64,000 nt of DNA from Bacteroidota bacterium (lineage in GTDB: Bacteria; Bacteroidota; Ignavibacteria; Ignavibacteriales; Ignavibacteriaceae). Positions 1-64,000 of this stretch are shown here, piece after piece (position 1 is the first letter of the stretch; every line of letters starts with the position of its first letter). Location: assembly GCA_020161395.1 (NCBI GenBank), contig JAIUOE010000009.1, forward strand, positions 78,457 through 142,456, in the 5' to 3' direction. The translations under genes and the position numbers were made by a program. Under the pieces are notes generated by a model, which saw nothing but the letters and a program-made list of their open reading frames with translations, made no database searches and was not told the DNA's origin.

Positions 1-46
1 GACACTTTCAAAGTTCATTGGTTATGTGGATGAGAAGATCAAATAA
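1..46 (+). CDS. possible 3' end of a gene cut by the window edge
   Basis: One frame is open from the window edge and closes with TAA at 44-46, reading TLSKFIGYVDEKIK at its end. A tail rich in Lys, Glu and Asp before a stop is plausible for a real protein. It lies 70 bp upstream of vsr, where a cytosine methyltransferase gene is often found, but too little is visible to name it. Confidence 0.25.
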   Translation, partial: TLSKFIGYVDEKIK

Positions 47-115
47 TTTCACTGATACATGTCATTCCAATCTTACTTCGAAGTTTACATAACGAAAATC
101 TTTGTGTGATTCGTC

Positions 116-535
116 ATGGACATTTGGACTAAAGAAAAAAGAAGCTCTTGTATGAGCAAAATCAGGGGGTCCAACACGATTCCTGAGAAAACACTGCGAT
201 CTGCCCTTCACAGAGCGGGTTTCAGGTTCCGGATTAATGTAAAGAAATTACCCGGCAAACCGGATATCGTTCTGAAAAGGCATAATCTGGTAATTTTCGT
301 TCACGGCTGTTTTTGGCACCATCATGAGGGATGTAAGAATGGAAACTTTCCAAAATCCAACAAGGAGTTTTGGCATAGCAAGATCACCAAAACGATGGAA
401 AGAGACATGCAAAATGTTCAAGACCTCATTTCTGCTGGATGGAATGTACTGACTATATGGGAATGTGAGATTGAGAAAAATTTGAATGTTGTTTTAAAGG
501 CAGTTGTTGAAAAATCAGAAATAGATACAAAATAA
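116..535 (+). CDS. vsr: very short patch repair endonuclease (Vsr)
   Basis: Vsr nicks DNA 5' of the T in T:G mismatches that arise when 5-methylcytosine deaminates, usually within Dcm-type sites. The 139-residue length is normal for the family. The diagnostic core is all present: Asp50 in KPDIV, the block FVHGCFWHHH at 61-70 (His63, Cys65, His68), Cys73, and Cys117 in the WEC motif near the end; these match the catalytic and zinc-binding residues of E. coli Vsr. The gene is followed after 12 bp by a broken HNH nuclease gene, so it is probably what remains of a restriction-modification cluster whose methyltransferase would lie left of the window. Vsr without a 5-methylcytosine methyltransferase would have little to do. 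Confidence 0.93.
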   Translation: MDIWTKEKRSSCMSKIRGSNTIPEKTLRSALHRAGFRFRINVKKLPGKPDIVLKRHNLVIFVHGCFWHHHEGCKNGNFPKSNKEFWHSKITKTMERDMQNVQDLISAGWNVLTIWECEIEKNLNVVLKAVVEKSEIDTK

Positions 536-547
536 AAGAGGCGAGAA

Positions 548-765
548 ATGAAACCTTGGGATAGAGATCAAACACTGGTTGCGTTAAACCTGTATTGCAA
601 AATCCCCTTCAATTTAGTGTCTTCGAAACACACCGAAATCGTCCGAATAGTGAAAATACTGGATAGATTCACCAACTCAGTAAAATAAAAATTGGCAATT
701 TTGGGAGTTTCGATGACAATCTTAAGCGTAAAGATATCGTTGATCCCGAACTGCATTACACTTGA
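548..765 (+). pseudogene. frameshifted, truncated HNH-type restriction endonuclease remnant
   Basis: An ATG at 548 opens a frame reading MKPWDRDQTLVALNLYCKIP, which resembles the start of a family of predicted HNH restriction endonucleases that begin with a WxRDxTLxAxxLYCxIPF-like segment. It stops at 686-688. Homology then continues in another frame from about 691 as KIGNFGSFDDNLKRKDIVDP and stops at 763-765; this corresponds to the conserved KLxNFxSFD segment that directly follows in the family. So there is a small deletion at the junction, then early truncation with loss of the HNH catalytic domain. The gene is dead. Family assignment rests on N-terminal motifs recalled from memory. Confidence 0.6.
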
Positions 766-895
766 AATTTTCAAGTAAAAGTGGAGTAATTTAATCTGAA
801 TTTACCCGGTATTTCACGAAACCCGATGGAACAAAAAACATTTACCAAAGTGTAACTGCTTTAATAACAACCATTTATTATAAGGAATCAAACTT

Positions 896-1366
896 ATGAA
901 AAACAACTCTCTCGTTCGCTTGTTCACATTCCCTATGTTTATTTTTGTTGCCTTTCTCTCCGTGAATATCTATGGACAGGCACTTGTTACATCCGATGAT
1001 ATTAAGATAGGGGGAGTAAAACTTGGAATGTCGCAGGAAGATGTTACGGGCATGCTTGGCAAACCGGAATCGAAATCGGTTGATGTGTTGGGATTGCTTT
1101 GGAAGTTTGAAAAGCCTGCAATGAAAGTCTACTTTAATAAAAAAGGAAAAGTTACCCTTGTCAGCTCCAAAGACCCTTTAACAAAAGTCAATGTAAATGG
1201 CAAAACATTTAAAATTTCTGACAGTCTTGCTGATGTTAAAAAAATCCTCGGTGAACCTTACCAGGAAGATAAGTTTGGTGATTCCATTGAACTCTACTAT
1301 ATCGATCAAGGACTGACAGTTACCATATATAAAGGTAAAGTATCAAATGTTATGCTGGCTGAATGA
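896..1366 (+). CDS. exported protein with two BamE/SmpA-like repeats
   Basis: The 156-residue protein has a clear signal peptide (about residues 1-28, ending IYGQ) and no lipobox cysteine, so it is probably periplasmic. The mature part has two copies of a short helix-turn motif: GMSQEDVTGMLGKPE near 43-58 and DSLADVKKILGEP near 104-117. This pattern, G(M/S)xxxDVxxxLGxP, is typical of BamE/SmpA-like folds, which occur in outer-membrane assembly lipoproteins and many uncharacterised envelope proteins. The start is supported by AAGGAA ahead of ATG 896. No neighbour indicates a function, and it is not clearly a true BamE because it lacks the lipid anchor. Confidence 0.65.
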   Translation: MKNNSLVRLFTFPMFIFVAFLSVNIYGQALVTSDDIKIGGVKLGMSQEDVTGMLGKPESKSVDVLGLLWKFEKPAMKVYFNKKGKVTLVSSKDPLTKVNVNGKTFKISDSLADVKKILGEPYQEDKFGDSIELYYIDQGLTVTIYKGKVSNVMLAE

Positions 1367-1440
1367 GTTTTCGGTGCTCCTCAATTTTTTGCCTCGAAGT
1401 TCAATACAATTAGCGATCCTGATCTGACATTTTGATCATT

Positions 1441-1580
1441 TTTAAAAGGACGCAGGTCCGTCCCGGCGGACCAGGTACACGCAGATTCGACATGCCGAAG
1501 GCATCCCTTCGGGAGATGTTCGCTCAGGGGTTTAATGGTTCCACAGATTTCACAGATTAAACACAGATTCCACGGAAGGG
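1441..1580. repeat. REP-like double hairpin plus dispersed word repeat
   Basis: The 355-bp gap between 1366 and 1722 holds no gene. It contains two adjacent perfect hairpins: GGTCCG/CGGACC at 1455-1460 and 1467-1472, and CCGAAGG/CCTTCGG at 1495-1501 and 1506-1512. Around them are degenerate words such as ACGCAGATT, CACAGATT and CACGGA. The same words recur at about 2890-3000, 23640-23700 and 31050-31085, always between genes. Paired hairpins in an intergenic repeat resemble bacterial REP elements. Confidence 0.5.
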
Positions 1581-1721
1581 ATTTTCAGCGCTTTATAATT
1601 TCAGCCTTCATCCATCATCGCTAGGCGGATTCATAACCGACTTCCTCTTGCAATCCAAAAAAAATATTTATATTGTTCCTGACTGAAAAATTTATTATTT
1701 AAACCCTCTGAAAGTCAAATT

Positions 1722-2861
1722 ATGTCATCTTACTCGACTTCCCAACTCCAGACAAAAGTTATTCCCCCCATCACCTCAATCGAAGCGATTACGGTGAGTC
1801 TTCCTTTTGTGACGCCTTTTTCGATCAGTTCTTACACATGGACTTGCAAGGAGGCACTTCTGATAAAGATATCGAGCGGGGAAGTGTCGGGATGGGGAGA
1901 GTGTGTTGCTGATCCGGATCCGTTTTACAGTCCCGAGACCACGGTTTCGTGTATGCACATAATTAAAGAGTTTGTTTTACCGGTTTTGAGGCAGGGGATG
2001 AGCTTTGCCGAGTTTGAAACAGAGATGCGACACATCCGGGGGAATATGATGGCAAAAGCTGCCGTCGAGAATGCATTGCTCGATCTAATTGCGAGAATTG
2101 ATGGGGTGCCTCTCTATAAAATGTTTGGATTTGAACCGAAAAGGATAATGTCGGGAATAAGCATTGGGATAAAGGATTCCATTCATGAGTTGCTTGCGGC
2201 TGTTCAGGAGGCGGTCGATCTTAAGTATCACCGGGTGAAAATGAAAATCAAAAAGGGGAAGGATATCGAGTGGGTTGCTGCGGTTCGGGAGAGTTTCCCT
2301 TCATTGCAGTTGATGGTGGATGCAAATGGTGATTATTCACTCGATGATATCGCCCATCTTGGCAAGCTCGACAGGTTTGGTCTTACGATGATAGAGCAAC
2401 CCCTTTCATATAGTGACATTTATTTTCACTCAAAGCTTCAGCGGGAACTGGAAACTCCCCTCTGTCTCGATGAGTCGATTCATTCATTCGAAGATGCAAT
2501 TACGGCAGTGGAACTGGGTTCATGCCGGATCATCAACATCAAGGAGGGGCGTGTCGGCGGCATGGCAGAGGCGGTAAGAATTGCGAATTATTGTCAGCAA
2601 AACGGAATTCCTGTCTGGTCGGGTGGCATGGATGAAACAGGTATCGGACGGGCTTTCAGTATCCACCTTCAGACTGCACCGGCTTTTACTCTTCCCGGCG
2701 ACACTTCCGAAACCAAAAGATATTTTAAGGAAGATATCGTCTCACCCGTTGTAACGCTTGATGATGAGGGATTTATTGCCATCCCCGATGGTCCCGGAAC
2801 AGGGGTGACGGTCGACGAAGAGATGGTGAAGAAATATGAAGTTGGAAGGCAGAAAATTTGA
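1722..2861 (+). CDS. menC: o-succinylbenzoate synthase / N-acylamino acid racemase type enolase-superfamily enzyme
   Basis: MenC dehydrates SHCHC to o-succinylbenzoate in menaquinone synthesis; the same clade includes N-succinylamino acid racemases. The 379-residue protein has the two-domain enolase-superfamily layout. The active-site set is complete: the KxK pair Lys173 and Lys175 in KMKIKKG, metal ligands Asp200 (VDANGD), Glu225 (IEQP) and Asp250 (LDES), and the opposing Lys274 in NIKEGRVGG. The N-terminal capping domain covers about 20-130. No other men genes are adjacent, so racemase or dual activity cannot be excluded, but type-2 MenC fits best. The first 15 residues are poorly conserved-looking and a later start is possible. 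Confidence 0.82.
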   Translation: MSSYSTSQLQTKVIPPITSIEAITVSLPFVTPFSISSYTWTCKEALLIKISSGEVSGWGECVADPDPFYSPETTVSCMHIIKEFVLPVLRQGMSFAEFETEMRHIRGNMMAKAAVENALLDLIARIDGVPLYKMFGFEPKRIMSGISIGIKDSIHELLAAVQEAVDLKYHRVKMKIKKGKDIEWVAAVRESFPSLQLMVDANGDYSLDDIAHLGKLDRFGLTMIEQPLSYSDIYFHSKLQRELETPLCLDESIHSFEDAITAVELGSCRIINIKEGRVGGMAEAVRIANYCQQNGIPVWSGGMDETGIGRAFSIHLQTAPAFTLPGDTSETKRYFKEDIVSPVVTLDDEGFIAIPDGPGTGVTVDEEMVKKYEVGRQKI

Positions 2862-3000
2862 AGTTTGAAGTCAGAGGTTTGAGGTATGAAACAGGTTTTG
2901 GGTACGCAGAGACACGCGGATTTGACGGATTAACGCAGAGATTAATTAATGGTTACGCGGATTCCACGGATTGAGCACAGATTTCACGGAGAGAAATGGA
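2862..3000. repeat. intergenic word repeats (GAAGTTTGAG-type and ACGGATT-type)
   Basis: Directly after the menC stop comes GAAGTTTGAAGTCAGAGG and then GGTTTGAGGTATGAAA, followed by repeated ACGCGGATT, ACGGATT and CACAGATT words. Both word classes recur in other gaps (23640-23910, 31027-31183, 62423-62452). No coding potential is visible. Confidence 0.55.
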
Positions 3001-3120
3001 AACGGATGAGATGATCAGAAGGCGGACTGTAGGATACGGGTATTATAATTTTTAAATTGTATGAAAAAATTACAAAACTTAGGGATCGGACAACATTTTC
3101 AAATCCACCCCGGAGGAAAA

Positions 3121-3456
3121 ATGAAGCGATTATTATTCATCACCATTGCCCTGCTGTTTGCTGGGAAAATTGAAGCACAAAAAATCTATTCGGTTGACTA
3201 CCAGAGTCAGGCGGATGTGAAGGTATTTGTAGTCGATTACGAAAGTCAAGCAGACCTGAAGGTTTACAAAGTGAAGTATGAAAGCCAGGCGGGTAAAAAC
3301 GACGGGAAGTGGTACTTTGTAAAGTATCAGAGTCAGGCGGATGTGAAGATATACTTCGTTGATTACGAAAGCCAGGCTGACCTGAAGATATATTTCGTGG
3401 ATTTCGAGAGTCAGGCCGGCTGGAGAAACAAAGACAAAAAACACCTTCTGTATTGA
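3121..3456 (+). CDS. exported short-repeat protein, DUF6150-like
   Basis: I place the start at ATG 3121, which has GGAGG 8 bp upstream and begins a clean signal peptide (MKRLLFITIALLFAGKIEAQ); a 20-residue upstream extension at 3061 lacks these features. The mature 90 residues are six copies of a roughly 13-residue beta-hairpin unit, Y.V.Y.SQAD(V/L)K(V/I), for example VDYESQADLKVYKVKYESQA. The SQA core is invariant in all six. This matches proteins annotated as DUF6150, of unknown function and usually periplasmic or secreted. It ends in a basic tail, and the pirin gene starts 9 bp after its stop, so the two may be co-transcribed. Confidence 0.75.
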   Translation: MKRLLFITIALLFAGKIEAQKIYSVDYQSQADVKVFVVDYESQADLKVYKVKYESQAGKNDGKWYFVKYQSQADVKIYFVDYESQADLKIYFVDFESQAGWRNKDKKHLLY

Positions 3457-3465
3457 GAGGAAACG

Positions 3466-4356
3466 ATGAGCAAAATTGATTTTATTATCCCTGAGAGGAA
3501 AGCCGATATCGGAAATTTTGCAGTAGGCAGATTGCTGCCATTCAGAGAAAAACGGCTTGTCGGTCCTTTCATCTATATGGATCACATGGGTCCCGCTCTC
3601 CTTTCACCCGGTGAAAATCTCGATGTGGGTCCACATCCACATATTGGACTTTCCACCCTTACCTACCTTCTTGAAGGTACGATTATGCACCGGGACTCGC
3701 TCGGTACCGAGATAGAAATTAAACCGGGAGAGGTGAACTGGATGACGGCGGGGGAGGGGATTGTCCATTCGGAGAGAACCCCGGAGTATCTTCGTGGTGG
3801 TGAGAAATCATTACATGGTTTGCAAATCTGGATAGCTCTGCCAAAAGAGCTGGAATCGACCACACCCGATTTTTTCCATGCTGGAAAGGAAGAAATTCCC
3901 GTTTGGGAAGAGGGTGACATCGAATTCACACTGATTGCCGGTGAAGGATCCGGGAGGAAATCAACAGTGCCTGTTTACAGCAAATTGTTCCTGATTCAGG
4001 TCAAAAACAAGGAAAAAGCGCTTCTCAAACTGAAAGATAAACTGTTCGGTGAGGTCGGACTCTACATCCTTGATGGCGGGATCACATACGATGGAGTTCG
4101 ATATGACCCCCGTCAGATGCTTGTATTTGAGAAGAACGATATTGATGAGATGGAATTGTTGCCTGACAGCACGATATTCATTCTGGGAGGCGAACCATTC
4201 CCCGAAGGAAGAAAAATCTACTGGAATTTTGTAGCCACAGAAGAAAAACTGATCGAGGAAGCTGCTGAGAGGTGGAGAAACATGAAATTCCCGCCGGTTC
4301 CAAATGATGACGGGTATATCCCTCTTCCCGACGCAAAATTCAGGATAAGGAAGTAA
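3466..4356 (+). CDS. pirin family cupin protein
   Basis: Pirins are bicupin metalloproteins; some bacterial members act as quercetin 2,3-dioxygenases, others have regulatory roles. The 296-residue length is typical. The N-terminal cupin has the metal site His57 and His59 (GPHPHIG), His101 and Glu103 (IVHSE), the usual three-His one-Glu set. The C-terminal cupin (about 190-290) is present. AGAGGAAACG precedes ATG 3466. The substrate cannot be inferred, and the short distance to the repeat protein upstream is the only context. Confidence 0.9.
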   Translation: MSKIDFIIPERKADIGNFAVGRLLPFREKRLVGPFIYMDHMGPALLSPGENLDVGPHPHIGLSTLTYLLEGTIMHRDSLGTEIEIKPGEVNWMTAGEGIVHSERTPEYLRGGEKSLHGLQIWIALPKELESTTPDFFHAGKEEIPVWEEGDIEFTLIAGEGSGRKSTVPVYSKLFLIQVKNKEKALLKLKDKLFGEVGLYILDGGITYDGVRYDPRQMLVFEKNDIDEMELLPDSTIFILGGEPFPEGRKIYWNFVATEEKLIEEAAERWRNMKFPPVPNDDGYIPLPDAKFRIRK

Positions 4357-4372
4357 GGAGCCTTGCTCTCCA

Positions 4373-4642
4373 TCAATAATGATATCTGCATTGCAGGAAG
4401 TTTATCTTTGTTTGTGAAACAAGATAAACGAGGCGATGTTCCTGTGTTATTCTTCGGGACCAGATATTGGGTCCCAGATATTTCAGGGGTTCAGGTTTGC
4501 CGGGTCCTGTGAACGGGTTTTTCATAACATTCTCGATCAAGTCGAGAATTTTGAGTGCTACCCGCCGGTCGATTTTTACCCATTCGGCGAGTTCCTCTCT
4601 GAATCGGGAATGGAAGGCACATTCCAAAGGCTGATCACTCAA
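4373..4642 (-). CDS. yoeB: YoeB-type toxin (RelE superfamily mRNA interferase)
   Basis: YoeB cleaves mRNA in the ribosomal A site. The 89-residue protein has the full C-terminal signature: GKPEPLKY (Glu51), WSRRITQEHRLVY (Arg63/Arg64) and the terminal LQCRYHY with His88 and Tyr89, corresponding to the E. coli catalytic residues. Its start overlaps the end of the antitoxin gene by 8 bp, the usual antitoxin-first order. No sign of damage. It is expected to be inhibited by the YefM protein encoded at 4635-4913. Confidence 0.93.
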   Translation of the reverse strand: MSDQPLECAFHSRFREELAEWVKIDRRVALKILDLIENVMKNPFTGPGKPEPLKYLGPNIWSRRITQEHRLVYLVSQTKINFLQCRYHY

Positions 4643-4913
4643 GCCCGACTTCCTTTTTCAATTCCTCGATCGACTGGGCAGGGATTTTGTCCGCCAAAGC
4701 ATCGGCTATAGCTTCCATCAATCGTTCCGCATTTTTTGGTGATCTGAGGAGGTGAGCCGTTTCGAGAAGCGAATTCAATTCCGATTCGGAGATCAGTGCT
4801 ACATTATCGGCATTTCTTCGGTTGATGATTACCACTTCGTTATTTTTTGCAACGGTATCAAGAATCGTTGCGAGGTTTTCTCTCGCCTGCGTGTAGGTAT
4901 AAACAGATGACAT
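4635..4913 (-). CDS. yefM: YefM/Phd-type antitoxin
   Basis: The 92-residue protein is a Phd/YefM antitoxin: an N-terminal DNA-binding dimer domain with the typical YTQARENLATILDTVA segment and VIINRRNADNVALIS, then a C-terminal toxin-binding tail with IEELKKEVGLE. It should neutralise YoeB and repress its own operon. It is the first gene of the pair on the minus strand; a GGAGC ribosome-site-like sequence precedes the start, and an upstream double TGTACA site (4928-4948) fits autoregulation. Confidence 0.9.
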   Translation of the reverse strand: MSSVYTYTQARENLATILDTVAKNNEVVIINRRNADNVALISESELNSLLETAHLLRSPKNAERLMEAIADALADKIPAQSIEELKKEVGLE

Positions 4914-4927
4914 AATAAAGCTCCAAA

Positions 4928-4948
4928 TTGTACAGAGTTAATGTACAA
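4928..4948 (-). promoter_or_regulatory. candidate YefM-YoeB operator
   Basis: Fifteen bp upstream of the antitoxin start is TTGTACA, seven bases, then TGTACAA: a perfect 7-bp inverted repeat containing two TGTACA hexamers (4929-4934 and 4942-4947) spaced 13 bp apart. The E. coli YefM-YoeB operator is built around the same TGTACA core, so this is very likely where the complex binds. The site lies where the minus-strand promoter should be. Confidence 0.72.
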
Positions 4949-4991
4949 CTTAATTTATCAAATTACAAGACACAAAGAGAAATCAACAGCC

Positions 4992-6182
4992 CTACCCCTT
5001 AATCACAGCGAGGGGTTTCAGCGAAATGACAGGTTCCACGAGATCCTGCTGGTTTGCCATCACTTCGTCTATGTCTTTGTAGGCACCGGGGGCTTCGTCG
5101 AGGTCGCGGCGGGAGCGGATTGCATGGATGATTCCTTTTTTCTCGAGTTTGCGGGTTTCCTTGTCGATATCGAGTTCACGCTGGGCTTTTTTACGGCTCA
5201 TTTTTCTTCCGGCACCGTGTGAGCAGGAATTAAAACTTTTTGGATTCCCCTTCCCTTTCACAATGTAACTTGTGGTACCCTGACTTCCGGGGATTATTCC
5301 CGTGGTCTCATTATCCGCAAATGTGGCACCTTTTCGATGTACCATCACCTTTTCACCGTAGTGTTCTTCACCTATGGCGTAGTTGTGTGCTATGTTGATC
5401 ATCTCATCAAATGAGCAGCCCGTAACATGTGAAAAAACATCTTTAATTCGCTCCATCATAAGTTTGCGGTTTGCAAGTGCGAATTCGACGCAGTAGTTCA
5501 TTTCGCGGAGATACTGTTGTCCTTCGTCGCTGTTCAGATAGAGAAAAGCGAGATCATGTTTTTGCGGAACGGGGCTTTTCCATTTCTCATTCAGTTCCTT
5601 GGCGAGTTTGTTGTAATGTTCTGCAACTTTTAGACCGATGTTTCGGGAACCTGAGTGAATCATTATCCAGATATGTCCATCCGAACCCTGCTGAATCTCG
5701 ATGAAATGATTCCCTCCACCGAGGGTACCGACCTGTGAAAGCGCCGCCTCATACTCCCGCACAACAACAGGATATTGTTTCAGGGTGAAGTGTTGCGGCT
5801 CGCGGGGCATGTGTTTCTCATCCTGTCTTCGGCTGTGGTGTGAAAATCCCGTCGGTATCAAAGACCTTATACCGCCGTGGTATTCGGCACTTCCCCCCAA
5901 AATCTTTTTAATTGTTTCGGTAGAGATGGAAGTAAGAGAGGTTTTCAGGGCGCACATTCCACAGCCGATATCCACACCAACGGCATTGGGCAACACCACA
6001 CCTTTTGCGGCAAATACACCTCCTATGGGGACTCCAAATCCCTCGTGGCTGTCAGGCATGATTGCGATATGCTCGAAGGCATAAGGATGGTTCGCCAGGT
6101 TTTTTGCCTGTTGAAGCGCACCATCCTCAATGTCGTTAAGCCAAAGAAAGATCGGAAGTTTTTCGGTTGAAATTGTTCTCAA
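4992..6182 (-). CDS. rtcB: RNA-splicing ligase RtcB
   Basis: RtcB joins RNA 2',3'-cyclic phosphate or 3'-phosphate ends to 5'-OH ends using GTP and manganese, acting in RNA repair or tRNA splicing. The 396-residue length is close to E. coli RtcB. Motifs in order: MPDSHEGFGVPIGG (42-55), the metal-ligand VDIGCG with Asp71 and Cys74, GTLGGGNHF (152-160), MIHSGSRN (174-181), VHRKGA (281-286), and SCSHGAGR with the His322 that would be guanylylated. The final segment GAYKDIDEVM is also canonical. No rtcA, rtcR or archease gene is nearby, so its RNA target is unknown. It follows the propeller gene on the same strand by 6 bp and may share its transcript. Confidence 0.96.
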   Translation of the reverse strand: MRTISTEKLPIFLWLNDIEDGALQQAKNLANHPYAFEHIAIMPDSHEGFGVPIGGVFAAKGVVLPNAVGVDIGCGMCALKTSLTSISTETIKKILGGSAEYHGGIRSLIPTGFSHHSRRQDEKHMPREPQHFTLKQYPVVVREYEAALSQVGTLGGGNHFIEIQQGSDGHIWIMIHSGSRNIGLKVAEHYNKLAKELNEKWKSPVPQKHDLAFLYLNSDEGQQYLREMNYCVEFALANRKLMMERIKDVFSHVTGCSFDEMINIAHNYAIGEEHYGEKVMVHRKGATFADNETTGIIPGSQGTTSYIVKGKGNPKSFNSCSHGAGRKMSRKKAQRELDIDKETRKLEKKGIIHAIRSRRDLDEAPGAYKDIDEVMANQQDLVEPVISLKPLAVIKG

Positions 6183-6188
6183 TGTTGT

Positions 6189-8198
6189 TTAATTATCCAG
6201 TGTAATCTTTATCAGACTCATGTATCCGCCTCCAAAAATGGTTTTTTTGTCAGCGAATACAAATTTGTTCAGATAGTTCATAGTGTATGTGGGTTCCCAT
6301 GTCTTTCCGCCGTCTTTGGTTCTGTAAACGAATCCGGGAGAGAGGGGGGCTCCGTAAACCCGAACCATCCAGCCGTTTAGCGGGTCTGAAAATCCGAGGA
6401 ACTCGATCAACTCGTATGGCGGCAGGAATGGGAGATTTTCCCAGGTTTTTCCGCCGTCCGAGGTTCTCGACATAACTCTTGAAGTGTCGTTGATATTGGA
6501 AACATACCAGCCGTGGAGCGGATCAACAAAGGTCAGGTTCGACGGCATTGTTTGCCCGTAGAGGATATAATCTTCCCATGAATCACCACCGTCAGTCGTT
6601 CTTTTTATGAACACAGTCGGAAAAGACTCCGGTGGAGCGCCGGGGAGAACCATAGTGCCAAGCACCCAGCCGTTTTTATCATCGATGAACTGCAGGTCAT
6701 ACAGATCAAATTCCTTTACCGTGTATGTAACCAGGTCTTTCCATGTTTTTCCACCATCAACAGACTTGATGACAGATTTGTTATCGAGCTCTATTACAGT
6801 GGCAAACATGGTGTTTGGATTGGTGCTGATGATTTTCTGGGCATATCCTTTAAAGACGAGTGGTGAGGATGTCCATGTTTCGCCACCATTGCCTGTCCGG
6901 TAGATTGTACCACTACCATCATCACTTCTCAGGATGGCGAGCCCCTCTCTGGTATTAAAAAATTTAATCTGATCGATGTAGCTGAATTTAGCTTCAAAAG
7001 ACTGCTTCCAGGTGTAACCACCGTCGACGGTTTTTATTACCCCCTTGTTGTTGGAAGCGAAACCTGTTTTTGCATCAGGGAAAGCCAGGGTTGTAAAATT
7101 ATTGTCAAGTCCTTCTGCAAGCTGTTTGAATGAATTGCCGCCATCGGTTGTTCTGTAAATTTTTGGGGTTAGGAACCATAAGCCGGGGAGCAAGATGCCG
7201 TTGTTTTTATCGAAGAACCCGATTCTGCTGATACCGGTCTCGTCGGCTGACCAGGTCTTTTTCCAGGACTTTCCACCATCATCAGTTCTGAGGAGGTCAC
7301 CTCTCGAAGTTTCGGAATAAGGATTTGATTTGATAACCCAGCCTGTTTTATTATCCATAAACCAGATGAAATGTGGTTCCTTACCTTCGTTGGAAGTTGC
7401 AGACATTGGCATATCGATCGATGTCCAGGTTGCACCCGCATCAACGGTTTTGAGTATAACCATTTTCGAAGTGGTTTTATCACCTTTTTTTACGGGGACA
7501 TCGGCAACTGCGAATCCGGTTTTGGCATCAGTAATGGAGAATCCGGAAATACCAAGGTCTTGAGGAGTTTTCACTACGCTCCATGTCGCTCCGCCGTCTA
7601 TGGTTCTGTAGATGTTGTCGTTGTTGCTGCCGTCGTTCACTTTTACAGTGGCAATTCCAATTTTTGGAGTGAAGAAGCGGAAATCAGCGGGGTCGATCTT
7701 GAGAGCAGCATTTCTTTCTTTCCAGGTGGCACCCCCATCGGTTGTAGCCCAAAGCTGAATAACGGGCTCAATTTCATTTTCCGAAATTTCTTTGCTGCCG
7801 AGCAGGAAGCCATTTTTTTCATCAGTAAACTGGACCTTTTTCAGATAGAAAAGCTTGCCGATTTGTTGCGATTTCCATGTTTTCCCTCCGTCAGTTGTCG
7901 ATTGCAGATTCTGGTTCCAGGAAGTGAGGAAGATTTTGTCGGCATCGATTGCATAAATGGAAGTGTACCAGATATCCTCACCCGTCTTTAATGTCAGCCA
8001 GGTTTTCCCTGCATCGGTGGTTTTTAGAACGGTTCCCAGTGTTCCCGATGCCCATGCGGTGTTTTTATCCACCACTGCGATATCGGTCATTACGCTTGCG
8101 GTCGGGGTCGGGCTAAGGTATTCAACTCCCTTTTGTCCGAACAGCGGAGAGAGAGAAAGAGTTAAAAAGAGAAACAGGGAGAAAAAATTTCTTGACAT
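6189..8198 (-). CDS. secreted YCF48/BNR-type beta-propeller protein
   Basis: I set the start at 8198, where ATG follows AAAAGGTAACTTT and begins a good signal peptide (MSRNFFSLFLFLTLSLSPLFGQ); the longer frame from 8240 puts 14 polar residues before it. The 669-residue protein carries about ten to twelve repeats ending in TTDGGKTW or TVDGGYTW, the signature of YCF48/BNR-type beta-propellers. Unlike most similar proteins in this window it has no T9SS sorting domain at its end (it closes with SLIKITLDN), so it may stay periplasmic or depend on another route. Function unknown; relatives are often misannotated as photosystem II stability factors or glycosidases. Confidence 0.82.
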   Translation of the reverse strand: MSRNFFSLFLFLTLSLSPLFGQKGVEYLSPTPTASVMTDIAVVDKNTAWASGTLGTVLKTTDAGKTWLTLKTGEDIWYTSIYAIDADKIFLTSWNQNLQSTTDGGKTWKSQQIGKLFYLKKVQFTDEKNGFLLGSKEISENEIEPVIQLWATTDGGATWKERNAALKIDPADFRFFTPKIGIATVKVNDGSNNDNIYRTIDGGATWSVVKTPQDLGISGFSITDAKTGFAVADVPVKKGDKTTSKMVILKTVDAGATWTSIDMPMSATSNEGKEPHFIWFMDNKTGWVIKSNPYSETSRGDLLRTDDGGKSWKKTWSADETGISRIGFFDKNNGILLPGLWFLTPKIYRTTDGGNSFKQLAEGLDNNFTTLAFPDAKTGFASNNKGVIKTVDGGYTWKQSFEAKFSYIDQIKFFNTREGLAILRSDDGSGTIYRTGNGGETWTSSPLVFKGYAQKIISTNPNTMFATVIELDNKSVIKSVDGGKTWKDLVTYTVKEFDLYDLQFIDDKNGWVLGTMVLPGAPPESFPTVFIKRTTDGGDSWEDYILYGQTMPSNLTFVDPLHGWYVSNINDTSRVMSRTSDGGKTWENLPFLPPYELIEFLGFSDPLNGWMVRVYGAPLSPGFVYRTKDGGKTWEPTYTMNYLNKFVFADKKTIFGGGYMSLIKITLDN

Positions 8199-8304
8199 AA
8201 AGTTACCTTTTGAGTTTGGTGACGATGAAAAAGGGTTCATTAAAATCGATTATAAAGCCAGGGAAAAGTTGAATTTCCAAGTCGTAAGTTATACTTTTTA
8301 AAAC

Positions 8305-8346
8305 AAAAAAGGTTGCTCAATAGTTGAGATTGAGACAACCTTTTTT
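8305..8346 (-). terminator. intrinsic terminator after the gene at 8415-12545
   Basis: AAAAAAGGTTG-CTCAAT (8305-8321) pairs with ATTGAG-A-CAACCTTTTTT (8329-8346) around a 7-nt loop, with one bulge. Read on the minus strand the second arm runs into a T tract, so it terminates the large minus-strand gene ending at 8415. Confidence 0.8.
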
Positions 8347-8414
8347 TGTTCGGAATTTAAGCCTGAGTCAATTTAATTCATAAATAATAGCTCAAAACTC
8401 ATAAGCAGCCTCTT

Positions 8415-11400
8415 CTACTTCAGCAGAATAAGTTTTCTGGTCTGGTTATACTCGCCTGAAATTATTCTGTAAAAGTAGATTCCAGAGTTCAGCGCCGAGG
8501 CGTCGAAATTAACTCTGTATGAACCTGCTGATCTGAAGTCATCCACAAGTACTGCCACTTCCCTTCCGAGAGGATCGAAAACGCTCAACTTTACATTTCC
8601 TGATTTTGGCAGGTTAAATGCGATTGTAGTTGACGGGTTGAACGGATTCGGGAAATTCTGCAGAAGTTCAAACTGTGTCGGAATCCCGGAATCTTTTATA
8701 TCTGTGGCACCGCAGTCGGGGGTGGTGATGCATATGGTATCACTGTGGCAGCAATAGTTATAAACAGTATCTCCCGGTACAACGGTCGTAAAAATCGCAG
8801 TCTGGAAACAGAGAGATGTATTTGGAGCAATTCCGGTTACAATCAAACTGTCAAACGGTGATACCTGACCCGGCAGGATGGAGACATTATTCACGAGGGT
8901 TTTCGAGAATGTTACTCCGGGTGCTGTCGGATGAATACCGTATCCTGTTGCAATAATGTTTGAATTGTTTTGCACACGGAACTTGAGCATGAATGAGCCG
9001 TTTGCTCTGCAGGTCAGGGTTTGGTCAATAATCTGCGAGCAGTCGTTATCGGGCGGAACAGTCGGGGTGCAACTGAACTGAAGAGTGTCGGTACACATCA
9101 CCACACCGTTTTTCATCCATCTCACAACAATTTTCTGGATAGGGTTAGTATATTGCGAGATGCTCATATTCAGGATGTTGTTGTATGTCCCTGTTCCAAT
9201 TCCGGTGGAGATCGGCATTTTCACGAGTGTAATGCTGTTGTTGGGCCATACATTTGTGAAGCCCCAGCCAGTAGTTGAAGCTGTGAAGTTTGTGAAAACT
9301 CCGCCTGAGATCAGCTCAAACTGTACACTCGAGAAGACCATTGTGCTGTTGTTGAAGAGAGATATGTCGTACGAACAATTCTTTGGGTTTCCGACAGCAC
9401 TTACTCCAAGCGAATCGCAGAAAGTGTAACAATCGGGGATAACTACCGTAATTGAACCATAACACCAGCAGCAACCGTCAGAACTTGTGAACTTCACTGA
9501 AAGTCTTACGGTATCACCAACTGAAGCACCTGAAATCAGCACGCTTTGAAGTCCCGAGATTGAACCGGGATTGACAGGTGGTGTAAGGGTTACATTCGAT
9601 GGATTCACTGTAACACCTGATGGAGAGACAACCGTATATTGAAGGGTCTTCATATCGAAGCCCGCATCATTTCTGAATCTGAATTTCAGAATCGGATTTC
9701 CATCATTACAGATTACAGTATCTTCAAGAATTGTCGTGCACGAAATCTGGCAATTTAGCGATACAGTATCGGAGCAGGCAATGTTACCTGAGGTATCGAT
9801 CCAGTTTACCACAACAAACTGGGGAGAGGTAACATAGAGGAGCGACATGTTGAAGAAATTGTTCAGGTTGCCGCCCGGTACAAGTCCTGAAGGAGGTGTA
9901 AAGATGTTGTTTCCTGAAGTGAACCAGTTTTGGAAGTTGGTTCCCAAGCCTGTTCCTGTGGTAAACTGGTTTGGAGCGAGACACAAAATCTGTATTGATG
10001 CGATTCCCGGAAGATTCGCAGGTTGATTCAGACTTAGCGCCCACTTGCAATCGTCGGGATTTGTCCTCACTGCTGTAGCCGAGAGGGAATCACAATGGAG
10101 AGTGGCTCTCATATTCCCGAAATTAACATTTTCGAGTTGCTGTCCTGCCGCAAGTGTTACAGAATGAGTTCCCGGGGCTGCGGGGAAAGTCTGAACCCAT
10201 CCCGGTTGCTGCACTTCTGATACAGTATAGTTTCCGGCGGGGAGATTGGTAAAACAGTAGTCGCCGTTGGCATCAGTCACAGCATAGGGAACTGTAGCGA
10301 TTCCAAGTCCGATCTGCCACCCCGGGAGACCCGGTTCATTTAAATCCATTATACCATTTCCGTTCAAATCGTTGAATTTGGTTCCGCAGATTGAAGCGTT
10401 GTTTGGTGGAACGGTATCTGTTGTTCCGCAGATCTGTACATTTTTATGGATGGCAAACGAGGGAGACATCGGGTTGCTCCCCACAGACGACCAGGGATAG
10501 ATTCTCATTTTGAATGTCTGTCCATTGGGTACCAGAGCTCCACCGGGAATTGTCTGGTTAAAAGTTTGTGTCGTTGTGTTTAAATAACTAAAAGTGCTTC
10601 CCAACTGGAAAGTATTCGACCAGTTGTTAACCGTATAATAGACTTCCCCCTGCAGGATATTTAAATTTGTTGTGAGTGGATTGTCAGAGTAGTTGAATGA
10701 AACACTGTTCACTGTCAGGCTGTGCCCGGGTGTTGGTGAGACTGTAAATTCGATATACCGGTTATGATCGCGGTTACCTGCGGGCCAGCCGGCAGTTCCC
10801 AACCAAAGCCTCTGCCCGTTGATTGTGTAAGGGAGAAAGACTGACATAAAGGGTGCCGAGGTGCCCGGAGACAAAGCCTCCGGTGTGGCGGATATATTTC
10901 CTGAGATAGTGGAAACAGATCCGTTACTTAGCAGATTCCATGTAACACAGGTGGAAGTTGGTGGTACATAGGGGTTTGATTCACCGCATATCTGAACACT
11001 GTTGTGGATTGCAAACGAAGGGCTCATCGGACTGCTCCCGACAGGAGAGTAAGGATATATTCTTACTGAAAATTGTTGTCCGACGGGTACAACAAGACCG
11101 CCCGGAATAGAGACATTAAATGTCTGCATTGCAGTATTAAGGTAGAAGAGTGTTCCTCCAAGTTGTGTGCTCGATGACCAGCCATCAGTGGAGAAATAGA
11201 CTTCTGACTGAAGTATGTTGAGATTTGTAGTCAGGGTGTTGTCACCGTAATTAAAGCCCACACTGTTCACGGTAAGTTGGTTACCTGCAGTGGCTTGCAG
11301 GGTAAACTCGATGTACCGGTTAGGGTCACGGGCTCCGGCTACCCATCCGGTGTTTCCCACCCAAAGACGCTGTCCTGTCGAAACATATGGTGTAAAAACG

Positions 11401-12545
11401 GACATAAATGGAGCCGATGTACCGGCGCCAATAACTTCAGCCGATGCTGTCATGTTAGGGGCTGTTGTAGTAACCGCTCCAGAGTTAAATAAATCCCAGG
11501 TTGTACAGGTATTAACCGGACATGAAAGTGTTTTTTTGTAAACCCCTCCGAAAGTGCCCGCAAAAACATGCGTTGGAGTCGAGACCATTGCTGTCACAGA
11601 GGTGTTAGTAAGTCCCGAGTTGTCACCCGCCCAGGTTAGTCCGTTATCAGTGGATTTACTTATACCTCCGAGGTTGGTTGCGCCTGCGTAGATATCCGTT
11701 CCGCATGTAAGAGCGAAAGCATCAACAGACCCGCCGGCGACGAAAGTCCATGATGCACCTGCATCTGTTGATCTGTAAATCCCGCCTCCGATGCTTCCGG
11801 CAAAAAGAGTTGAACCGACTGAAATGAATCCGCGGATATCGAGGGATAATATCCCCGAGTTTGCAGCTGCCCATGTGGCACCATTATCGGTTGATTTAAA
11901 GACTCCCCCGGTTGTGCCGGCATAAATCGCCGATCCGGTCCCGTAAAGTGCCCAGACATTCAGATTACCCAGTCCGGTATTCGATTGTGCCCAGGTGTTT
12001 CCATTGTTGTTTGAGATGTAGATACCACCACCGATCGATCCGGCGAAAAGTGTAGTGCCGGAAGTTAATAAACAATGAAAGCTTCCCGATTGCAAAAGGC
12101 TCCAGTTCCATGAGGGTCCGTTTGCCGATCTGTAGATACCCCCTGAAAGTGTAACGACGAATATATCGCTGCCGCTTGTGGTGAAATTCCTGGCGGTCAG
12201 AGTGGTCAAACCTGTATTTTCACCGTTCCAGTTTACACCGTCATCGGTACTTCTTAGTACTCCTGCATTTGTAGCTGCAAAAAGGTTTGTTCCGTCATAG
12301 AACATTCCGTTGATGGCTCCGGTGAGATTGGTTTGCTGCCACTGAGCAACTCCGGGCGAGACGAGGAGGACAAAGAGGAGCGGGATAAAAATCAGCTTCG
12401 GGGTTAGATTCGCCTTTTTCTCTTCAGGTGGTGAACCCGTGTCTTTTCCCCGTCTGATTATGATAACAGGTGACGATGACCGTTTTGCCTCTTTTTCTCC
12501 ATTGGATCGTGAGAAAAAGTTAATAACTGTCTGTAAAAAACTCAT
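8415..12545 (-). CDS. very large T9SS-secreted multidomain propeller/adhesin-like protein
   Basis: ATG 12545 with AAGGAG directly upstream is preferred over a start 11 codons earlier. The 1376-residue product begins with an unusually long polar stretch (about 38 residues, rich in Lys, Arg, Ser) before a hydrophobic segment LIFIPLLFVLLVSPGVAQ that looks like the signal sequence. Next come seven or so propeller units (STDNGATW-type, to about residue 340), a domain of about 185 residues present twice in tandem (each with GTSAPFMSVF, RLWxG and PMSPSFAIH), an SdrD/Cna-B-like domain (CGTKFNDLNGNGIMD), further Ig-like domains, and a T9SS sorting domain in the last 80 residues starting at NFPNPFNPSTT. 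It is predicted to be exported by T9SS and attached to the cell surface. Ligand unknown. Confidence 0.88.
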   Translation of the reverse strand: MSFLQTVINFFSRSNGEKEAKRSSSPVIIIRRGKDTGSPPEEKKANLTPKLIFIPLLFVLLVSPGVAQWQQTNLTGAINGMFYDGTNLFAATNAGVLRSTDDGVNWNGENTGLTTLTARNFTTSGSDIFVVTLSGGIYRSANGPSWNWSLLQSGSFHCLLTSGTTLFAGSIGGGIYISNNNGNTWAQSNTGLGNLNVWALYGTGSAIYAGTTGGVFKSTDNGATWAAANSGILSLDIRGFISVGSTLFAGSIGGGIYRSTDAGASWTFVAGGSVDAFALTCGTDIYAGATNLGGISKSTDNGLTWAGDNSGLTNTSVTAMVSTPTHVFAGTFGGVYKKTLSCPVNTCTTWDLFNSGAVTTTAPNMTASAEVIGAGTSAPFMSVFTPYVSTGQRLWVGNTGWVAGARDPNRYIEFTLQATAGNQLTVNSVGFNYGDNTLTTNLNILQSEVYFSTDGWSSSTQLGGTLFYLNTAMQTFNVSIPGGLVVPVGQQFSVRIYPYSPVGSSPMSPSFAIHNSVQICGESNPYVPPTSTCVTWNLLSNGSVSTISGNISATPEALSPGTSAPFMSVFLPYTINGQRLWLGTAGWPAGNRDHNRYIEFTVSPTPGHSLTVNSVSFNYSDNPLTTNLNILQGEVYYTVNNWSNTFQLGSTFSYLNTTTQTFNQTIPGGALVPNGQTFKMRIYPWSSVGSNPMSPSFAIHKNVQICGTTDTVPPNNASICGTKFNDLNGNGIMDLNEPGLPGWQIGLGIATVPYAVTDANGDYCFTNLPAGNYTVSEVQQPGWVQTFPAAPGTHSVTLAAGQQLENVNFGNMRATLHCDSLSATAVRTNPDDCKWALSLNQPANLPGIASIQILCLAPNQFTTGTGLGTNFQNWFTSGNNIFTPPSGLVPGGNLNNFFNMSLLYVTSPQFVVVNWIDTSGNIACSDTVSLNCQISCTTILEDTVICNDGNPILKFRFRNDAGFDMKTLQYTVVSPSGVTVNPSNVTLTPPVNPGSISGLQSVLISGASVGDTVRLSVKFTSSDGCCWCYGSITVVIPDCYTFCDSLGVSAVGNPKNCSYDISLFNNSTMVFSSVQFELISGGVFTNFTASTTGWGFTNVWPNNSITLVKMPISTGIGTGTYNNILNMSISQYTNPIQKIVVRWMKNGVVMCTDTLQFSCTPTVPPDNDCSQIIDQTLTCRANGSFMLKFRVQNNSNIIATGYGIHPTAPGVTFSKTLVNNVSILPGQVSPFDSLIVTGIAPNTSLCFQTAIFTTVVPGDTVYNYCCHSDTICITTPDCGATDIKDSGIPTQFELLQNFPNPFNPSTTIAFNLPKSGNVKLSVFDPLGREVAVLVDDFRSAGSYRVNFDASALNSGIYFYRIISGEYNQTRKLILLK

Positions 12546-12621
12546 AAAACACTCCTTGTTTTGTTGCAAGTTGCACACTCCGTCTTACAATTAAAACAGA
12601 GAGACAACGAACGGAGTGTTT
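12543..12621 (-). promoter_or_regulatory. possible ribosome-site-sequestering leader switch
   Basis: In minus-strand RNA order three segments can pair alternatively. Segment 1 (12621-12611) contains AAACACTCCGT. Segment 2 (12583-12575) is ACGGAGTGT and pairs with segment 1 over 9 bp. Segment 3 (12555-12547) is GGAGTGTTT, spans the ribosome-binding site just before ATG 12545, and also pairs with segment 1 over 9 bp. The two hairpins exclude each other, so pairing of 1 with 3 would hide the start signal. The pairing is direct sequence; regulation is inference. Confidence 0.4.
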
Positions 12622-12676
12622 CAGTTAGTTAAAGGGGTATGAGAGGAAATTAACGGGGGGAAGTATTGCCCGGTGT

Positions 12677-15600
12677 TTAACCTCCCGTTAATTTGTAGAG
12701 CGAGGAAGGAAGTGAAATAACCACTTCCGTCCCCTGAGATTCGGGCTTTTTACCTCCAAGGTCTTCGAACAGGATTGGTTGTGGAATCTCCATTTTTGAG
12801 CTAAGCAGGCGTAACCTTTCTTCGACAATCTCGATACCTTTAGAGATATGATCAGCTTTTTTGTTCATTTTTGCCTGCTGAATGCCGACTCCGTTATCGG
12901 TAATTTTGATAATCAGAGCCGTGTCTGTTTCTTCATGCATCTTAATATTTTCAAAATTGAAGGAGACAGTCAATTCTCCTTTTCTGCCCGAATCGATTAT
13001 GCCGTGCCAGAGGGAATTTTCAACAAAGGGCTGGATGATCATATTTGGAATCATCAGAGTCGCCGGGTTAATGTCATCACCTGTAATTATCTCCCACACA
13101 AATTTGTCTCCAAGCCTCAGTTTTTCCAGATCGAGATACAAACTCAGCCTGTATATCTCTTCAGAAAGGAGGATAAAACCACTTCCGGCAGTCTCGAGAT
13201 TTTTTCTCATCAGGTTTGCCATGGTTGCTATGTAGTTGTTGGCTTCCTCGTTTCTGTTGCTGTTGATAAGATACTGAACGGAATTGAGGGAGTTAAAAAC
13301 AAAATGAGGATTCATCATCGCAGAGAGTGCCTGATGCTTCAACTGATTAATTCTTTCCGTGAGATCCAGTTGTTCCCTGCTCCTCTTTCTTTGCAGATTG
13401 AGTTCCCAGCGAAGGATGAGGGGACCAGATACCAAAAAGAAAACTGCGATGATAACTTTGAACCAGATTGACTCGAAAAATCCCGGGCGAATAGTAAATT
13501 TGAGTGTTGCCGGTTTCCCCCAGTCTCCGTTGATATCCCTCGCTGAAACCTCCAGTTGATATTCTCCGTGGGACAATGAGACCGCGTTGATAAAATCGTT
13601 GTCAGTTTCAACCCACTCATCTTCCAACCGGTATCTGTATTTAACTGAACCGGGAGAGGAATAATTTAGTGCTGAAAATGAGATTAAAAGGTCGTGATAA
13701 TCCCTCTCAAGTTCAAAGAGATCATTGCCGAAAAAGGATTTCCCTCCCGACCTCACCTCAGTAAAAACAACATCACATTTTGGTGCGGAATAACTTTCAA
13801 GATAATTGAGATCGATTACCGAAACTCCACCGCTGGTTCCGACATCCAGTCTGTTTTTATCTTCGTCGTATAAAAGACAGAACACCTCGTTTGAGCCCAG
13901 TCCCCTGAACCGGTTAAAGACTTCTATTTTCGAATTGTCGTATAAAAACAATCCCCTGAGGTTACCAATCCAGATTCTCCCTTTTTTGTCAGTGACTACA
14001 GAGGTGGATGAGGAGAGGTCGTATCCGCCAATGCTGGCATAACTCCTCATTTTCCCGCTTGACAACTCATAATATGCTATCCCTTTGTCTGATGCGAACC
14101 AGATTTTATCCCGCCCGTCATTCCATATCCAGTTGATCCTGCTGTTTAGTATTGAATCGCCGTCAAAAAACATTTTGCTAGCGACCGGTCTGCCACCCGT
14201 AAACTTAATTTCTCTTACCATGCACAAACCGGCACCTGTGGCGATCCAGATATTCCCAAGACGGTCTTCCACTATATCATTGATACGGTTCACACTTTCT
14301 TTCTCGCCGAAGACAGGAAAAAAAAGAGTATCAAGGTCTTTTTTGTTGAAGTCCGGTTTCACATATATGATATTACCTCCGTAGCCGAACAGATACAGCC
14401 CCGATGAAGTTTTGCAGAAGGAAGTATAATTGACAAGATTGATAACTTTGCCTGCAGATGTTGCGCTTTTGATTCCCCTTGAGCCGAAAACACCACACAC
14501 AAACACCTGATCATCATAAAACTTTACATTGTAGATATATTCATTTGTGGTGGCATTTGCGCGGGTCTCAATTCTTTTAAATCCCTCACCTTCGAAGACA
14601 TTCAATCCGTCGAACGATGCGACAAACAACCCGAGAGTTTTATCCCTTGCTATAAAATTTATGTTATTGTTGCTCAAGCCGTCGGACTCGTTATACCGGG
14701 AGACATACAGATTATTCAGGCAGAAAACCCCTTTCCCGTGAGTGCTCACCCACAGGTTGCCCTGAGAGTCTTCAAGGTATCCATTGACATGGGTATTCCG
14801 GAGACCGAACTTTTTTCCCATATCGATTACCTTTTTCTCTCCGTTTTTAATCATGTAAAAACCGGCATTTAAAACAGAGAACCAAAGATTATTTCTGCTG
14901 TCACAAAACAGTTCCACAACTTCAGCAGAAATCACATCCGGGCTGATACTGTAAGTGTTTATAACCGAATTGTTGGATATTTCGTAAATCTTTCCTTTCC
15001 CGCCGACAAAGAAACCGCCATCTTTTTTTATAAAAAGAGAGAAAAACGGCTCATCAGGTAAGCCGGAGATGTTCTTTTTTGCAAAAATTCCATCTTTTAG
15101 AGTGAATAAACCCTGCTTTGCAGCCACGAGGAAACCCCCTTCTTCCATTGAAGCGATTCTTTGGACTGCCGGTGGATTCGTCATTATGGATAATGCACTT
15201 TTTCCTCTTTTTGAGTCTCCATCAACCACAAAAATCCATCCTGCGTTTTTGTAGGCATACAGTTTTTGCGGATTCTTCGAAAAGGGTTCTGTCAGTAAAT
15301 AAGTTATGGCGAACTGCTTCCCTGCGGGATATCGAAAGAAATTGTCAATCTTCCCGTTTTTAATAATATTTATGCCGTTCTCATAAGTGGCGGCATAGAT
15401 CTCTCCTTCACGCCCCAGTGCGAGAGAGACGATAGAGTTTGCGTTCAAACCGTTCTTGCTGTCGAAAGAGACAAAATGCTTTCCGTCGAATCTGCTCAAC
15501 CCCTGAAGGGTGCCGAACCACATAAATCCTTCCTTGTCCTGCATCATACTGAAGACTGTTGAGGAGGCGAGTCCCTCGTTCGAGGTGTAGTGATAAAAGG

Positions 15601-15679
15601 GAGGGGTCTGTGCTTTCAGAATCAGCGACAGGCAGAAAAGTATTAAACTTCCGGCAAGATTTCGCGTAAAACCTGTCAA
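12677..15679 (-). CDS. LytS-type sensor histidine kinase with periplasmic two-bladed-repeat propeller
   Basis: This 1000-residue membrane sensor has a signal or anchor sequence (about 8-23), a long region of Reg_prop repeats forming one or two seven-bladed propellers (about 30-640; units such as LWVSTHGKGVFCLN and IWIGNLRGLFLYD), a Y_Y_Y Ig-like domain (about 650-725, with YRYRLE and HGEYQLEVSARD), one transmembrane helix near 735-755, and a LytS-type kinase core. The phosphoacceptor is His792 in MNPHFVFNSLNS; the ATPase has the N box QPFVENSLWHG near 883-893 and DNGVG near 929. Architecturally it is a hybrid-sensor front end without an attached receiver; the receiver is the separate neighbour it overlaps by 4 bp. 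The stimulus is unknown, in relatives often a glycan. Confidence 0.93.
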   Translation of the reverse strand: MTGFTRNLAGSLILFCLSLILKAQTPPFYHYTSNEGLASSTVFSMMQDKEGFMWFGTLQGLSRFDGKHFVSFDSKNGLNANSIVSLALGREGEIYAATYENGINIIKNGKIDNFFRYPAGKQFAITYLLTEPFSKNPQKLYAYKNAGWIFVVDGDSKRGKSALSIMTNPPAVQRIASMEEGGFLVAAKQGLFTLKDGIFAKKNISGLPDEPFFSLFIKKDGGFFVGGKGKIYEISNNSVINTYSISPDVISAEVVELFCDSRNNLWFSVLNAGFYMIKNGEKKVIDMGKKFGLRNTHVNGYLEDSQGNLWVSTHGKGVFCLNNLYVSRYNESDGLSNNNINFIARDKTLGLFVASFDGLNVFEGEGFKRIETRANATTNEYIYNVKFYDDQVFVCGVFGSRGIKSATSAGKVINLVNYTSFCKTSSGLYLFGYGGNIIYVKPDFNKKDLDTLFFPVFGEKESVNRINDIVEDRLGNIWIATGAGLCMVREIKFTGGRPVASKMFFDGDSILNSRINWIWNDGRDKIWFASDKGIAYYELSSGKMRSYASIGGYDLSSSTSVVTDKKGRIWIGNLRGLFLYDNSKIEVFNRFRGLGSNEVFCLLYDEDKNRLDVGTSGGVSVIDLNYLESYSAPKCDVVFTEVRSGGKSFFGNDLFELERDYHDLLISFSALNYSSPGSVKYRYRLEDEWVETDNDFINAVSLSHGEYQLEVSARDINGDWGKPATLKFTIRPGFFESIWFKVIIAVFFLVSGPLILRWELNLQRKRSREQLDLTERINQLKHQALSAMMNPHFVFNSLNSVQYLINSNRNEEANNYIATMANLMRKNLETAGSGFILLSEEIYRLSLYLDLEKLRLGDKFVWEIITGDDINPATLMIPNMIIQPFVENSLWHGIIDSGRKGELTVSFNFENIKMHEETDTALIIKITDNGVGIQQAKMNKKADHISKGIEIVEERLRLLSSKMEIPQPILFEDLGGKKPESQGTEVVISLPSSLYKLTGG

Positions 15680-16422
15680 ACCGATCTCAATCCCGATTTG
15701 ATTTTCTTTACAAATTCAGCGGCTTTTCTGCGGGAAACTTCAACTTTGCTGCCATCGGACATCCTTACCCATCCGCCATCGGTAACTGAATACTCTTTAA
15801 CGCATTTCAGGTTGATGATGTGTGACTTGTGAACCCTGAAAAAGAGAGATTCAGGGAGAGAATCTTCAAAATCCTTAAGTGTCTTCGAAACTATTCTGCA
15901 TTTTCCCTCCCTGAGGTGGACAACTGAATAGCTTCCTTCAGCCTCAAGCCTTATAATCTCATTCAGATCGATTATGTTAAATCCATGGGTATCCGGGATG
16001 ACGAGTTTTTCCTCCTCAAAATAAGGGGCATTTTCCCCTTCTTTTTTCTTCAGTCCGATCAGTTTTTTAACAGTCAGTTTTAACTCTTTGATGTTAACCG
16101 GCTTCAGCAGATAGTCAACCGCTCCCGCTTTTACAGCTTTTATTCCGTAATCGGCATAAGCACTTACGAACACGACCATAAATTCGCGGTCATCGAATTC
16201 ACCCAAGAAATCGAAACCGTCGAGAACGGGCATGTTGATGTCGAGAAATACCACATCAGGTTTGAATTCCTGAACGAGTAACTTTGCCTCAACGGTCGAA
16301 TCCGCAGTGCCCGCCACCCTGATTTCAGGGCACCAGTTCTCGATTATCATCCTCAGATTTTCTCTGCCGTGAAATTCATCGTCGACGATAATAGCGGTTA
16401 GAACAGGATTTGGCTGCTCCAA
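15676..16422 (-). CDS. LytTR-family response regulator
   Basis: The 248-residue cytoplasmic protein has a receiver domain (about 8-125) with the acidic pair Asp14/Asp15, phosphoacceptor Asp61 in FLDINMPVLDG and the conserved Lys107 in LLKPVN, followed by a LytTR DNA-binding domain (about 148-245, with IIRLEAEGSYSVVHL and FFRVHKSHIINL). It is the first gene of the operon and overlaps the sensor kinase start by 4 bp, so the two form one translationally coupled two-component system. Targets are unknown; the secreted propeller gene at 8415-12545 just downstream is one candidate. Confidence 0.95.
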   Translation of the reverse strand: MEQPNPVLTAIIVDDEFHGRENLRMIIENWCPEIRVAGTADSTVEAKLLVQEFKPDVVFLDINMPVLDGFDFLGEFDDREFMVVFVSAYADYGIKAVKAGAVDYLLKPVNIKELKLTVKKLIGLKKKEGENAPYFEEEKLVIPDTHGFNIIDLNEIIRLEAEGSYSVVHLREGKCRIVSKTLKDFEDSLPESLFFRVHKSHIINLKCVKEYSVTDGGWVRMSDGSKVEVSRRKAAEFVKKIKSGLRSV

Positions 16423-16884
16423 AAGGCACCTCGACTGCTTTCTGTGAAAAAAAGGATTTTACGATTAGAATTTATCCAAAAGTATTATAATTTCTACTCA
16501 CTATTATAAAATACATTTCGCATGAGTATGATTTATTGAAATTTATCACCTTTCTTAGTTATACATTCTTCCTGTGTCGAGGCTTAAAGTAATTCCCCAT
16601 AAAAAGCGGGAGGCTCATAATTAGTCCCCACCCCGACTCATATGAATCCCCCCCCCTTAGACTACAACATCCGTGAAAAGTCGTCGAACATTAAATGCGA
16701 TGTCAAAGAATTTTATTAGCTTAAGAATAGCTTTTTTAGCATTTTATTGATTCCCAATGGTGTCTTGCTTTTTCAGCAACAAGCTGGACATTGATTTTTA
16801 TGCAAAATGATTTCTGGAGAATAAAATCTGGAAATTCAGGTTTTATTTGATAGAACCACAATTATTTGAAAAGGAAAGAGGCCG
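16423..16884. other. 462-bp divergent intergenic region, no gene seen
   Basis: This gap separates the response regulator (minus) from the DUF3800 gene (plus) and must hold both promoters. It is AT-rich at both ends. A run of nine C lies near 16650. I find no ORF with a plausible start, no strong hairpin and no repeat shared with other gaps. Confidence 0.5.
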
Positions 16885-17727
16885 ATGTATTTTTTCTATC
16901 TGGATGAGTCGGGGGAGAAAAACCCTGCTGTTAAAAAAGACGAACCATTTGTTTTACTTGCGTTAGGTTTGCATGAATATCAATGGAGGAAATTTGAAGC
17001 TAAAATTAATGATAAAAAACTTCAATTAATCAAAAGAATTTATGACACTGAAGGTGTAAAATTAGAACTGGCAGATGCTGAAATTCGCTCTTCTGATGTT
17101 AGAATCCCCAGAAACAGAAGAAATCATTCCTTCTTAAAATATTTGACAGAAGATGAGTTGAGTCAGCTGATTGATTTGTTTTACAGCCAATTCGAAGAAA
17201 ACCATATAACAATTTTTTCTGTGGTAGTAGATAAAAGCAAAATACAAACTTATCTTGATTTGGAAAAACTGTTTAAGAAGGTTTATGAATTATTGTTGGA
17301 GAGGGTAGAAAACTTCTTAAATTCGGAACATCCAAAGCAAAATTCAATATTTGTTTTGGATAACACAAATAAACAGTTGAACCGAAGTATTGCCATGAAG
17401 CATTCCTTTTTTCTTAGAGATGGGACATCTGCTAAAGTTAAAATAAAACATGTTATCGAAATTCCTTTCTTTGTAGAGAGCTACTTGTCAAATGGAGTCC
17501 AACTTGCAGACCTTTGTGCATACAATGTTTACAGAGCATTTCTGGATCAAAACAGTTCTTATCCCTTCTTCAAAAAGATTTTACCCTACTATCACAAGAA
17601 TAAAAACAGGAGAGCTGATAAAATTGAAGGACTAAAAGTATTTCCGGAAGATAACAGATGGGCTGATTTTATAAAAGAGGTTGAAAAAGAAAGAGCCCTG
17701 ATTCTCTCGAACCGGGCTCAAAAATGA
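16885..17727 (+). CDS. DUF3800 domain protein
   Basis: The 280-residue protein starts with FYLDESGE (Asp7, Glu8), and has a second conserved patch NGVQLADLCAYNVYRAF near 203-220; these are the two acidic signature regions of DUF3800, a family thought to have an RNase H-like fold and often found in defence or mobile regions. Catalysis is not established. AAGGAAAGAGG supports the start. Its base composition is more AT-rich than the metabolic genes to its right, hinting at transfer. The stop codon abuts a structured RNA candidate (17728-17777), an association known for this family. It stands alone, without an obvious partner protein gene. Confidence 0.85.
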   Translation: MYFFYLDESGEKNPAVKKDEPFVLLALGLHEYQWRKFEAKINDKKLQLIKRIYDTEGVKLELADAEIRSSDVRIPRNRRNHSFLKYLTEDELSQLIDLFYSQFEENHITIFSVVVDKSKIQTYLDLEKLFKKVYELLLERVENFLNSEHPKQNSIFVLDNTNKQLNRSIAMKHSFFLRDGTSAKVKIKHVIEIPFFVESYLSNGVQLADLCAYNVYRAFLDQNSSYPFFKKILPYYHKNKNRRADKIEGLKVFPEDNRWADFIKEVEKERALILSNRAQK

Positions 17728-17777
17728 CGTCCAGCCCCCAATGAAGGGGTATCGAGCCTGCTCGGAGGCACTGGACG
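17728..17777 (+). ncRNA. three-way-junction RNA candidate, DUF3800-associated type
   Basis: Starting on the base after the DUF3800 stop, CGTCCAG (17728-17734) pairs perfectly with CTGGACG (17771-17777). Inside are two hairpins: CCCC/GGGG (17736-17739 with 17746-17749, loop AATGAA) and CGAG/CTCG (17753-17756 with 17761-17764, loop CCTG), then a GAGGCA junction strand. To my knowledge Rfam holds a set of DUF3800 RNA motifs found beside such genes; this fits that pattern. There is no T tract, so a plain terminator is unlikely. Confidence 0.6.
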
Positions 17778-17965
17778 ATAAAAGCATTTCAAATATACTA
17801 ATTTTTTCAAATCAATTCAACATAATAATTCAGTTTTCCACGCGGAATGACAATACGAAGAGTTAAGTGGTTTTTCTATCTGCTTCCTTTCAAAAGTAAT
17901 CATGACAATTACTTCCCTCACTAAAACGCCATTTCACCCTTTGGAATTAATTCTTGGAATTCTTC

Positions 17966-18079
17966 TCAGCGCAAATCTCCCCAGTTGATATCTTCGTTGT
18001 ATCTCACAGATATTCTCATTCCCCTCTGCCCAAAGCTTCCCAATCTTTGTGTACTGAGACCGCTGAGGCTGGTCTTCAT
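17966..18079 (-). CDS. possible 37-residue small protein
   Basis: In the otherwise empty gap 17778-18204, a minus-strand frame starts at ATG 18079 with AGGAAAC upstream and ends at 17966. Its residues look protein-like (for example SVRYNEDINWGDLR at the end), rich in Arg, Gly and Ser. It could also be a leftover of a larger gene. No family is recognised. Confidence 0.25.
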   Translation of the reverse strand: MKTSLSGLSTQRLGSFGQRGMRISVRYNEDINWGDLR

Positions 18080-18204
18080 GTCTGAGTGTTTCCTATAAAA
18101 TAAGTTCAGGAATCAATCTACACTCGTTTGTGCAAAAAACCTGTTGCTTGAAAATAGAAAAACCCTTATTTTAATAATGAAAGTTTTTATAATTTGGAGA
18201 GACT

Positions 18205-19092
18205 GTGTTTAAATCCATTGTTTTAGTGAAGCAGGTTCCCGATACCGCAAATATCTCGGGAAGTGTAATGAAAGAGGACGGAACCGTCAACCGTTCGAAG
18301 CTCCCTGCAATATTTAACAACGAAGACAGGGTAGCCATCGAGTTTGCCCTTCGTATTAAAGAAAAATTCGGCGGGACCGTTACTGCTATCACCATGGGAC
18401 CGCAGAGAGCGTCTGATATACTAAGAGAATGCCTCTATATGGGTGCCGATTCTGTTTATCTGATAAGTGACAGAAAATTCGCCGGTGCTGATACACTCGC
18501 CACATCTTATGTGCTTAGCGAGGCAATAAAAAAGATCGGCAGTTTCGATTTTATTTTTGCCGGAAGACAGGCGATTGATGGCGACACCGCTCAGGTTGGT
18601 CCTCAGACAGCCGAAAAACTCAATCTCCCGCAGGTTACTTATGTGGAAGAAATTCTTGAAGTTTCGAATACCCACGCAAAGATTAAAAGAAAAATAGACG
18701 GTGGTTACGAAATCGTAAGGGCTAAACTTCCCGTTTTGCTGACAGTTCTTAAGGATGCCGCCGAACCAAGACCATTCAGTGCAAAAAGAGTGATGGCATA
18801 CAAGGGAGCAAAATCCCTGATGGATCTCGAAAAAATGACAGAGGGAAACAGTCTTCTCTACACAGATAAACTCCAGCATGAATACGAAGAAAAGAATCTC
18901 TTCATCCCCACACTTACAATGGATGAACTGGGGCTCGACCCCGAACGCTGCGGCATCAAAGGCTCGCCAACAAAAGTTCACAAAGTGGATTCTGTGGTTC
19001 TTGGCGGTGGAAACCACATCAGAGTGGAGCCGACAAAAGAAGGGCTCGAGAAGCTCGTAGATCAACTTTTAGCCGATCACATTTTTGGATAA
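18205..19092 (+). CDS. etfB: electron transfer flavoprotein subunit beta
   Basis: EtfB forms with EtfA the soluble FAD protein that takes electrons from acyl-CoA dehydrogenases. The 295-residue protein opens with the typical FKSIVLVKQVPDTANISG, has the AMP-binding core TMGPQRASDILRECLYMGAD and FAGRQAIDGDTAQVGPQ near 125-140, and the ETF signature VKRK-like region TKVHKVDSVV near the end. The start is GTG 18205 with GGAGAG 4 bp upstream. It is the first gene of an operon with etfA and an acyl-CoA dehydrogenase. Confidence 0.95.
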   Translation: MFKSIVLVKQVPDTANISGSVMKEDGTVNRSKLPAIFNNEDRVAIEFALRIKEKFGGTVTAITMGPQRASDILRECLYMGADSVYLISDRKFAGADTLATSYVLSEAIKKIGSFDFIFAGRQAIDGDTAQVGPQTAEKLNLPQVTYVEEILEVSNTHAKIKRKIDGGYEIVRAKLPVLLTVLKDAAEPRPFSAKRVMAYKGAKSLMDLEKMTEGNSLLYTDKLQHEYEEKNLFIPTLTMDELGLDPERCGIKGSPTKVHKVDSVVLGGGNHIRVEPTKEGLEKLVDQLLADHIFG

Positions 19093-19096
19093 GACA

Positions 19097-20113
19097 ATGA
19101 AAAAAAAGAACGAAATTTGGGTTTTTGTTGAAGTCAGGAACGGTAAACCCGCCGATGTGAGCCTCGAACTTCTCTCCAAAGGGAACAAACTTGCCGCTAT
19201 CACAGATTCAGTGTTAAAGTCAGTTGTAATCGGTGACAATGTAAGACAAATTGCAGAAGATACATTTTTATACGGAGCCTCCGAATCGATTCTCGTGGAT
19301 GACCCCGCACTGAAATATTTCAGAACACTTCCATACGCTCGAGTATTGAACAATCTTATTTCCGAAAGACGACCAAGAATTGTGCTTTTTGGTGCCACCG
19401 TAATCGGAAGGGATATCGCTCCCAGAGTCGCATCCTTCACAAAAAGCGGACTGACGGCTGACTGCACCGACCTGCAAATCTCCGATGTAAAATATCTGAA
19501 CCAGGAATACAAGGAACTGTTGCTGCAGATCAGACCTGCTTTTGGCGGAAACATCATCGCAACAATTATCACTCCCGACACCGAGACCCAGATGGCAACG
19601 GTGAGAGAGGGTGTTATGGAGATGCACAAAGTTGACAACCCACACCCTGTAAAGATTGAGAATGTAAAGTTTGTTCCGACAGAAGAAGATGACCTTGTTG
19701 AGGTGTTGGAGCAGCACATTGAAGAGAGCAAAGTGAACCTGAAAGCAGCCCCCATAATCGTTTCAGGCGGTTACGGACTCGGAACCAAAGAAAATTTCAG
19801 ACTCGTTGAAGAACTTGCCCACACCATCGGGGGTGAAGTGGCGGGAAGCCGCGCCGCTGTGGATGCAGGATTTATCACTTCTGAAAGACAGGTAGGTCAG
19901 ACCGGTGTTACGGTACGACCCAAACTTTATATCGCAGTAGGTATCTCGGGTGCAATTCAACACCGTGCCGGAATGCAGGAAGCTAAAAAGATAATCGCCA
20001 TCAACAGCGATCCTGACGCCCCAATATTTGATGTAAGTCATTACGCAATTGTCGGCGACGCCACACAGGTGATCCCGAAATTTATTGAAGTTTACAAGAG
20101 CAAGTTGAAATAG
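19097..20113 (+). CDS. etfA: electron transfer flavoprotein subunit alpha
   Basis: ATG 19097, 4 bp after the etfB stop, is preferred to a TTG at 19085 inside etfB. The 338-residue protein has an N-terminal domain that pairs with EtfB and a C-terminal FAD-binding domain with GGYGLGTKENF, AGSRAAVDAGF, RQVGQTGVTVRPKLYIAVG and the hallmark GISGAIQHRAGM. Residues for FAD binding appear intact. It sits between etfB and the acyl-CoA dehydrogenase, consistent with direct electron transfer from that enzyme. Confidence 0.96.
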   Translation: MKKKNEIWVFVEVRNGKPADVSLELLSKGNKLAAITDSVLKSVVIGDNVRQIAEDTFLYGASESILVDDPALKYFRTLPYARVLNNLISERRPRIVLFGATVIGRDIAPRVASFTKSGLTADCTDLQISDVKYLNQEYKELLLQIRPAFGGNIIATIITPDTETQMATVREGVMEMHKVDNPHPVKIENVKFVPTEEDDLVEVLEQHIEESKVNLKAAPIIVSGGYGLGTKENFRLVEELAHTIGGEVAGSRAAVDAGFITSERQVGQTGVTVRPKLYIAVGISGAIQHRAGMQEAKKIIAINSDPDAPIFDVSHYAIVGDATQVIPKFIEVYKSKLK

Positions 20114-20121
20114 GAACAAAC

Positions 20122-21852
20122 ATGGCAAATTATTTTACCGACAATGTCGATATTCAGTTTCACTTCAACCAGTTTGGTACCGATGATGTGAAAGAGATTA
20201 TTCAGATTAGTGAAGAAGATTACAAGGAATCACTCCATTATGACTATGCTCCTGTTTCATTTGAAGATGCGATGGAAAATTACAGGGCGGTGCTGGAAGT
20301 GGTGGGAGATCTTGCAGCCAATTTTATTGAAGCCCGCGCGGCAGGTGTTGACGACCAGGGTGCCATTTTCAAAGATGGCAAGGTAACATATGCCGACGGT
20401 ACAAGAAAAAATCTTGAGCAGCTTGCTCAGGCTGACCTGATGGGTATGATCCTCCCCAGGAAGTACGGCGGATTAAATTTCCCCTTCTTTATTTATCTCG
20501 TCTCTGTGGAAATGATCTCCAGGGCTGACGCCTCCCTGATGAATCTTTTTGGATTGCAGGATATCGCAGACACTATCAGGAAGTTTGGAGATGAGGAACT
20601 TGCTCAGGAATTTCTTCCAAAGTTCTCGACCGGTGAATATACAGGTGCAATGGCACTTACAGAACCCGATGCCGGCAGTGATCTGCAGGCAGTAAAGCTC
20701 TCCGCATATCAAAATGAAAAAGGGGAGTGGTTCCTTCGCGGTGTAAAAAGATTTATCACAAACGGCAACGGTGAAGTGCTGCTCGTTCTTGCAAGAAGCG
20801 AAAGCGGTTCCAGGGACGGTCGCGGTCTCAGCCTTTTTGCCTGCTACGGTGATGAAACCGTAAAAGTCAGAAGAATTGAGCACAAACTCGGTATCCACGG
20901 CTCACCAACTTGTGAACTTCAGTTCAACGATACCCCGGCAAAACTGGTTGGTACCCGAAGAATGGGACTAATTAAATATGTTTTAGACCTTATGTTTCGT
21001 GCCAGAGCAGGAGTTTCTGCGCAGGCTCTCGGCATCTCCCAGGCAGCTTATGAAGAAGCCCTGAAATACGCTAAAGAAAGGGAACAGTTCGGCAAACCGA
21101 TCATTAATCTCCCTGTGGTCACCAATATTCTTATGGATATGAGGACCACTCTCGAGAGCAACAGGTCTCTTCTCTATTCAACCGCGATTACGGTTGATCT
21201 GAAAGAAAAACTTGAAGAAGTGATCGATAAGCTGAAAAAAGAGGGAAAACCATTCGCTGAAGTGAATGCGAGACTTAAATATGTCACCAGAGTTGCAAAT
21301 CTGCTCACTCCGATGGCAAAGTATATCGTTACTGAATCTGCCAATAAAATCACTTATGATGCACTTCAGATTCATGGCGGAACAGGCTACATGAGAGAAT
21401 TCAAGATCGAACGACTCGCCCGTGATGCAAGGATTACAAACATCTACGAAGGAACTTCCCAACTACAGATTGTCGCAGCTTCCTCAGGTGTTTATGCCGA
21501 TGTGCTCGCAGAGTACTTCGATAAAAAGGATGCAAAGGTTTATGATGCCGGACTTACAAGACTGCAGAATTTTCTTAAGGAAATAAGGGCCGTCTTTAAC
21601 GAATGTGTCAAATATGTTCAGGATAAAAAAGATCCCGTGTTTCAGGAAGTGGCTGCCAAAGACCTTGTGGAACTCTACAGCTACATTTACACAGGCTATC
21701 TGCTGCTCGACGAGGCTGAAAAAGAGTCCCGTAAACGGTTTATTGCCAACAGATTTATTATTAACGCACTTTCACACGCCAAGAGAAACGCTGAATCGAT
21801 AAAGGATGAACTCTTCTCAGACCTTCTTCATTCAGACGAAATCTTAATCTAA
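20122..21852 (+). CDS. acyl-CoA dehydrogenase with C-terminal extension
   Basis: This flavoenzyme oxidises acyl-CoA to enoyl-CoA and passes electrons to the ETF encoded upstream. At 576 residues it is longer than standard 380-residue enzymes, owing to an N-terminal segment of about 60 residues and a helical C-terminal extension (about 460-576). Signatures: AMALTEPDAGSDL (176-188), YAKEREQFGKPI (about 316-327), and catalytic base Glu443 in IYEGTSQLQ. An insertion of about 25 charged residues near 360-385 is unusual. Start ATG 20122 follows AGGAACA. Chain-length preference cannot be read from sequence. Confidence 0.93.
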   Translation: MANYFTDNVDIQFHFNQFGTDDVKEIIQISEEDYKESLHYDYAPVSFEDAMENYRAVLEVVGDLAANFIEARAAGVDDQGAIFKDGKVTYADGTRKNLEQLAQADLMGMILPRKYGGLNFPFFIYLVSVEMISRADASLMNLFGLQDIADTIRKFGDEELAQEFLPKFSTGEYTGAMALTEPDAGSDLQAVKLSAYQNEKGEWFLRGVKRFITNGNGEVLLVLARSESGSRDGRGLSLFACYGDETVKVRRIEHKLGIHGSPTCELQFNDTPAKLVGTRRMGLIKYVLDLMFRARAGVSAQALGISQAAYEEALKYAKEREQFGKPIINLPVVTNILMDMRTTLESNRSLLYSTAITVDLKEKLEEVIDKLKKEGKPFAEVNARLKYVTRVANLLTPMAKYIVTESANKITYDALQIHGGTGYMREFKIERLARDARITNIYEGTSQLQIVAASSGVYADVLAEYFDKKDAKVYDAGLTRLQNFLKEIRAVFNECVKYVQDKKDPVFQEVAAKDLVELYSYIYTGYLLLDEAEKESRKRFIANRFIINALSHAKRNAESIKDELFSDLLHSDEILI

Positions 21853-21867
21853 CCAAGGAGACAGACC

Positions 21868-22077
21868 ATGGATAAACAAAGAAATTACTTCAAGATCTAT
21901 GATGATGAAGGCATTAAAAGCTACTTCAAAACCAACCTCACTTACGAGGAGATCGAAAAGTTGAAAACCGACTTTGAACAAAATCATCAGGAATTCTACA
22001 ATAACGACTTTATCAAATTCCTGAAAGACAAAGATGCCTCGACAGAGGAGATTGAAGTTCAGGCTATTTATTATTGA
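21868..22077 (+). CDS. small acidic protein of the acyl-CoA dehydrogenase operon
   Basis: A 69-residue cytoplasmic protein with AAGGAG ideally placed before ATG 21868 and only 15 bp after the dehydrogenase stop, so it is very likely translated from the same mRNA. It is rich in Asp, Glu, Lys and Tyr and is predicted helical (TYEEIEKLKTDFEQNHQEFY). No known family is recognised. A partner or regulator of the dehydrogenase is possible but unproven. Confidence 0.65.
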   Translation: MDKQRNYFKIYDDEGIKSYFKTNLTYEEIEKLKTDFEQNHQEFYNNDFIKFLKDKDASTEEIEVQAIYY

Positions 22078-22300
22078 GAGACTTGAGAAACCTGAGAGAC
22101 TCGAGAAACCAGAGTATCTGAGAGACTTGAGAGACTCGAGAAACCAGAGTATCTGAGAATCATTTAAGTTTATTATCTTTGGCTCTTAAAATTACAAAAA
22201 TAGATTGCTGTAAAAGCGGTTATCACTCAGTTACTCAAGTCACTCGGATACTCAAGTTTCTCAAGTACTCGAGTCACTCGAGTCTCTCAAATCACTCTTA
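22078..22300. repeat. long imperfect inverted array of GAGACTTGAGA words
   Basis: The left arm (22078-22163) is built from words such as GAGACTTGAGA, GAGACTCGAGA and CAGAGTATCTGA. The right arm (about 22227-22295) has their complements: ACTCAAGTCACTC, TTTCTCAAGTACTC, GAGTCTCTCAA. The arms could fold into one long irregular hairpin around an AT-rich centre that also contains TATCTTTG at 22174-22181, a possible promoter box for the gene at 22320. Confidence 0.6.
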
Positions 22301-22319
22301 CAAAATTTGAAAGATACAT

Positions 22320-23546
22320 ATGAAAGATCACGAAAACATCAATTTTGAATCGAAATGTGTTCATGCAGGCATTGATGAGTATGAGTTTGGGGCGGTAGTT
22401 CCGCCGATTTACCAGACATCAACATTTAAGTTTAAATCCGCACAGCATGGTGCCTCGCTTTTTATGGGTGAGGGCAAGGGACACATCTATACAAGAATGA
22501 GCAACCCGACAGTTGAAGCGATGGAAGATTCTGTTGCAGCGCTCGAGGGGGGTGCCAAGGCACTCGGATGTGCAAGCGGTATGGCAGCAATAAATACTGT
22601 TTTTGCTACCTATCTCTCTGCAGGTACCCATATAGTATGCTCGCAGGCTGTTTACGGACCGACAAATACCCTGCTGAAGACCGTTTTCTCAAGATTTGGC
22701 GTTGAAACAACATTTGTTGATACGACCGATATTGCTGCAGTAAAAGCTGCAATGAAAGAAAATACAGTTTTGGTTTATGTGGAAACACCCGGAAATCCCA
22801 CACTCGCAATCAGCGATTTGGCAGAGATTGTAAAAATTGCACATGAATACGGTGCAAAAGTTTGTGTTGATAATACATTCATGTCGCCTGCACTTCAAAG
22901 ACCATTCGAATTTGGGGTTGATGTTATTATTCATTCCATGACGAAATTCCTTAACGGACATGCAGATGTGGTTGCGGGAATTGTAGTTGTAAAAGATGCT
23001 GCTGATTATACACCACTTAAGAAAGTGTTGAATCAGACGGGTGGCGTTATCGATCCTTTCAATTCATTCCTTGTGCACCGCGGAATTAAGACACTCGCCA
23101 TCAGAATGGAAAGACACTGCGAAAACGCTCAAAAAGTGGCTGAATTCCTTGAAAAACACGATATGGTTGAGTCTGTTACTTTCCCCGGATTGCGTTCACA
23201 TCCTCAATACTTTACAGGATTGAAACAGCACAAAGGGCACGGAGGTATGATTACATTCGAACTGAAGGGTGGCTATGATGCCGGTGAAATCATGATGAAT
23301 TCCGTCAAACTTTGCCAGCTCGCGGTAAGCCTCGGAGGTGTTGAATCACTTATTCAGCATCCCGCAAGTATGACCCACTTCTCGATGGGACCCGATGCCC
23401 GCAAAGAAGCCGGAATCACAGAAGGCATGGTAAGATTGTCAGTTGGTATCGAAAACCACAAGGATATCATAAAAGACCTTGAGCGCGCCCTCTACGAAGT
23501 AGGCGAAGCATTGAATGTAAAACAGGAAAAGAATCTCTTTAGATAA
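22320..23546 (+). CDS. PLP-dependent Cys/Met metabolism enzyme (methionine gamma-lyase / cystathionine gamma-synthase family)
   Basis: The 408-residue enzyme belongs to fold-type I gamma-family PLP enzymes, acting on cystathionine, homoserine esters or methionine. PLP lysine is Lys209 in HSMTKFLNGHADVVAG; Asp184 (VDNTF) contacts the ring nitrogen, Tyr57 and Arg59 (IYTRMSNPT) bind phosphate from the neighbour subunit, and CASGMAA (84-90) completes the pocket. In methionine gamma-lyases a Cys usually follows the Tyr-Gly of the substrate loop; here it is Pro114 (VYGPT), so classical lyase specificity is doubtful. O-acetylhomoserine-type or gamma-lyase activity are both possible. No sulfur-assimilation genes are adjacent. 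Confidence 0.85.
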   Translation: MKDHENINFESKCVHAGIDEYEFGAVVPPIYQTSTFKFKSAQHGASLFMGEGKGHIYTRMSNPTVEAMEDSVAALEGGAKALGCASGMAAINTVFATYLSAGTHIVCSQAVYGPTNTLLKTVFSRFGVETTFVDTTDIAAVKAAMKENTVLVYVETPGNPTLAISDLAEIVKIAHEYGAKVCVDNTFMSPALQRPFEFGVDVIIHSMTKFLNGHADVVAGIVVVKDAADYTPLKKVLNQTGGVIDPFNSFLVHRGIKTLAIRMERHCENAQKVAEFLEKHDMVESVTFPGLRSHPQYFTGLKQHKGHGGMITFELKGGYDAGEIMMNSVKLCQLAVSLGGVESLIQHPASMTHFSMGPDARKEAGITEGMVRLSVGIENHKDIIKDLERALYEVGEALNVKQEKNLFR

Positions 23547-23576
23547 TCTTTTTCTGCTATAAAATCTTATTCACTG

Positions 23577-23614
23577 ATACACATCCTGATTTTTCGGGAT
23601 GTGTATTTGTGTTT
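23577..23614 (+). terminator. intrinsic terminator after the PLP enzyme gene
   Basis: ATACACATCC (23577-23586) pairs with GGATGTGTAT (23597-23606), 10 bp around a 10-nt loop, followed by TTGTGTTTT. It lies 30 bp after the stop. Confidence 0.82.
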
Positions 23615-23619
23615 TAGGG

Positions 23620-23910
23620 GCGATGGGTGCGCAGGGGACGCAGAGGGGTTTTTTTTAATTGAACACGGATGAGACGGATTAAACAGATTATCACGGATGG
23701 GGATTTTGAGCCATTGTGCGAAAAGCTATTAGCTATGATCTATGAACTGACCTGAAAGAGCCCTTGTGCGAAAAGTTATTAGCTATTATCTATGAACTGT
23801 GAGCTGCCTCGAAGTAATTCATAAACCGACAAAAATAATATCTGATGCTTAAGAGAAAACCCCTGTGGCAACAGGTTTTTCAAACCTCAAACTTCTGACC
23901 TCAAACCTCA
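23620..23910. repeat. intergenic repeat cluster with a 50-bp direct repeat
   Basis: After the terminator come ACGCAGAGG, CACGGATGAGACGGATTAAACAG and related words shared with other gaps. A unit starting GAGCC and containing TTGTGCGAAAAGCTATTAGC occurs at 23708-23749 and again at 23758-23799 with a few changes, period 50 bp. The cluster ends in CAAACCTCAAACTTC words directly before upp. No gene is visible. Confidence 0.55.
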
Positions 23911-23913
23911 ATA

Positions 23914-24555
23914 TTATAGCGTTCCAAACACCCTGTCGCCGGCATCACCCAAGCCCGGGACGATATATCCTTTTTCATTTAAGCCTTTGTCCAGAGAAGC
24001 GGTATAGATAGCTACATCGGGATGATCGTTCAGTAGTCTTTTTACACCTTCGGGAGCCGCAATGATGGAAGCGAGGATAATATTATTTGCTCCGCTGTCT
24101 TTCAGGATATTTATTGCTGCGGATACACTTCCGCCGGTTGCGAGCATCGGATCGAGGATGATTACAAGGGAGTGTTCAAGGTTCTTAGGGGTTTTGTAGT
24201 AATATTCGATAGGCTCGAGGGTTTCTTCGTTTCTTTTTAAGCCGATGTGTCCCATCTTTGCCTGAGGGAGGAGCTGCAGGAAGGCGTTCGCCATGCTTAG
24301 TCCGGCTCGTAAAATAGGTACCAGTACTATCTGGGTGGCTATTTTCTTCCCTTTGGTGGTTTCAAGCGGAGTTTCCACTTCCACTTCCCTCATTTTAATT
24401 TTTGGACTGATCGCAATGCAAAGCGAGTAGGCTATGCGGTCGAGGGCGTTACGAAAATCGCGTTGAGGAGTCTCTTTATCACGAAGATAGGTGAGATCTC
24501 TCACTACCAGATTATTGCTGACAACAGTAAAATTATCCATTTTTCTTCCGTTCAT
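23914..24555 (-). CDS. upp: uracil phosphoribosyltransferase
   Basis: UPRT converts uracil and PRPP to UMP for pyrimidine salvage. The 213-residue cytoplasmic enzyme has the family hallmarks: TYLRDKETPQRDFRNALDRI near the N-terminus, LVPILRAGLSMANAFLQLLP, the PRPP-binding loop ILDPMLATGGSV (about 133-144), and the uracil-binding C-terminal segment GYIVPGLGDAGDRVFGT. Its start overlaps the end of the membrane-protein gene upstream by 4 bp, so the two are likely coupled. Confidence 0.96.
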   Translation of the reverse strand: MNGRKMDNFTVVSNNLVVRDLTYLRDKETPQRDFRNALDRIAYSLCIAISPKIKMREVEVETPLETTKGKKIATQIVLVPILRAGLSMANAFLQLLPQAKMGHIGLKRNEETLEPIEYYYKTPKNLEHSLVIILDPMLATGGSVSAAINILKDSGANNIILASIIAAPEGVKRLLNDHPDVAIYTASLDKGLNEKGYIVPGLGDAGDRVFGTL

Positions 24556-24950
24556 TTGATCTTTAAGGCTGTTTGATCATCGATTAATACTTTAATAAAT
24601 TTTATTCCGACAAAAATTACCACCGCGAAAATCAGGAAATTGAAAAGCCAGGCAAAGAGAAGTGCTCCCCAAAAGTAGCTCAGCATCGAAAGTGTATAAA
24701 GCGCAACCACTGAAATGTAAAGGGGAATAAATCTTTTGCGTACAGGGAGGCTTGAGTCGGGGTTAAAAAAAGAGCCGTAGAAATAAAGTTTTTGCTTGTC
24801 TATGGGGAGTTGAAAATCTCTTTCAGGCAGGTTGTCAGCAATTCCTTTGTTTTTTCGATATGCCCGAAAAGCCAAATAAATTGCGGAGAGCATCAAGAGG
24901 CTCAGAAAGGCGGTGGTAGTAAAAATTATTACATCGGTATCAAGGATCAT
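24552..24950 (-). CDS. small integral membrane protein
   Basis: A 132-residue protein with one hydrophobic helix at about 6-28, a polar middle of about 45 residues (YRKNKGIADNLPERDFQ onward), and two closely spaced C-terminal helices (about 77-97 and 99-122). No family is recognised. It precedes upp with a 4-bp overlap; a link to uracil uptake is conceivable but nothing resembles a uracil permease. A TATCTTTG box on the minus strand at 25001-25008 could drive the pair. Confidence 0.7.
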   Translation of the reverse strand: MILDTDVIIFTTTAFLSLLMLSAIYLAFRAYRKNKGIADNLPERDFQLPIDKQKLYFYGSFFNPDSSLPVRKRFIPLYISVVALYTLSMLSYFWGALLFAWLFNFLIFAVVIFVGIKFIKVLIDDQTALKIK

Positions 24951-25055
24951 CAGAGTATTCGGGCTAATTTCTTTTTATAAATATCATCAAAATGCACCTG
25001 CAAAGATAAGTAAAATGAGATTCTTTCTATAAAACAAGCAAATAGTGAGCGGGAA

Positions 25056-25520
25056 TTAATTCCTTCTCATTCTAATAATTTCATTAAACTCTTCCTCTTT
25101 TACGGGGAAGACTGACAACCTGTTCCCTCTTTTGATTAAAAGGATATCCTTTAAAGCAGGGTTTTCCTTTATCTCCTGAAGTGTGACAAGCCGGGGAAAT
25201 TTCTCAACCAGTTTAATGTCGACCATTATCCAGACAGGTTTATCGGGCGTTGAATCCGGGTCAAAATAATTTGAATTTGGATCGAAGGCGGAAGTGTCGG
25301 GGTATCCTTCCCGTACCACTTCACACCATCCGGCGACACCCGTCGGGTCTGTGCTGCTGTGGTAAAAAAGCACCTTGTCACCATTTTTCATCGAGTCACG
25401 GAGAAAGTTTCTCGCCTGATAGTTGCGAACCCCGTCCCAGCAGGTTGTCTGAAGAGGTGAATTAGCGAGATCATCAATGGAAAAGACATCAGGTTCAGAT
25501 TTTACAAGCCAGAAGTTCAT
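25056..25520 (-). CDS. EVE domain protein
   Basis: The 154-residue protein is essentially one EVE domain, a PUA/YTH-like fold thought to bind modified bases in RNA or DNA. Hallmarks are the N-terminal FWLVKSEPDVFSIDDL, WDGVRNYQARNFLRD, GDKVLFYHSS, GWCEVVREGYPD and WIMVDIKLVEKFPRLVTL, ending in LSVFPVKEEEFNEI. These align along the full family length. It overlaps the DUF1579-like gene by 4 bp; that gene is unrelated in function as far as can be seen. Confidence 0.92.
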   Translation of the reverse strand: MNFWLVKSEPDVFSIDDLANSPLQTTCWDGVRNYQARNFLRDSMKNGDKVLFYHSSTDPTGVAGWCEVVREGYPDTSAFDPNSNYFDPDSTPDKPVWIMVDIKLVEKFPRLVTLQEIKENPALKDILLIKRGNRLSVFPVKEEEFNEIIRMRRN

Positions 25521-26083
25521 TGTTTTCTCCTGAATTCGGCATTTATATACGATTTATACGAGCGATCCGGGAGTAAAAAGTCGACTTCATATTTGATGAG
25601 TGAATCACCTTCAAAGTCGTAGATTATTCGAAACATCTGATCTTCACGGGTTACATAATCCATACTGCTCCCTTCAAAGATGAATTTTTGATCATCTTTT
25701 TTGAAATCACCGTAAGCATTAATTGCGAAATTTCCGAGTTCGTCCATTGAGTAGAGAGTGTATTTCTGAAGCCGTACATCGTAACCGAGGTAAGCAATTG
25801 AAGTTATTGACATGCCAAAAGCGATGTTTTGTGAACGGGATTCGAGAAATCTGCCACCGAGTACAATCTGATTTCTGCATTCTCCTGTCCCCTTAAGTGA
25901 TTTTTCTCCTTCTGTGTCGAAGAAAAATTCAATCTGCACATCCCACTCACCTTCAAAAAGGGAGAGTTTTTCATGTTCTTTCTGAACAAGGGTCAGTTCT
26001 TCAAGAGTTGTCCATTTATTGGATTGTGAGAATGCCGTCGATGCAAACAATATTAAAAGGAAAAGTAATTTGTCGTATTTCAT
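25517..26083 (-). CDS. exported DUF1579-like protein
   Basis: ATG 26083 begins a signal peptide (MKYDKLLFLLILFASTAFSQ); the longer frame from 26122 adds 13 residues that spoil it. The 188-residue product is a lipocalin-like beta-barrel domain of DUF1579 type: LSLFEGEWDVQIEFFF, ILGGRFLESR-like IVLGGRFLESRSQ, SITSIAYLGYDVRLQKYTLYSMDELG. Function of the family is unknown. Coupled by 4-bp overlap to the EVE gene. Confidence 0.78.
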   Translation of the reverse strand: MKYDKLLFLLILFASTAFSQSNKWTTLEELTLVQKEHEKLSLFEGEWDVQIEFFFDTEGEKSLKGTGECRNQIVLGGRFLESRSQNIAFGMSITSIAYLGYDVRLQKYTLYSMDELGNFAINAYGDFKKDDQKFIFEGSSMDYVTREDQMFRIIYDFEGDSLIKYEVDFLLPDRSYKSYINAEFRRKQ

Positions 26084-26127
26084 TCTGCAAATATTTTGTT
26101 TTTCGTAATGCAAATATACCAATAATA

Positions 26128-26165
26128 AAAAAGAGGTTGTCCATTTTCATGAACAACCTCTTTTT
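26128..26165 (-). terminator. intrinsic terminator after the T9SS gene at 26195-27703
   Basis: AAAAAGAGGTTGT (26128-26140) pairs with ACAACCTCTTTTT (26153-26165), 13 bp with a 12-nt loop; the minus-strand transcript ends in a T-rich tract. Confidence 0.85.
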
Positions 26166-26194
26166 GAATTATGATTTATGAGTTTAACTCACAA

Positions 26195-27703
26195 TTATTT
26201 CATTAAAATCATTTTTTTGGAAGAAGTGAAGTTTCCGGCTTTGATGGTGTAGATGTAGGATCCACTGGAAAGTTTAGCAGCATCAAAAGCTATCGAATGA
26301 TTGCCGGCTTCCTGTTTCCCGTTTACAAGGGTAGCAACTTCGGTACCCATAACATCATAAACCTTTATAACAACATTGGAAGCTTCAGGAATTCTGTAGG
26401 AAATCGAAGTTGTCGGATTGAACGGATTGGGGTAGTTCTGATCGAGTGCGTAGGAATTCACCATGGCAACATCAACTTCAACTTCCTTTGAGTAGGCAGA
26501 TGTTCCGTCGAGATCGATTTGTTTCAGGCGATAAGTGTATTTACCTGCCTGAAGATTGGCATCTGTGAAGTTGTAATTGTGAACAATGGTTGAAGTACCG
26601 TTTCCGGCTACGAAAGCTACTGAAGAATATTCAGTGCCGGCAGCTTTTCTTTCGATTTCGAAACCTTTGTTGTTTGCTTCGGTGGCAGTGCTCCAGTCAA
26701 GAACGACTGAACCATTGCTGGAGGAAGCAGTAAATGAAGCGAGTTCAACAGGAACTGCGGCTCCATAACCTTTTGTGATGGCTCCATTGCTTCTTACACC
26801 CCAAACTGCTGTTCCGGTGCGGGCTTTTGTGATATGGTAGTAGCTTCCGGCAGTAGCAGTGTAGGCAGTGGTCCATGCAGTACCATTGTTAGTGGAAGCA
26901 TAGATAGAGGTTGCCTGTCTGGTTACCCACCAGTTGGAACCTTCACCCGTGATACCGCTGATATTACCTGATCCGGGAACGGTAAGAGCTGACCATGTTG
27001 TGCCACTGTTGGTGGTTGCCATAAAGTTTGAACCACCCGTTAGTCCAACAGTTGGTGAGTTGAACCACACCGTGTATGAATTAACCTGACCTGTGGTAGG
27101 CTGAGCTGTCCAGTTGGCTCCAAAATTGGTAGAGTACCATATTTTAGTTCCGTTGGTACCGAACCAAACATTGGTACCTGACATAAAAAGACCGTTATTC
27201 CATCCGGCAAAACCCTCTGACGGGAGGTACATTCCTGTGGAATCCCAAAGAGTACCACCATTAGTGGTGCGGAAAATTGTCCATCTGCCACCTACAGGGT
27301 CGCCATAGAAAATTCCTGTGTTGGCATCAGAAAACCATATACCATCACCGAAACCGCCGGTTTGGTTCAACTGGGTAACCCATGTTGTTCCACCGTTTGT
27401 GGTTTTGTAGATGTATGTTCCTGTGGCAGGGGAGGTGGTGATGTAGCAAATATTTGCATCTATTGCAAAAACTGCATAGACATCCTGATTAGCGATTCCG
27501 GCACCGCCGACATTTGCCCATGTTGTTCCGCCGTCAACAGTACGGAGTACGATTCCGGCAGCTCCGCCAACCCAGCAAACCTGATCTGTAGGTGCGGAAG
27601 CGGAATAAAGTGCGCCTGTAACGCCTGAGGTCTGCTCTACCCATTGAGCATTAGCCACAGAAAACAAAACCACGAGAAGAAAAAGAAGTCGATAGGATCT
27701 CAT
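26195..27703 (-). CDS. T9SS-secreted YCF48-type propeller protein
   Basis: The 502-residue protein has a signal peptide (MRSYRLLFLLVVLFSVANAQ), about seven propeller units ending in TVDGGTTW, TTNGGTTW or STNFGANW (about 20-310), a fibronectin-like linker (VELASFTASSSNGSVVLDW, about 318-410) and a T9SS type A sorting domain in the last 80 residues (NYPNPFNPTTSISYRIPE to KKMILMK). It should be exported to the cell surface. The propeller alone does not identify a ligand or enzyme activity. Confidence 0.9.
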   Translation of the reverse strand: MRSYRLLFLLVVLFSVANAQWVEQTSGVTGALYSASAPTDQVCWVGGAAGIVLRTVDGGTTWANVGGAGIANQDVYAVFAIDANICYITTSPATGTYIYKTTNGGTTWVTQLNQTGGFGDGIWFSDANTGIFYGDPVGGRWTIFRTTNGGTLWDSTGMYLPSEGFAGWNNGLFMSGTNVWFGTNGTKIWYSTNFGANWTAQPTTGQVNSYTVWFNSPTVGLTGGSNFMATTNSGTTWSALTVPGSGNISGITGEGSNWWVTRQATSIYASTNNGTAWTTAYTATAGSYYHITKARTGTAVWGVRSNGAITKGYGAAVPVELASFTASSSNGSVVLDWSTATEANNKGFEIERKAAGTEYSSVAFVAGNGTSTIVHNYNFTDANLQAGKYTYRLKQIDLDGTSAYSKEVEVDVAMVNSYALDQNYPNPFNPTTSISYRIPEASNVVIKVYDVMGTEVATLVNGKQEAGNHSIAFDAAKLSSGSYIYTIKAGNFTSSKKMILMK

Positions 27704-27900
27704 ATGAGGTCTCCTTATATAATTTACAGCCCGGAAATGCCTTGATTATGTGACATTTTTCGAACTGTCAAATAAATGTAGCTAAAGTTATCCAAAAAAA
27801 TAGTAATAACAAAGAGGAAAATTGTTTTTTATTTAAAAATACCTCTGCGAACGGATTAATGTTAAATTATTCACGATTGCTATATTTGAGGTAACGAATC

Positions 27901-29763
27901 ATGGAAATTAAAATGAACGGTATTGCAAAATCAGTAACGGCGCTCGCACTCGTTCTTTTGACGATGTCTGCTTTTGCCGGTAATGGAGACTCTCTAATGG
28001 CGAATAAAGCTGAATTTGTGCCTGACTGGGCAAAAGATGCCGTCTGGTATCAGATTTTTCCTGAAAGATTTAGAAATGGCGACAGGAAAAACGACCCGAC
28101 ACTTCAGGATATTGACGGGGCATACCCGCATGATATTACATCTCCCTGGAAAATAAGTCCATGGGGATCCGACTGGTATGAACTTCAGCCGTGGGAAAAG
28201 GAAAACGGTAAAGATATCTGGTTCAATCTGCAAAGAAGAAGATACAGCGGTGACCTTCAGGGAGTTCTCGAAAAACTCGGGTATCTGAAAGACCTGGGGA
28301 TAAATGCAATTTATTTCAATCCTTTATTCATGGCACCTTCACTTCATAAATATGACGGGGCTACATTTCATCATATAGACCCGACTTTCGGACCCGACCC
28401 TGAAGGGGACAAAAAACTGATAGCCTCGGAGGTATTTAATGACCCTTCGACCTGGAAATGGACATCGGCAGACAGACTTGCCCTGCAGATTATTCAGCAA
28501 GCTCATGAACTCGGAATAAAGGTGATTTTCGACGGAGTTTTCAACCATATGGGGTTAAAATCACCCGCTTTCATGGATATCGTCAAAAATCAAAAAAACT
28601 CTCCCTACAAAAACTGGTTCGCAATAAAATCTTTCGCTGATCCTGAAAAAGGGACAAAATTCGAATATGACGGCTGGTTTAATGTAAAGGAACTCCCAGA
28701 AATAAATGAGGATGAGAACGGAATTGTCGCCGAACCGAAAAAGTATATCTTTGATATCACAAAAAGATGGATGGACCCCAATGGTGACGGGAATGTCTCT
28801 GACGGTATCGACGGCTGGCGGCTCGATGTGGCTTTCTGTGTTAAGCATCCCTTCTGGAAAGACTGGAGAAAGCATGTCAAATCGATAAACAGTGAAGCCT
28901 ACCTCACTGCAGAGGTGATCGACTCGATCAAGGTGATCAAGCCTTATCTCGAAGGCGATGAATTTGATGCCGTGATGAACTACAATTTCGGTTTCGCTTG
29001 CGCTGACTGGATTATGGCGGAAAAAACCGGAATATCAACCTCTGAATTTGATAAAAAACTTGAAAAATTGAGGAAAGCATTCCCGGCGGGGGTCGAATAT
29101 GTCCAGCAAAATCTGTTCGGAAGTCACGACGCCAACAGGATCGCCTCACACGCAATGAATGCAGATCTGGGACGATACAGCGACTGGGGTAAATGGTACG
29201 GTATTTCGTTCGCCGGTAATTCAAATTATTTCACAGGAAAACCATCCCCCGAAGCATTCAAAAAGCAGATGCTCTTTGCCATTTTGCAGATGACTTATGT
29301 AGGTGCACCGATGGTTTACTATGGCGACGAAGTCGGGATGTGGGGTGCCAACGATCCTGATTGCAGAAAACCGATGCTTTGGGACGATATTGAATATCAA
29401 CCCGAGGTTTACAATCCAGACGGAACCAAGAGAGCCACTCCCGATGAAGTCAGTATAAACCATGATCTTCTGAAGCACTACAAAAAACTGATTACGATAA
29501 GAAATGCCCATGCATCACTCCGTAGAGGCAGCTACAAAACCATAAAAGCTGATGACGAGACGGGTGTTTTTGGGTTCGAAAGAAAATTTGAGAACGAGGA
29601 AGTGATGGTCTTCCTGAACAATTCACCGGAAAAAAGATCATTCCCCGTGTTAAGGGGAGGGAAGTACCTTGATGTTCTCAACGGTAAGGAGGTTTCGTTT
29701 TCGGCTTCTTATAATCTGCTCGAGATACCACCGATGTGGGGAGTCATCCTGGTTAAAAAGTAA
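27901..29763 (+). CDS. secreted alpha-amylase family (GH13) glycosidase
   Basis: The 620-residue enzyme hydrolyses alpha-glucans. It has a signal peptide (cleavage near AFAG, residue 27) and a catalytic barrel with all four GH13 regions: DGVFNH (211-216), GWRLDV with nucleophile Asp309, acid/base Glu338 in LTAEVID, and SHD with Asp410. The N-terminal start of the barrel, WAKDAVWYQIFPERFRNGD, and a long inserted B domain resemble cyclomaltodextrinase/neopullulanase-type enzymes. A C-terminal beta domain closes the protein at about 540-620. No T9SS tail, so periplasmic location is likely. GAGGTAACG precedes the ATG, and TATATTTG lies at 27881-27888. Confidence 0.93.
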   Translation: MEIKMNGIAKSVTALALVLLTMSAFAGNGDSLMANKAEFVPDWAKDAVWYQIFPERFRNGDRKNDPTLQDIDGAYPHDITSPWKISPWGSDWYELQPWEKENGKDIWFNLQRRRYSGDLQGVLEKLGYLKDLGINAIYFNPLFMAPSLHKYDGATFHHIDPTFGPDPEGDKKLIASEVFNDPSTWKWTSADRLALQIIQQAHELGIKVIFDGVFNHMGLKSPAFMDIVKNQKNSPYKNWFAIKSFADPEKGTKFEYDGWFNVKELPEINEDENGIVAEPKKYIFDITKRWMDPNGDGNVSDGIDGWRLDVAFCVKHPFWKDWRKHVKSINSEAYLTAEVIDSIKVIKPYLEGDEFDAVMNYNFGFACADWIMAEKTGISTSEFDKKLEKLRKAFPAGVEYVQQNLFGSHDANRIASHAMNADLGRYSDWGKWYGISFAGNSNYFTGKPSPEAFKKQMLFAILQMTYVGAPMVYYGDEVGMWGANDPDCRKPMLWDDIEYQPEVYNPDGTKRATPDEVSINHDLLKHYKKLITIRNAHASLRRGSYKTIKADDETGVFGFERKFENEEVMVFLNNSPEKRSFPVLRGGKYLDVLNGKEVSFSASYNLLEIPPMWGVILVKK

Positions 29764-29782
29764 AAAGATTTCCCGAGAGCGG

Positions 29783-29811
29783 CGGAGCCACAGGTGAAGA
29801 GGGTGGCTCCG
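29783..29811 (+). other. perfect 9-bp hairpin downstream of the amylase gene
   Basis: CGGAGCCAC (29783-29791) pairs with GTGGCTCCG (29803-29811) around an 11-nt loop, 19 bp after the amylase stop. There is no T tract, so it may be an mRNA 3'-end stabiliser or a weak terminator. Confidence 0.5.
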
Positions 29812-29882
29812 ATGCTGCAGGTCCTTTATCGTTGATTTCCGCCGTTTGTAACCTGTTCCCGGCAGCAGATCATTATTTAATT

Positions 29883-29910
29883 TTGACCGCGTGATTTTTC
29901 CGTAATTTTG
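29883..29910 (+). promoter_or_regulatory. Bacteroidota-type promoter candidate for the RsbU-like gene
   Basis: TTG at 29883-29885 and TAATTTTG at 29903-29910 match the TTG/TAnnTTTG promoter form of Bacteroidota with 17 bases between. The box lies 22 bp before the TTG start at 29932, and the 11-mer CCGTAATTTTG here is repeated at 38000-38010 ahead of the methyltransferase gene. Confidence 0.4.
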
Positions 29911-29931
29911 TTCCTTAATCAGGAAAGCTAA

Positions 29932-31023
29932 TTGGCAAAAATATTTTCAAATCTCTACAAACTTTACACAAGCGACCTTAAAGACGGTGATGTCCAGCGG
30001 CTGATACGGTCGGAGGCACCCGAAGTTTACCAGTTTTATCTGGAGAGTGCAAAAAAGCGAAACTACGCCAAGATGAATAAAGAGCAGAAGACTTTTGCTC
30101 TCATAAAGGATATAATTTACGCTTTTTTAAGCAAGCTCTCACCGGTAAGAAGAATTGCATTCTCACTCGCATTTGTCATTTTCTTCTATGCATACCTTGC
30201 AAATCTGTGGTTTTGGGCAGGTCTCTCATTTTTAACAATAGTTGCACTTCTTGCCTTCGAGGTAGCTGAAAAACTTACAGCCGCCAACGAACTCGACATC
30301 GCGAAAGGCATTCAGGAAGAGTTAATTATGAAGGAACCTCCTCAATATGAAATGCTTCAGGTGGCATCCTACTCAAAACCTGCAAAGACTGTCGGAGGAG
30401 ATTTTCTCAACTGGTTCCACCTCAACCATGAAAAGAAAAGGCATCTTTACCTTCTCGGCGACATTTCCGGGAAAGGGATGCTTGCGGCTCTCTATATGGT
30501 TCGGGTTCACTCTCTGTTGATGTATCTGACGAAGGAAGAGGAGAACTCCCGCAACATCCTCGTGGAATTAAACAAAGTATTGAATGCCATTTTTAAACCG
30601 GGACTTTTCTTTACCGCTGCCGGAGTAGAAGTGGAAAATGAAAATGAATTGAAACTTTTCAGAGCCGGGCATATGCCGTTTGTTCATTATGATGCCGAAA
30701 AAAAGGAAGTGTCGCAGATAAAACCTGACGGCATCGGAATAGGAATGAGGGACAGGGGAATCTTTGAAAAATCACTTAATGAGCATTCTGTAACTTTAAA
30801 ACCCGGTGACATACTTTTGGTCTATTCCGACGGTCTGAACGAAGCCGTCGATGAGCACGGGCACGAATATGGCACTCAACGGATCGAGAAAAACCTCCTC
30901 AAGTGCACTGATAAATCTGCCGAAGAAATCCTCCAAATGTTCATCCGCTCGGTCAATAATTTTACATATAATGTTCCCATGAGAGACGACATCACAATCC
31001 TGGTTATGAAGGCTGAAGTCTGA
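29932..31023 (+). CDS. RsbU/SpoIIE-type PP2C serine phosphatase, membrane-anchored
   Basis: The start is TTG 29932 with AGGAAAG upstream. The 363-residue protein has a basic cytoplasmic N-terminus, a double transmembrane hairpin (about 70-115), a short coiled linker and a SpoIIE/RsbU phosphatase domain (about 135-362). Metal-binding motifs are AKTVGGDFLNW, LLGDISGKGMLAAL, the middle FRAGHMPF and the C-terminal MRDDITILVMK. Such enzymes usually dephosphorylate an anti-sigma-factor antagonist in partner-switching stress control. No STAS or RsbW-like gene is adjacent, so its target is elsewhere. Confidence 0.9.
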   Translation: MAKIFSNLYKLYTSDLKDGDVQRLIRSEAPEVYQFYLESAKKRNYAKMNKEQKTFALIKDIIYAFLSKLSPVRRIAFSLAFVIFFYAYLANLWFWAGLSFLTIVALLAFEVAEKLTAANELDIAKGIQEELIMKEPPQYEMLQVASYSKPAKTVGGDFLNWFHLNHEKKRHLYLLGDISGKGMLAALYMVRVHSLLMYLTKEEENSRNILVELNKVLNAIFKPGLFFTAAGVEVENENELKLFRAGHMPFVHYDAEKKEVSQIKPDGIGIGMRDRGIFEKSLNEHSVTLKPGDILLVYSDGLNEAVDEHGHEYGTQRIEKNLLKCTDKSAEEILQMFIRSVNNFTYNVPMRDDITILVMKAEV

Positions 31024-31026
31024 TGT

Positions 31027-31183
31027 CAGAAGTTTGAGGTTTGAAGGGGACGCAGATGCACGCAGATTAAACGGATTTACGCTGAGGAAGATCTGATTAC
31101 TTATTTGAAATAGTTACAATAAGAAATCAGACCTTCCAAAAATCCACTTCAAACTTCAAACCTCAAACCTCAAACTTCAAAAA
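31027..31183. repeat. inverted GAAGTTTGAGG word repeat between convergent genes
   Basis: GAAGTTTGAGGTTTGAAG at 31029-31046 faces CTTCAAACTTCAAACCTC and further copies at 31147-31183, with ACGCAGATTAAACGGATT words between. The two genes converge here and I see no ordinary T-tract hairpin, so this inverted array may serve as a two-way terminator. Confidence 0.55.
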
Positions 31184-31190
31184 TTCATCC

Positions 31191-32678
31191 CTATTTAATC
31201 ACAGTCATCTTTTTTGTGATCGAGTTTCCATTTGATGAGAGGGTATAGAAATATACTCCGCTTGTCAGTCCCGTTGCATCAAAATTCACTGAGTGGTTTC
31301 CTGATTCGAACATACCGTCTGCAATTACTGCAATTTCTTTTCCTGTTACATCATAAAGAGTGAGTTTTGCATTTCCCTGATTCGGGAGAGAAAACTTTAT
31401 AACAGTTGACGGATTAAACGGATTTGGATAATTCTGCTCCAGTGTGAAACCTTCGATTGCTCCTGAACCGTCATCAACTCCTGCATGTGTCCACAACTGG
31501 GCAATAAATGCGTTCGGTACAGCGTCAAAGTTGCTCGTCAGGTTTCCACCCATAAAAATGATTCCGGAATATTGCTGCTGTTCGGTGATATACAAAGACC
31601 TGGAGGAGTAATAAGGCCAGTGATCGAGTATTACATCTGAAACAGGGAACACAATGGTTGATGTAAACTGATGGAAGAAAAATGGTATACTCACATGATT
31701 CTTCCCTTGGGGATCGGTCCATATTTGCGGGATCATCACCAGATCATTTACCCGGGTATCAATAATTGGAGAAAGATACAGATATGTAAAGCCGGTGCCT
31801 GTCTGGCTTATCGGAAGTGATGGGACGATTACTTCGAATTGTTTTGTAACCGGATCAACAGTAAAGACTCTCCAGCCTTCACCATTCTGAAATTTTCTGG
31901 CAAGAAAGACATATTTACCGTTCGAGAGTTTTTTGTGTTGCATGTCTTCGCCAAAATCGGTTACCACCCTGTAATCGGGATCGTCTGCAAAAAGATTGTC
32001 ACGGATTTTAGTAAATGTATTGGTTGCCGGATTGTACTCCTCAACTGCTCCGGAAAACAAACCGCCATAGACTCCCCAGCCGCCGAACATGATGGCACCA
32101 CCGTCGGAAGTCGGTACAAAAGTAGGATAAGCCCGTGGTTGATTCAGATTGCCGGTAAGAGTAACCTGATTAGTTGCCAGATCGATAACCTCGCCGACTG
32201 CCGCTGCAACATCGCTGTACCAGCATCCCGCAACTAACACTTTTCCGTTTGCAAGCTGGACACCGTTAGCCATTGTACGGGCATTCAGGAGGGCTGGTCC
32301 TGCGGCACTTTGCAACAGATTCGGGTAAACCCTTTCGGTTGTGCTGAGCTGACCCACTCCCAGATCGGAAGACATCCCACCGATCAGGAGGCAGGTGGAG
32401 TCACTGAGATGCACTATTCCGGTCGCATCTCTGAAGTCTGTGAGGGTGAAGTTTGCCCAGGCAGAGTCGTTGTGTGCGACTGAAGTTACTGTGTTCATTC
32501 GAGTAAAACCTGAGGAGTGACCACCTATTGCGAGGTAGAGTCCGCTTGAAGTGGCTACGGTCTGGCTGTTCATTCGAGGGAATGGCATGTCAGGCAGTGA
32601 TTGTTTTGTAACCCCCTGTGCAGAGGTTGAAACAACCATCATTGAGATGGCGACAAAAAAAGAGAAAAAAGTCTTCAT
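31191..32678 (-). CDS. T9SS-secreted kelch-like propeller protein
   Basis: The 495-residue protein has a signal peptide (MKTFFSFFVAISMMVVSTSAQG), a kelch-type propeller (about 30-390) with repeated hydrophobic-Gly-Gly strands such as GLYLAIGGHSSG, TCLLIGGMSSD and GAIMFGGWGVYGG, and a T9SS sorting domain over the last 80 residues (NYPNPFNPSTVIKFSLPN to KKMTVIK). Unlike the YCF48-type cargo in this window the repeats resemble galactose oxidase/kelch propellers, but no copper site is evident. Likely cell-surface; function unknown. Confidence 0.87.
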   Translation of the reverse strand: MKTFFSFFVAISMMVVSTSAQGVTKQSLPDMPFPRMNSQTVATSSGLYLAIGGHSSGFTRMNTVTSVAHNDSAWANFTLTDFRDATGIVHLSDSTCLLIGGMSSDLGVGQLSTTERVYPNLLQSAAGPALLNARTMANGVQLANGKVLVAGCWYSDVAAAVGEVIDLATNQVTLTGNLNQPRAYPTFVPTSDGGAIMFGGWGVYGGLFSGAVEEYNPATNTFTKIRDNLFADDPDYRVVTDFGEDMQHKKLSNGKYVFLARKFQNGEGWRVFTVDPVTKQFEVIVPSLPISQTGTGFTYLYLSPIIDTRVNDLVMIPQIWTDPQGKNHVSIPFFFHQFTSTIVFPVSDVILDHWPYYSSRSLYITEQQQYSGIIFMGGNLTSNFDAVPNAFIAQLWTHAGVDDGSGAIEGFTLEQNYPNPFNPSTVIKFSLPNQGNAKLTLYDVTGKEIAVIADGMFESGNHSVNFDATGLTSGVYFYTLSSNGNSITKKMTVIK

Positions 32679-32995
32679 GGTTATATTCCTTCCTTCAAAA
32701 TCTTCGAATTCCTTGTGCGAACGATGATGAAAACCGCATCAGGCAATTTGAACCAACTGCTCGTGAATCAAGAAGTATGCCAAACGGAAAATCTGTTTCC
32801 CGTTGATTACTTTATAAAATTCCCGTATATCTCTCATTTAATAGAAAAAATTTTTCATTTTTAAGAAATTTGTATTTAAATGGGTTACCGAAACAAAATA
32901 GAACCGCCTGTACATTTTAAAGCAGGGGAATCGATTTCTTTCTTATTTTCGAGAGTTAAAAAATTTTCAATTTAAACCACCAAGAGAAAAGCTTT
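32679..32995. other. 317-bp divergent intergenic region, no gene seen
   Basis: This spacer should contain promoters for the kelch-like gene (minus) and the sortilin-type gene (plus). It becomes very AT-rich from 32810 on. No strong hairpin, shared repeat or credible ORF is seen. Confidence 0.5.
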
Positions 32996-35900
32996 ATGCG
33001 TTTAAAACTCATCCAATTGTTCTTGATCCCGCTTCTCGTGACCGGTGTACTTTTCGCACAGGACGAAGAGAAAGAGAAAAAAGACCCTCTTCAAAAGGAA
33101 AACTTCAGTGGATTGAAATGGCGTAACATCGGACCCGCACTTACGAGCGGGAGAATCGCCGATTTTGCCATAAACCCGAAAAACAACAGCGAATATTTCG
33201 TAGCCGTTGCCAGCGGACATGTGTGGAAAACCACGAATGCAGGCATCACATTCGATCCTGTATTTGAAAATCAAGGAGCCTACTCGATCGGATGTGTAAC
33301 CCTCGATCCCAATAATCAGCATGTGGTTTGGGTTGGTACAGGTGAAAACAACCACCAGCGCGCACTCGGTTATGGAAACGGTGTTTACAAATCGGTTGAC
33401 GGTGGCAAGTCGTGGAAAAACATGGGTTTGAAAGATTCCCGTCAAATTGGCGATATAGTTATAGACCCCCGAAATTCAAATATTGTCTTCGTTGCTGCTG
33501 AAGGATCGGTCTGGGGACCCGGCGGTGAAAGAGGCCTCTATAAAACCGTTGACGGTGGCAAAACATGGAAAAAAGTGCTCGAGATCAGTACAAACACGGG
33601 TGTCAATAATGTTACATTCGATTCCCGAAATCCTGATATCATGTATGCCACTTCGGAGCAGAGAAGAAGACATGTTTACGGAAAGATTGGCGGTGGACCC
33701 GAATCTGCTGTTTATAAATCAGAGGACGGCGGAGAGACATGGGAAAAGATTATGAAGGGGCTTCCCTCTGTGCATCTTGGCGGTATGGGAATCGATATTT
33801 CTCCTGTTAATCCTGATGTTTTGTACCTGATTGTGGAAGCAGCCGAAAATCAGAGCGGATTTTACAGAAGCACCAACCGTGGGGCAACCTGGGAGAAAAT
33901 GAGCGATTATGCCTCCTCAGGACAATATTTCAACGAGATTTACTGTGATCCAAAGGATGTCGATAAGGTTTATTCGATGGAAGTGGTTTCCCGCGTTACC
34001 ACTGATGCAGGAAAGACCTGGGTTGCACTCGGAGTAGATGACAGACATGTGGATGATCACGCCCTTTGGATAAATCCTTCAAACACAAACCACCTTTTAA
34101 TAGGTGGGGATGGCGGTATCTACGAGTCTTTTGATGGCGGAAAACTTTGGGACTTCAAAGAAAACCTTCCCGTTACTCAGTTTTATCGCGTTTTTGCTGA
34201 TAATTCTGCTCCCTTCTATAATGTTTACGGCGGTACACAGGATAACAGCAGCATGGGAGGACCCTCACGCACACTCAGTTCTGACGGCATTGTAAACTCC
34301 GACTGGTTTATTACCAACGGAGGCGATGGTTTTTGGTCGGCTGTCGATCCTGAAAATCCCGACATTGTTTATGCGGAGTCACAGTATGCAGGAATGGTCA
34401 GATATGATAAAAAAAGCGGTGAAGCAATCGATATCAGACCTGAACCCGGAAAAGGTGAAAAAACTTACAAATGGAACTGGGATACCCCTCTTTTTATCAG
34501 TCCTCATAAAAATACACGGCTCTACACCGCTGCAAATATGGTGTTCAGGACCAATGACAGGGGTGACAACTGGGAAGTGATCAGTCCCGACCTGACAACG
34601 GGAATCGACAGAAATTCTTTCCCCGTTATGGATAAATACTGGGGAGTGGATGCGGTTGCCAAAGACCGTTCGACTTCACTTTTTGGAACGATTGTTTCAC
34701 TTGCAGAATCCCCCGTAAAAGAGAATCTTCTCTATGCAGGCACTGACGACGGACTGATTCAGATCACCGAAGATGCAAAGACCTGGAGCAAGGCTGGTTC
34801 CTTCCCCGGAGTTCCTGAATACACTTATGTAAGTGATGTCCTTCCTTCACGATTCAATGAGAATGTGGTTTATGCCTCCTTCAACAACCACCTGCGGGAT
34901 GATTTTAAACCCTACATCCTTAAGAGTGAGGATAAAGGGAAATCGTGGAAACCAATTTCTGCCTCACTTCCTGAAAACGGCTCTGTCTGGAGTATTGCGG
35001 AAGATTTTGAAAATCCAAATCTCCTTTTTGCGGGTACCGAGTTCGGATTTTTCTTCACCGTGGACGGTGGTAACAAGTGGATAAAGCTCCAGAACGGCCT
35101 GCCTGATATCCCCGTGAGAGATATCTTCCTTCACAAGCGGGAAGGTGATATTGTAATTGCGACCTTCGGCAGGGGATTTTATATTCTCGACGATTACACG
35201 CCGCTCCGAAGCGTGACAAATGAACTGCTACAGAAAGATGGACACATCTTTGGTGTCAGGGACGGCCTGATGTTCATCGAGATGGCGGGCAGATACGGGA
35301 CTGGCAACACTTACTACAAAGCACCAAATCCCGAGTTCGGTGTAAATATCACCTATTACATAAAGGAAGTGCCGAAAACCCTCAAGGAGATCCGGAAGGC
35401 AAAAGAAGCCGACCTGTTTAAGGAAGGGAAGCCGATACCGATACCGACTGACGCGGAACTTGATGCCGAACAGCGTGAGGTCGCGCCGTATCTCCTCGTG
35501 TGGATCGAGGATGAAACAGGACAGATTGTGAGAAAACTCACGAAACCTGCCACAAAAGGAGTTAACAGGATCAACTGGGATCTAAAACATCAGATGATTA
35601 CGAATCTGAAAGTCGATAAGTTCAACTCGAACATGAAGACGCAAAGTTCCAACCTCGTGATGCCAGGAAAATTCACCGCCACCATTTTCATGGTAGACCG
35701 TGAGGGTGTATCTCCACTTGCGGATAATGTTGAGTTCAAGGCGGAAGCTCTCCGGAACACGACTCTCCCCGCCGTCGACAGAGCGGAACTGGTGAAATTT
35801 CAGTCTGATGTGCGCGAACTTTCGCGGATTGTACGCGGCACTTATATTTACCTGACCGAACTGATCGGAAAAGTTAACGCTCTTAAGCAGGCGGCACTTT

Positions 35901-36253
35901 ACTCACCAAGTACGGGTTATGAGCCTCTTCGCAGGGTTGACAGGATACTGGACACTCTCAATACGGTGCTTCTGAAATTCGAGAGGAAATCGAATTTCCC
36001 AAGTGCGGAAGAGAATCCACCATCTCCGGTTACTATCAACGAGAGGCTTAACACACTGCTTTGGACGCACTGGCGTTCGACCTCAGGCGTCACAAAGAAC
36101 GAGAGGGTTGCCTATGATGTTCTGAAATCGGAATTCCCTCCTCTCTATGAGATCATCAAGAGGATGGCCGAAGTTGAAGTCAGAAAACTCGAAGACGAGC
36201 TTGACTCCTTCGGAGGTTATCTCACCCCCGGAAGACTCCCCGAGCTGAAGTAA
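32996..36253 (+). CDS. large exported VPS10/sortilin-type propeller protein
   Basis: The 1085-residue protein has a signal peptide (to about residue 21, LLVTGVLFAQ) and a long series of BNR/Asp-box units such as SVDGGKSWKNMG, TVDGGKTWKKVL and SEDGGETWEKIM, arranged as in the ten-bladed VPS10/sortilin propeller (about 35-745). A C-terminal domain of about 300 residues follows, with an Ig-like part (IVRKLTKPATKGVNRINWDL) and a helical end. Family members are common in Bacteroidota and often labelled glycosyl hydrolase, but no glycosidase catalytic residues can be named. There is no T9SS tail. A strong terminator follows. Confidence 0.88.
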   Translation: MRLKLIQLFLIPLLVTGVLFAQDEEKEKKDPLQKENFSGLKWRNIGPALTSGRIADFAINPKNNSEYFVAVASGHVWKTTNAGITFDPVFENQGAYSIGCVTLDPNNQHVVWVGTGENNHQRALGYGNGVYKSVDGGKSWKNMGLKDSRQIGDIVIDPRNSNIVFVAAEGSVWGPGGERGLYKTVDGGKTWKKVLEISTNTGVNNVTFDSRNPDIMYATSEQRRRHVYGKIGGGPESAVYKSEDGGETWEKIMKGLPSVHLGGMGIDISPVNPDVLYLIVEAAENQSGFYRSTNRGATWEKMSDYASSGQYFNEIYCDPKDVDKVYSMEVVSRVTTDAGKTWVALGVDDRHVDDHALWINPSNTNHLLIGGDGGIYESFDGGKLWDFKENLPVTQFYRVFADNSAPFYNVYGGTQDNSSMGGPSRTLSSDGIVNSDWFITNGGDGFWSAVDPENPDIVYAESQYAGMVRYDKKSGEAIDIRPEPGKGEKTYKWNWDTPLFISPHKNTRLYTAANMVFRTNDRGDNWEVISPDLTTGIDRNSFPVMDKYWGVDAVAKDRSTSLFGTIVSLAESPVKENLLYAGTDDGLIQITEDAKTWSKAGSFPGVPEYTYVSDVLPSRFNENVVYASFNNHLRDDFKPYILKSEDKGKSWKPISASLPENGSVWSIAEDFENPNLLFAGTEFGFFFTVDGGNKWIKLQNGLPDIPVRDIFLHKREGDIVIATFGRGFYILDDYTPLRSVTNELLQKDGHIFGVRDGLMFIEMAGRYGTGNTYYKAPNPEFGVNITYYIKEVPKTLKEIRKAKEADLFKEGKPIPIPTDAELDAEQREVAPYLLVWIEDETGQIVRKLTKPATKGVNRINWDLKHQMITNLKVDKFNSNMKTQSSNLVMPGKFTATIFMVDREGVSPLADNVEFKAEALRNTTLPAVDRAELVKFQSDVRELSRIVRGTYIYLTELIGKVNALKQAALYSPSTGYEPLRRVDRILDTLNTVLLKFERKSNFPSAEENPPSPVTINERLNTLLWTHWRSTSGVTKNERVAYDVLKSEFPPLYEIIKRMAEVEVRKLEDELDSFGGYLTPGRLPELK

Positions 36254-36271
36254 TTCAATCCGGATAATTTT

Positions 36272-36315
36272 AAGGCTGCACCTTTTGAATCAAAAGAAGG
36301 GTGCAGCCTTTTTTT
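36272..36315 (+). terminator. intrinsic terminator after the sortilin-type gene
   Basis: AAGGCTGCACC (36272-36282) pairs with GGTGCAGCCTT (36300-36310), extended inside by TTTTG/CAAAA, followed by a T tract to 36315. Confidence 0.9.
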
Positions 36316-36338
36316 ATGGAAATCATTTTTACTAAAAA

Positions 36339-36377
36339 TTTTGCGATAAATAATGTATATTGTAGTGTAACGCAAAA
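36339..36377 (+). promoter_or_regulatory. inverted repeat, possible AbiE operator
   Basis: TTTTGCG (36339-36345) and CGCAAAA (36371-36377) are perfect 7-bp inverted repeats flanking an AT-rich segment with TATATT. AbiEi antitoxins repress their operon by binding inverted repeats at the promoter, and this pair lies between the upstream terminator and the likely start at 36397. Confidence 0.45.
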
Positions 36378-36396
36378 AAATATTGGAAACATTGCA

Positions 36397-37206
36397 TTGA
36401 TAAAGAACCGTTTGAATCACTGGATTGAGAAACTACAGTCTTTTGGCCGATATTCTTTCACTCTGGAAGAAGCAAGATCAGAATTTGTTGCTCTGTCTGA
36501 TGAGGCTGTGCAAGCCACAATATCCCGCTTAGCGATAAAAAAGAAAATACGGTCGGTGTTCCGTGGATTTTACATTATTCTCCCCCCGCAATATGCAGGT
36601 ATGGGAATACTGCCCCCTTCATTATTCATCGACGACCTGATGAATTCGCTCCACCGTTCCTATTATGCAGGATTGCTAAGTGCTGCCGGATTTTATGGAT
36701 CTTCCCATCAAAAACCTCAGGAGTTTTTTGTTGTTACGGAATTCCCGGTACTCCGAAATACAGTTACCGCCGGGATAAAAATTAATTACCTGAGCAGAAA
36801 TGAGATTAATAACCATTTCTTGAGACGCCTAAAAACTGATTCAGGCTATATTACAGTTTCTTCACCCGCCCTGACCGCAATCGATTTGGTACAATACAAT
36901 CACAGAATTGGAGGACTTAACAGGGCATCAACTGTTTTGAGTGAACTCACAGATGCTTTTAATTTGAATGACTTTTCAAGTGACTTACTCAATTATTCGA
37001 CAGTCTCAACCATTCAGAGATTGGGATATATCCTTGAAGAAGTGCTCGATCAGAGTGAAATTGCACAAAAGATATTTGATGGAATAAAAAACTCCAATCG
37101 CAAATTTCAGCAAATCCGTCTTAATCCGGCGAAAGATGTCAAAAAAAGAGTTGTCAATAAAAAATGGAACATAATTGTTAATATGGAGATAAACCCGGAT
37201 CTATGA
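36397..37206 (+). CDS. AbiEi-type antitoxin (type IV toxin-antitoxin)
   Basis: AbiEi is the DNA-binding antitoxin of type IV AbiE systems, which can block phage replication. The open frame reaches back to 36301, but that overlaps the preceding terminator; I prefer TTG 36397, where family-like sequence begins (IKNRLNHWIEKLQSFGRYSF), giving 269 residues. An ATG at 36316 is the alternative. The N-terminal winged-helix part covers about 10-60 (FTLEEARSEF to RSVFRGFYII); the C-terminal antitoxin domain includes SYYAGLLSAAGFYGSSHQ and TVSSPALTAIDLVQY. It overlaps the toxin gene by 4 bp in the normal order. Confidence 0.85.
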   Translation: MIKNRLNHWIEKLQSFGRYSFTLEEARSEFVALSDEAVQATISRLAIKKKIRSVFRGFYIILPPQYAGMGILPPSLFIDDLMNSLHRSYYAGLLSAAGFYGSSHQKPQEFFVVTEFPVLRNTVTAGIKINYLSRNEINNHFLRRLKTDSGYITVSSPALTAIDLVQYNHRIGGLNRASTVLSELTDAFNLNDFSSDLLNYSTVSTIQRLGYILEEVLDQSEIAQKIFDGIKNSNRKFQQIRLNPAKDVKKRVVNKKWNIIVNMEINPDL

Positions 37207-37991
37207 TACCAAAAGCTTACATTACAGAATGGTCTAACTTCGTGCCTTGGAAAGCAAACGAGCAAGTCGAACAGGATCTGGTGACATGCCGGGCTCTGCT
37301 TGAAATCTATTCCGATGAGTTCCTGGCTAAAAGTCTGGCATTTAGAGGTGGAACGGCTTTGCATAAGCTTTTTTTAGCGCCCCAGATGAGATACTCGGAA
37401 GATATAGACCTGGTACAGATTAATGCCGGTCCCTTTGGTGAGATAGCTGACAGGATTGCCTTGAGACTTGGCTTTTTAGGAGTTCCGAAAAGGTTAAGGA
37501 AAGAGAATAATTTTACCTTGTTGTTTAGATTTGAATCGGAGTATCCACCGGTTCAGACTCTTAAGTTGAAAGTGGAAACAAACTGCCGGGAACATTTTAC
37601 CGTCACCGGATTCAATGAAGTCCCCTTCGCTATCAATTCAAGATGGTATTCGGGAAGGACAAACATTGTTACCTACCATTTAGAGGAACTTACAGCGACA
37701 AAACTTAGAGCCCTTTACCAGCGAAGTAAGGGGAGGGATTTATATGATTTGTATAAAGTTCTAACAATGCATCCTAATTTGGATTACATTAAAACACTTG
37801 AAATATACTATCACTATATGAAGTTCACAGTTGAGCCGCCTTCAAAAAAGAAATTTACGGATAATCTCACCGATAAAATGCAGGATTCCGATTTTCTTGG
37901 TGATACGACTGCGATCCTCAGTCCAAGTGAGAAATATGATCCTGTGCAAGCCTTCCTTTTAGTGAAAAAACATTTCCTCGAGAATCTCTGA
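37203..37991 (+). CDS. AbiEii-type nucleotidyltransferase toxin
   Basis: AbiEii/AbiGii toxins are nucleotidyltransferases that modify tRNA or nucleotides to arrest growth. The 262-residue protein keeps all four motifs: FRGGTALHK (48-55), the catalytic acids in RYSEDIDL (Asp67 and Asp69), the KVETN segment (122-126), and TKLRALYQRSKGRDLYDL (165-182). The protein therefore looks intact. Translation is coupled to the antitoxin through a 4-bp overlap. Together the genes form a complete AbiE module; a second, truncated toxin of the same superfamily lies at 57358-57511. Confidence 0.92.
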   Translation: MIPKAYITEWSNFVPWKANEQVEQDLVTCRALLEIYSDEFLAKSLAFRGGTALHKLFLAPQMRYSEDIDLVQINAGPFGEIADRIALRLGFLGVPKRLRKENNFTLLFRFESEYPPVQTLKLKVETNCREHFTVTGFNEVPFAINSRWYSGRTNIVTYHLEELTATKLRALYQRSKGRDLYDLYKVLTMHPNLDYIKTLEIYYHYMKFTVEPPSKKKFTDNLTDKMQDSDFLGDTTAILSPSEKYDPVQAFLLVKKHFLENL

Positions 37992-38035
37992 CCGATATTC
38001 CGTAATTTTGCATAATTGAAAAGGAGAAATTTGTA

Positions 38036-38632
38036 TTGAAAAATGACTGGAACGCCCGGTTTGGAGTTGAAGAATTTGTGTACGGGAAAGAGCCCAATGC
38101 CTTTTTTAAGGAGGAAATTGACCGTCTGAAGCCGGGGAGGATACTTCTTCCTGCCGAGGGAGAGGGGCGAAATGCTGTCTATGCTGCAAAAAAAGGGTGG
38201 GAAGTTGTCTGTTTCGACTGGAGTGATGAAGGAAAAAAGAAGGCTGACAAACTCGCTGAAATGGAGGGAGTGAAGATAAATTATTTCGTTAGCGAAATTT
38301 CCTCTTTTGATTATCCGTCCGGAGAATTCGACGCTGTGGGGCTTGTTTTTGTACATTTGCCGGAGGAAGAAAGGGAAGAACTCCATAAAAGTGTGATCAA
38401 AACCCTGAAACCCGGTGGGAAACTGATATTCACAGCTTACGATAAAACCCAGCTCGGGAAATCATCGGGAGGACCAAAACAGATCGAACTGCTCTATTCC
38501 CTCGCACAGATTGTCGAAGATTTTATCGATCTCGAGTTTGATATTTTCGCAAAAGAAACAGTTGAACTTAGTGAGGGAAGGCTGCATGCCGGCAGTGCCG
38601 ATGTGATAAAGTTTTCCGGTATCAAAAAATGA
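38036..38632 (+). CDS. class I SAM-dependent methyltransferase
   Basis: TTG 38036 follows AAGGAG at a good distance. The 198-residue protein is a small Rossmann methyltransferase of the TehB/thiopurine-methyltransferase-like type: N-terminal WNARFGVEEFVYGKEPNAFF, SAM loop LLPAEGEGRNAVYAA (unusual ALPAE in place of DxGxG), acidic VVCFDWSDEG, and the post-loop LKPGGKLIFTAY. The substrate is unknown. It overlaps the glycosyltransferase gene by 4 bp. CCGTAATTTTG at 38000-38010 may be its promoter. Confidence 0.85.
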   Translation: MKNDWNARFGVEEFVYGKEPNAFFKEEIDRLKPGRILLPAEGEGRNAVYAAKKGWEVVCFDWSDEGKKKADKLAEMEGVKINYFVSEISSFDYPSGEFDAVGLVFVHLPEEEREELHKSVIKTLKPGGKLIFTAYDKTQLGKSSGGPKQIELLYSLAQIVEDFIDLEFDIFAKETVELSEGRLHAGSADVIKFSGIKK

Positions 38633-39885
38633 AAAAAGTTCTCTTTCTTACATATTACTGGCCCCCGTCAGGGAAGGCATCCCTCCACTGGCCTCTTAAA
38701 ATGATAAAGTACCTGCCCGAGTTCGGTTGGCAGCCTGCCGTCCTGACTGTGGAGGATGAATCTTTCATGCAGAAGGATGAATCGATGGAGAAAGAGATTG
38801 ATCCTTCTCTTACCGTAATCAAGACTCCTTCTATCGAACCGTTTGAATTTTACAAAATTTTCACCGGCAAAGGTAAGGACGCACAACTCGTTGCCTCGGA
38901 AACCATCTCAAAGGAAAACAAGAGTCTGGCTCACCGGATTTCATTGTGGATCAGGATGAACCTTTTCATTCCCGATGCAAGGATTGGCTGGTATCCTTTC
39001 GCAGTAAAAGCCGGAAACAGGCTTCTTCGTGATGAAATTTATGATGCCGTAGTTTCAATTGGTCCACCACATTCGGTACACCTCGCCGCTGCCAAAATTG
39101 CAAGGAATGCAAACATTCCGTTTTATCCCGTGTTTATCGATCCCTGGCTTAACATTGCCTACTACAAAGGGCAATCGAGGAGTAAACTTACGGTAATGAT
39201 TGACGGGTGGCTCGAAAAGAGGACACTGGAAAAAAGCCGCAGGGCTGTTTTTGTCACCGAAACCTCCCTTGCTGATTATGTATCAAGCTATCCTTTCCTT
39301 AAGGAAAAGGGAAGGGTTCTTCACTGGGGCTTTGATGAGGAGAAGTTTGCCGGATTTAAACGGATCAAAAAACTGGGGGATGAAAGAGTACTGCTCCATT
39401 CGGGCAACATTTTCGATTTTCAAAATCCCGAGAAGCTTTGGGGTTACTTAAAACAGAAAATAGATTCTGGAGAAAATTTCAGGGTCTGGTTTACGGGAAC
39501 TGTAAGTCCCGGTGTCAGACGGTCAATTTCGGAAGCAGGGCTCGATGACCGCACCTCGTATCTTGGATTCCTTTCCTACGATGAAATGCTCGAAGTGCTT
39601 GCAAAAGCCGATTTTCTTTTAGTCTGTGCAATGGAAAAACGACACTTCCCCGGGAAGCTGTTTGAGTATTTAAGGACGGGAATTCCCATTCTCGCATACG
39701 GCGATGACAATATTGAAGTGGAAGGGGTGATTAAATCAGCTAATGCAGGGATGATGCTTCCGTTTTCAGCGGACGGTTCAGAATTTTTTGAAAAAGTTGA
39801 ATCATTCAAAACCGACCTCAACATGATAAAAAACTTTGACAGAAAAGTAATAGCAGGAAAATTGAGTCTGATTCTCGGGGAGTGA
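38629..39885 (+). CDS. GT4-type glycosyltransferase
   Basis: The 418-residue cytoplasmic protein has the GT-B fold of glycosyltransferase family 4: N-terminal FLTYYWPPSGKASLHWPLKM, typical of sugar transferases in envelope polysaccharide synthesis, an acceptor domain to about 200, and the donor domain with VLLHSGNIFDFQNPEKLW, SYLGFLSYDEMLEVLAKAD and the FPGKLFEYLRTGIPILAYGD segment that contains the E..R-type nucleotide-sugar site. Overlaps the methyltransferase gene by 4 bp. Sugar and acceptor cannot be inferred. Confidence 0.88.
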   Translation: MKKVLFLTYYWPPSGKASLHWPLKMIKYLPEFGWQPAVLTVEDESFMQKDESMEKEIDPSLTVIKTPSIEPFEFYKIFTGKGKDAQLVASETISKENKSLAHRISLWIRMNLFIPDARIGWYPFAVKAGNRLLRDEIYDAVVSIGPPHSVHLAAAKIARNANIPFYPVFIDPWLNIAYYKGQSRSKLTVMIDGWLEKRTLEKSRRAVFVTETSLADYVSSYPFLKEKGRVLHWGFDEEKFAGFKRIKKLGDERVLLHSGNIFDFQNPEKLWGYLKQKIDSGENFRVWFTGTVSPGVRRSISEAGLDDRTSYLGFLSYDEMLEVLAKADFLLVCAMEKRHFPGKLFEYLRTGIPILAYGDDNIEVEGVIKSANAGMMLPFSADGSEFFEKVESFKTDLNMIKNFDRKVIAGKLSLILGE

Positions 39886-39998
39886 ACCTCTTTAAATAGC
39901 GTCATCCATTCTCCCTTTCATTTCTTGTTTATTATACTTATTTTTAATTATTGTTAAAATGAATTACTTACAAATCAAATAAATACCGGAGATAACCC

Positions 39999-40406
39999 AT
40001 GAAAAAGCTGATATTTTTAGCTTTGCCCCTTTTCATCCTTTTTGCCGCTTCCAATCTTAACGCACAGGATGCTTCAAAGAAAAATCACCATACGGAAAAA
40101 GACAGCACAAAAAAAGAAGCCTGCTGCTCGACCGACTCAACTAAATCAGGTGACTGCTGCTCTGAGTCAAAAGACGCACACAACCATGACATGGGAAACA
40201 AAGAAGACAAATCTGTAAAAAAAGTATGGAACAGTGTATGTCCTGTTACAGGAGAAGCAATTGAACCCGGTGCACCAACAGTTGAACACGATGGAAAACT
40301 TGTAGCTCTCTGCTGTAAAGGATGCGTCTCAAAATTCCAGAAAGATCCTGCCAAGTTTCTTAAGACCCTCGATAAAGACGGTAAAGCGCTGAAAAACAAA
40401 TCGTAA
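39999..40406 (+). CDS. exported Cys-rich metal-binding protein with YHS-like domain
   Basis: The 135-residue protein has a signal peptide (MKKLIFLALPLFILFAASNLNAQ), a low-complexity linker rich in Lys, Asp, His and paired Cys (KKEACCST and SGDCCSES, 37-55), and a C-terminal YHS/TRASH-like domain: WNSVCPVTGEAI (about 78-89) and VALCCKGCVSKFQKDPAKFL (about 103-122). The Cys pairs suggest binding of copper or another soft metal in the periplasm. No metal-efflux gene is adjacent. The start follows GGAGATAACC. Confidence 0.83.
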   Translation: MKKLIFLALPLFILFAASNLNAQDASKKNHHTEKDSTKKEACCSTDSTKSGDCCSESKDAHNHDMGNKEDKSVKKVWNSVCPVTGEAIEPGAPTVEHDGKLVALCCKGCVSKFQKDPAKFLKTLDKDGKALKNKS

Positions 40407-40425
40407 AATTTCGATTTTCACAAAA

Positions 40426-40459
40426 AAAAGAGGCTGTCTCATTCGGGGCAGCCTCTTTT
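40426..40459. terminator. bidirectional terminator
   Basis: AAAAGAGGCTG (40426-40436) pairs with CAGCCTCTTTT (40449-40459), 11 bp with flanking A and T tracts, between convergent genes ending at 40406 and 40481. Confidence 0.85.
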
Positions 40460-40480
40460 GTTTTAAAGAAAGGTTATTAT

Positions 40481-41650
40481 TTAGAATACATTATACTGAA
40501 GTGTAACCGCTGTCCGGAAGTCGGTCACTTTCAAAAGACCGCTTCTGTTAAGTGAAGAAGTGATGCCAAGGTTGATGTTGTTTTCGAGGTAGAAAATAAA
40601 TCCTGCCGAAATTGCATGATCGACATAACTGTCTTCGTTCAGAGGGAATATCACAGTATTTCTCTTTATATAATTCAACTGATATCCGGCAACAAAGTTA
40701 ATTTTGTTTCCGAGTTCATAGAAGTAGTCAACACCTGCGGTAACAATTACCGTTTTGAAGAATGTTGAATCAAACGGGGTATTCATGTTCGCATATGCGT
40801 TGATCTGTGAATTCCAGCCGATTGGATTGGAGAATCTTCCGCCTAACGACAGAGCAGGTGAATTGGTGGGTGATTTATCCCTGGTTGAAAGATTGAAAAG
40901 AACACCGGCGGTTACATCCCATCCGAAGAATCTTTCATTTACTCTTTCGTTGATGCCTTTAAGAACCTGTTGTGTTCTGAGGATACCAATAGCTCCAAGT
41001 GCGCCGCCCTGTAACAATCCTGTTGCCCTCATCTCTTTTTCGATATCTTCATACCAGTTTTTCTCGTAGGTGTCACCAAAAACACCACGATATTCCTGTT
41101 CTCTTTCAATGATGTTGGCGATTTTGATCATGGTCTCTTTTGGGAGTCTGGTCGAAATAACGCCTTCTTTCAAAAGGTGATCTTCAATTCTGACCGCTTT
41201 TGCGAGGGCTGTTGCATTTATATAACGACCGTAACCACCGCCGACAGTAAGGTTTGATTCAATCTGTTTGAAAGTGTTGGCATGACGGAGATCCATTGCG
41301 CCAAATCCGAACCAGTCTTTATCATCTGCGATGTACTTCCTGATACTTGGTCTGATGCTGATATCGTGGCTGTATTCTTCAAATGTTTTTCCTGCCGTTG
41401 CATCAATATCGATGAAGTAAGCGAAAGGAAGAGAAGAATAGAAATATCTGAAAAGACCGCTTGCCTGTGCTGTGTTTGAATTTACATGTGTCGTCGCAGA
41501 GTCAGTTGTCTGGGCGAAATTGTAACTTCCGTTAAGGCGGAGAATCTTTGCCCGGCTGATCGGGACTTTGTAGTCCTGAACAGATACATTCTGGGCAAAT
41601 GAGGTGCCTGCAATTACAACGATAGCAAAAAATGTAACAATTAGTCGCAT
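40481..41650 (-). CDS. probable outer-membrane beta-barrel protein
   Basis: The 389-residue protein has a signal peptide (MRLIVTFFAIVVIAGTSFAQ) and ends in an aromatic-rich strand with terminal Phe (TAVTLQYNVF), the usual outer-membrane barrel signature. Alternating strands with Gly and aromatic residues occupy about 35-130 and 240-389 (for example IYELG-like FYELGNKINFVAGYQLNY). The middle (about 145-235) is a soluble helical insertion. No specific family is recognised. AGGAGCC precedes the start. Confidence 0.72.
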   Translation of the reverse strand: MRLIVTFFAIVVIAGTSFAQNVSVQDYKVPISRAKILRLNGSYNFAQTTDSATTHVNSNTAQASGLFRYFYSSLPFAYFIDIDATAGKTFEEYSHDISIRPSIRKYIADDKDWFGFGAMDLRHANTFKQIESNLTVGGGYGRYINATALAKAVRIEDHLLKEGVISTRLPKETMIKIANIIEREQEYRGVFGDTYEKNWYEDIEKEMRATGLLQGGALGAIGILRTQQVLKGINERVNERFFGWDVTAGVLFNLSTRDKSPTNSPALSLGGRFSNPIGWNSQINAYANMNTPFDSTFFKTVIVTAGVDYFYELGNKINFVAGYQLNYIKRNTVIFPLNEDSYVDHAISAGFIFYLENNINLGITSSLNRSGLLKVTDFRTAVTLQYNVF

Positions 41651-41721
41651 TTTGGCTCCTTTTATATGTTAATGAAGATTAATAGATTAACTTACAAATA
41701 TTTCCGACAAAATGCAAATAA

Positions 41722-41883
41722 GAACCTCAGAGATACGGAACCTCAGAGATTCAGCACATCATTTTAGTCGGGATACTGAAGTTCTGAGGTTCTGAGGTTC
41801 CGAAGTTCTCATCTACTGAAGTTTCGAAGTTCTGAAGCTCTCCCGTGTTCTGAGGTTCTGAAACTCCGGGGTTCTGAAGTTCT
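41722..41883. repeat. GGTTCTGAAGTTCTGA word-repeat array
   Basis: About 160 bp between the barrel-protein gene and the metallopeptidase gene consists of degenerate 8-9-bp words: AACCTCAGAGAT twice on the left, then many GTTCTGAGG, GTTCTGAAG, GTTTCGAAG variants on the right, which are partial complements. It has the same design as the arrays at 22078-22300 and 31027-31183 but a different word. No gene is visible. Confidence 0.6.
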
Positions 41884-42369
41884 TTATATTTTTATTGAGT
41901 CTTCCTGAGCGGGCGTCAGATTGTGAATTGAGCTGAGGCTCAGTTTTATTTTCTGCTTCCAGTCGGCACCGTATTTATCGAGGATCGATTTGAAGGCGAT
42001 AAAGTCGGGTTTTCTTATTTTAAAATCGTAGTCACCCGTTTTTTCATTCATAATCGGCAGAATATGAAGCAGTTCATGGTGCATAAGGATGTATCGTTCT
42101 GCCTCATCAAGAGCTGTCCAGAGATCGAGGGAGACTTCAACTATGTAATCAAAGCCGGAGAAGAATCTCAATTCGGGGCTTGTTTTGAAGGTTTTGCTCG
42201 GCACGGTTTTCGATATGTTGGGGCTCACAAGAAGGTAAGCCACCTGTGCGGGCATAATGTCGAGTTTCTGTTCGGTAATCACTTTATTTGCAAGAAATTT
42301 TAATTCTTCCGATTCTTCATATTCCCTTTTTTTAGGTTCCTTAGAAGGTTGGTCTTTAAAATCAAACAT
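41884..42369 (-). CDS. putative metallopeptidase (phage-metallopeptidase-like)
   Basis: The 161-residue cytoplasmic protein contains the zinc-protease motif MHHELLHI (HELLH near residues 97-101), preceded by a beta strand (VEVSLDLWTALDEAERYIL). The arrangement resembles the putative phage metallopeptidase family and other small predicted HExxH proteins. Its N-terminus is charged (DQPSKEPKKREYEE) and no signal peptide is present. It is 15 bp downstream of the aldo/keto reductase gene on the same strand and may share a transcript. Substrate unknown; proteolytic activity is inferred only from the motif. Confidence 0.7.
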   Translation of the reverse strand: MFDFKDQPSKEPKKREYEESEELKFLANKVITEQKLDIMPAQVAYLLVSPNISKTVPSKTFKTSPELRFFSGFDYIVEVSLDLWTALDEAERYILMHHELLHILPIMNEKTGDYDFKIRKPDFIAFKSILDKYGADWKQKIKLSLSSIHNLTPAQEDSIKI

Positions 42370-42384
42370 TTGTATAATTCTCCT

Positions 42385-43356
42385 TTACTCTGAAAAAACT
42401 GATTTTACAAAATTGAATTCATCCTCGGTGAGGGGTTTGTCTGCAGCCGAGAGGTTGACCTTTACCTGTGCGAGATTTCTGAATCCCGGAATAACTGCAG
42501 CAACTGAATTGTATTTCAAAAGATATTGAAGTGCAACCCGGGCGAGGTCTTCCGAAGTGTTGCCAAACTCTTTTTTGAGGGCTTCAATTTTTGGCTCAAG
42601 TTTTGCAAGGTTTTCAGCCGAAAATCTTGGGGCATTTGCACGGTGGTCACCCGGTTCAAATTTAGGCGGGTTGTCTTTTGAATATTTTCCAAGAAGAAGT
42701 CCCTGGGCTACAGGTCCGAAAGCAACAAATGAAATTTTGTGTTCTTCCATTGTCTTGGCAGTCGGGGTTCCTTCCACGAGATATTTATCATCAATGGCGC
42801 TCGCGGAGCTCTGGAATGCTTCGGGTTTTATTTTTGGACCAAGGGTTGCAAACCGCTCGTGTGAATATGAGGACAAACCGATTACTCTGATTTTGCCTTC
42901 TTCTTTCAGTTTATACATCATTTCAACAGCGTCATCGAGGTAAACATCGTCTTTCCCGAAATCACCGTGGTGGAAATAGTAGAGGTCGATAAAATCCCTC
43001 TTGAGATTGATGAGTGATTGTTCACACTGGTGGCGGATATGGGCAGGTTCGTAGGCATGGGCTGCGGTTCCTTTGAACCATCCGATTTTTGTGGCGATGG
43101 TGATGTCATTTACTCGCTTGCCGAGAATTTTGGAGAGCATTCTTTCAGCTCTGCCATTTCCGTAAACATCCGCATTATCGAAATGGGTGACACCATTGTC
43201 AATGGCATAGTTTATAGCGTCCGCCACTTCATTTTCATCTACATTCGCCCAACCGTTCGGGGTGCCGTCAACCCAGTTCAAACCACCGAGTGTCCAGCAA
43301 CCGAGACTGATTTCAGAGATTTTCAGGTCGGACTTGCCAACTTGTCTTGATTTCAT
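42385..43356 (-). CDS. aldo/keto reductase
   Basis: NADPH-dependent carbonyl reductase of the AKR superfamily, 323 residues, one TIM barrel. The tetrad is present: Asp60 (FDNADVYG), Tyr65, Lys90 (ATKIGW) and His129 (DLYYFHH). The N-terminal RQVGKSDLKISEISLGCW and the C-terminal AVIPGFRNLAQVKVNLSA cofactor segment are canonical. Likely AKR11/YajO-like by general appearance; the substrate cannot be stated. A minus-strand TATCTTTG box at 43388-43395 lies 32 bp upstream of its start. Confidence 0.93.
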   Translation of the reverse strand: MKSRQVGKSDLKISEISLGCWTLGGLNWVDGTPNGWANVDENEVADAINYAIDNGVTHFDNADVYGNGRAERMLSKILGKRVNDITIATKIGWFKGTAAHAYEPAHIRHQCEQSLINLKRDFIDLYYFHHGDFGKDDVYLDDAVEMMYKLKEEGKIRVIGLSSYSHERFATLGPKIKPEAFQSSASAIDDKYLVEGTPTAKTMEEHKISFVAFGPVAQGLLLGKYSKDNPPKFEPGDHRANAPRFSAENLAKLEPKIEALKKEFGNTSEDLARVALQYLLKYNSVAAVIPGFRNLAQVKVNLSAADKPLTEDEFNFVKSVFSE

Positions 43357-43545
43357 TTTGAATCCTTAAATTTTAATAACCAATAAGCAAAGATAAGAAA
43401 TAAGGGACTCTGAAAGAGAACGATTTGGGGGTGTTGGTCGCCGGAATTGTGTAATTTATCTAATTAATTTTTTATAAAAGGTAAAAAGTTTTTATTTTGC
43501 GTTCCATATTATTTTTAATAATCATCATTACAAAAGTCTGGCAAA

Positions 43546-44409
43546 ATGATCAAATTAGGATTGGTAACATGCCGGGAATACCCGGAACTTACAGAGGATG
43601 ATCAGCTTCTGATCCCTGCATTTAAAGAAAAAAAGATAATAGCGAAACCGGTTATATGGAACGATGGACCCCTCCCTCCAAACGAGTATGATCTTCTGAT
43701 TATCAGATCCCCGTGGGATTACTATCTTTCCACTGCTGAATATATTTCCTGGATGAATAAAGCCAACGCTGCCGGTTATAAAATTCTGAATAAACCGGAA
43801 ATCGTCAAGAAAAACCTTCACAAGAGCTATATCAAGGAATTACAGAGAAGAGGTGTGCTTACTGCCGATACGATGTTTATTCCAAAAGCCAGTATTCTGA
43901 AGCTGGAAGAGGTTTTTGAAAGAAAACGGTTCAAGACGGTGGTGATAAAACCTGCAATTTCTGCCGGTGCCTTCGAGACCTATCTTGTTCACCGGGATGA
44001 GGCAACCGAGTATAACGCAATTGCTGCCAAAATCCTCGAGTTCTCCGACCTGATGATTCAGGACTACATTGAGGAGATTGAAACCAAAGGAGAGTATTCT
44101 CTGGTATTCTTTAACGGTGAATACAGTCATGCCGTCCTGAAGACGACCGCCCCCGGTGAGTTCAGAACACAACTGGAGTATGGCGGTATTGTGGAATCAA
44201 TCAAACCCTCCGCTGACATGATCGATATGGCTTACGAGATAAACGATGCACTCGGTTTCGACACTTTATATTCAAGAGTGGACGGGATAATGACCAAAGA
44301 CGAGTTTAAAGTGCTTGAACTCGAGATGTTTGAGCCGTGTCTTTACTTCTCTTACAATGAAAAATCGGTTAAAAGGTTTGTCGAAGCCGTTATCGAACGG
44401 ATAGGCTGA
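43546..44409 (+). CDS. ATP-grasp ligase-like protein
   Basis: The 287-residue protein has an ATP-grasp layout: an N-terminal domain with LLIIRSPWDYYLSTAEYISW, the central RTVVIKPAIS-like FKTVVIKPAISAGAFETYLV (about 125-145), IQDYIEEIETKGEYSLVFF for the ATP and metal site, and a C-terminal YSRVDGIMTKDEFKVLELEM with EPCLYF, where Asp and Glu would bind magnesium. It resembles RimK/glutathione-synthetase-like ligases of the DcsG type. It probably joins a carboxylate to an amine, but the substrates are unknown. Confidence 0.82.
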   Translation: MIKLGLVTCREYPELTEDDQLLIPAFKEKKIIAKPVIWNDGPLPPNEYDLLIIRSPWDYYLSTAEYISWMNKANAAGYKILNKPEIVKKNLHKSYIKELQRRGVLTADTMFIPKASILKLEEVFERKRFKTVVIKPAISAGAFETYLVHRDEATEYNAIAAKILEFSDLMIQDYIEEIETKGEYSLVFFNGEYSHAVLKTTAPGEFRTQLEYGGIVESIKPSADMIDMAYEINDALGFDTLYSRVDGIMTKDEFKVLELEMFEPCLYFSYNEKSVKRFVEAVIERIG

Positions 44410-44481
44410 TTTTAATCACTCTTTTTTTACGGCGGTTTAAGTAAATTTCATACTCGATTTCCCAATTATCGGAACAGAAGT

Positions 44482-45771
44482 TTGAAATTACTTATACCGC
44501 TTTTTTTATTCGCTTTTACACTCTTTCCCCAAAATTTTAAGTGGACGAAACTCCCTGTCCCCACTCATAAAACCATAAATTCAATCTCGTTTATCGACAG
44601 TCTCTACGGATTTGCTGCCGGCGACACCGGTCTTGTGATGAAAACGACCGATGGGGGCAGTTCGTGGCAGGTGCAGACACTTCCCCGAAACAAGGATATA
44701 AGCGATATCACATTTGTGAGCAAAACAACGGGGTATGCAGTCGCTCTCGATTTTGAATCATCCCCTTTTGGTACACTTTTTTATAAAACAACCGACGGCG
44801 GTGATTCCTGGGTGGAAAGCAGATACAGAGGCGACGAGGTCTATTTTGTTTCACTTCATTTTCTCGACTCGCTTCGGGGGTGGACGAGCGGACTTGAAGG
44901 TAAAATTGCCTGCACCACAAATGGTGGTGATGAATGGATTCCTGCACTGAACGACACGAGTGAGTTCACAAACTTCCCTGTTCTCGGTTTTTCATTTTAT
45001 ACCGACACACTCGCCTTCGCTTTTGGAGGGCATATAGATATTGCCGGAGTTGTCTGGAAAACCACGAATGCGGGTGGTTACTGGAAATCGCATGGAGTGG
45101 GACCTGAGCCGATACGGGGGTTGATTGTATTTGACAGTCTCAATCTCATCGGAATTGGTGGTGATTTTGAGTACGGAACCGCAGTTGTAAAATCAACAGA
45201 CGGAGGGGAAACCTGGGATTACAGAAGCCTTGATGTTTTCGGAGTGCCCTACGGACTCTCTTTCCGGACTGACACTGAAGCGTGGGTACCTCTCGGTTTC
45301 GCACAAAAACTCCTCTATACCCCGGATAAAGGGACAGTTTGGCTGGAATACTCCGCCCCTGACAGCGGTATTCTTTATGACATTCAGTTTACCGATTCCC
45401 TGACAGGCTACACAGCAGGGAGAAACGGTTATTTTGCAAAGTACAGCAGGAGTATCGTCGGGATAAAGGAAGATATCCCCCTTTCATCCTTTGAAACATT
45501 CAAACTTGGTGAAAACTACCCGAATCCTTTCAATCCCGTTACTGTAATACCCGTAACCCTTGCAGAACCCGCACAAATTACCCTCACGGTTTATGATATC
45601 AGAGGAAGGGAAACAGGCTTTGCAGTCGAAGGAAATTACGCTGCAGGTTATTATGAATTTAAGTTTGATGCCGGAAGAGCATCTTCGGGTGTCTATTTTT
45701 ACAAATTAAATGTGGTGACTGCCGCGGGTAAAAAGTACTCTCAGGTAAAGAAAATGGTGGTTAACAAATGA
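44482..45771 (+). CDS. T9SS-secreted YCF48-type propeller protein
   Basis: TTG 44482 begins a signal peptide (MKLLIPLFLFAFTLFPQ). The 429-residue protein has six or seven YCF48/BNR units (TTDGGSSWQVQ, TTDGGDSWVES, STDGGETWDYR) to about residue 330, then a T9SS sorting domain from NYPNPFNPVTVIPVTL to VKKMVVNK. It overlaps the P450 gene by 4 bp, an unusual arrangement in which a surface protein is translationally coupled to a lipid or small-molecule enzyme. Confidence 0.88.
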   Translation: MKLLIPLFLFAFTLFPQNFKWTKLPVPTHKTINSISFIDSLYGFAAGDTGLVMKTTDGGSSWQVQTLPRNKDISDITFVSKTTGYAVALDFESSPFGTLFYKTTDGGDSWVESRYRGDEVYFVSLHFLDSLRGWTSGLEGKIACTTNGGDEWIPALNDTSEFTNFPVLGFSFYTDTLAFAFGGHIDIAGVVWKTTNAGGYWKSHGVGPEPIRGLIVFDSLNLIGIGGDFEYGTAVVKSTDGGETWDYRSLDVFGVPYGLSFRTDTEAWVPLGFAQKLLYTPDKGTVWLEYSAPDSGILYDIQFTDSLTGYTAGRNGYFAKYSRSIVGIKEDIPLSSFETFKLGENYPNPFNPVTVIPVTLAEPAQITLTVYDIRGRETGFAVEGNYAAGYYEFKFDAGRASSGVYFYKLNVVTAAGKKYSQVKKMVVNK

Positions 45772-47078
45772 ATATTCACGATTTACCCGGTTACAAGGGG
45801 GCTGCATTTCTAAAAATTCTTCCAAAACTCTATCGGGATCCTCTTGGGACGCTGAGCGATATCGTCGCCGGGGGTGAGAGAGTAATTCCATTCAAGTTCG
45901 GGAAGTATATCCTTTTTCTTGTGAACGACCCTTCAATCCTTCGTCATATCCTAAAAACAAATTACCGGAACTACCCAAGAGGGAAATCGCTGAAGGGCAT
46001 CTTCCCGCTCCTTGGGAAGGGCTTGTTCACAAGCGATCACGACCTCTGGGTCAGGCAGCAAAAAAATCTGACACCTGCATTTCACACCAAAAATTATGCG
46101 GAGTTCGAACAGATAATAAGAGAGGAGACAGGGAGATTCTGCTCTGACCTCGAAGCCATTTCGAAGCAATCCGGCAATGTCGATATGCAAAAAGAGTTTA
46201 AAACTTTGATGCTCAAAATTCTGGCGAAGGAGATGTTCTCTCCTGATTTGAAGTTTGAACCAGAAACCATCATCGCAAAGCTTGACGCCGTGCTCGACTA
46301 TACGAGTATAAAAGGGGAATTGATAAGAAATGTCGTTTCGGGTGTAAAGGGGCTGTTTGGTCTTCGCTACACTCCTCCACTCTACTACACTGAATCGTTG
46401 AAATATCTTGAAGATTTTGTCGCGGAATTTTTCGGCAGAATAGTGAAAAATGAATTGCGACCGGGAGCCCTCACTTCCATCCTGAAGGAATTAAAAGAGC
46501 AGGGCGAGATCGACGATACCCAGGTGCGGGATGAAATTATGACATTTCTTTTCGCAGGTTTTGATACCGTGGCAGAGGGGCTTTCCTGGAGTCAGTATCT
46601 TATCTCCACCAGTCCCGGCACAGACGAAAAGATTATTTCGGGAAGCGAATCACGCTGGCTTGGTGCTGTGATAAATGAGGCACTGCGGCTTTATCCCCCT
46701 GCATGGGCGTTTTACAGAATTGTTACCGAAGATGACGATATTGACGGGCTCCACTTCCCTGCAAAATCGTATCTGATGATCTCACCATATCTGTTACACA
46801 GAACACCAAAATACTGGGAGAATCCGCATTTATTTAACCCCGAAAGATTTGTAGAAGAGGATCAGCCCGAGGTGAACCACTTCCACTACATACCCTTCGG
46901 TCAGGGTCCCCACATCTGCACAGGAAGAAGAATAGCAATGTTCGAGATGCATCTGATCCTCTCAATCATCACTCCCAAATTCCGATTCATTTACACGGGG
47001 AAAAATCCACCCGAGGCAGATCCCGGAATAATAATGAAAGCAAAGGATGCTCTCCTCTTCAAAGTTGAGATGAGATAA
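45768..47078 (+). CDS. cytochrome P450
   Basis: A heme monooxygenase of 436 residues with no N-terminal membrane helix, so soluble or peripheral. Heme-thiolate Cys384 lies in FGQGPHICTGRRIA; the ExxR motif is Glu304-Arg307 (NEALRLYP); the I helix has AGFDT (263-267) with the oxygen-activating acid and Thr267. The stretch between the I helix and ExxR is about 25 residues shorter than usual, so helices J and J' may be reduced. It is coupled on the left to a T9SS propeller gene and on the right (1-bp overlap) to a cyclopropane-synthase-like gene, which suggests a fatty-acid or phospholipid substrate. No ferredoxin gene is adjacent. Confidence 0.93.
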   Translation: MNIHDLPGYKGAAFLKILPKLYRDPLGTLSDIVAGGERVIPFKFGKYILFLVNDPSILRHILKTNYRNYPRGKSLKGIFPLLGKGLFTSDHDLWVRQQKNLTPAFHTKNYAEFEQIIREETGRFCSDLEAISKQSGNVDMQKEFKTLMLKILAKEMFSPDLKFEPETIIAKLDAVLDYTSIKGELIRNVVSGVKGLFGLRYTPPLYYTESLKYLEDFVAEFFGRIVKNELRPGALTSILKELKEQGEIDDTQVRDEIMTFLFAGFDTVAEGLSWSQYLISTSPGTDEKIISGSESRWLGAVINEALRLYPPAWAFYRIVTEDDDIDGLHFPAKSYLMISPYLLHRTPKYWENPHLFNPERFVEEDQPEVNHFHYIPFGQGPHICTGRRIAMFEMHLILSIITPKFRFIYTGKNPPEADPGIIMKAKDALLFKVEMR

Positions 47079-48334
47079 TGAGCGAAAACGAGAAAATAAG
47101 GCGGGTAATCTCCCTGACAACGGGTAACAGTCTGAAAAACGGATTCATGATTCAGTTTCCCGATGGTGAAATGTGGAACCCCGTCCCCGATTCGGTACCC
47201 GGTTTTACACTTAAGCTGAAATCAGCGGGTTCATTGAAGAATACGATCTTTCCGCCGACGGAATTGAATGTAACCGAAGCATATCTTTTTGACGAGTTTG
47301 ACATCGAAGGTGACCTTTTTTCAGTTTTTGAAACTGCCTACGAGTTGTCCGGGGTAAAGAGGGGGCATTCCGAAAATCTCAGTCTCCTCCTCAAAATTCT
47401 CTCCCTGCCTTCAAGTCCCCGAAAGAAAGAGAAAAACTTCGCCAGGAGGATGTCGGGTCAAGCCCACTCTCTCGAGAGGGACAAAGATGCCGTCTCATAT
47501 CATTACGATATGTCCAACGATCTCTACAAACTCTGGCTCGATCCTCAGATGGTTTATTCCTGTGCGTATTTCAAAACCCAGGATACTCCTCTCGAGGAAG
47601 CTCAAACGGATAAACTCGACTATATTTGCCGGAAACTTGCCCTTAAAGAGGGAGAGAAGTTACTCGATGTCGGGTGCGGATGGGGTGCCCTGGTTATTCA
47701 TGCTGCACAAAATTATGGAGTTACTGCTCTGGGTGTCACGCTGAGTAAAAATCAGGCGGAACTGGCGAATTCCCGGATTCAGCAACTCGGGCTCACTCAG
47801 AGGTGCAGAGTAGAGGTGAGGGATATCAGAGAGATGGAAAATGAACAGTTTGACAAGATTTCATCGGTTGAGATGTTGCACCACATCGGCTACAATTCAC
47901 TCCCTCAATATTTTGAAAAAATCAGGCAGCTCCTTAAACCGGGCGGACTGTCGTTTCAGCTCGCTGTTACGAGTAATGCAGCGAAGGGAAAATATCGCGG
48001 TCCTCTTTTCGCACCAAAATATTTCATGCCCGACTATGAACTTTCACCCGTCGGGGAGTATTTAAAAATCGCCGAAAGAGGGGGATTTGAAGTGTATGAC
48101 CTCGAGAATCTTCGTCAACACTACATGCTGACAGCACGGCACTGGCTAAAAAACATCGAAAACGGGCATGATGAAATTGCAGGTGTTACAGGTGAAGTAA
48201 TGTACAGGGTTTACAGATTGAGCATGGCGCTTATGGCATACGGATTCAATTCGAACATGATAAACCTCTACCATTTTGTATTGCGAAAAACAGAAGGGAA
48301 AGGGAATTATCCCCCTTTAACCCGCTGGTATTGA
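47078..48334 (+). CDS. cfa: cyclopropane-fatty-acyl-phospholipid synthase-like SAM methyltransferase
   Basis: Enzymes of this family add a methylene or methyl group from SAM across lipid double bonds. The 418-residue protein has the family N-terminal lipid-binding domain (to about 115), VSYHYDMSNDLYKLWLD (139-155), YSCAYF with Cys162, SAM-binding LLDVGCGWGAL (195-205), VEMLHHIG with the active-site Glu, and the C-terminal RHWLKN region. The HHIG variant differs from the usual EHVG, so the reaction may be methylation rather than ring formation. It starts on the last base of the P450 stop codon; both probably act on the same lipid. Confidence 0.87.
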   Translation: MSENEKIRRVISLTTGNSLKNGFMIQFPDGEMWNPVPDSVPGFTLKLKSAGSLKNTIFPPTELNVTEAYLFDEFDIEGDLFSVFETAYELSGVKRGHSENLSLLLKILSLPSSPRKKEKNFARRMSGQAHSLERDKDAVSYHYDMSNDLYKLWLDPQMVYSCAYFKTQDTPLEEAQTDKLDYICRKLALKEGEKLLDVGCGWGALVIHAAQNYGVTALGVTLSKNQAELANSRIQQLGLTQRCRVEVRDIREMENEQFDKISSVEMLHHIGYNSLPQYFEKIRQLLKPGGLSFQLAVTSNAAKGKYRGPLFAPKYFMPDYELSPVGEYLKIAERGGFEVYDLENLRQHYMLTARHWLKNIENGHDEIAGVTGEVMYRVYRLSMALMAYGFNSNMINLYHFVLRKTEGKGNYPPLTRWY

Positions 48335-48350
48335 GATGAAAGGAGAAAAG

Positions 48351-48839
48351 ATGAAGGAACTTTATTTATTACGACATGCAAAGTCTGACTGGGATGACGA
48401 TTCCATTTCAGATCACGAAAGACCCTTAAACAAACGGGGATTCCGTGACGCCCCCGCCATGGGAAATTTAATGAAAAGGGAAGGAATGGTGCCTGATCTT
48501 GTTGTATCAAGCACAGCGCTCAGGGCGAAAACCACCGCAGAACTGGTGACGAAGGAAATCAACAGGAAACCGGCGGATATAATTCTTCTGGGGTCACTCT
48601 ATCTTGCATCGGCGGCAGAAATCCTTGCGCAAATCAGGCAGACGGATGAATCGACGGAAAGACTTCTATTGGTAGCTCACAATCCCGGCATCACAAATCT
48701 TGTAAACCGGCTCGCCGGTAATCCTGTTAATTCAATCGAAATGCCGACATGTGGTCTTGCACAGTTTATATTTCCCGGGAAATGGTGCGATGCAAATTAT
48801 GCCAGCTTCAGACTGATTCATTTCTATACTCCAAAATGA
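48351..48839 (+). CDS. sixA: SixA-type phosphohistidine phosphatase
   Basis: ATG 48351 has AAAGGAG 8 bp upstream and is preferred to ATG 48336. The 162-residue protein is a minimal histidine phosphatase: the catalytic LLRHAKSDW (Arg8, His9) at the start, SDHERPLNKRGFRDA, SSTALRAKTTAELV with the second Arg, and LLVAHNPGITNLV with the second catalytic His. SixA removes phosphate from phosphohistidine in phosphorelay or PTS proteins. It is the last gene after the P450-cfa pair; its role there is unclear. Confidence 0.92.
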   Translation: MKELYLLRHAKSDWDDDSISDHERPLNKRGFRDAPAMGNLMKREGMVPDLVVSSTALRAKTTAELVTKEINRKPADIILLGSLYLASAAEILAQIRQTDESTERLLLVAHNPGITNLVNRLAGNPVNSIEMPTCGLAQFIFPGKWCDANYASFRLIHFYTPK

Positions 48840-48909
48840 TGAAAACCTCGCTGAAAATTATCTCCCACCTCTTCAGGTCGATAGCCTGCTTAACATACCC
48901 CCTTCCATA

Positions 48910-49158
48910 TTAAAAATATTTTTGAGATCTCTTGACATTAATTACAAAAATTTGTAATTTAACTCCAGGATATAATTAAACACGGGAGAGTAATGTAAAC
49001 GCAGGAAATATAACAAACGGCACAAAAATTGTCCGGTTATTACAAGTTATCCGGCAGGATGTTCCAGGATTTTCTTCGGGCCCTTTTAGAGCAAATATTC
49101 TATCGTAATGTACCTTCCACACCCTGTAGAGAACCACACGGCGGTTCTTCTCCGGGAA
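48910..49158 (+). repeat. 249-bp promoter/leader repeat, copy 1
   Basis: This segment aligns without gaps to 55047-55295; I count about 18 differences in 249 positions by hand. About 75 bp (roughly 49022-49096, from ACAAAAATTGTCCGG to GAGCAAAT) are identical. Inside are hairpins around AATTGTCCGG, ATCC/GGAT (CCGGCAGGAT) and GAGAACC/GGTTC near the end. It lies 96 bp before a secreted-protein gene and has no ORF. It may encode an RNA or be a shared 5' leader. Confidence 0.8.
48932..48960 (+). promoter_or_regulatory. sigma-70-like promoter in repeat copy 1
   Basis: TTGACA (48932-48937), 17 bases, then TAATTT (48955-48960). The boxes are near consensus for the classical -35/-10 form, and the arrangement recurs in copy 2. 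The spacer contains the inverted repeat ATTACAAAAATTTGTAAT. Confidence 0.6.
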
Positions 49159-49254
49159 TCCTTTACAAAACCAATTCTGATACACGGTGACATTTTAAGC
49201 AATTAAGATGCCTTTAAGCCATTGTTTAGATACTTAATCTTTTTGGAAAATAGT

Positions 49255-50844
49255 ATGAGTAAATACCTTAAATCGTTGAGAATACTACCCTGTTTGGTTT
49301 TATTGTTGAGTTTCACTGCGGAGGCCCAGTTTGATTCTGTAATCTTTGTAAAAAAAGCTCCCTACTGGAATGAAGCTGTGATCTACATGGGTGACCAAAA
49401 CGATGACGGGTATGATGACTTTATCCTTTGCGTTCAGGATGCAAATGTAGGTCCAAATGGTTACGCAAATTTTTATTATGGAGGTAACCCTGTTTCCTCC
49501 ACCTCTGCGTTGAAATTTCCTTACTATGCTCCAACCACCACCACTGCCTGTGATGTAAATAGAGACGGTTACAGAGATTTAGTCGTCCAAAGAAGAGGCA
49601 ATGTTAAACCACAAATTATAGATATTTATTATGGCGGTCCTGAGATTGATACAATATCTGATTTTTCATTCTCCTGGATCGACAACATCTCCGATTTAGT
49701 AGAAATGATGGGACATAATTGGCCCATTGATTTCGACGGTGACGGATTTGAAGACTTTGTTTGTATAAGTGGATACAATGTCACCTCAGGATTTCTAAAT
49801 GACAGAATATATTTTTTTAGAACAGACAGTCTCATGACAACCCAAGCATATCACAAAATTGAATTGTTCCCGGATCAATCGTACCAAATAAAGCGGTCGT
49901 ATACAAGTTTTGCTGATATTGATGGTGACAGAAAGACTGATATTAGTATCGTTTTGGGTAAATATTCTGCACCGACAGCGGCACCTGAACGCAAGGTTCG
50001 CTTTTATTATGGGAATACAGATTTCGATTTTAATGGTTTTTACGAAATAACCGATACCATGGCATATGTGGATCATACCTATTTAATACAAGACCTTAAC
50101 AATGACGGTAAAGGAGAGATAATCTTCAATAATCCGGGAACGCATCCTGATTGGTATTCGGATGTTTTTTCATTTGGTACCCGACCCCCAAACTTCACAG
50201 TGGAGCAGGGGATCAATACGCAAAATTACCCTTGGGCTGCGGCTTTTTCACCCGGCGATATAAATGCCGATGGATGTAATGACATGTTACGCCACCTGCC
50301 TTATTATATAATGAATCTCTATCTTGGAGGATACCCAATGCAGGAAGAGAGGACCAAAGTCTATTCGTCTTCGTCTTCGGGTATTTATCGAATAAATTTT
50401 GGAGGTAGGATTGGAGATGTGGACGGTGATGGAGTTGATGACATATGTATCGGTGAAAACGGAGGTACTGATCATACAGGAACCAACCAACCCGGTAATA
50501 TTTACATAATAAAGGGGACAAGAAGTCCTGTTTCAGTAAAAGACGAGGCTGCACCCGAAACAACTGAATCTCAGTTAACTCTTAATATATCTCCAAATCC
50601 AACCTCCTCAAGTTTAAATATCACATACACTCTTCCCTTCGAAGGGGAAGTAGATATAAGTATTCACGATATAACAGGTAAAAAAGTTTACGCCACCACC
50701 CAAATTGAGAATATTGGCGAACATGCATTATTTGTTGATATTTCAAAAATAGTAAAATCATCAGGTGTCTATATTTTAACCATAGAATTACATCAAGGTG
50801 ATAAAAGTGTATTAAAGAGTTTGAAACTTCAGTTCTTGAAGTAA
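49255..50844 (+). CDS. T9SS-secreted FG-GAP/VCBS propeller protein
   Basis: ATG 49255 begins a proper signal peptide (KYLKSLRILPCLVLLLSFTAEAQ); the open frame from 49222 adds 11 residues. The 529-residue protein has seven FG-GAP-type repeats with calcium-binding DxDxDG loops, for example DQNDDGYDDF, DVNRDGYRDL, DFDGDGFEDF, DLNNDGKGEI and DVDGDGVDDI, as in integrin alpha-type propellers. A T9SS sorting domain closes it (from NISPNPTSSSLNITYTL to KLQFLK). Likely an adhesin-like surface protein. It follows leader repeat copy 1 and shares an operon with the gene at 50880. Confidence 0.88.
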   Translation: MSKYLKSLRILPCLVLLLSFTAEAQFDSVIFVKKAPYWNEAVIYMGDQNDDGYDDFILCVQDANVGPNGYANFYYGGNPVSSTSALKFPYYAPTTTTACDVNRDGYRDLVVQRRGNVKPQIIDIYYGGPEIDTISDFSFSWIDNISDLVEMMGHNWPIDFDGDGFEDFVCISGYNVTSGFLNDRIYFFRTDSLMTTQAYHKIELFPDQSYQIKRSYTSFADIDGDRKTDISIVLGKYSAPTAAPERKVRFYYGNTDFDFNGFYEITDTMAYVDHTYLIQDLNNDGKGEIIFNNPGTHPDWYSDVFSFGTRPPNFTVEQGINTQNYPWAAAFSPGDINADGCNDMLRHLPYYIMNLYLGGYPMQEERTKVYSSSSSGIYRINFGGRIGDVDGDGVDDICIGENGGTDHTGTNQPGNIYIIKGTRSPVSVKDEAAPETTESQLTLNISPNPTSSSLNITYTLPFEGEVDISIHDITGKKVYATTQIENIGEHALFVDISKIVKSSGVYILTIELHQGDKSVLKSLKLQFLK

Positions 50845-50879
50845 AGGGAAAAAACTACAACAAAAAAAAGGAATGCGCT

Positions 50880-53800
50880 ATGAAAAAGGCTGCATTAATC
50901 ATACTTCTTTTAACAGGAATGTTCTTTGGACAGGACAGACCTCGTCCGGGAATTGATTATTTCCCGCATACAGGCTTTTTCGACTTTGTCGTTAATGCCC
51001 TGAGCCATCCATGGGATGGTACAACCTCTACATCGCTAATTTCGGAGTATAACTCTAAAGGGTGGTATCTTGATTCACTTAAAGATCTTGGGTTGACCAA
51101 CATCGTTACCGACGGTCAATACCATCTTGATAATCTCCAATCCTTAAGACATTCATTTTTCTTGAATGATATGGGATTTCAATGGAAAAACAAAACCTGG
51201 GCTAATCCTCCCGTAATATTCACTCCTGCAGAGTACCTGAATTCCCTTGGGCATGATGTAAAGGATTATCCGCTTGAATTTGGAGGCGATATAGCAGGCT
51301 CAATTAATAAACTTAATAATTTTGGCTTCACCACAGCAGGCGGTTCAGGCACCTGTTATTGGGGTATGCAACCGAATTATCAACCACCGCTGGATGCTAC
51401 AGGGGCGAATATTGATGAAACTATTAATACTACTCTACACAGTTCAAGATACTCTAAAGTTAACTCGCACGATCGGGGTGTAATGTTATGGGGAGTTCTC
51501 CCATGGACACAACTTGCTGATCCAAGCCTGTGGTACAAAATGAGGATTTATCTTCGGATGGAGGATGTCCCGACAAATGAGGAAGAGATTTTTACCATCA
51601 ATATCAGTAATTGGACAGGAAACACAGATGATCCTCAACTTGAATTAAGGCGGGATTATTTTCGGCAAATAGCGGCACAAACAGGACCAATTGGTTTAAC
51701 ACAGGTTGTGATGAATACCGCTATTACTGATACAAATGACTATGTCTGGTTTGAATCAAATGCATTTCAGGTTAGTCAGGATATGGATCTCGGATTTTAT
51801 ATCTACTGGCATGGTAACGCAAGTATTTACATCGATAAGATTACTTTTGTCAGTACACAATTCGCGGAGCTGTATGTTGACTCAACAATAAGTGTTGATG
51901 AAATAGCTACTACATTATTTAACCGCTATCCGAATGGCGATTTAACGAATACGAAATTTCAAAGCTTCTATGCAGATGAACCATTTCAACTATCGGCACT
52001 TTACAGGAAAGAACTTCAATCTAAAATATACCAAAAAGCAACCTCGGTTAATGCTACAACATTGGAGTTAAATGGAGCGACCGGAGGTGTTCCGGCTTAT
52101 TTTCTTGAGTTTGAACGAAATTATGCAAAGCCGGTAGGAGAAGAAGCTAAGCGATCAATTATTTACAACATTTACCCCATAGATGCCAATACCACAATTG
52201 GTCAGACAAGCATTCAGCACAGACTGGATGTTCTGATAAATTACGGAAACTTTGGTGAATCAGAAGATTATCAATTCTCCGGACTAAAAAGAGCTCAGAT
52301 GGCTGCCCAAAACTTTACTCTTGATATTCAATCCGACGATATTCCTCTGATCTTTACCATGGGCGTACATTCAGAACAATATGTTACGGGTTCGCCAGGT
52401 TCACCGGTTTATGTCTCAGGTCCACATTCGAGGAGAGCCCCAACATGGAGTGAGATATTTGCTCAAGGGAATTTAGCTTTGGCTTATGGTGCTAAGGGAT
52501 TTATGTATTATATGATCCCTACCAGGGCAAAACCACCTGTTCTAAAATTCAATCCTAATCTACAACAATACTATTATGACACAGTTTGGAATACTTATGG
52601 CTTATTTGATGCAGCAGGTGAAGTTTATGATACTTCTCATTCAACGATGAACGGAAGTGTACAACACCCTGAATACAATCAGATTAAAAACAAAAGATTT
52701 TTTGCGGTTAAAAGTTTCATATCCTCGATCAAACCAATTGAGTCAACGCTTTTGGGATTGAGGTGGAAGGATGCAAAAAGTTGGCATGATAACTCCTCAT
52801 GTTCAGAAAATTGGATTGCTAATGTTTCCACCCGATATCCTTATTTTGGAAAAGACGATGATTCAAACAAAACATTTGTGGAAACAGGTTATTTTGTTGA
52901 AAAATCTCCCCCTTCCGGGAAAATTGAGGATGCAAAATTCATTTATCTGGTAAACAGAAGGTGCAATCTCCAACCTGAGAATTCACCCGATAACCTTGAA
53001 GAATATGCGGATACATCATGCAGAAATGTAAGATTTTATCTCAATTTCCCTAATTCAACCTGGGATTATTACACAGTTACAGATTTAAAAACTGACTCTG
53101 TGTATTTTACAACCAAAACAGGTGCAGTTACGATTTTCCTTGGTGCAGGAGAGGGAACCCTGTTAAAGATTGAACCACAGATTACAAATATTACACAAAA
53201 TGATACTCTTGGTTACAACACAACATTTTACAGTGACCTGACAGTATCTAATAATGCAACACTTACCATAACCGGGGGCACAACACTGACTTTTAAGAAT
53301 CATTCACGGCTTATCCTCTCCAATGGAAACCTGAATGTTGTCGGTACGGCTCAGGAACCGGTAGTGTTCGACTTTGTTGTCCCTTATTGGCAATCCACTC
53401 AAAACGGAATTGTTAACAACAATGGAAATGTCGTGTTAAATCATGCAAGGATCAAAAACGCGGGAATTGGTTACTACTCATATACCACTGATAATGATGA
53501 CATTCAGAATTGCGAAATATTCAACAATTATTGGGGAATAGTGATGCATTGGACTCACAGTTATGGTACCGAGAAGGCAAAGATCGTTAACTGTAACATT
53601 CACGACAATGCAACCTGGGACAATCAGGGAAGAGGAATTACGCTATCGAATTCATCCCCAAAGATATACGCCACCACTATCAGAAAAAATGATTACGGCT
53701 TATACTGTGTAACAAATTCAAACCCCTATGATACAACTGACGAGATCAACAGTTACAACTTAATCGACAGCAACGATGTTGGAATAATAACTCTTAACTC

Positions 53801-54914
53801 ATCACCGATGCTTGGTTATGTGGATAATGATCAAGGAGGTATCCTGATATCCGGTGGTGGAAACACGATCAAAAATAATTCCATATTCAATGTGATGGCA
53901 GATACCAACTGCAATGTCTATGTGGAACGGAATTACTGGGGGACAAAAGACCCGGCATTGTTTAACATATATTCAGTCACCGGCAGTATAGTCTATACTG
54001 ACTATTATCTGGATGATCCGCCAACAGGATCGATTTACTCGGGATTGGCAAGTAAAGTAGCCATGAAGATTGACGATGAGTTGATATCACAGAGTCAGGG
54101 GAGGTTCACATCGGGCGGAGGACATAGTTTGTTAAGAGCGGCAAGGAAACAGATAAGACAAGGAAACATGACTGCAGCAAGGGCAATATTACTTCCGTTG
54201 ATCAACAACCCGGAAAACATGCAAATGTCATGTGAAGCATTGGAGATATACGGTAAAACCTATAGCCCCGGAGACATCGAAAGTTACTTCTCGGTTCTTC
54301 AAACGGTTGGCAACCGGCCTGTTAAAAACGATCTTACGGCAAAGGCTCTGTTTTTGCTTTCGGAATATCAGATAGACAGAAAAGAAACTCACCTGACAAA
54401 CCTGATATCAGTTTATCAAGGAACTGACCATGCAGCAAGGGCATCTTATCTGAAAATCATTCACCTGATTGGAGAAGGAAACCGGGACGAAGAGATTGAT
54501 GCTCTCAAAAATGATATGAACAGATTATATCCATTGAGTTCATATACAAAAGAAGTAAATTACATTCTTACATCGGGCACGAATATGATGAAACCTTCAA
54601 CGGTAACATCAACAACCGAGACTTTACCTTTAGAGTACCAACTCTTCAATAACTTTCCCAACCCGTTCAACCCTGAAACGATGATAAAATTCTCGCTAAA
54701 AGAGAGAAGCAGTGTAACCCTGACGGTTTACAGCATCACGGGGCAGAAAGTTGCAGAACTCATAAGCGGTGAAATGGAGAAAGGGTTCTATGAGGAAAGG
54801 TTTGATGGTACAAATCTTTCTTCAGGTGTTTATGTAATTCGTTTGAATGCCCAATCGCTTGAACATACAGGCTCCAATTACAGCAAAACGATGAAAGCTT
54901 TGCTCCTTAAATAG
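50880..54914 (+). CDS. giant T9SS-secreted protein with beta-helix and helical repeats
   Basis: The 1344-residue protein has a signal peptide (MKKAALIILLLTGMFFGQ). Residues about 20-760 form a novel-looking region with some resemblance to a glycosidase-like barrel (FYADEPFQLSALYRKEL and GFMYYMIPTRAKP), but no catalytic pair can be named. About 770-1060 is a right-handed parallel beta-helix (NNGNVVLNHARIKNAGIG, GGGNTIKNNSIFN, VERNYWGT). About 1070-1230 is helical, TPR-like (QGNMTAARAILLPLINN). The last 90 residues are a T9SS sorting domain (NFPNPFNPETMIKFSL to MKALLLK). Predicted surface protein. It follows the FG-GAP gene by 35 bp and is followed by a terminator. Confidence 0.86.
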   Translation: MKKAALIILLLTGMFFGQDRPRPGIDYFPHTGFFDFVVNALSHPWDGTTSTSLISEYNSKGWYLDSLKDLGLTNIVTDGQYHLDNLQSLRHSFFLNDMGFQWKNKTWANPPVIFTPAEYLNSLGHDVKDYPLEFGGDIAGSINKLNNFGFTTAGGSGTCYWGMQPNYQPPLDATGANIDETINTTLHSSRYSKVNSHDRGVMLWGVLPWTQLADPSLWYKMRIYLRMEDVPTNEEEIFTINISNWTGNTDDPQLELRRDYFRQIAAQTGPIGLTQVVMNTAITDTNDYVWFESNAFQVSQDMDLGFYIYWHGNASIYIDKITFVSTQFAELYVDSTISVDEIATTLFNRYPNGDLTNTKFQSFYADEPFQLSALYRKELQSKIYQKATSVNATTLELNGATGGVPAYFLEFERNYAKPVGEEAKRSIIYNIYPIDANTTIGQTSIQHRLDVLINYGNFGESEDYQFSGLKRAQMAAQNFTLDIQSDDIPLIFTMGVHSEQYVTGSPGSPVYVSGPHSRRAPTWSEIFAQGNLALAYGAKGFMYYMIPTRAKPPVLKFNPNLQQYYYDTVWNTYGLFDAAGEVYDTSHSTMNGSVQHPEYNQIKNKRFFAVKSFISSIKPIESTLLGLRWKDAKSWHDNSSCSENWIANVSTRYPYFGKDDDSNKTFVETGYFVEKSPPSGKIEDAKFIYLVNRRCNLQPENSPDNLEEYADTSCRNVRFYLNFPNSTWDYYTVTDLKTDSVYFTTKTGAVTIFLGAGEGTLLKIEPQITNITQNDTLGYNTTFYSDLTVSNNATLTITGGTTLTFKNHSRLILSNGNLNVVGTAQEPVVFDFVVPYWQSTQNGIVNNNGNVVLNHARIKNAGIGYYSYTTDNDDIQNCEIFNNYWGIVMHWTHSYGTEKAKIVNCNIHDNATWDNQGRGITLSNSSPKIYATTIRKNDYGLYCVTNSNPYDTTDEINSYNLIDSNDVGIITLNSSPMLGYVDNDQGGILISGGGNTIKNNSIFNVMADTNCNVYVERNYWGTKDPALFNIYSVTGSIVYTDYYLDDPPTGSIYSGLASKVAMKIDDELISQSQGRFTSGGGHSLLRAARKQIRQGNMTAARAILLPLINNPENMQMSCEALEIYGKTYSPGDIESYFSVLQTVGNRPVKNDLTAKALFLLSEYQIDRKETHLTNLISVYQGTDHAARASYLKIIHLIGEGNRDEEIDALKNDMNRLYPLSSYTKEVNYILTSGTNMMKPSTVTSTTETLPLEYQLFNNFPNPFNPETMIKFSLKERSSVTLTVYSITGQKVAELISGEMEKGFYEERFDGTNLSSGVYVIRLNAQSLEHTGSNYSKTMKALLLK

Positions 54915-54969
54915 GGCTGAGGAATGAAGGTTGATGGCTGAAAAGCCCGCACAAGAATGTTAAATTATT

Positions 54970-54997
54970 AAGGCTGTCTCGAGAGGGTCAGCCTTTT
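54970..54997 (+). terminator. terminator after module 1
   Basis: AAGGCTG (54970-54976) pairs with CAGCCTT (54989-54995) followed by TT and A-rich sequence. The loop TCTCGAGAGGGT nearly matches that of the hairpin at 56913-56934. Confidence 0.7.
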
Positions 54998-55046
54998 AAA
55001 ATATCTATGGTGAAATAAATTTCAATTATTGGTGTAATAACTCATG

Positions 55047-55295
55047 TTAAAAATATTTTTTAGATCTCTTGACATTAATTACAATAATTCGTAACTTATT
55101 ATCAGGATATAATTAAACACGGGAGAGTAATGTAAACGCAGGAAATAAAATAACCGGGACAAAAATTGTCCGGTTATTACAAGTTATCCGGCAGGATGTT
55201 CCAGGATTTTCTTCGGGCCCTTTTAGAGCAAATAATCTATCGTATCGTACCTTCCTCACCCTGTAGAGAACCATATGGCGGTTCTTCTCCGGGAA
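55047..55295 (+). repeat. 249-bp promoter/leader repeat, copy 2
   Basis: Direct-orientation copy of 48910-49158, same length, about 93 percent identical by hand alignment. Here the central hairpin is better formed: AATAACCGGGACAA pairs with TTGTCCGGTTATT, one bulged G, around AAA (about 55147-55177). It lies 126 bp before a lipoprotein gene. Most differences from copy 1 fall outside the identical core. Confidence 0.8.
55069..55097 (+). promoter_or_regulatory. sigma-70-like promoter in repeat copy 2
   Basis: TTGACA (55069-55074), 17 bases, TAACTT (55092-55097), at the same offset as in copy 1. The -10 box is slightly weaker than in copy 1. Confidence 0.5.
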
Positions 55296-55421
55296 ACCTG
55301 CTGTTTATAAACATCCCCCTGATTTAACTCTTAATAACTCATGAACAATCTATTATTTATATAAATTGTCGTAGAGTAACCGGATTGTATTCCGATTGTA
55401 CATCTTAATCAATGGTTTAGC

Positions 55422-56711
55422 ATGAAAATGTTTTATATTTTGTTTCTTCTGGGTTTAGGATTATTTACGAGCTGTTCAGAATCGCCGACCGATAATGAGG
55501 TAGAAAAACCTGTTCTTACAGTTGACGATATGTCATGCACGGAAGGTTGGCTTAATCTGTCCACTCCTCCGGAGATGTTACCTGCACAGGTATTGCTACT
55601 GCAGGATAACCAGACAGTTATGTCCATTACGGTGGTAACTACTGATACGCTTTTGTACATACCCACTCTTACCCATTCCAAAGTTTATGTTTTTCAGGCA
55701 TCAATAACTCCTCCCAACAATTCCACAATATTTTCCAATGTAACAAATCTTACCACACTTTCACCCACCGGCAATTCCTTTAGCCGTACCAAGCATTACC
55801 TCGGGAGTACAAATATCAACTATAGTTATGTAAATGATATTGCAATAATTAGTGAGAATGATATCTGGGCTGTTGGTCTGTTCGTTCTTCCTGATACCAA
55901 TCTTTCAGGTTATTTAGACTACAATGCAGCACATTGGGATGGAACGGGATGGGAATATAAAAGAATTTGGTATGAAGTACCCGGAAATTTTCTTGCAGTA
56001 CCTGAAATTACCGGAATATTAGCTTTTACCAATAATAATTTGATGTTGTTTAGTACTTTTGGTGTGACCTGGTATGATGGGACAACACAAATCCGTTCTG
56101 AAAAACTTCCATTGGCTACAGCAAATGTCTGGGGAAGCGATAGCAATAATATTTATGCCGGAGGTTATGGTGGCAAAATATATCACTACAATGGAACAGT
56201 CTGGACCCCTATTGAAACTGGAACTGATTTGTATGTAAACAACATTTATGGTGATTATAATAAAAGAACAAAATCTTATGAAATACTTGCCGTTTGTGCC
56301 GAATATTCTCTTGGCTTTACTTCAAAGATATTTAAGATAGAGGGCCAAAAGGCAACAGAAATAAGCAAACAAGGAATTTCAGATTTCGTTTTGAGAGGCT
56401 GGCTTTATCCAGGTAAAAAAATATTTGTTGTTGGTGATGGAATCTATTTTAAGGATATGAATGATTCAGAATGGAGCAAAGAAGAAGATCCAAATTTGAT
56501 AACAATTTACTGCATAAAAGGAACCCGTCTAAATGATATATTTGCGGGTAGCACATACGATAGATTGTTTCATTTTAATGGAATTGAATGGAAAAAGTTG
56601 TTTCCTGAAAATCCCAATTCATCCTACGGTAAAATTAAAATAAAGAACAATATCGTTGTGGCAGCTGGATCAGATGGAAATCAGGGATTGGTAACAATTC
56701 TTAAAAGATAA
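55422..56711 (+). CDS. propeller-like lipoprotein
   Basis: The 429-residue protein has a lipoprotein signal (MKMFYILFLLGLGLFTSC, lipobox Cys18), then SESPTDNE, so it is lipid-anchored. An Ig-like domain (about 32-115) is followed by a propeller-like region (about 125-425) with units such as NDIWAVGLFVLPD, NNIYAGGYGGKIYHYNG, DRLFHFNGIEWKKLF. The motif IYHYNGTVW is typical of a group of Ignavibacteria and Bacteroidota lipoproteins often mislabelled glucosyltransferases; no transferase motif is present. It follows leader repeat copy 2. No T9SS tail, which is expected for a lipoprotein. Confidence 0.82.
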   Translation: MKMFYILFLLGLGLFTSCSESPTDNEVEKPVLTVDDMSCTEGWLNLSTPPEMLPAQVLLLQDNQTVMSITVVTTDTLLYIPTLTHSKVYVFQASITPPNNSTIFSNVTNLTTLSPTGNSFSRTKHYLGSTNINYSYVNDIAIISENDIWAVGLFVLPDTNLSGYLDYNAAHWDGTGWEYKRIWYEVPGNFLAVPEITGILAFTNNNLMLFSTFGVTWYDGTTQIRSEKLPLATANVWGSDSNNIYAGGYGGKIYHYNGTVWTPIETGTDLYVNNIYGDYNKRTKSYEILAVCAEYSLGFTSKIFKIEGQKATEISKQGISDFVLRGWLYPGKKIFVVGDGIYFKDMNDSEWSKEEDPNLITIYCIKGTRLNDIFAGSTYDRLFHFNGIEWKKLFPENPNSSYGKIKIKNNIVVAAGSDGNQGLVTILKR

Positions 56712-56732
56712 AATTTAATTAAAGGAGGTCTT

Positions 56733-56852
56733 ATGTTTCATCCGCCTTAGAAGTTTTGCATCGGAAATATTTTACTTTAAATTTAATTAATGAATTCATT
56801 AAAATATCATTCTCGATTAATGGAAACGATGAAAGCTTTGCTCTTGAAGTAG
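56733..56852 (+). pseudogene. fossil of a T9SS-cargo gene, interior deleted
   Basis: A near-perfect ribosome site AAAGGAGGTC lies before ATG 56733, but the frame stops after five codons (56748-56750). About 75 bp later, 56826-56852 encodes TMKALLLK and a stop, matching the end of the T9SS protein at 50880-54914 (TMKALLLK). So only the start signal and the last codons of a cargo gene seem to remain, followed by a terminator-like hairpin as in module 1. An insertion of copied DNA is an alternative explanation. Confidence 0.5.
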
Positions 56853-56912
56853 TCCCGATTCTCGTGAAATTCATTCGGGGGTCGGAAACCGAAAACTACA
56901 ACTAATTTATAC

Positions 56913-56934
56913 GGCTGTCTCGAGAGGGGCAGCC
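56913..56934 (+). terminator. terminator-like hairpin closing module 2
   Basis: GGCTG (56913-56917) pairs with CAGCC (56930-56934) with loop TCTCGAGAGGGG, nearly the same loop as at 54970-54995. It lacks a following T tract, so it may be a decayed terminator. Confidence 0.45.
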
Positions 56935-57183
56935 TGCCATTTCAAAAAGACCTGTGTGTTATGCATCAAGTTTATATTTTTGCATTGTTTTTGCTTTAAG
57001 TAATTGTTAGTTTTGCAGTCCATTTATGAATGTTTATATTTTTTATTGAAAAGAGTGAACGAACCGGTAGTTACACCGCAAGTGTGAGGGATAAGACATG
57101 AAACCGGCAATTTCCTTTATTTTGAGATTGCCTGAAGATTAATCGCGAAATGTGTAAAAGCACGAATACTAAAGTTGCTTTAA

Positions 57184-57300
57184 TCCCTTCCAAACTTAAG
57201 AGAAAAAATAAAAATTCTCAAAAGATTTGCCCTTGCCTTTGCGGATGACGCATATAACTGCTCCATCGAAATGAAATATAACAGCCACGGTTTTGAATGA
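57184..57300 (+). pseudogene. possible transposase C-terminal fossil
   Basis: The only coding-like stretch in the gap 56935-57313 is a 38-codon open segment ending at TGA 57298-57300, with IKILKRFALAFADD and IEMKYNSHGF. The K.LKR.A.GF.D pattern is reminiscent of the end of ISL3-like transposases. No start or catalytic region is present. The rest of the gap has only small hairpins (ACAC/GTGT near 57075-57087, GGCAAT/ATTGCC near 57108-57134). Confidence 0.25.
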
Positions 57301-57326
57301 GTTTCCCCCTCACCTAACTAAACCTT

Positions 57327-57359
57327 GCCCGTTTATCCTTCGGGGTGACGGGCTTTTTT
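57327..57359 (+). terminator. intrinsic terminator, plus strand
   Basis: GCCCGT (57327-57332) pairs with ACGGGC (57348-57353) around a loop containing CCTTCGGGG, followed by six T (57354-57359). No intact plus-strand gene precedes it; it may have served the fossil at 57184-57300. Confidence 0.75.
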
Positions 57360-57511
57360 ATGTCATCAGAATACCGGTGGTTAAAAAGAAATCTGCTAAG
57401 AGCGGTTCCACCGGTCAGATAAAAGGGAATTCTTAAGTCTCGAACGATTTTCAGCACTCCATCCTGTAGGGGGTAGAGGTTCTCCGTGTAAAACTTTTCT
57501 GACGAGTTCAT
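57358..57511 (-). pseudogene. truncated AbiEii-type nucleotidyltransferase toxin
   Basis: From ATG 57511 on the minus strand the frame reads FYTENLYPLQDGVLKIV and IPFYLTGGTALSRF, then HRYSDD: the nucleotidyltransferase start with GG(T/S) and the first catalytic acids. Homology breaks off right after SDD, where the plus-strand terminator at 57327-57359 begins, and the frame runs into it and stops at 57314. About three quarters of the toxin is missing, so it is dead. An N-terminal fragment is all that remains of a second AbiE-like toxin in this window. Confidence 0.75.
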
Positions 57512-57770
57512 ATCTGTTCCTTATCTCCCGGTCTCGAATCTTTTCAATCAATTCATGGGTAAGGTTATGTATAAGGTTATCTTTGCCGTATAATTTAAGA
57601 ATGCTATACCAGGGAACTCGCTCAAGAATTCTTTTAAGGATATACTCCTTGGTTAAGAAAGCATAGCCGGGTTCCTGCTCCAGAGTGATGAGATATAATT
57701 GAATTACATCAACATCATAATCCCAGAAAATCGGGTCGAGCGTTTCTTTTATAAAGGTTTTATCAGGCAT
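57396..57770 (-). CDS. antitoxin-like protein partner of the dead toxin
   Basis: ATG 57770 (MPDKTFIKETLDPIFWDYDVD) is preferred to 57809. The 124-residue protein looks like the small proteins commonly encoded just upstream of AbiEii-type toxins in Bacteroidota: PIFWDYDVDVIQ, FLTKEYILKRILERVPWYSILKLYG, then a long helix IHELIEKIRDREIRNRYELV-like. It overlaps the toxin start by 116 bp, more than usual, so its own end may be altered: the last 35 residues (GEPLPPTGWSAENRS) look less natural. TATATTTG lies directly upstream (57774-57781). With its toxin broken, it is a solitary antitoxin at most. Confidence 0.5.
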   Translation of the reverse strand: MPDKTFIKETLDPIFWDYDVDVIQLYLITLEQEPGYAFLTKEYILKRILERVPWYSILKLYGKDNLIHNLTHELIEKIRDREIRNRYELVRKVLHGEPLPPTGWSAENRSRLKNSLLSDRWNRS

Positions 57771-57954
57771 ACACAAATATAAAGATAAATAAAGAAATAT
57801 TCTGCTCACCGGGCAAGTAATTCAAATGACGGTCTGTGTTTTCAAGCTGAATAAAACTCTCCTTTTCCCTTGCCTTAAATTGACAAATCTCTCTTATTTT
57901 GAAGTTACAAATTAAATTTTTTCCCCGATTATTTCAAACATTTACGGAGGAATC

Positions 57955-60351
57955 GTGAAGTTGAAGACGAATGTGATTACGGCAGTTCTTTTTACTATAT
58001 TATTTGTCGTTGGTGGTTACGCTCAGAAGATTACGGACATTATCCAGCCCCTAAGAGTTGTATCGGGCAAGACGGGTGAATTCAGAATTTCTGATCTCTG
58101 GTATGCCGGTGACTACAAGGTGAAATTCAAGGAGAATAAAGCCCTCAAAGTATCCTATAGCGAAAAGGACAGCATCCTCAGGGTGGAAACTGACAAGGAT
58201 TTCGAGGGAATAACCCTGCTTCCATTTGAATATAAAAAAACAGTTTATCAGATACCTGTTGTTGCTGCAAAACAGAGATTTCACACTTTTTCATTCAAGC
58301 CCGCAAAAAAATATAAACACCTTACGGTCATTGGTCAGTTTAACGCCTGGAACCGCCAGTATGACCCGATGACCGATGCAAACGGCGACGGTGTTTATGA
58401 AATATCCGTTCCGATAGAACCGGGTAGATACGAGTACAAGTTTTTTGGTGATGGTGAAGAGATAGTTGATCCCGCAAACAAAGATTCAGTACCGAACGGA
58501 ATGGGAGCCTTCAATTCCGTTATTATCATTGAAAAACCGTTCAAAAGTCGTGCATTTCTCCATAACCTGGGAGTGAAAGAGTCAAAATCGTTCAGATTTT
58601 TCCATTTTATCTGTGAAAAAGATGGCAAACCGGAACCTGTTGCAAAAGAGAATATCACAGCTTTGCTCGACAATGAATCGCTTACCGACTCGGAAGTGAA
58701 GATTGAAAATGGAATTGTTGTTGTTACACTCCCCAGAATGAATATGAAAGGGAACCGGCTTTTAAGAGTTGCAATCACCAAGGACGGTCAAAAAACCAAC
58801 TGGCAATATATCCAGTTACAGGATGGTGCCCCCGCCGGTAAAGGAAAATTCAACTGGTACGATGCGATTATTTATTCCATCATGATCGACAGATTCAAGG
58901 ATGGCGACAAATCGATAAACAAGCCTGTGGTAAGAGACTCCGTTTTCCCGCCTGCAAACTATCAGGGTGGCGATTTTCAGGGAATAATCGACAAAATAAA
59001 GGACGGTTATTTTGAGAAACTCGGGATAAACACCATCTGGATTTCACCCGTGAATGACAATCCGATGACCGCCTGGAGGGAGTATCCTGCACCGAACAGA
59101 TGGTACACAGGTTATCATGGTTACTGGCCCGTAAGTGATACAAAAGTTGAAGAGCAGTTTGGCACCATGGCAAAACTGAAGGAACTCGTGAAAGCCGCAC
59201 ACAAAAAAGGAATAAAAATTCTCCTCGATTTTGTTTCCCACCATGTGCATCAGGAACATCCCTGGTTCAAGCAGCATCCCGACTGGTTTGGAAGCCTCGA
59301 TCTTCCCGACGGAAGAAAAAATCTCCGACTTTGGGACGAATATCGTTTGACCACCTGGTTCGAACCTTACATTCCATCATTTGATTTTACAAAATCGAAA
59401 AAAGCGCTCAATGCTGTAAGTGACAACGCAATCTGGTGGCTCGAACAGACGGGTGCCGACGGATTCCGCCACGATGCAGTAAAGCATGTTCCGAATGAAT
59501 TCTGGCGTGTGCTTACGGCAAAAATAAAGAAGCACTTCAAAGGAAAGAGGGATATAGAGGTTTATCAGATCGGTGAAACATTTGGTGATTATGCGATGAT
59601 CAGTTCCTATGTGAACAACGGTCAGCTCAGTTCACAATTCAATTTCAACCTGTTTGATGTGGCGATTGTTGCATTTCTGAATAAAAATGCTTCACTTGAG
59701 CTGATATCCACTGAAATGGAGAAAACATTCGATGTTTATGGCCCGATTCATGTTATGGGTAACATAATGGACAGCCACGACAAGATCAGATATATGGCTT
59801 ATGCAGATGGCGACCTTGAAATAAACGACGGAAGAGCTGCCGAGATCGGCTGGAACGCACCGCCCAAGGTTGACAATCCTTCGAGTTATGACAAGCTGAA
59901 GCTTTATTACGCTTACATGATGACCATCCCCGGCTTGCCCGTGGTTTATTACGGGTCTGAATTTGGAATGACAGGTGCATCAGATCCCGACAACAGGAGA
60001 ATGATGTATTTTGACGACAAATTAAACGGATATGAGAAGAAGACACTCGAAGATATAACCAGACTGATTGGTCTCCGCAACAAATATTCCGCCCTGAGGT
60101 ACGGTGATTTTTATACTGTTGTCAGCTCGCACAATGTCCTTGGTTACATCAGATCTGATGCCAATGGCAGAGTGCTCGTGCTCCTCAACAAATCTGAAAA
60201 AGAGGAGGTTGTAACCGTCGATCTTCCTGCATTTTATGATGTCGGATATGCTGAAAATCCCCTCACGAAAGAAAGAATTGTTACCGAGAGTAATCAGATC
60301 AAGGTAAAATTAAGTCCTTCAGGATACGAAATCTTTCTTTTGGAAAAGTAA
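57955..60351 (+). CDS. secreted multidomain alpha-amylase family (GH13) enzyme
   Basis: GTG 57955 after ACGGAGGAATC begins a signal peptide (to about residue 24, GGYAQ). The 798-residue protein has an N-terminal beta domain (25-105), a CBM48-like glycogen-binding domain (about 108-193; VIGQFNAWNRQYDPM and GRYEYKFF), a further beta domain (200-295), and the GH13 barrel from WYDAIIYSIMIDRFKDG. Catalytic regions: LLDFVSHH (423-430), DGFRHD with nucleophile Asp507, acid/base Glu541 (IGETFGD) and DSHD with Asp609. It acts on alpha-glucans in the periplasm, probably with cyclodextrinase or pullulanase-like specificity. glgX follows after 1 bp. Confidence 0.94.
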   Translation: MKLKTNVITAVLFTILFVVGGYAQKITDIIQPLRVVSGKTGEFRISDLWYAGDYKVKFKENKALKVSYSEKDSILRVETDKDFEGITLLPFEYKKTVYQIPVVAAKQRFHTFSFKPAKKYKHLTVIGQFNAWNRQYDPMTDANGDGVYEISVPIEPGRYEYKFFGDGEEIVDPANKDSVPNGMGAFNSVIIIEKPFKSRAFLHNLGVKESKSFRFFHFICEKDGKPEPVAKENITALLDNESLTDSEVKIENGIVVVTLPRMNMKGNRLLRVAITKDGQKTNWQYIQLQDGAPAGKGKFNWYDAIIYSIMIDRFKDGDKSINKPVVRDSVFPPANYQGGDFQGIIDKIKDGYFEKLGINTIWISPVNDNPMTAWREYPAPNRWYTGYHGYWPVSDTKVEEQFGTMAKLKELVKAAHKKGIKILLDFVSHHVHQEHPWFKQHPDWFGSLDLPDGRKNLRLWDEYRLTTWFEPYIPSFDFTKSKKALNAVSDNAIWWLEQTGADGFRHDAVKHVPNEFWRVLTAKIKKHFKGKRDIEVYQIGETFGDYAMISSYVNNGQLSSQFNFNLFDVAIVAFLNKNASLELISTEMEKTFDVYGPIHVMGNIMDSHDKIRYMAYADGDLEINDGRAAEIGWNAPPKVDNPSSYDKLKLYYAYMMTIPGLPVVYYGSEFGMTGASDPDNRRMMYFDDKLNGYEKKTLEDITRLIGLRNKYSALRYGDFYTVVSSHNVLGYIRSDANGRVLVLLNKSEKEEVVTVDLPAFYDVGYAENPLTKERIVTESNQIKVKLSPSGYEIFLLEK

Positions 60352-60352
60352 A

Positions 60353-62422
60353 ATGCAAAGACGCGTTTTCTCAGGAAAGAGTTATCCTTTAGGTGCAACT
60401 GTAACCCCCGACCGCTCGGGGGTTAACTTTTGTGTCTATTCACGGAATGCCACAGCAGTAGAGATACTCCTCTTCGATTCACCCGAGGCAGGGCACCCCT
60501 CGGAAGTGATAAGATTGAGTATCCTTAACCACAGGACATATTTTTACTGGCACGCCTTTGTGGAGGGGATAAAACCCGGACAGATATATGCCTACCGTGT
60601 TTACGGTCCGTTCAATCCTGAGAAGGGGCTGAAATTTGATCCCGAAAAAGTATTGATCGATCCCTACTCCCTCCTTGTTGTGGATAATCTCTATAACAGG
60701 GAGGCAGCAAGAAAACCCGGGAGCAATGTGCAGTGCTCTATGCGAAGTGTGGTGGTTGATCCTTCCGACTATGACTGGGAGGGGGATATGCCGCTGAATC
60801 TCGAGCGGACGAGAACAATCGTCTATGAACTGCATGTGAAGGGATTTACTGCCAACCCTAATTCGGGAGTTGATGAAAAACACCGGGGCACATTCAGAGG
60901 GCTCATTGAAAAAATCCCGTATCTTAAGGAACTTGGCATCACCTCGGTTGAGTTGTTGCCGGTCCAGCAGTTTGATCCCCACGATGTAAAACCGCCTCTC
61001 GTTAATTACTGGGGATATAACCCGATTGCTTTTTTTGCTCCGCACAGGGCATACAGCTCCGATCAGTCGATTTTTGGTCCGGTAAACGAGTTTCGTGACA
61101 TGGTAAAGGCACTGCATAAAGAGGGAATCGAAGTGATTCTTGATGTTGTGTTCAACCATACGGCGGAAGGAGACGAGACGGGACCCGTCCTTTCCTACCG
61201 AGGATTTGAAAACAAGGAATATTACATCCTCGATGAGGATAATCCCTACGGCTACGCAAACTACACGGGCTGCGGAAACACTCTGAATGCAAACAATACC
61301 GTTGTAAAAAGGATGATAATCGATTCGTTGAAATACTGGGTTTCCGTCATGCATGTTGATGGATTCCGTTTCGATCTCGCATCGGTTCTCGCAAGGGATC
61401 ATGACGGGAAACCCCTTCAGAATCCGCCGGTTCTTTGGCAGATTGAGTCTGAACCCGTTCTCGCAGGCACCAAACTGATTGCAGAAGCCTGGGATGCGGG
61501 GGGCTTGTATCAGGTCGGTTCTTTTGTCGGTTACAAATGGGCTGAATGGAACGGGAAGTTCAGGGATGATGTGAGAAGATTTGTCAGAGGTGACCATAAT
61601 ATGACAAAAATAATAGCACAGAGAATATCCGCGAGTCCCGACATTTATCCCGATCCACTAAGGAATCCTGCACGCGGAATCAACTTCGTGACCTGTCACG
61701 ACGGCTTTACTCTGAATGACCTCGTTTCATACACAATAAAACATAACAAGGAAAACAGAGAGGAGAACAGGGACGGAACAAATGAGAACTTCTCATGGAA
61801 CTGCGGTGTGGAGGGACCAACAAACGACCGGGCTGTTGAACAACTGAGAAAAAGGCTTATCAAAAATTACATAGCGTTACTCTTTACCTCGCAGGGAACC
61901 CCTCTTCTGCTTATGGGGGATGAGGTTAGGCGGACGCAAAACGGCAATAACAACGCCTACTGTCACGACAATGTAATGAACTGGTTCGACTGGTCTTTGG
62001 TACACAAAAACAGGGATATTCTGCAGTTCACTAAAAAGATGATTCATTTTACCAGGACTCATCACATCTTCACATGGTGTTCACCTTGGTTAAGCGGCGG
62101 GAATTTTGGTGCTTCGATTATCGACTGGCATGGGGTAGAGCCCTTCAAACCCGATTTTAGCGACAATTCGCTTACAATTTCATATACCCTGAAAGATTTT
62201 TGGAACAATTCATACTACCACTTTATTCTGAACAGTTTTTGGGGTGAGCTGGACTTCAAACTGCCTCACTATAACAATGCCACTCAATGGGAGGTTATTG
62301 TCGACACAGCCCAGGAGAGTCCCAAAGATTTCCATCCTCCCGGTTCAGGTGTCTGTGTGGAGGGAGATAAATATCTCGCCACCGGAAGAAGTTTTGTGAT
62401 ATTGTATGCAACCATGAGATGA
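60353..62422 (+). CDS. glgX: glycogen debranching enzyme GlgX
   Basis: GlgX hydrolyses alpha-1,6 branches of glycogen trimmed by phosphorylase. The 689-residue cytoplasmic enzyme has the N-terminal CBM48-type domain (LGATVTPDRSGVNFCVYS, 13-30; YRVYGPFNPEKG), and isoamylase-type GH13 catalytic regions: DVVFNHTAEGDE (264-275), DGFRFD with nucleophile Asp341, acid/base Glu378 (LIAEAWD), and CHD with Asp450. HDGFTLNDLVSY and DEVRRTQNGNNNAYC are typical GlgX segments. Its start lies 1 bp after the secreted amylase stop, so imported maltodextrin breakdown may be co-regulated with glycogen turnover. Confidence 0.96.
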   Translation: MQRRVFSGKSYPLGATVTPDRSGVNFCVYSRNATAVEILLFDSPEAGHPSEVIRLSILNHRTYFYWHAFVEGIKPGQIYAYRVYGPFNPEKGLKFDPEKVLIDPYSLLVVDNLYNREAARKPGSNVQCSMRSVVVDPSDYDWEGDMPLNLERTRTIVYELHVKGFTANPNSGVDEKHRGTFRGLIEKIPYLKELGITSVELLPVQQFDPHDVKPPLVNYWGYNPIAFFAPHRAYSSDQSIFGPVNEFRDMVKALHKEGIEVILDVVFNHTAEGDETGPVLSYRGFENKEYYILDEDNPYGYANYTGCGNTLNANNTVVKRMIIDSLKYWVSVMHVDGFRFDLASVLARDHDGKPLQNPPVLWQIESEPVLAGTKLIAEAWDAGGLYQVGSFVGYKWAEWNGKFRDDVRRFVRGDHNMTKIIAQRISASPDIYPDPLRNPARGINFVTCHDGFTLNDLVSYTIKHNKENREENRDGTNENFSWNCGVEGPTNDRAVEQLRKRLIKNYIALLFTSQGTPLLLMGDEVRRTQNGNNNAYCHDNVMNWFDWSLVHKNRDILQFTKKMIHFTRTHHIFTWCSPWLSGGNFGASIIDWHGVEPFKPDFSDNSLTISYTLKDFWNNSYYHFILNSFWGELDFKLPHYNNATQWEVIVDTAQESPKDFHPPGSGVCVEGDKYLATGRSFVILYATMR

Positions 62423-62514
62423 AGTTTGAGGTATGAAGTTTGAAGTATGAGCTGTCTTGTCCTGAATTAAGTTTACAGATGGAGAAATGATAAATTTGCA
62501 AAGGAGAAAAGCAA

Positions 62515-62877
62515 ATGTCTGTAAACGAGAGAATAGTAAAGAGATATAGTGAGAGTTTTAAGCTTCAAGTGATAGAGGAAATAGAGCGGACGCACTGTTC
62601 AATCGATCGTATGCAGCGTAAGTACGGAATCACCGGTAACAATACTATAAAGCAATGGATCAAGAAATACGGAAGGACAAACCTGATGACAAAGAAGATA
62701 CGAATAGAGACCCTGGAAGAAGCAGATCATATAAAGACACTCCAGAAGCGGATCAAGGAATTGGAGTCAGCGCTGGCCGATAGTATACTTCGTGAGCGAG
62801 CATATCGTGAAGTGGTGGCAGTAGCAAGTCAAGAGATCGGAATAGACTTAAAAAAAAAGTACAGCAAAAAGTCATAG
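62515..62877 (+). CDS. IS3-family transposase OrfA
   Basis: The 120-residue DNA-binding subunit has a helix-turn-helix (VKRYSESFKLQVIEEIER to KYGITGNNTIKQWIKKYG, about 8-55) and a C-terminal leucine-zipper-like coil (IKTLQKRIKELESALADSI). AAAGGAG precedes the start. Near its end the run TTAAAAAAAAAG (about 62849-62860) is a typical slippery site; a -1 shift there enters the orfB frame as KKVQQKVIDLLNEREKL, giving the usual OrfAB fusion. Confidence 0.9.
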   Translation: MSVNERIVKRYSESFKLQVIEEIERTHCSIDRMQRKYGITGNNTIKQWIKKYGRTNLMTKKIRIETLEEADHIKTLQKRIKELESALADSILRERAYREVVAVASQEIGIDLKKKYSKKS

Positions 62878-62879
62878 AT

Positions 62880-63721
62880 TTGTTAAATGAAAGGGAGAAA
62901 CTGAGTATAGCGGGACTTTGTAGAGCTCTTGGTATAACGCGTCAGGGCTATTATCAAAATGAGCGCAGGGAAACTATGGAGAGGTTGAGGAATGAAATAA
63001 TCCTTGAGTTTGTAAGGCTACATCGTCTGCATCACCCCAAAATGGGTAGTAGGAAGCTATACAGCCTTGCAAAGGCGGAACTGGATATGAGAGGAATAGG
63101 CAGGGACAGGTTCTTTAACATATTGCGTAACAATGGTTTACTGGTGGAGCGCAAGACAACTAAAGCAAGAACGACAAATTCTAATCATGGCTTTCAAGTT
63201 TACAAAAATGAACTTGATGAGAGTGCAATGAGCAGGAAGAACGGTGGGTAGTCAGTGATATAACCTACATCAGGGTGGGAGGTGGTTTTTATTATTTGAG
63301 TCTGATAACCGAAGTCAGTTCACGAATGATAGTTGGTTTCGATCTTTCTCACAGTTTGGGAATAGAGGGAGTTATCCGTGCGATGAAGATGGCATTCAGG
63401 GTGATCAGAGATACACAGGGAATGATACATCATTCTGACAGAGGGGTACAGTATTGCAGCAAAGAATATATAAAGTTACTCAAGAGTAAGGGAATAAAAA
63501 TAAGTATGGCAGAGAGGGGAAATCCGTATGAGAATGCGATAGCAGAGAGAGTAAACGGAATTCTTAAATTAGAGTACAAACTTGGCAGCAGATTCAATAG
63601 TGTTGAGAGTGCACAAAAGGCGGTAAAAGAGGCAGTAAAGTTCTATAACTATGAAAGGCCTCACTGGTCACTAAATTTAAGGACGCCATCGTCGGTATAT
63701 GAGAGTAGTGAAAAAAATTGA
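62880..63721 (+). pseudogene. IS3-family transposase OrfB, frameshifted
   Basis: The first part (62880-63251) has the HTH_21 region (LCRALGITRQGYYQNER and HPKMGSRKLYSL). The rve integrase core is in another frame from 63221 on: WVVSDITYIRVGGGFYYL with the first Asp, HHSDRGVQYCSKEY with the second, and NPYENAIAERVNGILK with the Glu, so the DDE triad is intact. The two parts would join near 63215-63224 if one base were restored, so a single-base deletion has inactivated the gene. A sequencing error would give the same picture. Confidence 0.85.
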
Positions 63722-63845
63722 AAAAGGTCCCAGACTAAGGGGGATTGCATCCCCCTTAGAAACCCCTGCTGGTGATATATTTAAGTGGTCAATAGTCTAA
63801 TTAATGTGTAAACTTTTTTTAGGACTTGACAAGCTATGAGCTATG

Positions 63846-63874
63846 AGGTATGAGCTGACAATTAGCTCATACCT
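63846..63874. repeat. perfect 11-bp inverted repeat to the right of the IS
   Basis: AGGTATGAGCT (63846-63856) and AGCTCATACCT (63864-63874) form a perfect 11-bp hairpin with a 7-nt loop. It belongs to the word repeat the IS landed in. The rest up to 64000 has no clear gene. Confidence 0.5.
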
Positions 63875-64000
63875 GTTATGTTAAAAAGCAATAGGAGCAC
63901 CCAAGTTTTCTTCATTTTCTGCACAAATTTCGTTTATATATTCGCTTTGTCCTCTTAGTTACCGAAAGGGTGGACATAGAATCTCCATGAGGGTGTCAAG

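What the first reader, a model, noticed from the sequence alone, without database searches (positions are those of the whole stretch)
48910..56945. Duplicated module: same 249-bp promoter/leader ahead of two sets of secreted-protein genes
Two direct copies of equal length (48910-49158 and 55047-55295), about 93 percent identical by hand, each start with a TTGACA-N17-TAA(T/C)TT promoter, contain an invariant core of about 75 bp with hairpins, and precede genes for exported proteins. Both modules end in a T9SS-type tail (TMKALLLK) and a hairpin with nearly the same loop. The core is more conserved than a simple leader needs to be, suggesting a functional RNA, a protein-binding leader or a recombining cassette boundary. 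The promoter is of sigma-70 form, unlike the TAnnTTTG boxes elsewhere in the window.
Basis: partly seen in the sequence, partly recalled or inferred. Interest (0 to 1): 0.72.

Follow-up and report, generated by a model that had tools for sequence, protein, structure and literature searches.

The report
Swappable front ends for secreted-protein genes
Two copies of one 250-base front piece sit before genes for predicted secreted proteins in this bacterium, and in its close relatives related gene bodies carry either of two such front pieces, so the piece is likely an exchangeable on-switch and export tag that would let the cell reshuffle what it puts outside.

Summary
The repeat is real: 231 of 249 bases match, with a 76-base identical run. 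It is one of nine "leader I" copies, all in this genus: 4 in the own genome, 4 and 1 in two relatives, 0 in a fourth; a model finds no others in 80 family and 391 class genomes. Seven of nine run on to the start of an FG-GAP/T9SS-tailed gene (A); the other two, orthologs, precede a predicted lipoprotein.

The "extra conservation" argument fails: between orthologous sites leaders differ at 8-10%, flanking noncoding DNA at 1.3%. RNA covariation does not exceed shuffles.

What is there is modular exchange. An unrelated leader II precedes six other A genes. Leader types change five times on the A-passenger tree; one leader-I clade is rejected (AU p 9e-74). One passenger carries leader I in one species and II in another, the change lying at the end of the signal peptide. 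One site holds different cassettes in two species; three are occupied in one only. Best reading: portable expression-and-export front ends of a recombining cassette family.

The parts
48906..49162 (+). Leader I, copy W1 (core unit)
   Evidence: 257-nt direct repeat, 92%; 4 copies in genome, 9 in genus
48932..48960 (+). Promoter-like TTGACA-N17-TAATTT (weak; predicted)
   Evidence: TTGACA kept in 7 of 9 copies; promoter scan of region at chance level
49022..49097 (+). 76-nt run identical in W1 and W2
   Evidence: 53 of 76 positions invariant in all nine copies
49122..49156 (+). Hairpin at the 3' end of the leader core (predicted); leader homology breaks just after it in W2
   Evidence: fold; breaks at GGAAACCT in W2 and in G003 C4
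49163..49254 (+). Leader I 3' part up to the start codon; present in 7 of 9 copies and, without the core, before one further A gene (G003 C4)
49255..50844 (+). Gene A: FG-GAP protein with T9SS sorting tail (529 aa); N-terminal signal peptide predicted by eye
   Evidence: Pfam FG-GAP_3, FG-GAP, Por_Secre_tail; TIGR04183
50880..54914 (+). Gene B: 1344-aa predicted exported protein with T9SS sorting tail, rest without a confident family
   Evidence: Por_Secre_tail; no PDB sequence match at E 0.1
54886..54914 (+). Shared tail block (TMKALLLK stop)
   Evidence: 29-nt repeat, 90%
54970..54997 (+). Intrinsic terminator AAGGCTGTC...CAGCCTTTT (predicted by eye)
   Evidence: not in the list of the terminator scan; stems of this kind lie at cassette junctions
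55043..55299 (+). Leader I, copy W2 (core only)
55422..56711 (+). Predicted lipoprotein gene (429 aa), no family; divergent patch 55931-56160
   Evidence: no Pfam/NCBIfam/PADLOC family; patch 75 of 230 differences against 2.9% and 3.8% on its two sides
56824..56852 (+). Stranded tail block (TMKALLLK stop) outside any listed gene
   Evidence: lipoprotein stop at 56711
56913..56934 (+). Terminator-like stem closing module 2

Best explanation
The repeat is one of two kinds of front piece (likely promoter and 5' untranslated leader, running on into the predicted signal peptide in most copies) that recur before a multi-copy family of genes with T9SS sorting tails, and it likely works as an exchangeable expression-and-export front end whose shared sequence would let gene bodies be swapped by recombination. 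Shown by sequence comparison: units are built of leader, signal peptide, variable passenger, sorting tail and terminator; the ends recur while the passengers differ; related passengers carry leader I or II; some chromosomal sites hold different cassettes, or none, in sister species; leaders and tail-terminator blocks are more divergent between orthologous sites than their noncoding neighbours. Inferred: that the leader is transcribed and drives expression, that exchange runs through ordinary homologous recombination on the shared blocks (tail 29 nt, terminator stem 22 nt, leader about 250 nt), and that the benefit is a changing repertoire of surface or secreted proteins. Module 2 of the window likely arose when a lipoprotein gene took the place of an A-B interior, leaving the leader core in front and the tail block and terminator behind.
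For: Nine leader-I copies, 7 before A genes. Leader II before 6 A genes and one A/B deletion remnant. Window versus G003 at the same site, in 150-nt bins: upstream flank 94-99% identical, downstream flank from 57.0 to 60.4 kb 91-99%; gene A 44%, first half of B 46%, second half 17% divergent. Leaders 26/252 and 21/252 differences against 9/668 in flanking noncoding DNA (Fisher p 5e-9 and 9e-7; intervals chosen). The tail-terminator block of window module 1 is 95% identical over 109 nt to that of G003 module 2, while the spacer after B differs from its own ortholog at 34 of 132 sites; alignment. Site 2: flanks 96-97% identical, leader II with passenger beta in G000, leader I with passenger alpha in G003; alpha also lies at another site of G000 (91% nt), beta at another site of G003 (89%). 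Sites 3, 4, 5 occupied in one species only. G000 C21 and G003 C2 carry one passenger (90% over 1411 nt) with leader II and I, the change lying at the end of the signal peptide. Passenger tree of 19 genes: 5 changes between leader I and II among 13 genes; the leader I label is no more clustered than shuffled labels (5 changes, shuffled mean 5.8, 176 of 500 as low; leader II 292 of 500); leader I as one clade against leader II is rejected, AU p 9.4e-74.
Against: No transcript data, so promoter and UTR are predicted. Eight of nine leader I copies come from two genomes. Some site differences could be differential loss from ancestral tandem arrays (G003 has such an array at C1 1059-1074 kb) rather than insertion. 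No recombinase was looked for or identified. In the leader, 6 sites of the 5' part and one at the 3' end group by position, only 3 in the core group by genome and 2 cross, so exchange is patchy, and W2 is closest to its ortholog (93%). The side of site 5 away from the recQ-like gene shows no terminator at the junction. Two copies (G003 C1, G001) lack TTGACA. Several copies look decayed (stops in A or B). The tree tool warned of long branches meeting, and all three labels together (8 changes, 31 of 200 shuffles as low) and the no-leader label (14 of 500) show some clustering.
Confidence: 0.72

Rival explanations
1. Differential loss: the ancestor held large tandem arrays of A-B cassettes with both leaders, and the sister species lost different members; no exchange between sites is needed.
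For: A tandem arrangement exists (G003 C1 1059-1074 kb: A, A-B, A-B). In G003 site 2 leader I is cut at repeat position 37, right behind the neighbour's terminator, as a deletion would leave it. A deletion remnant joining A to B fragments lies at G000 C8 168 kb.
Against: Does not by itself explain one passenger with two different leaders, changing at the end of the signal peptide, the swapped tail-terminator block, or five leader changes on the passenger tree, unless deletion fusions are invoked each time.
Confidence: 0.15
2. The leader core is a structured cis-regulatory RNA (riboswitch-like or protein-binding) kept by selection and copied with its genes.
For: Blocks such as ATGTAAA, CAAGTTA.CCGGCAGGATGT and GAGAACCA...GGTTCTTCTCCGG are kept in the G001 copy, which is 71-75% identical overall; hairpins can be drawn; the core stays in front of an unrelated gene in module 2.
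Against: No Rfam match at gathering score, only chance-level ones below; z near 0; one two-sided pair of 45, reached by 199 of 500 shuffles; model not found outside the genus in 391 class genomes, under strict filters; leaders differ more than neighbouring noncoding DNA.
Confidence: 0.1
3. The repeat is a small mobile element (MITE-like) or the end of one, which inserts upstream of genes.
For: Discrete module with a reused 3' break at GGAAACCT; a further element of about 110 nt (J) recurs at cassette borders.
Against: 14 of 16 leader copies of both kinds stand directly before an A-gene start, one of them an A remnant, which a free inserter would not do; no inverted repeat pair bounds both ends of either window copy.
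Confidence: 0.03

Closest known systems
Allelic exchange and domain rearrangement among surface proteins of Porphyromonas gingivalis (PMC5266723; abstract and found passages seen)
   Same: Exported surface proteins, some with T9SS tails, whose variants form a mosaic unrelated to the strain tree
   Different: The passages seen speak of alleles and adhesin domains of known genes; here whole passengers change leader, signal peptide and chromosomal site, and the shared unit includes a noncoding leader and terminator
Expression-site families with conserved 5' ends and variable bodies (pilin, vls, tprK, Hop/Bab proteins; recalled, no call)
   Same: Conserved promoter-leader-signal region with exchangeable body
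   Different: No single expression site or silent store was seen; the copies have their own leaders; variation is seen between species, not shown within a clone
T9SS type A cargo proteins (Por_Secre_tail, PF18962 / TIGR04183)
   Same: A and B carry the sorting tail
   Different: The noncoding leader I matches no Rfam family; leader II was not searched there

Membership tests
T9SS type A cargo | C-terminal sorting domain above the curated cut-off in A and B | tested here: met
   A 36.7 bits, B 32.6 bits, cut-off 27; TIGR04183 34.8 and 28.9, cut-off 23
T9SS type A cargo | Module-2 product carries the sorting domain | tested here: not met
   No family in the 429-aa protein; the tail block lies outside the gene
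Recombining surface-protein gene family | Conserved ends around variable bodies | tested here: met
Recombining surface-protein gene family | Ends and bodies have different histories | tested here: met
Recombining surface-protein gene family | Switching seen within one clone or strain | not testable with these tools
   one genome per species held
Structured cis-regulatory RNA | Match to a described family | tested here: not met
Structured cis-regulatory RNA | Covariation beyond control | tested here: inconclusive
   no excess, but nine similar sequences give little power
Insertion sequence / MITE | Terminal inverted repeats of the unit | tested here: not met
   searches list no pair that bounds both ends of the two window copies
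Integron cassette | IntI integrase and attC sites | not tested
   no integrase or attC search was run

The most novel reading that the evidence does not exclude
This genus runs a dedicated shuffling system for secreted proteins: hairpin-ended leader cores, the signal-peptide junction and a terminator-plus-J border act as specific exchange points, so front ends, passengers and chromosomal sites are recombined independently, an antigenic-variation-like generator in Ignavibacteria.
Probability: 0.2. Interest if true: 0.8.

Novelty: new variant of a known kind. Interest (0 to 1): 0.55.

Why it matters
It shows a modular layout (leader plus signal peptide, passenger, sorting tail plus terminator) in which the noncoding front end is itself a reassorting unit. 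If confirmed in strains, it gives a sequence-defined place to watch how secreted repertoires turn over, and it warns that a conserved leader repeat need not mean a functional RNA: at this site the repeated blocks vary more than the other noncoding DNA compared.

Tried and rejected
Functional RNA: tested with folding, RNAalifold, pair counting, Rfam and a covariance model; not supported. Conserved peptide in the leader: each of six frames of the 189-nt core has at least one stop in each of nine copies; the best sense ORF (from ATGTTC) is open to the core's end in 5 of 9 and broken in 4; rejected. Similarity of leader I and II (a shared CCGGGAAAC word) was judged by eye to be chance; not tested further. 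AlphaFold of residues 22-700 of B gave mean pLDDT 41.6 and was not used; no fold search was made. No PDB sequence match of B. Literature: listings only, (4 papers; 15 of 499; 12 of 120; none found); only PMC5266723 was opened (abstract, passages). None of the titles listed names such leaders; most of the hits were not listed.

Counts that left rows out: one search found 44 A-like matches in 4 genomes; 24 went into the upstream comparison and 19 into the passenger comparison and tree. Left out of the 24 were fragments, weaker matches and two long G003 genes for which no locus came; left out of the 19 were three contig-cut genes (G000 C8b, two of G002) and two distant G001 genes. In the tree G003 C4, which has only the 3' part of leader I, was labelled leader I. 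Searches with the model over more than 40 genomes used stricter filters; the 391 class genomes were drawn from a larger group. A DNA search of 80 family genomes also gave two 29-30-nt matches in other genera, taken as trivial.

Full report
OBSERVATION. The two copies are as described: 231 of 249 bases identical, longest identical run 76 nt, full repeat 48906-49162 and 55043-55299. The own-genome search (G000, 4.07 Mb, 21 contigs) finds four copies: the two in the window and one near each end of contig C8. The four genomes of the genus hold nine: G000 4, G003 4, G001 1, G002 0. A DNA search of 80 family genomes adds only two 29-30-nt matches. A covariance model of the 189-nt core finds the same nine and nothing else in 80 family genomes and in 391 genomes drawn from the class (stricter filters in both).

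WHAT FOLLOWS THE LEADER. In seven of nine copies the similarity runs past the core to the start codon and into the signal peptide of gene A, an FG-GAP protein with a T9SS sorting tail (for the window's A). Gene B follows A in three of the seven (window, G003 C3, G000 C8a; the last with stops), not in three (G003 C2, G003 C1, G001 C24), and one (G000 C8b) runs off its contig. In W2 and its G003 ortholog the similarity stops just after the terminal hairpin, at GGAAACCT, and a 429-aa predicted lipoprotein follows. In G003 C4 the opposite is seen: the 3' part of the leader starts at the same GGAAACC and the core is missing. So the core is a separable module with a reused 3' border. The tail block of module 2 (56824-56852) stands outside any listed gene, behind the lipoprotein stop at 56711; with the leader in front it looks like the frame of a lost A-B unit (inference).

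CONSERVATION. The window was aligned with the orthologous stretch of G003 (L016). In 150-nt bins the upstream flank is 94-99% identical (the first, partial bin 92%), the downstream flank 91-99% from 57.0 to 60.4 kb. Pooled flanking noncoding DNA has 9 differences in 668 sites; leader W1 has 26 in 252, W2 21 in 252, the stretch after B 34 in 132, the stranded tail with terminator 34 in 116 (Fisher p from 9e-7 to 1e-22; the intervals were drawn after seeing the profile). Gene A differs at 44%, the first half of B at 46%, the second half at 17%. The repeated blocks are thus the most variable noncoding stretches compared, which fits exchange with non-allelic copies and not extra constraint. Site patterns in the leader are mixed: 6 sites in the 5' part and 1 at the 3' end group by position, 3 in the core group by genome, 2 cross. 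W1 is 95% identical to the C8a copy of its own genome but 90% to its ortholog; W2 is closest to its ortholog, 93%. The tail-terminator block of module 1 in the window (54886-54994) is 95% identical to that of module 2 in G003; the same type also stands at G000 C8b and C4 (94.5%; alignment).

RNA. Single-copy folds are as stable as shuffles (z 0.09 and -0.21). RNAalifold gives 45 pairs, one with a two-sided change; shuffles reach this in 199 of 500. No Rfam family at gathering score in the window, and only chance-level matches in the leader. With nine similar sequences this is weak evidence, but nothing favours a structured RNA. Conserved blocks in the divergent G001 copy allow some sequence-level function.

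A SECOND LEADER. Comparing the upstream DNA of 24 A-like genes showed an unrelated leader II of about 340 nt before six of them. A genus search finds 7 long copies (G000 5, G003 2) and one 56-nt match in G001; the seventh long copy stands before an A fragment that runs into a B-like fragment (L015 8025-8590; B-likeness read by eye). By eye, leader II copies are themselves mosaics of two 5' and two 3' versions.

REASSORTMENT. (i) Passenger tree of 19 A genes (signal peptide and tail columns left out): leader types I (7) and II (6) need 5 changes. Label I alone needs 5 against a shuffled mean of 5.8 (176 of 500 as low), label II 5 (292 of 500), no-leader 3 (14 of 500), all three 8 against 9.4 (31 of 200). 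Leader I as one clade against leader II is rejected (AU p 9.4e-74). The tool warned of long branches. (ii) G000 C21 (leader II) and G003 C2 (leader I) carry one passenger, 90% over 1411 nt, from fully identical stretches to a middle patch of 57-78%, while leader and signal peptide are unrelated; the match begins at codon 24 of the G003 gene, the end of the predicted signal peptide, and ends near the C-terminal tail. G000 C1 (II) and G003 C4 (I, 3' part) are a second such pair (78%). (iii) Site 2, between an ABC transporter and an FBPase gene: flanks 96-97% identical, but G000 has leader II with passenger beta and G003 leader I with passenger alpha. Alpha is 91% identical to the passenger of G000 C8a, beta 89% to that of G003 C1 1068 kb, both at other sites; the alpha copy of site 2 has a stop inside. 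(iv) Site 3 (behind a 278-aa gene without a Pfam family) and site 4 (behind fumarase) are occupied in G000 and empty in G003; site 5 (beside a RecQ-type helicase gene) is occupied in G003 and holds 247 nt of other DNA in G000. Sites 3 and 4 could be read on one side only because G000 contig C8 ends inside the cassettes.

BORDERS. Junctions lie at terminator-like stems at site 2 (both sides), site 4 (the side read) and one side of site 5, typically GGCTGTC...GGCAGCC; the other side of site 5 shows none. At site 3 the junction is right behind a stop codon, at the start of an element of about 110 nt (J). J recurs upstream of leaders and downstream of cassettes, where it follows the terminator, in the same orientation as the cassette. 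In the 20 loci and the window given to it was seen only there; its genome-wide count was not tested.

MECHANISM. Most likely the shared ends give homologous recombination a foothold, so passengers move between front ends and sites. Shown: shared ends, different histories of ends and bodies, site differences. Inferred: transcription from the leader, RecA-type exchange, benefit of a variable secreted repertoire. Differential loss from tandem arrays may explain part of the site differences but not easily the leader switches.

NOVELTY. Exchange among surface proteins, T9SS-exported ones included, is described in Porphyromonas gingivalis (PMC5266723, abstract and passages). The listings showed nothing on leader-carrying cassettes in Ignavibacteria; two searches listed only part of their hits. 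I file it as a new variant of a known kind.

Noticed in passing
window 57314-57511 (-): A gene with a sub-threshold AbiEii (type IV toxin-antitoxin nucleotidyltransferase) match is only 65 aa in the window (21.6 bits, cut-off 22.5); G003 has a 233-aa AbiEii gene at L016 11748-12449, and the alignment shows 606 extra bases there.
   Followed up: partly
window 55931-56160: Sharp divergent patch (75 of 230 differences) inside the lipoprotein gene, whose two sides differ by 2.9% and 3.8% from the G003 ortholog; looks like a replaced segment.
   Followed up: no
L101 9186-9293 and 5828-5911; L104 10905-11012 and 8606-8649; also L014, L107, L102, L106, L103, L018: Element J of about 110 nt beside cassettes, at both borders in L101 and L104.
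   Followed up: partly
window 48993-48998 and 55130-55135: A start-stop word ATGTAA behind a GGGAG-like stretch; ATGTAAA is kept in all nine leader I copies.
   Followed up: no
G000 contigs C8 (both ends), C4 (both ends), C10 (start), C21: The assembly of this genome breaks inside or beside A-B genes, so their number may be underestimated.
   Followed up: no
L019 2415-4748 (+) and 4929-5354 (-): In G001 the leader I gene A is followed by an MmeI-type methyltransferase gene and a Mutator-family transposase fragment.
   Followed up: partly
window 40432-40453: Another stem of the GGCTGTC...GGCAGCC kind away from the cassettes, so such stems are not limited to them.
   Followed up: no
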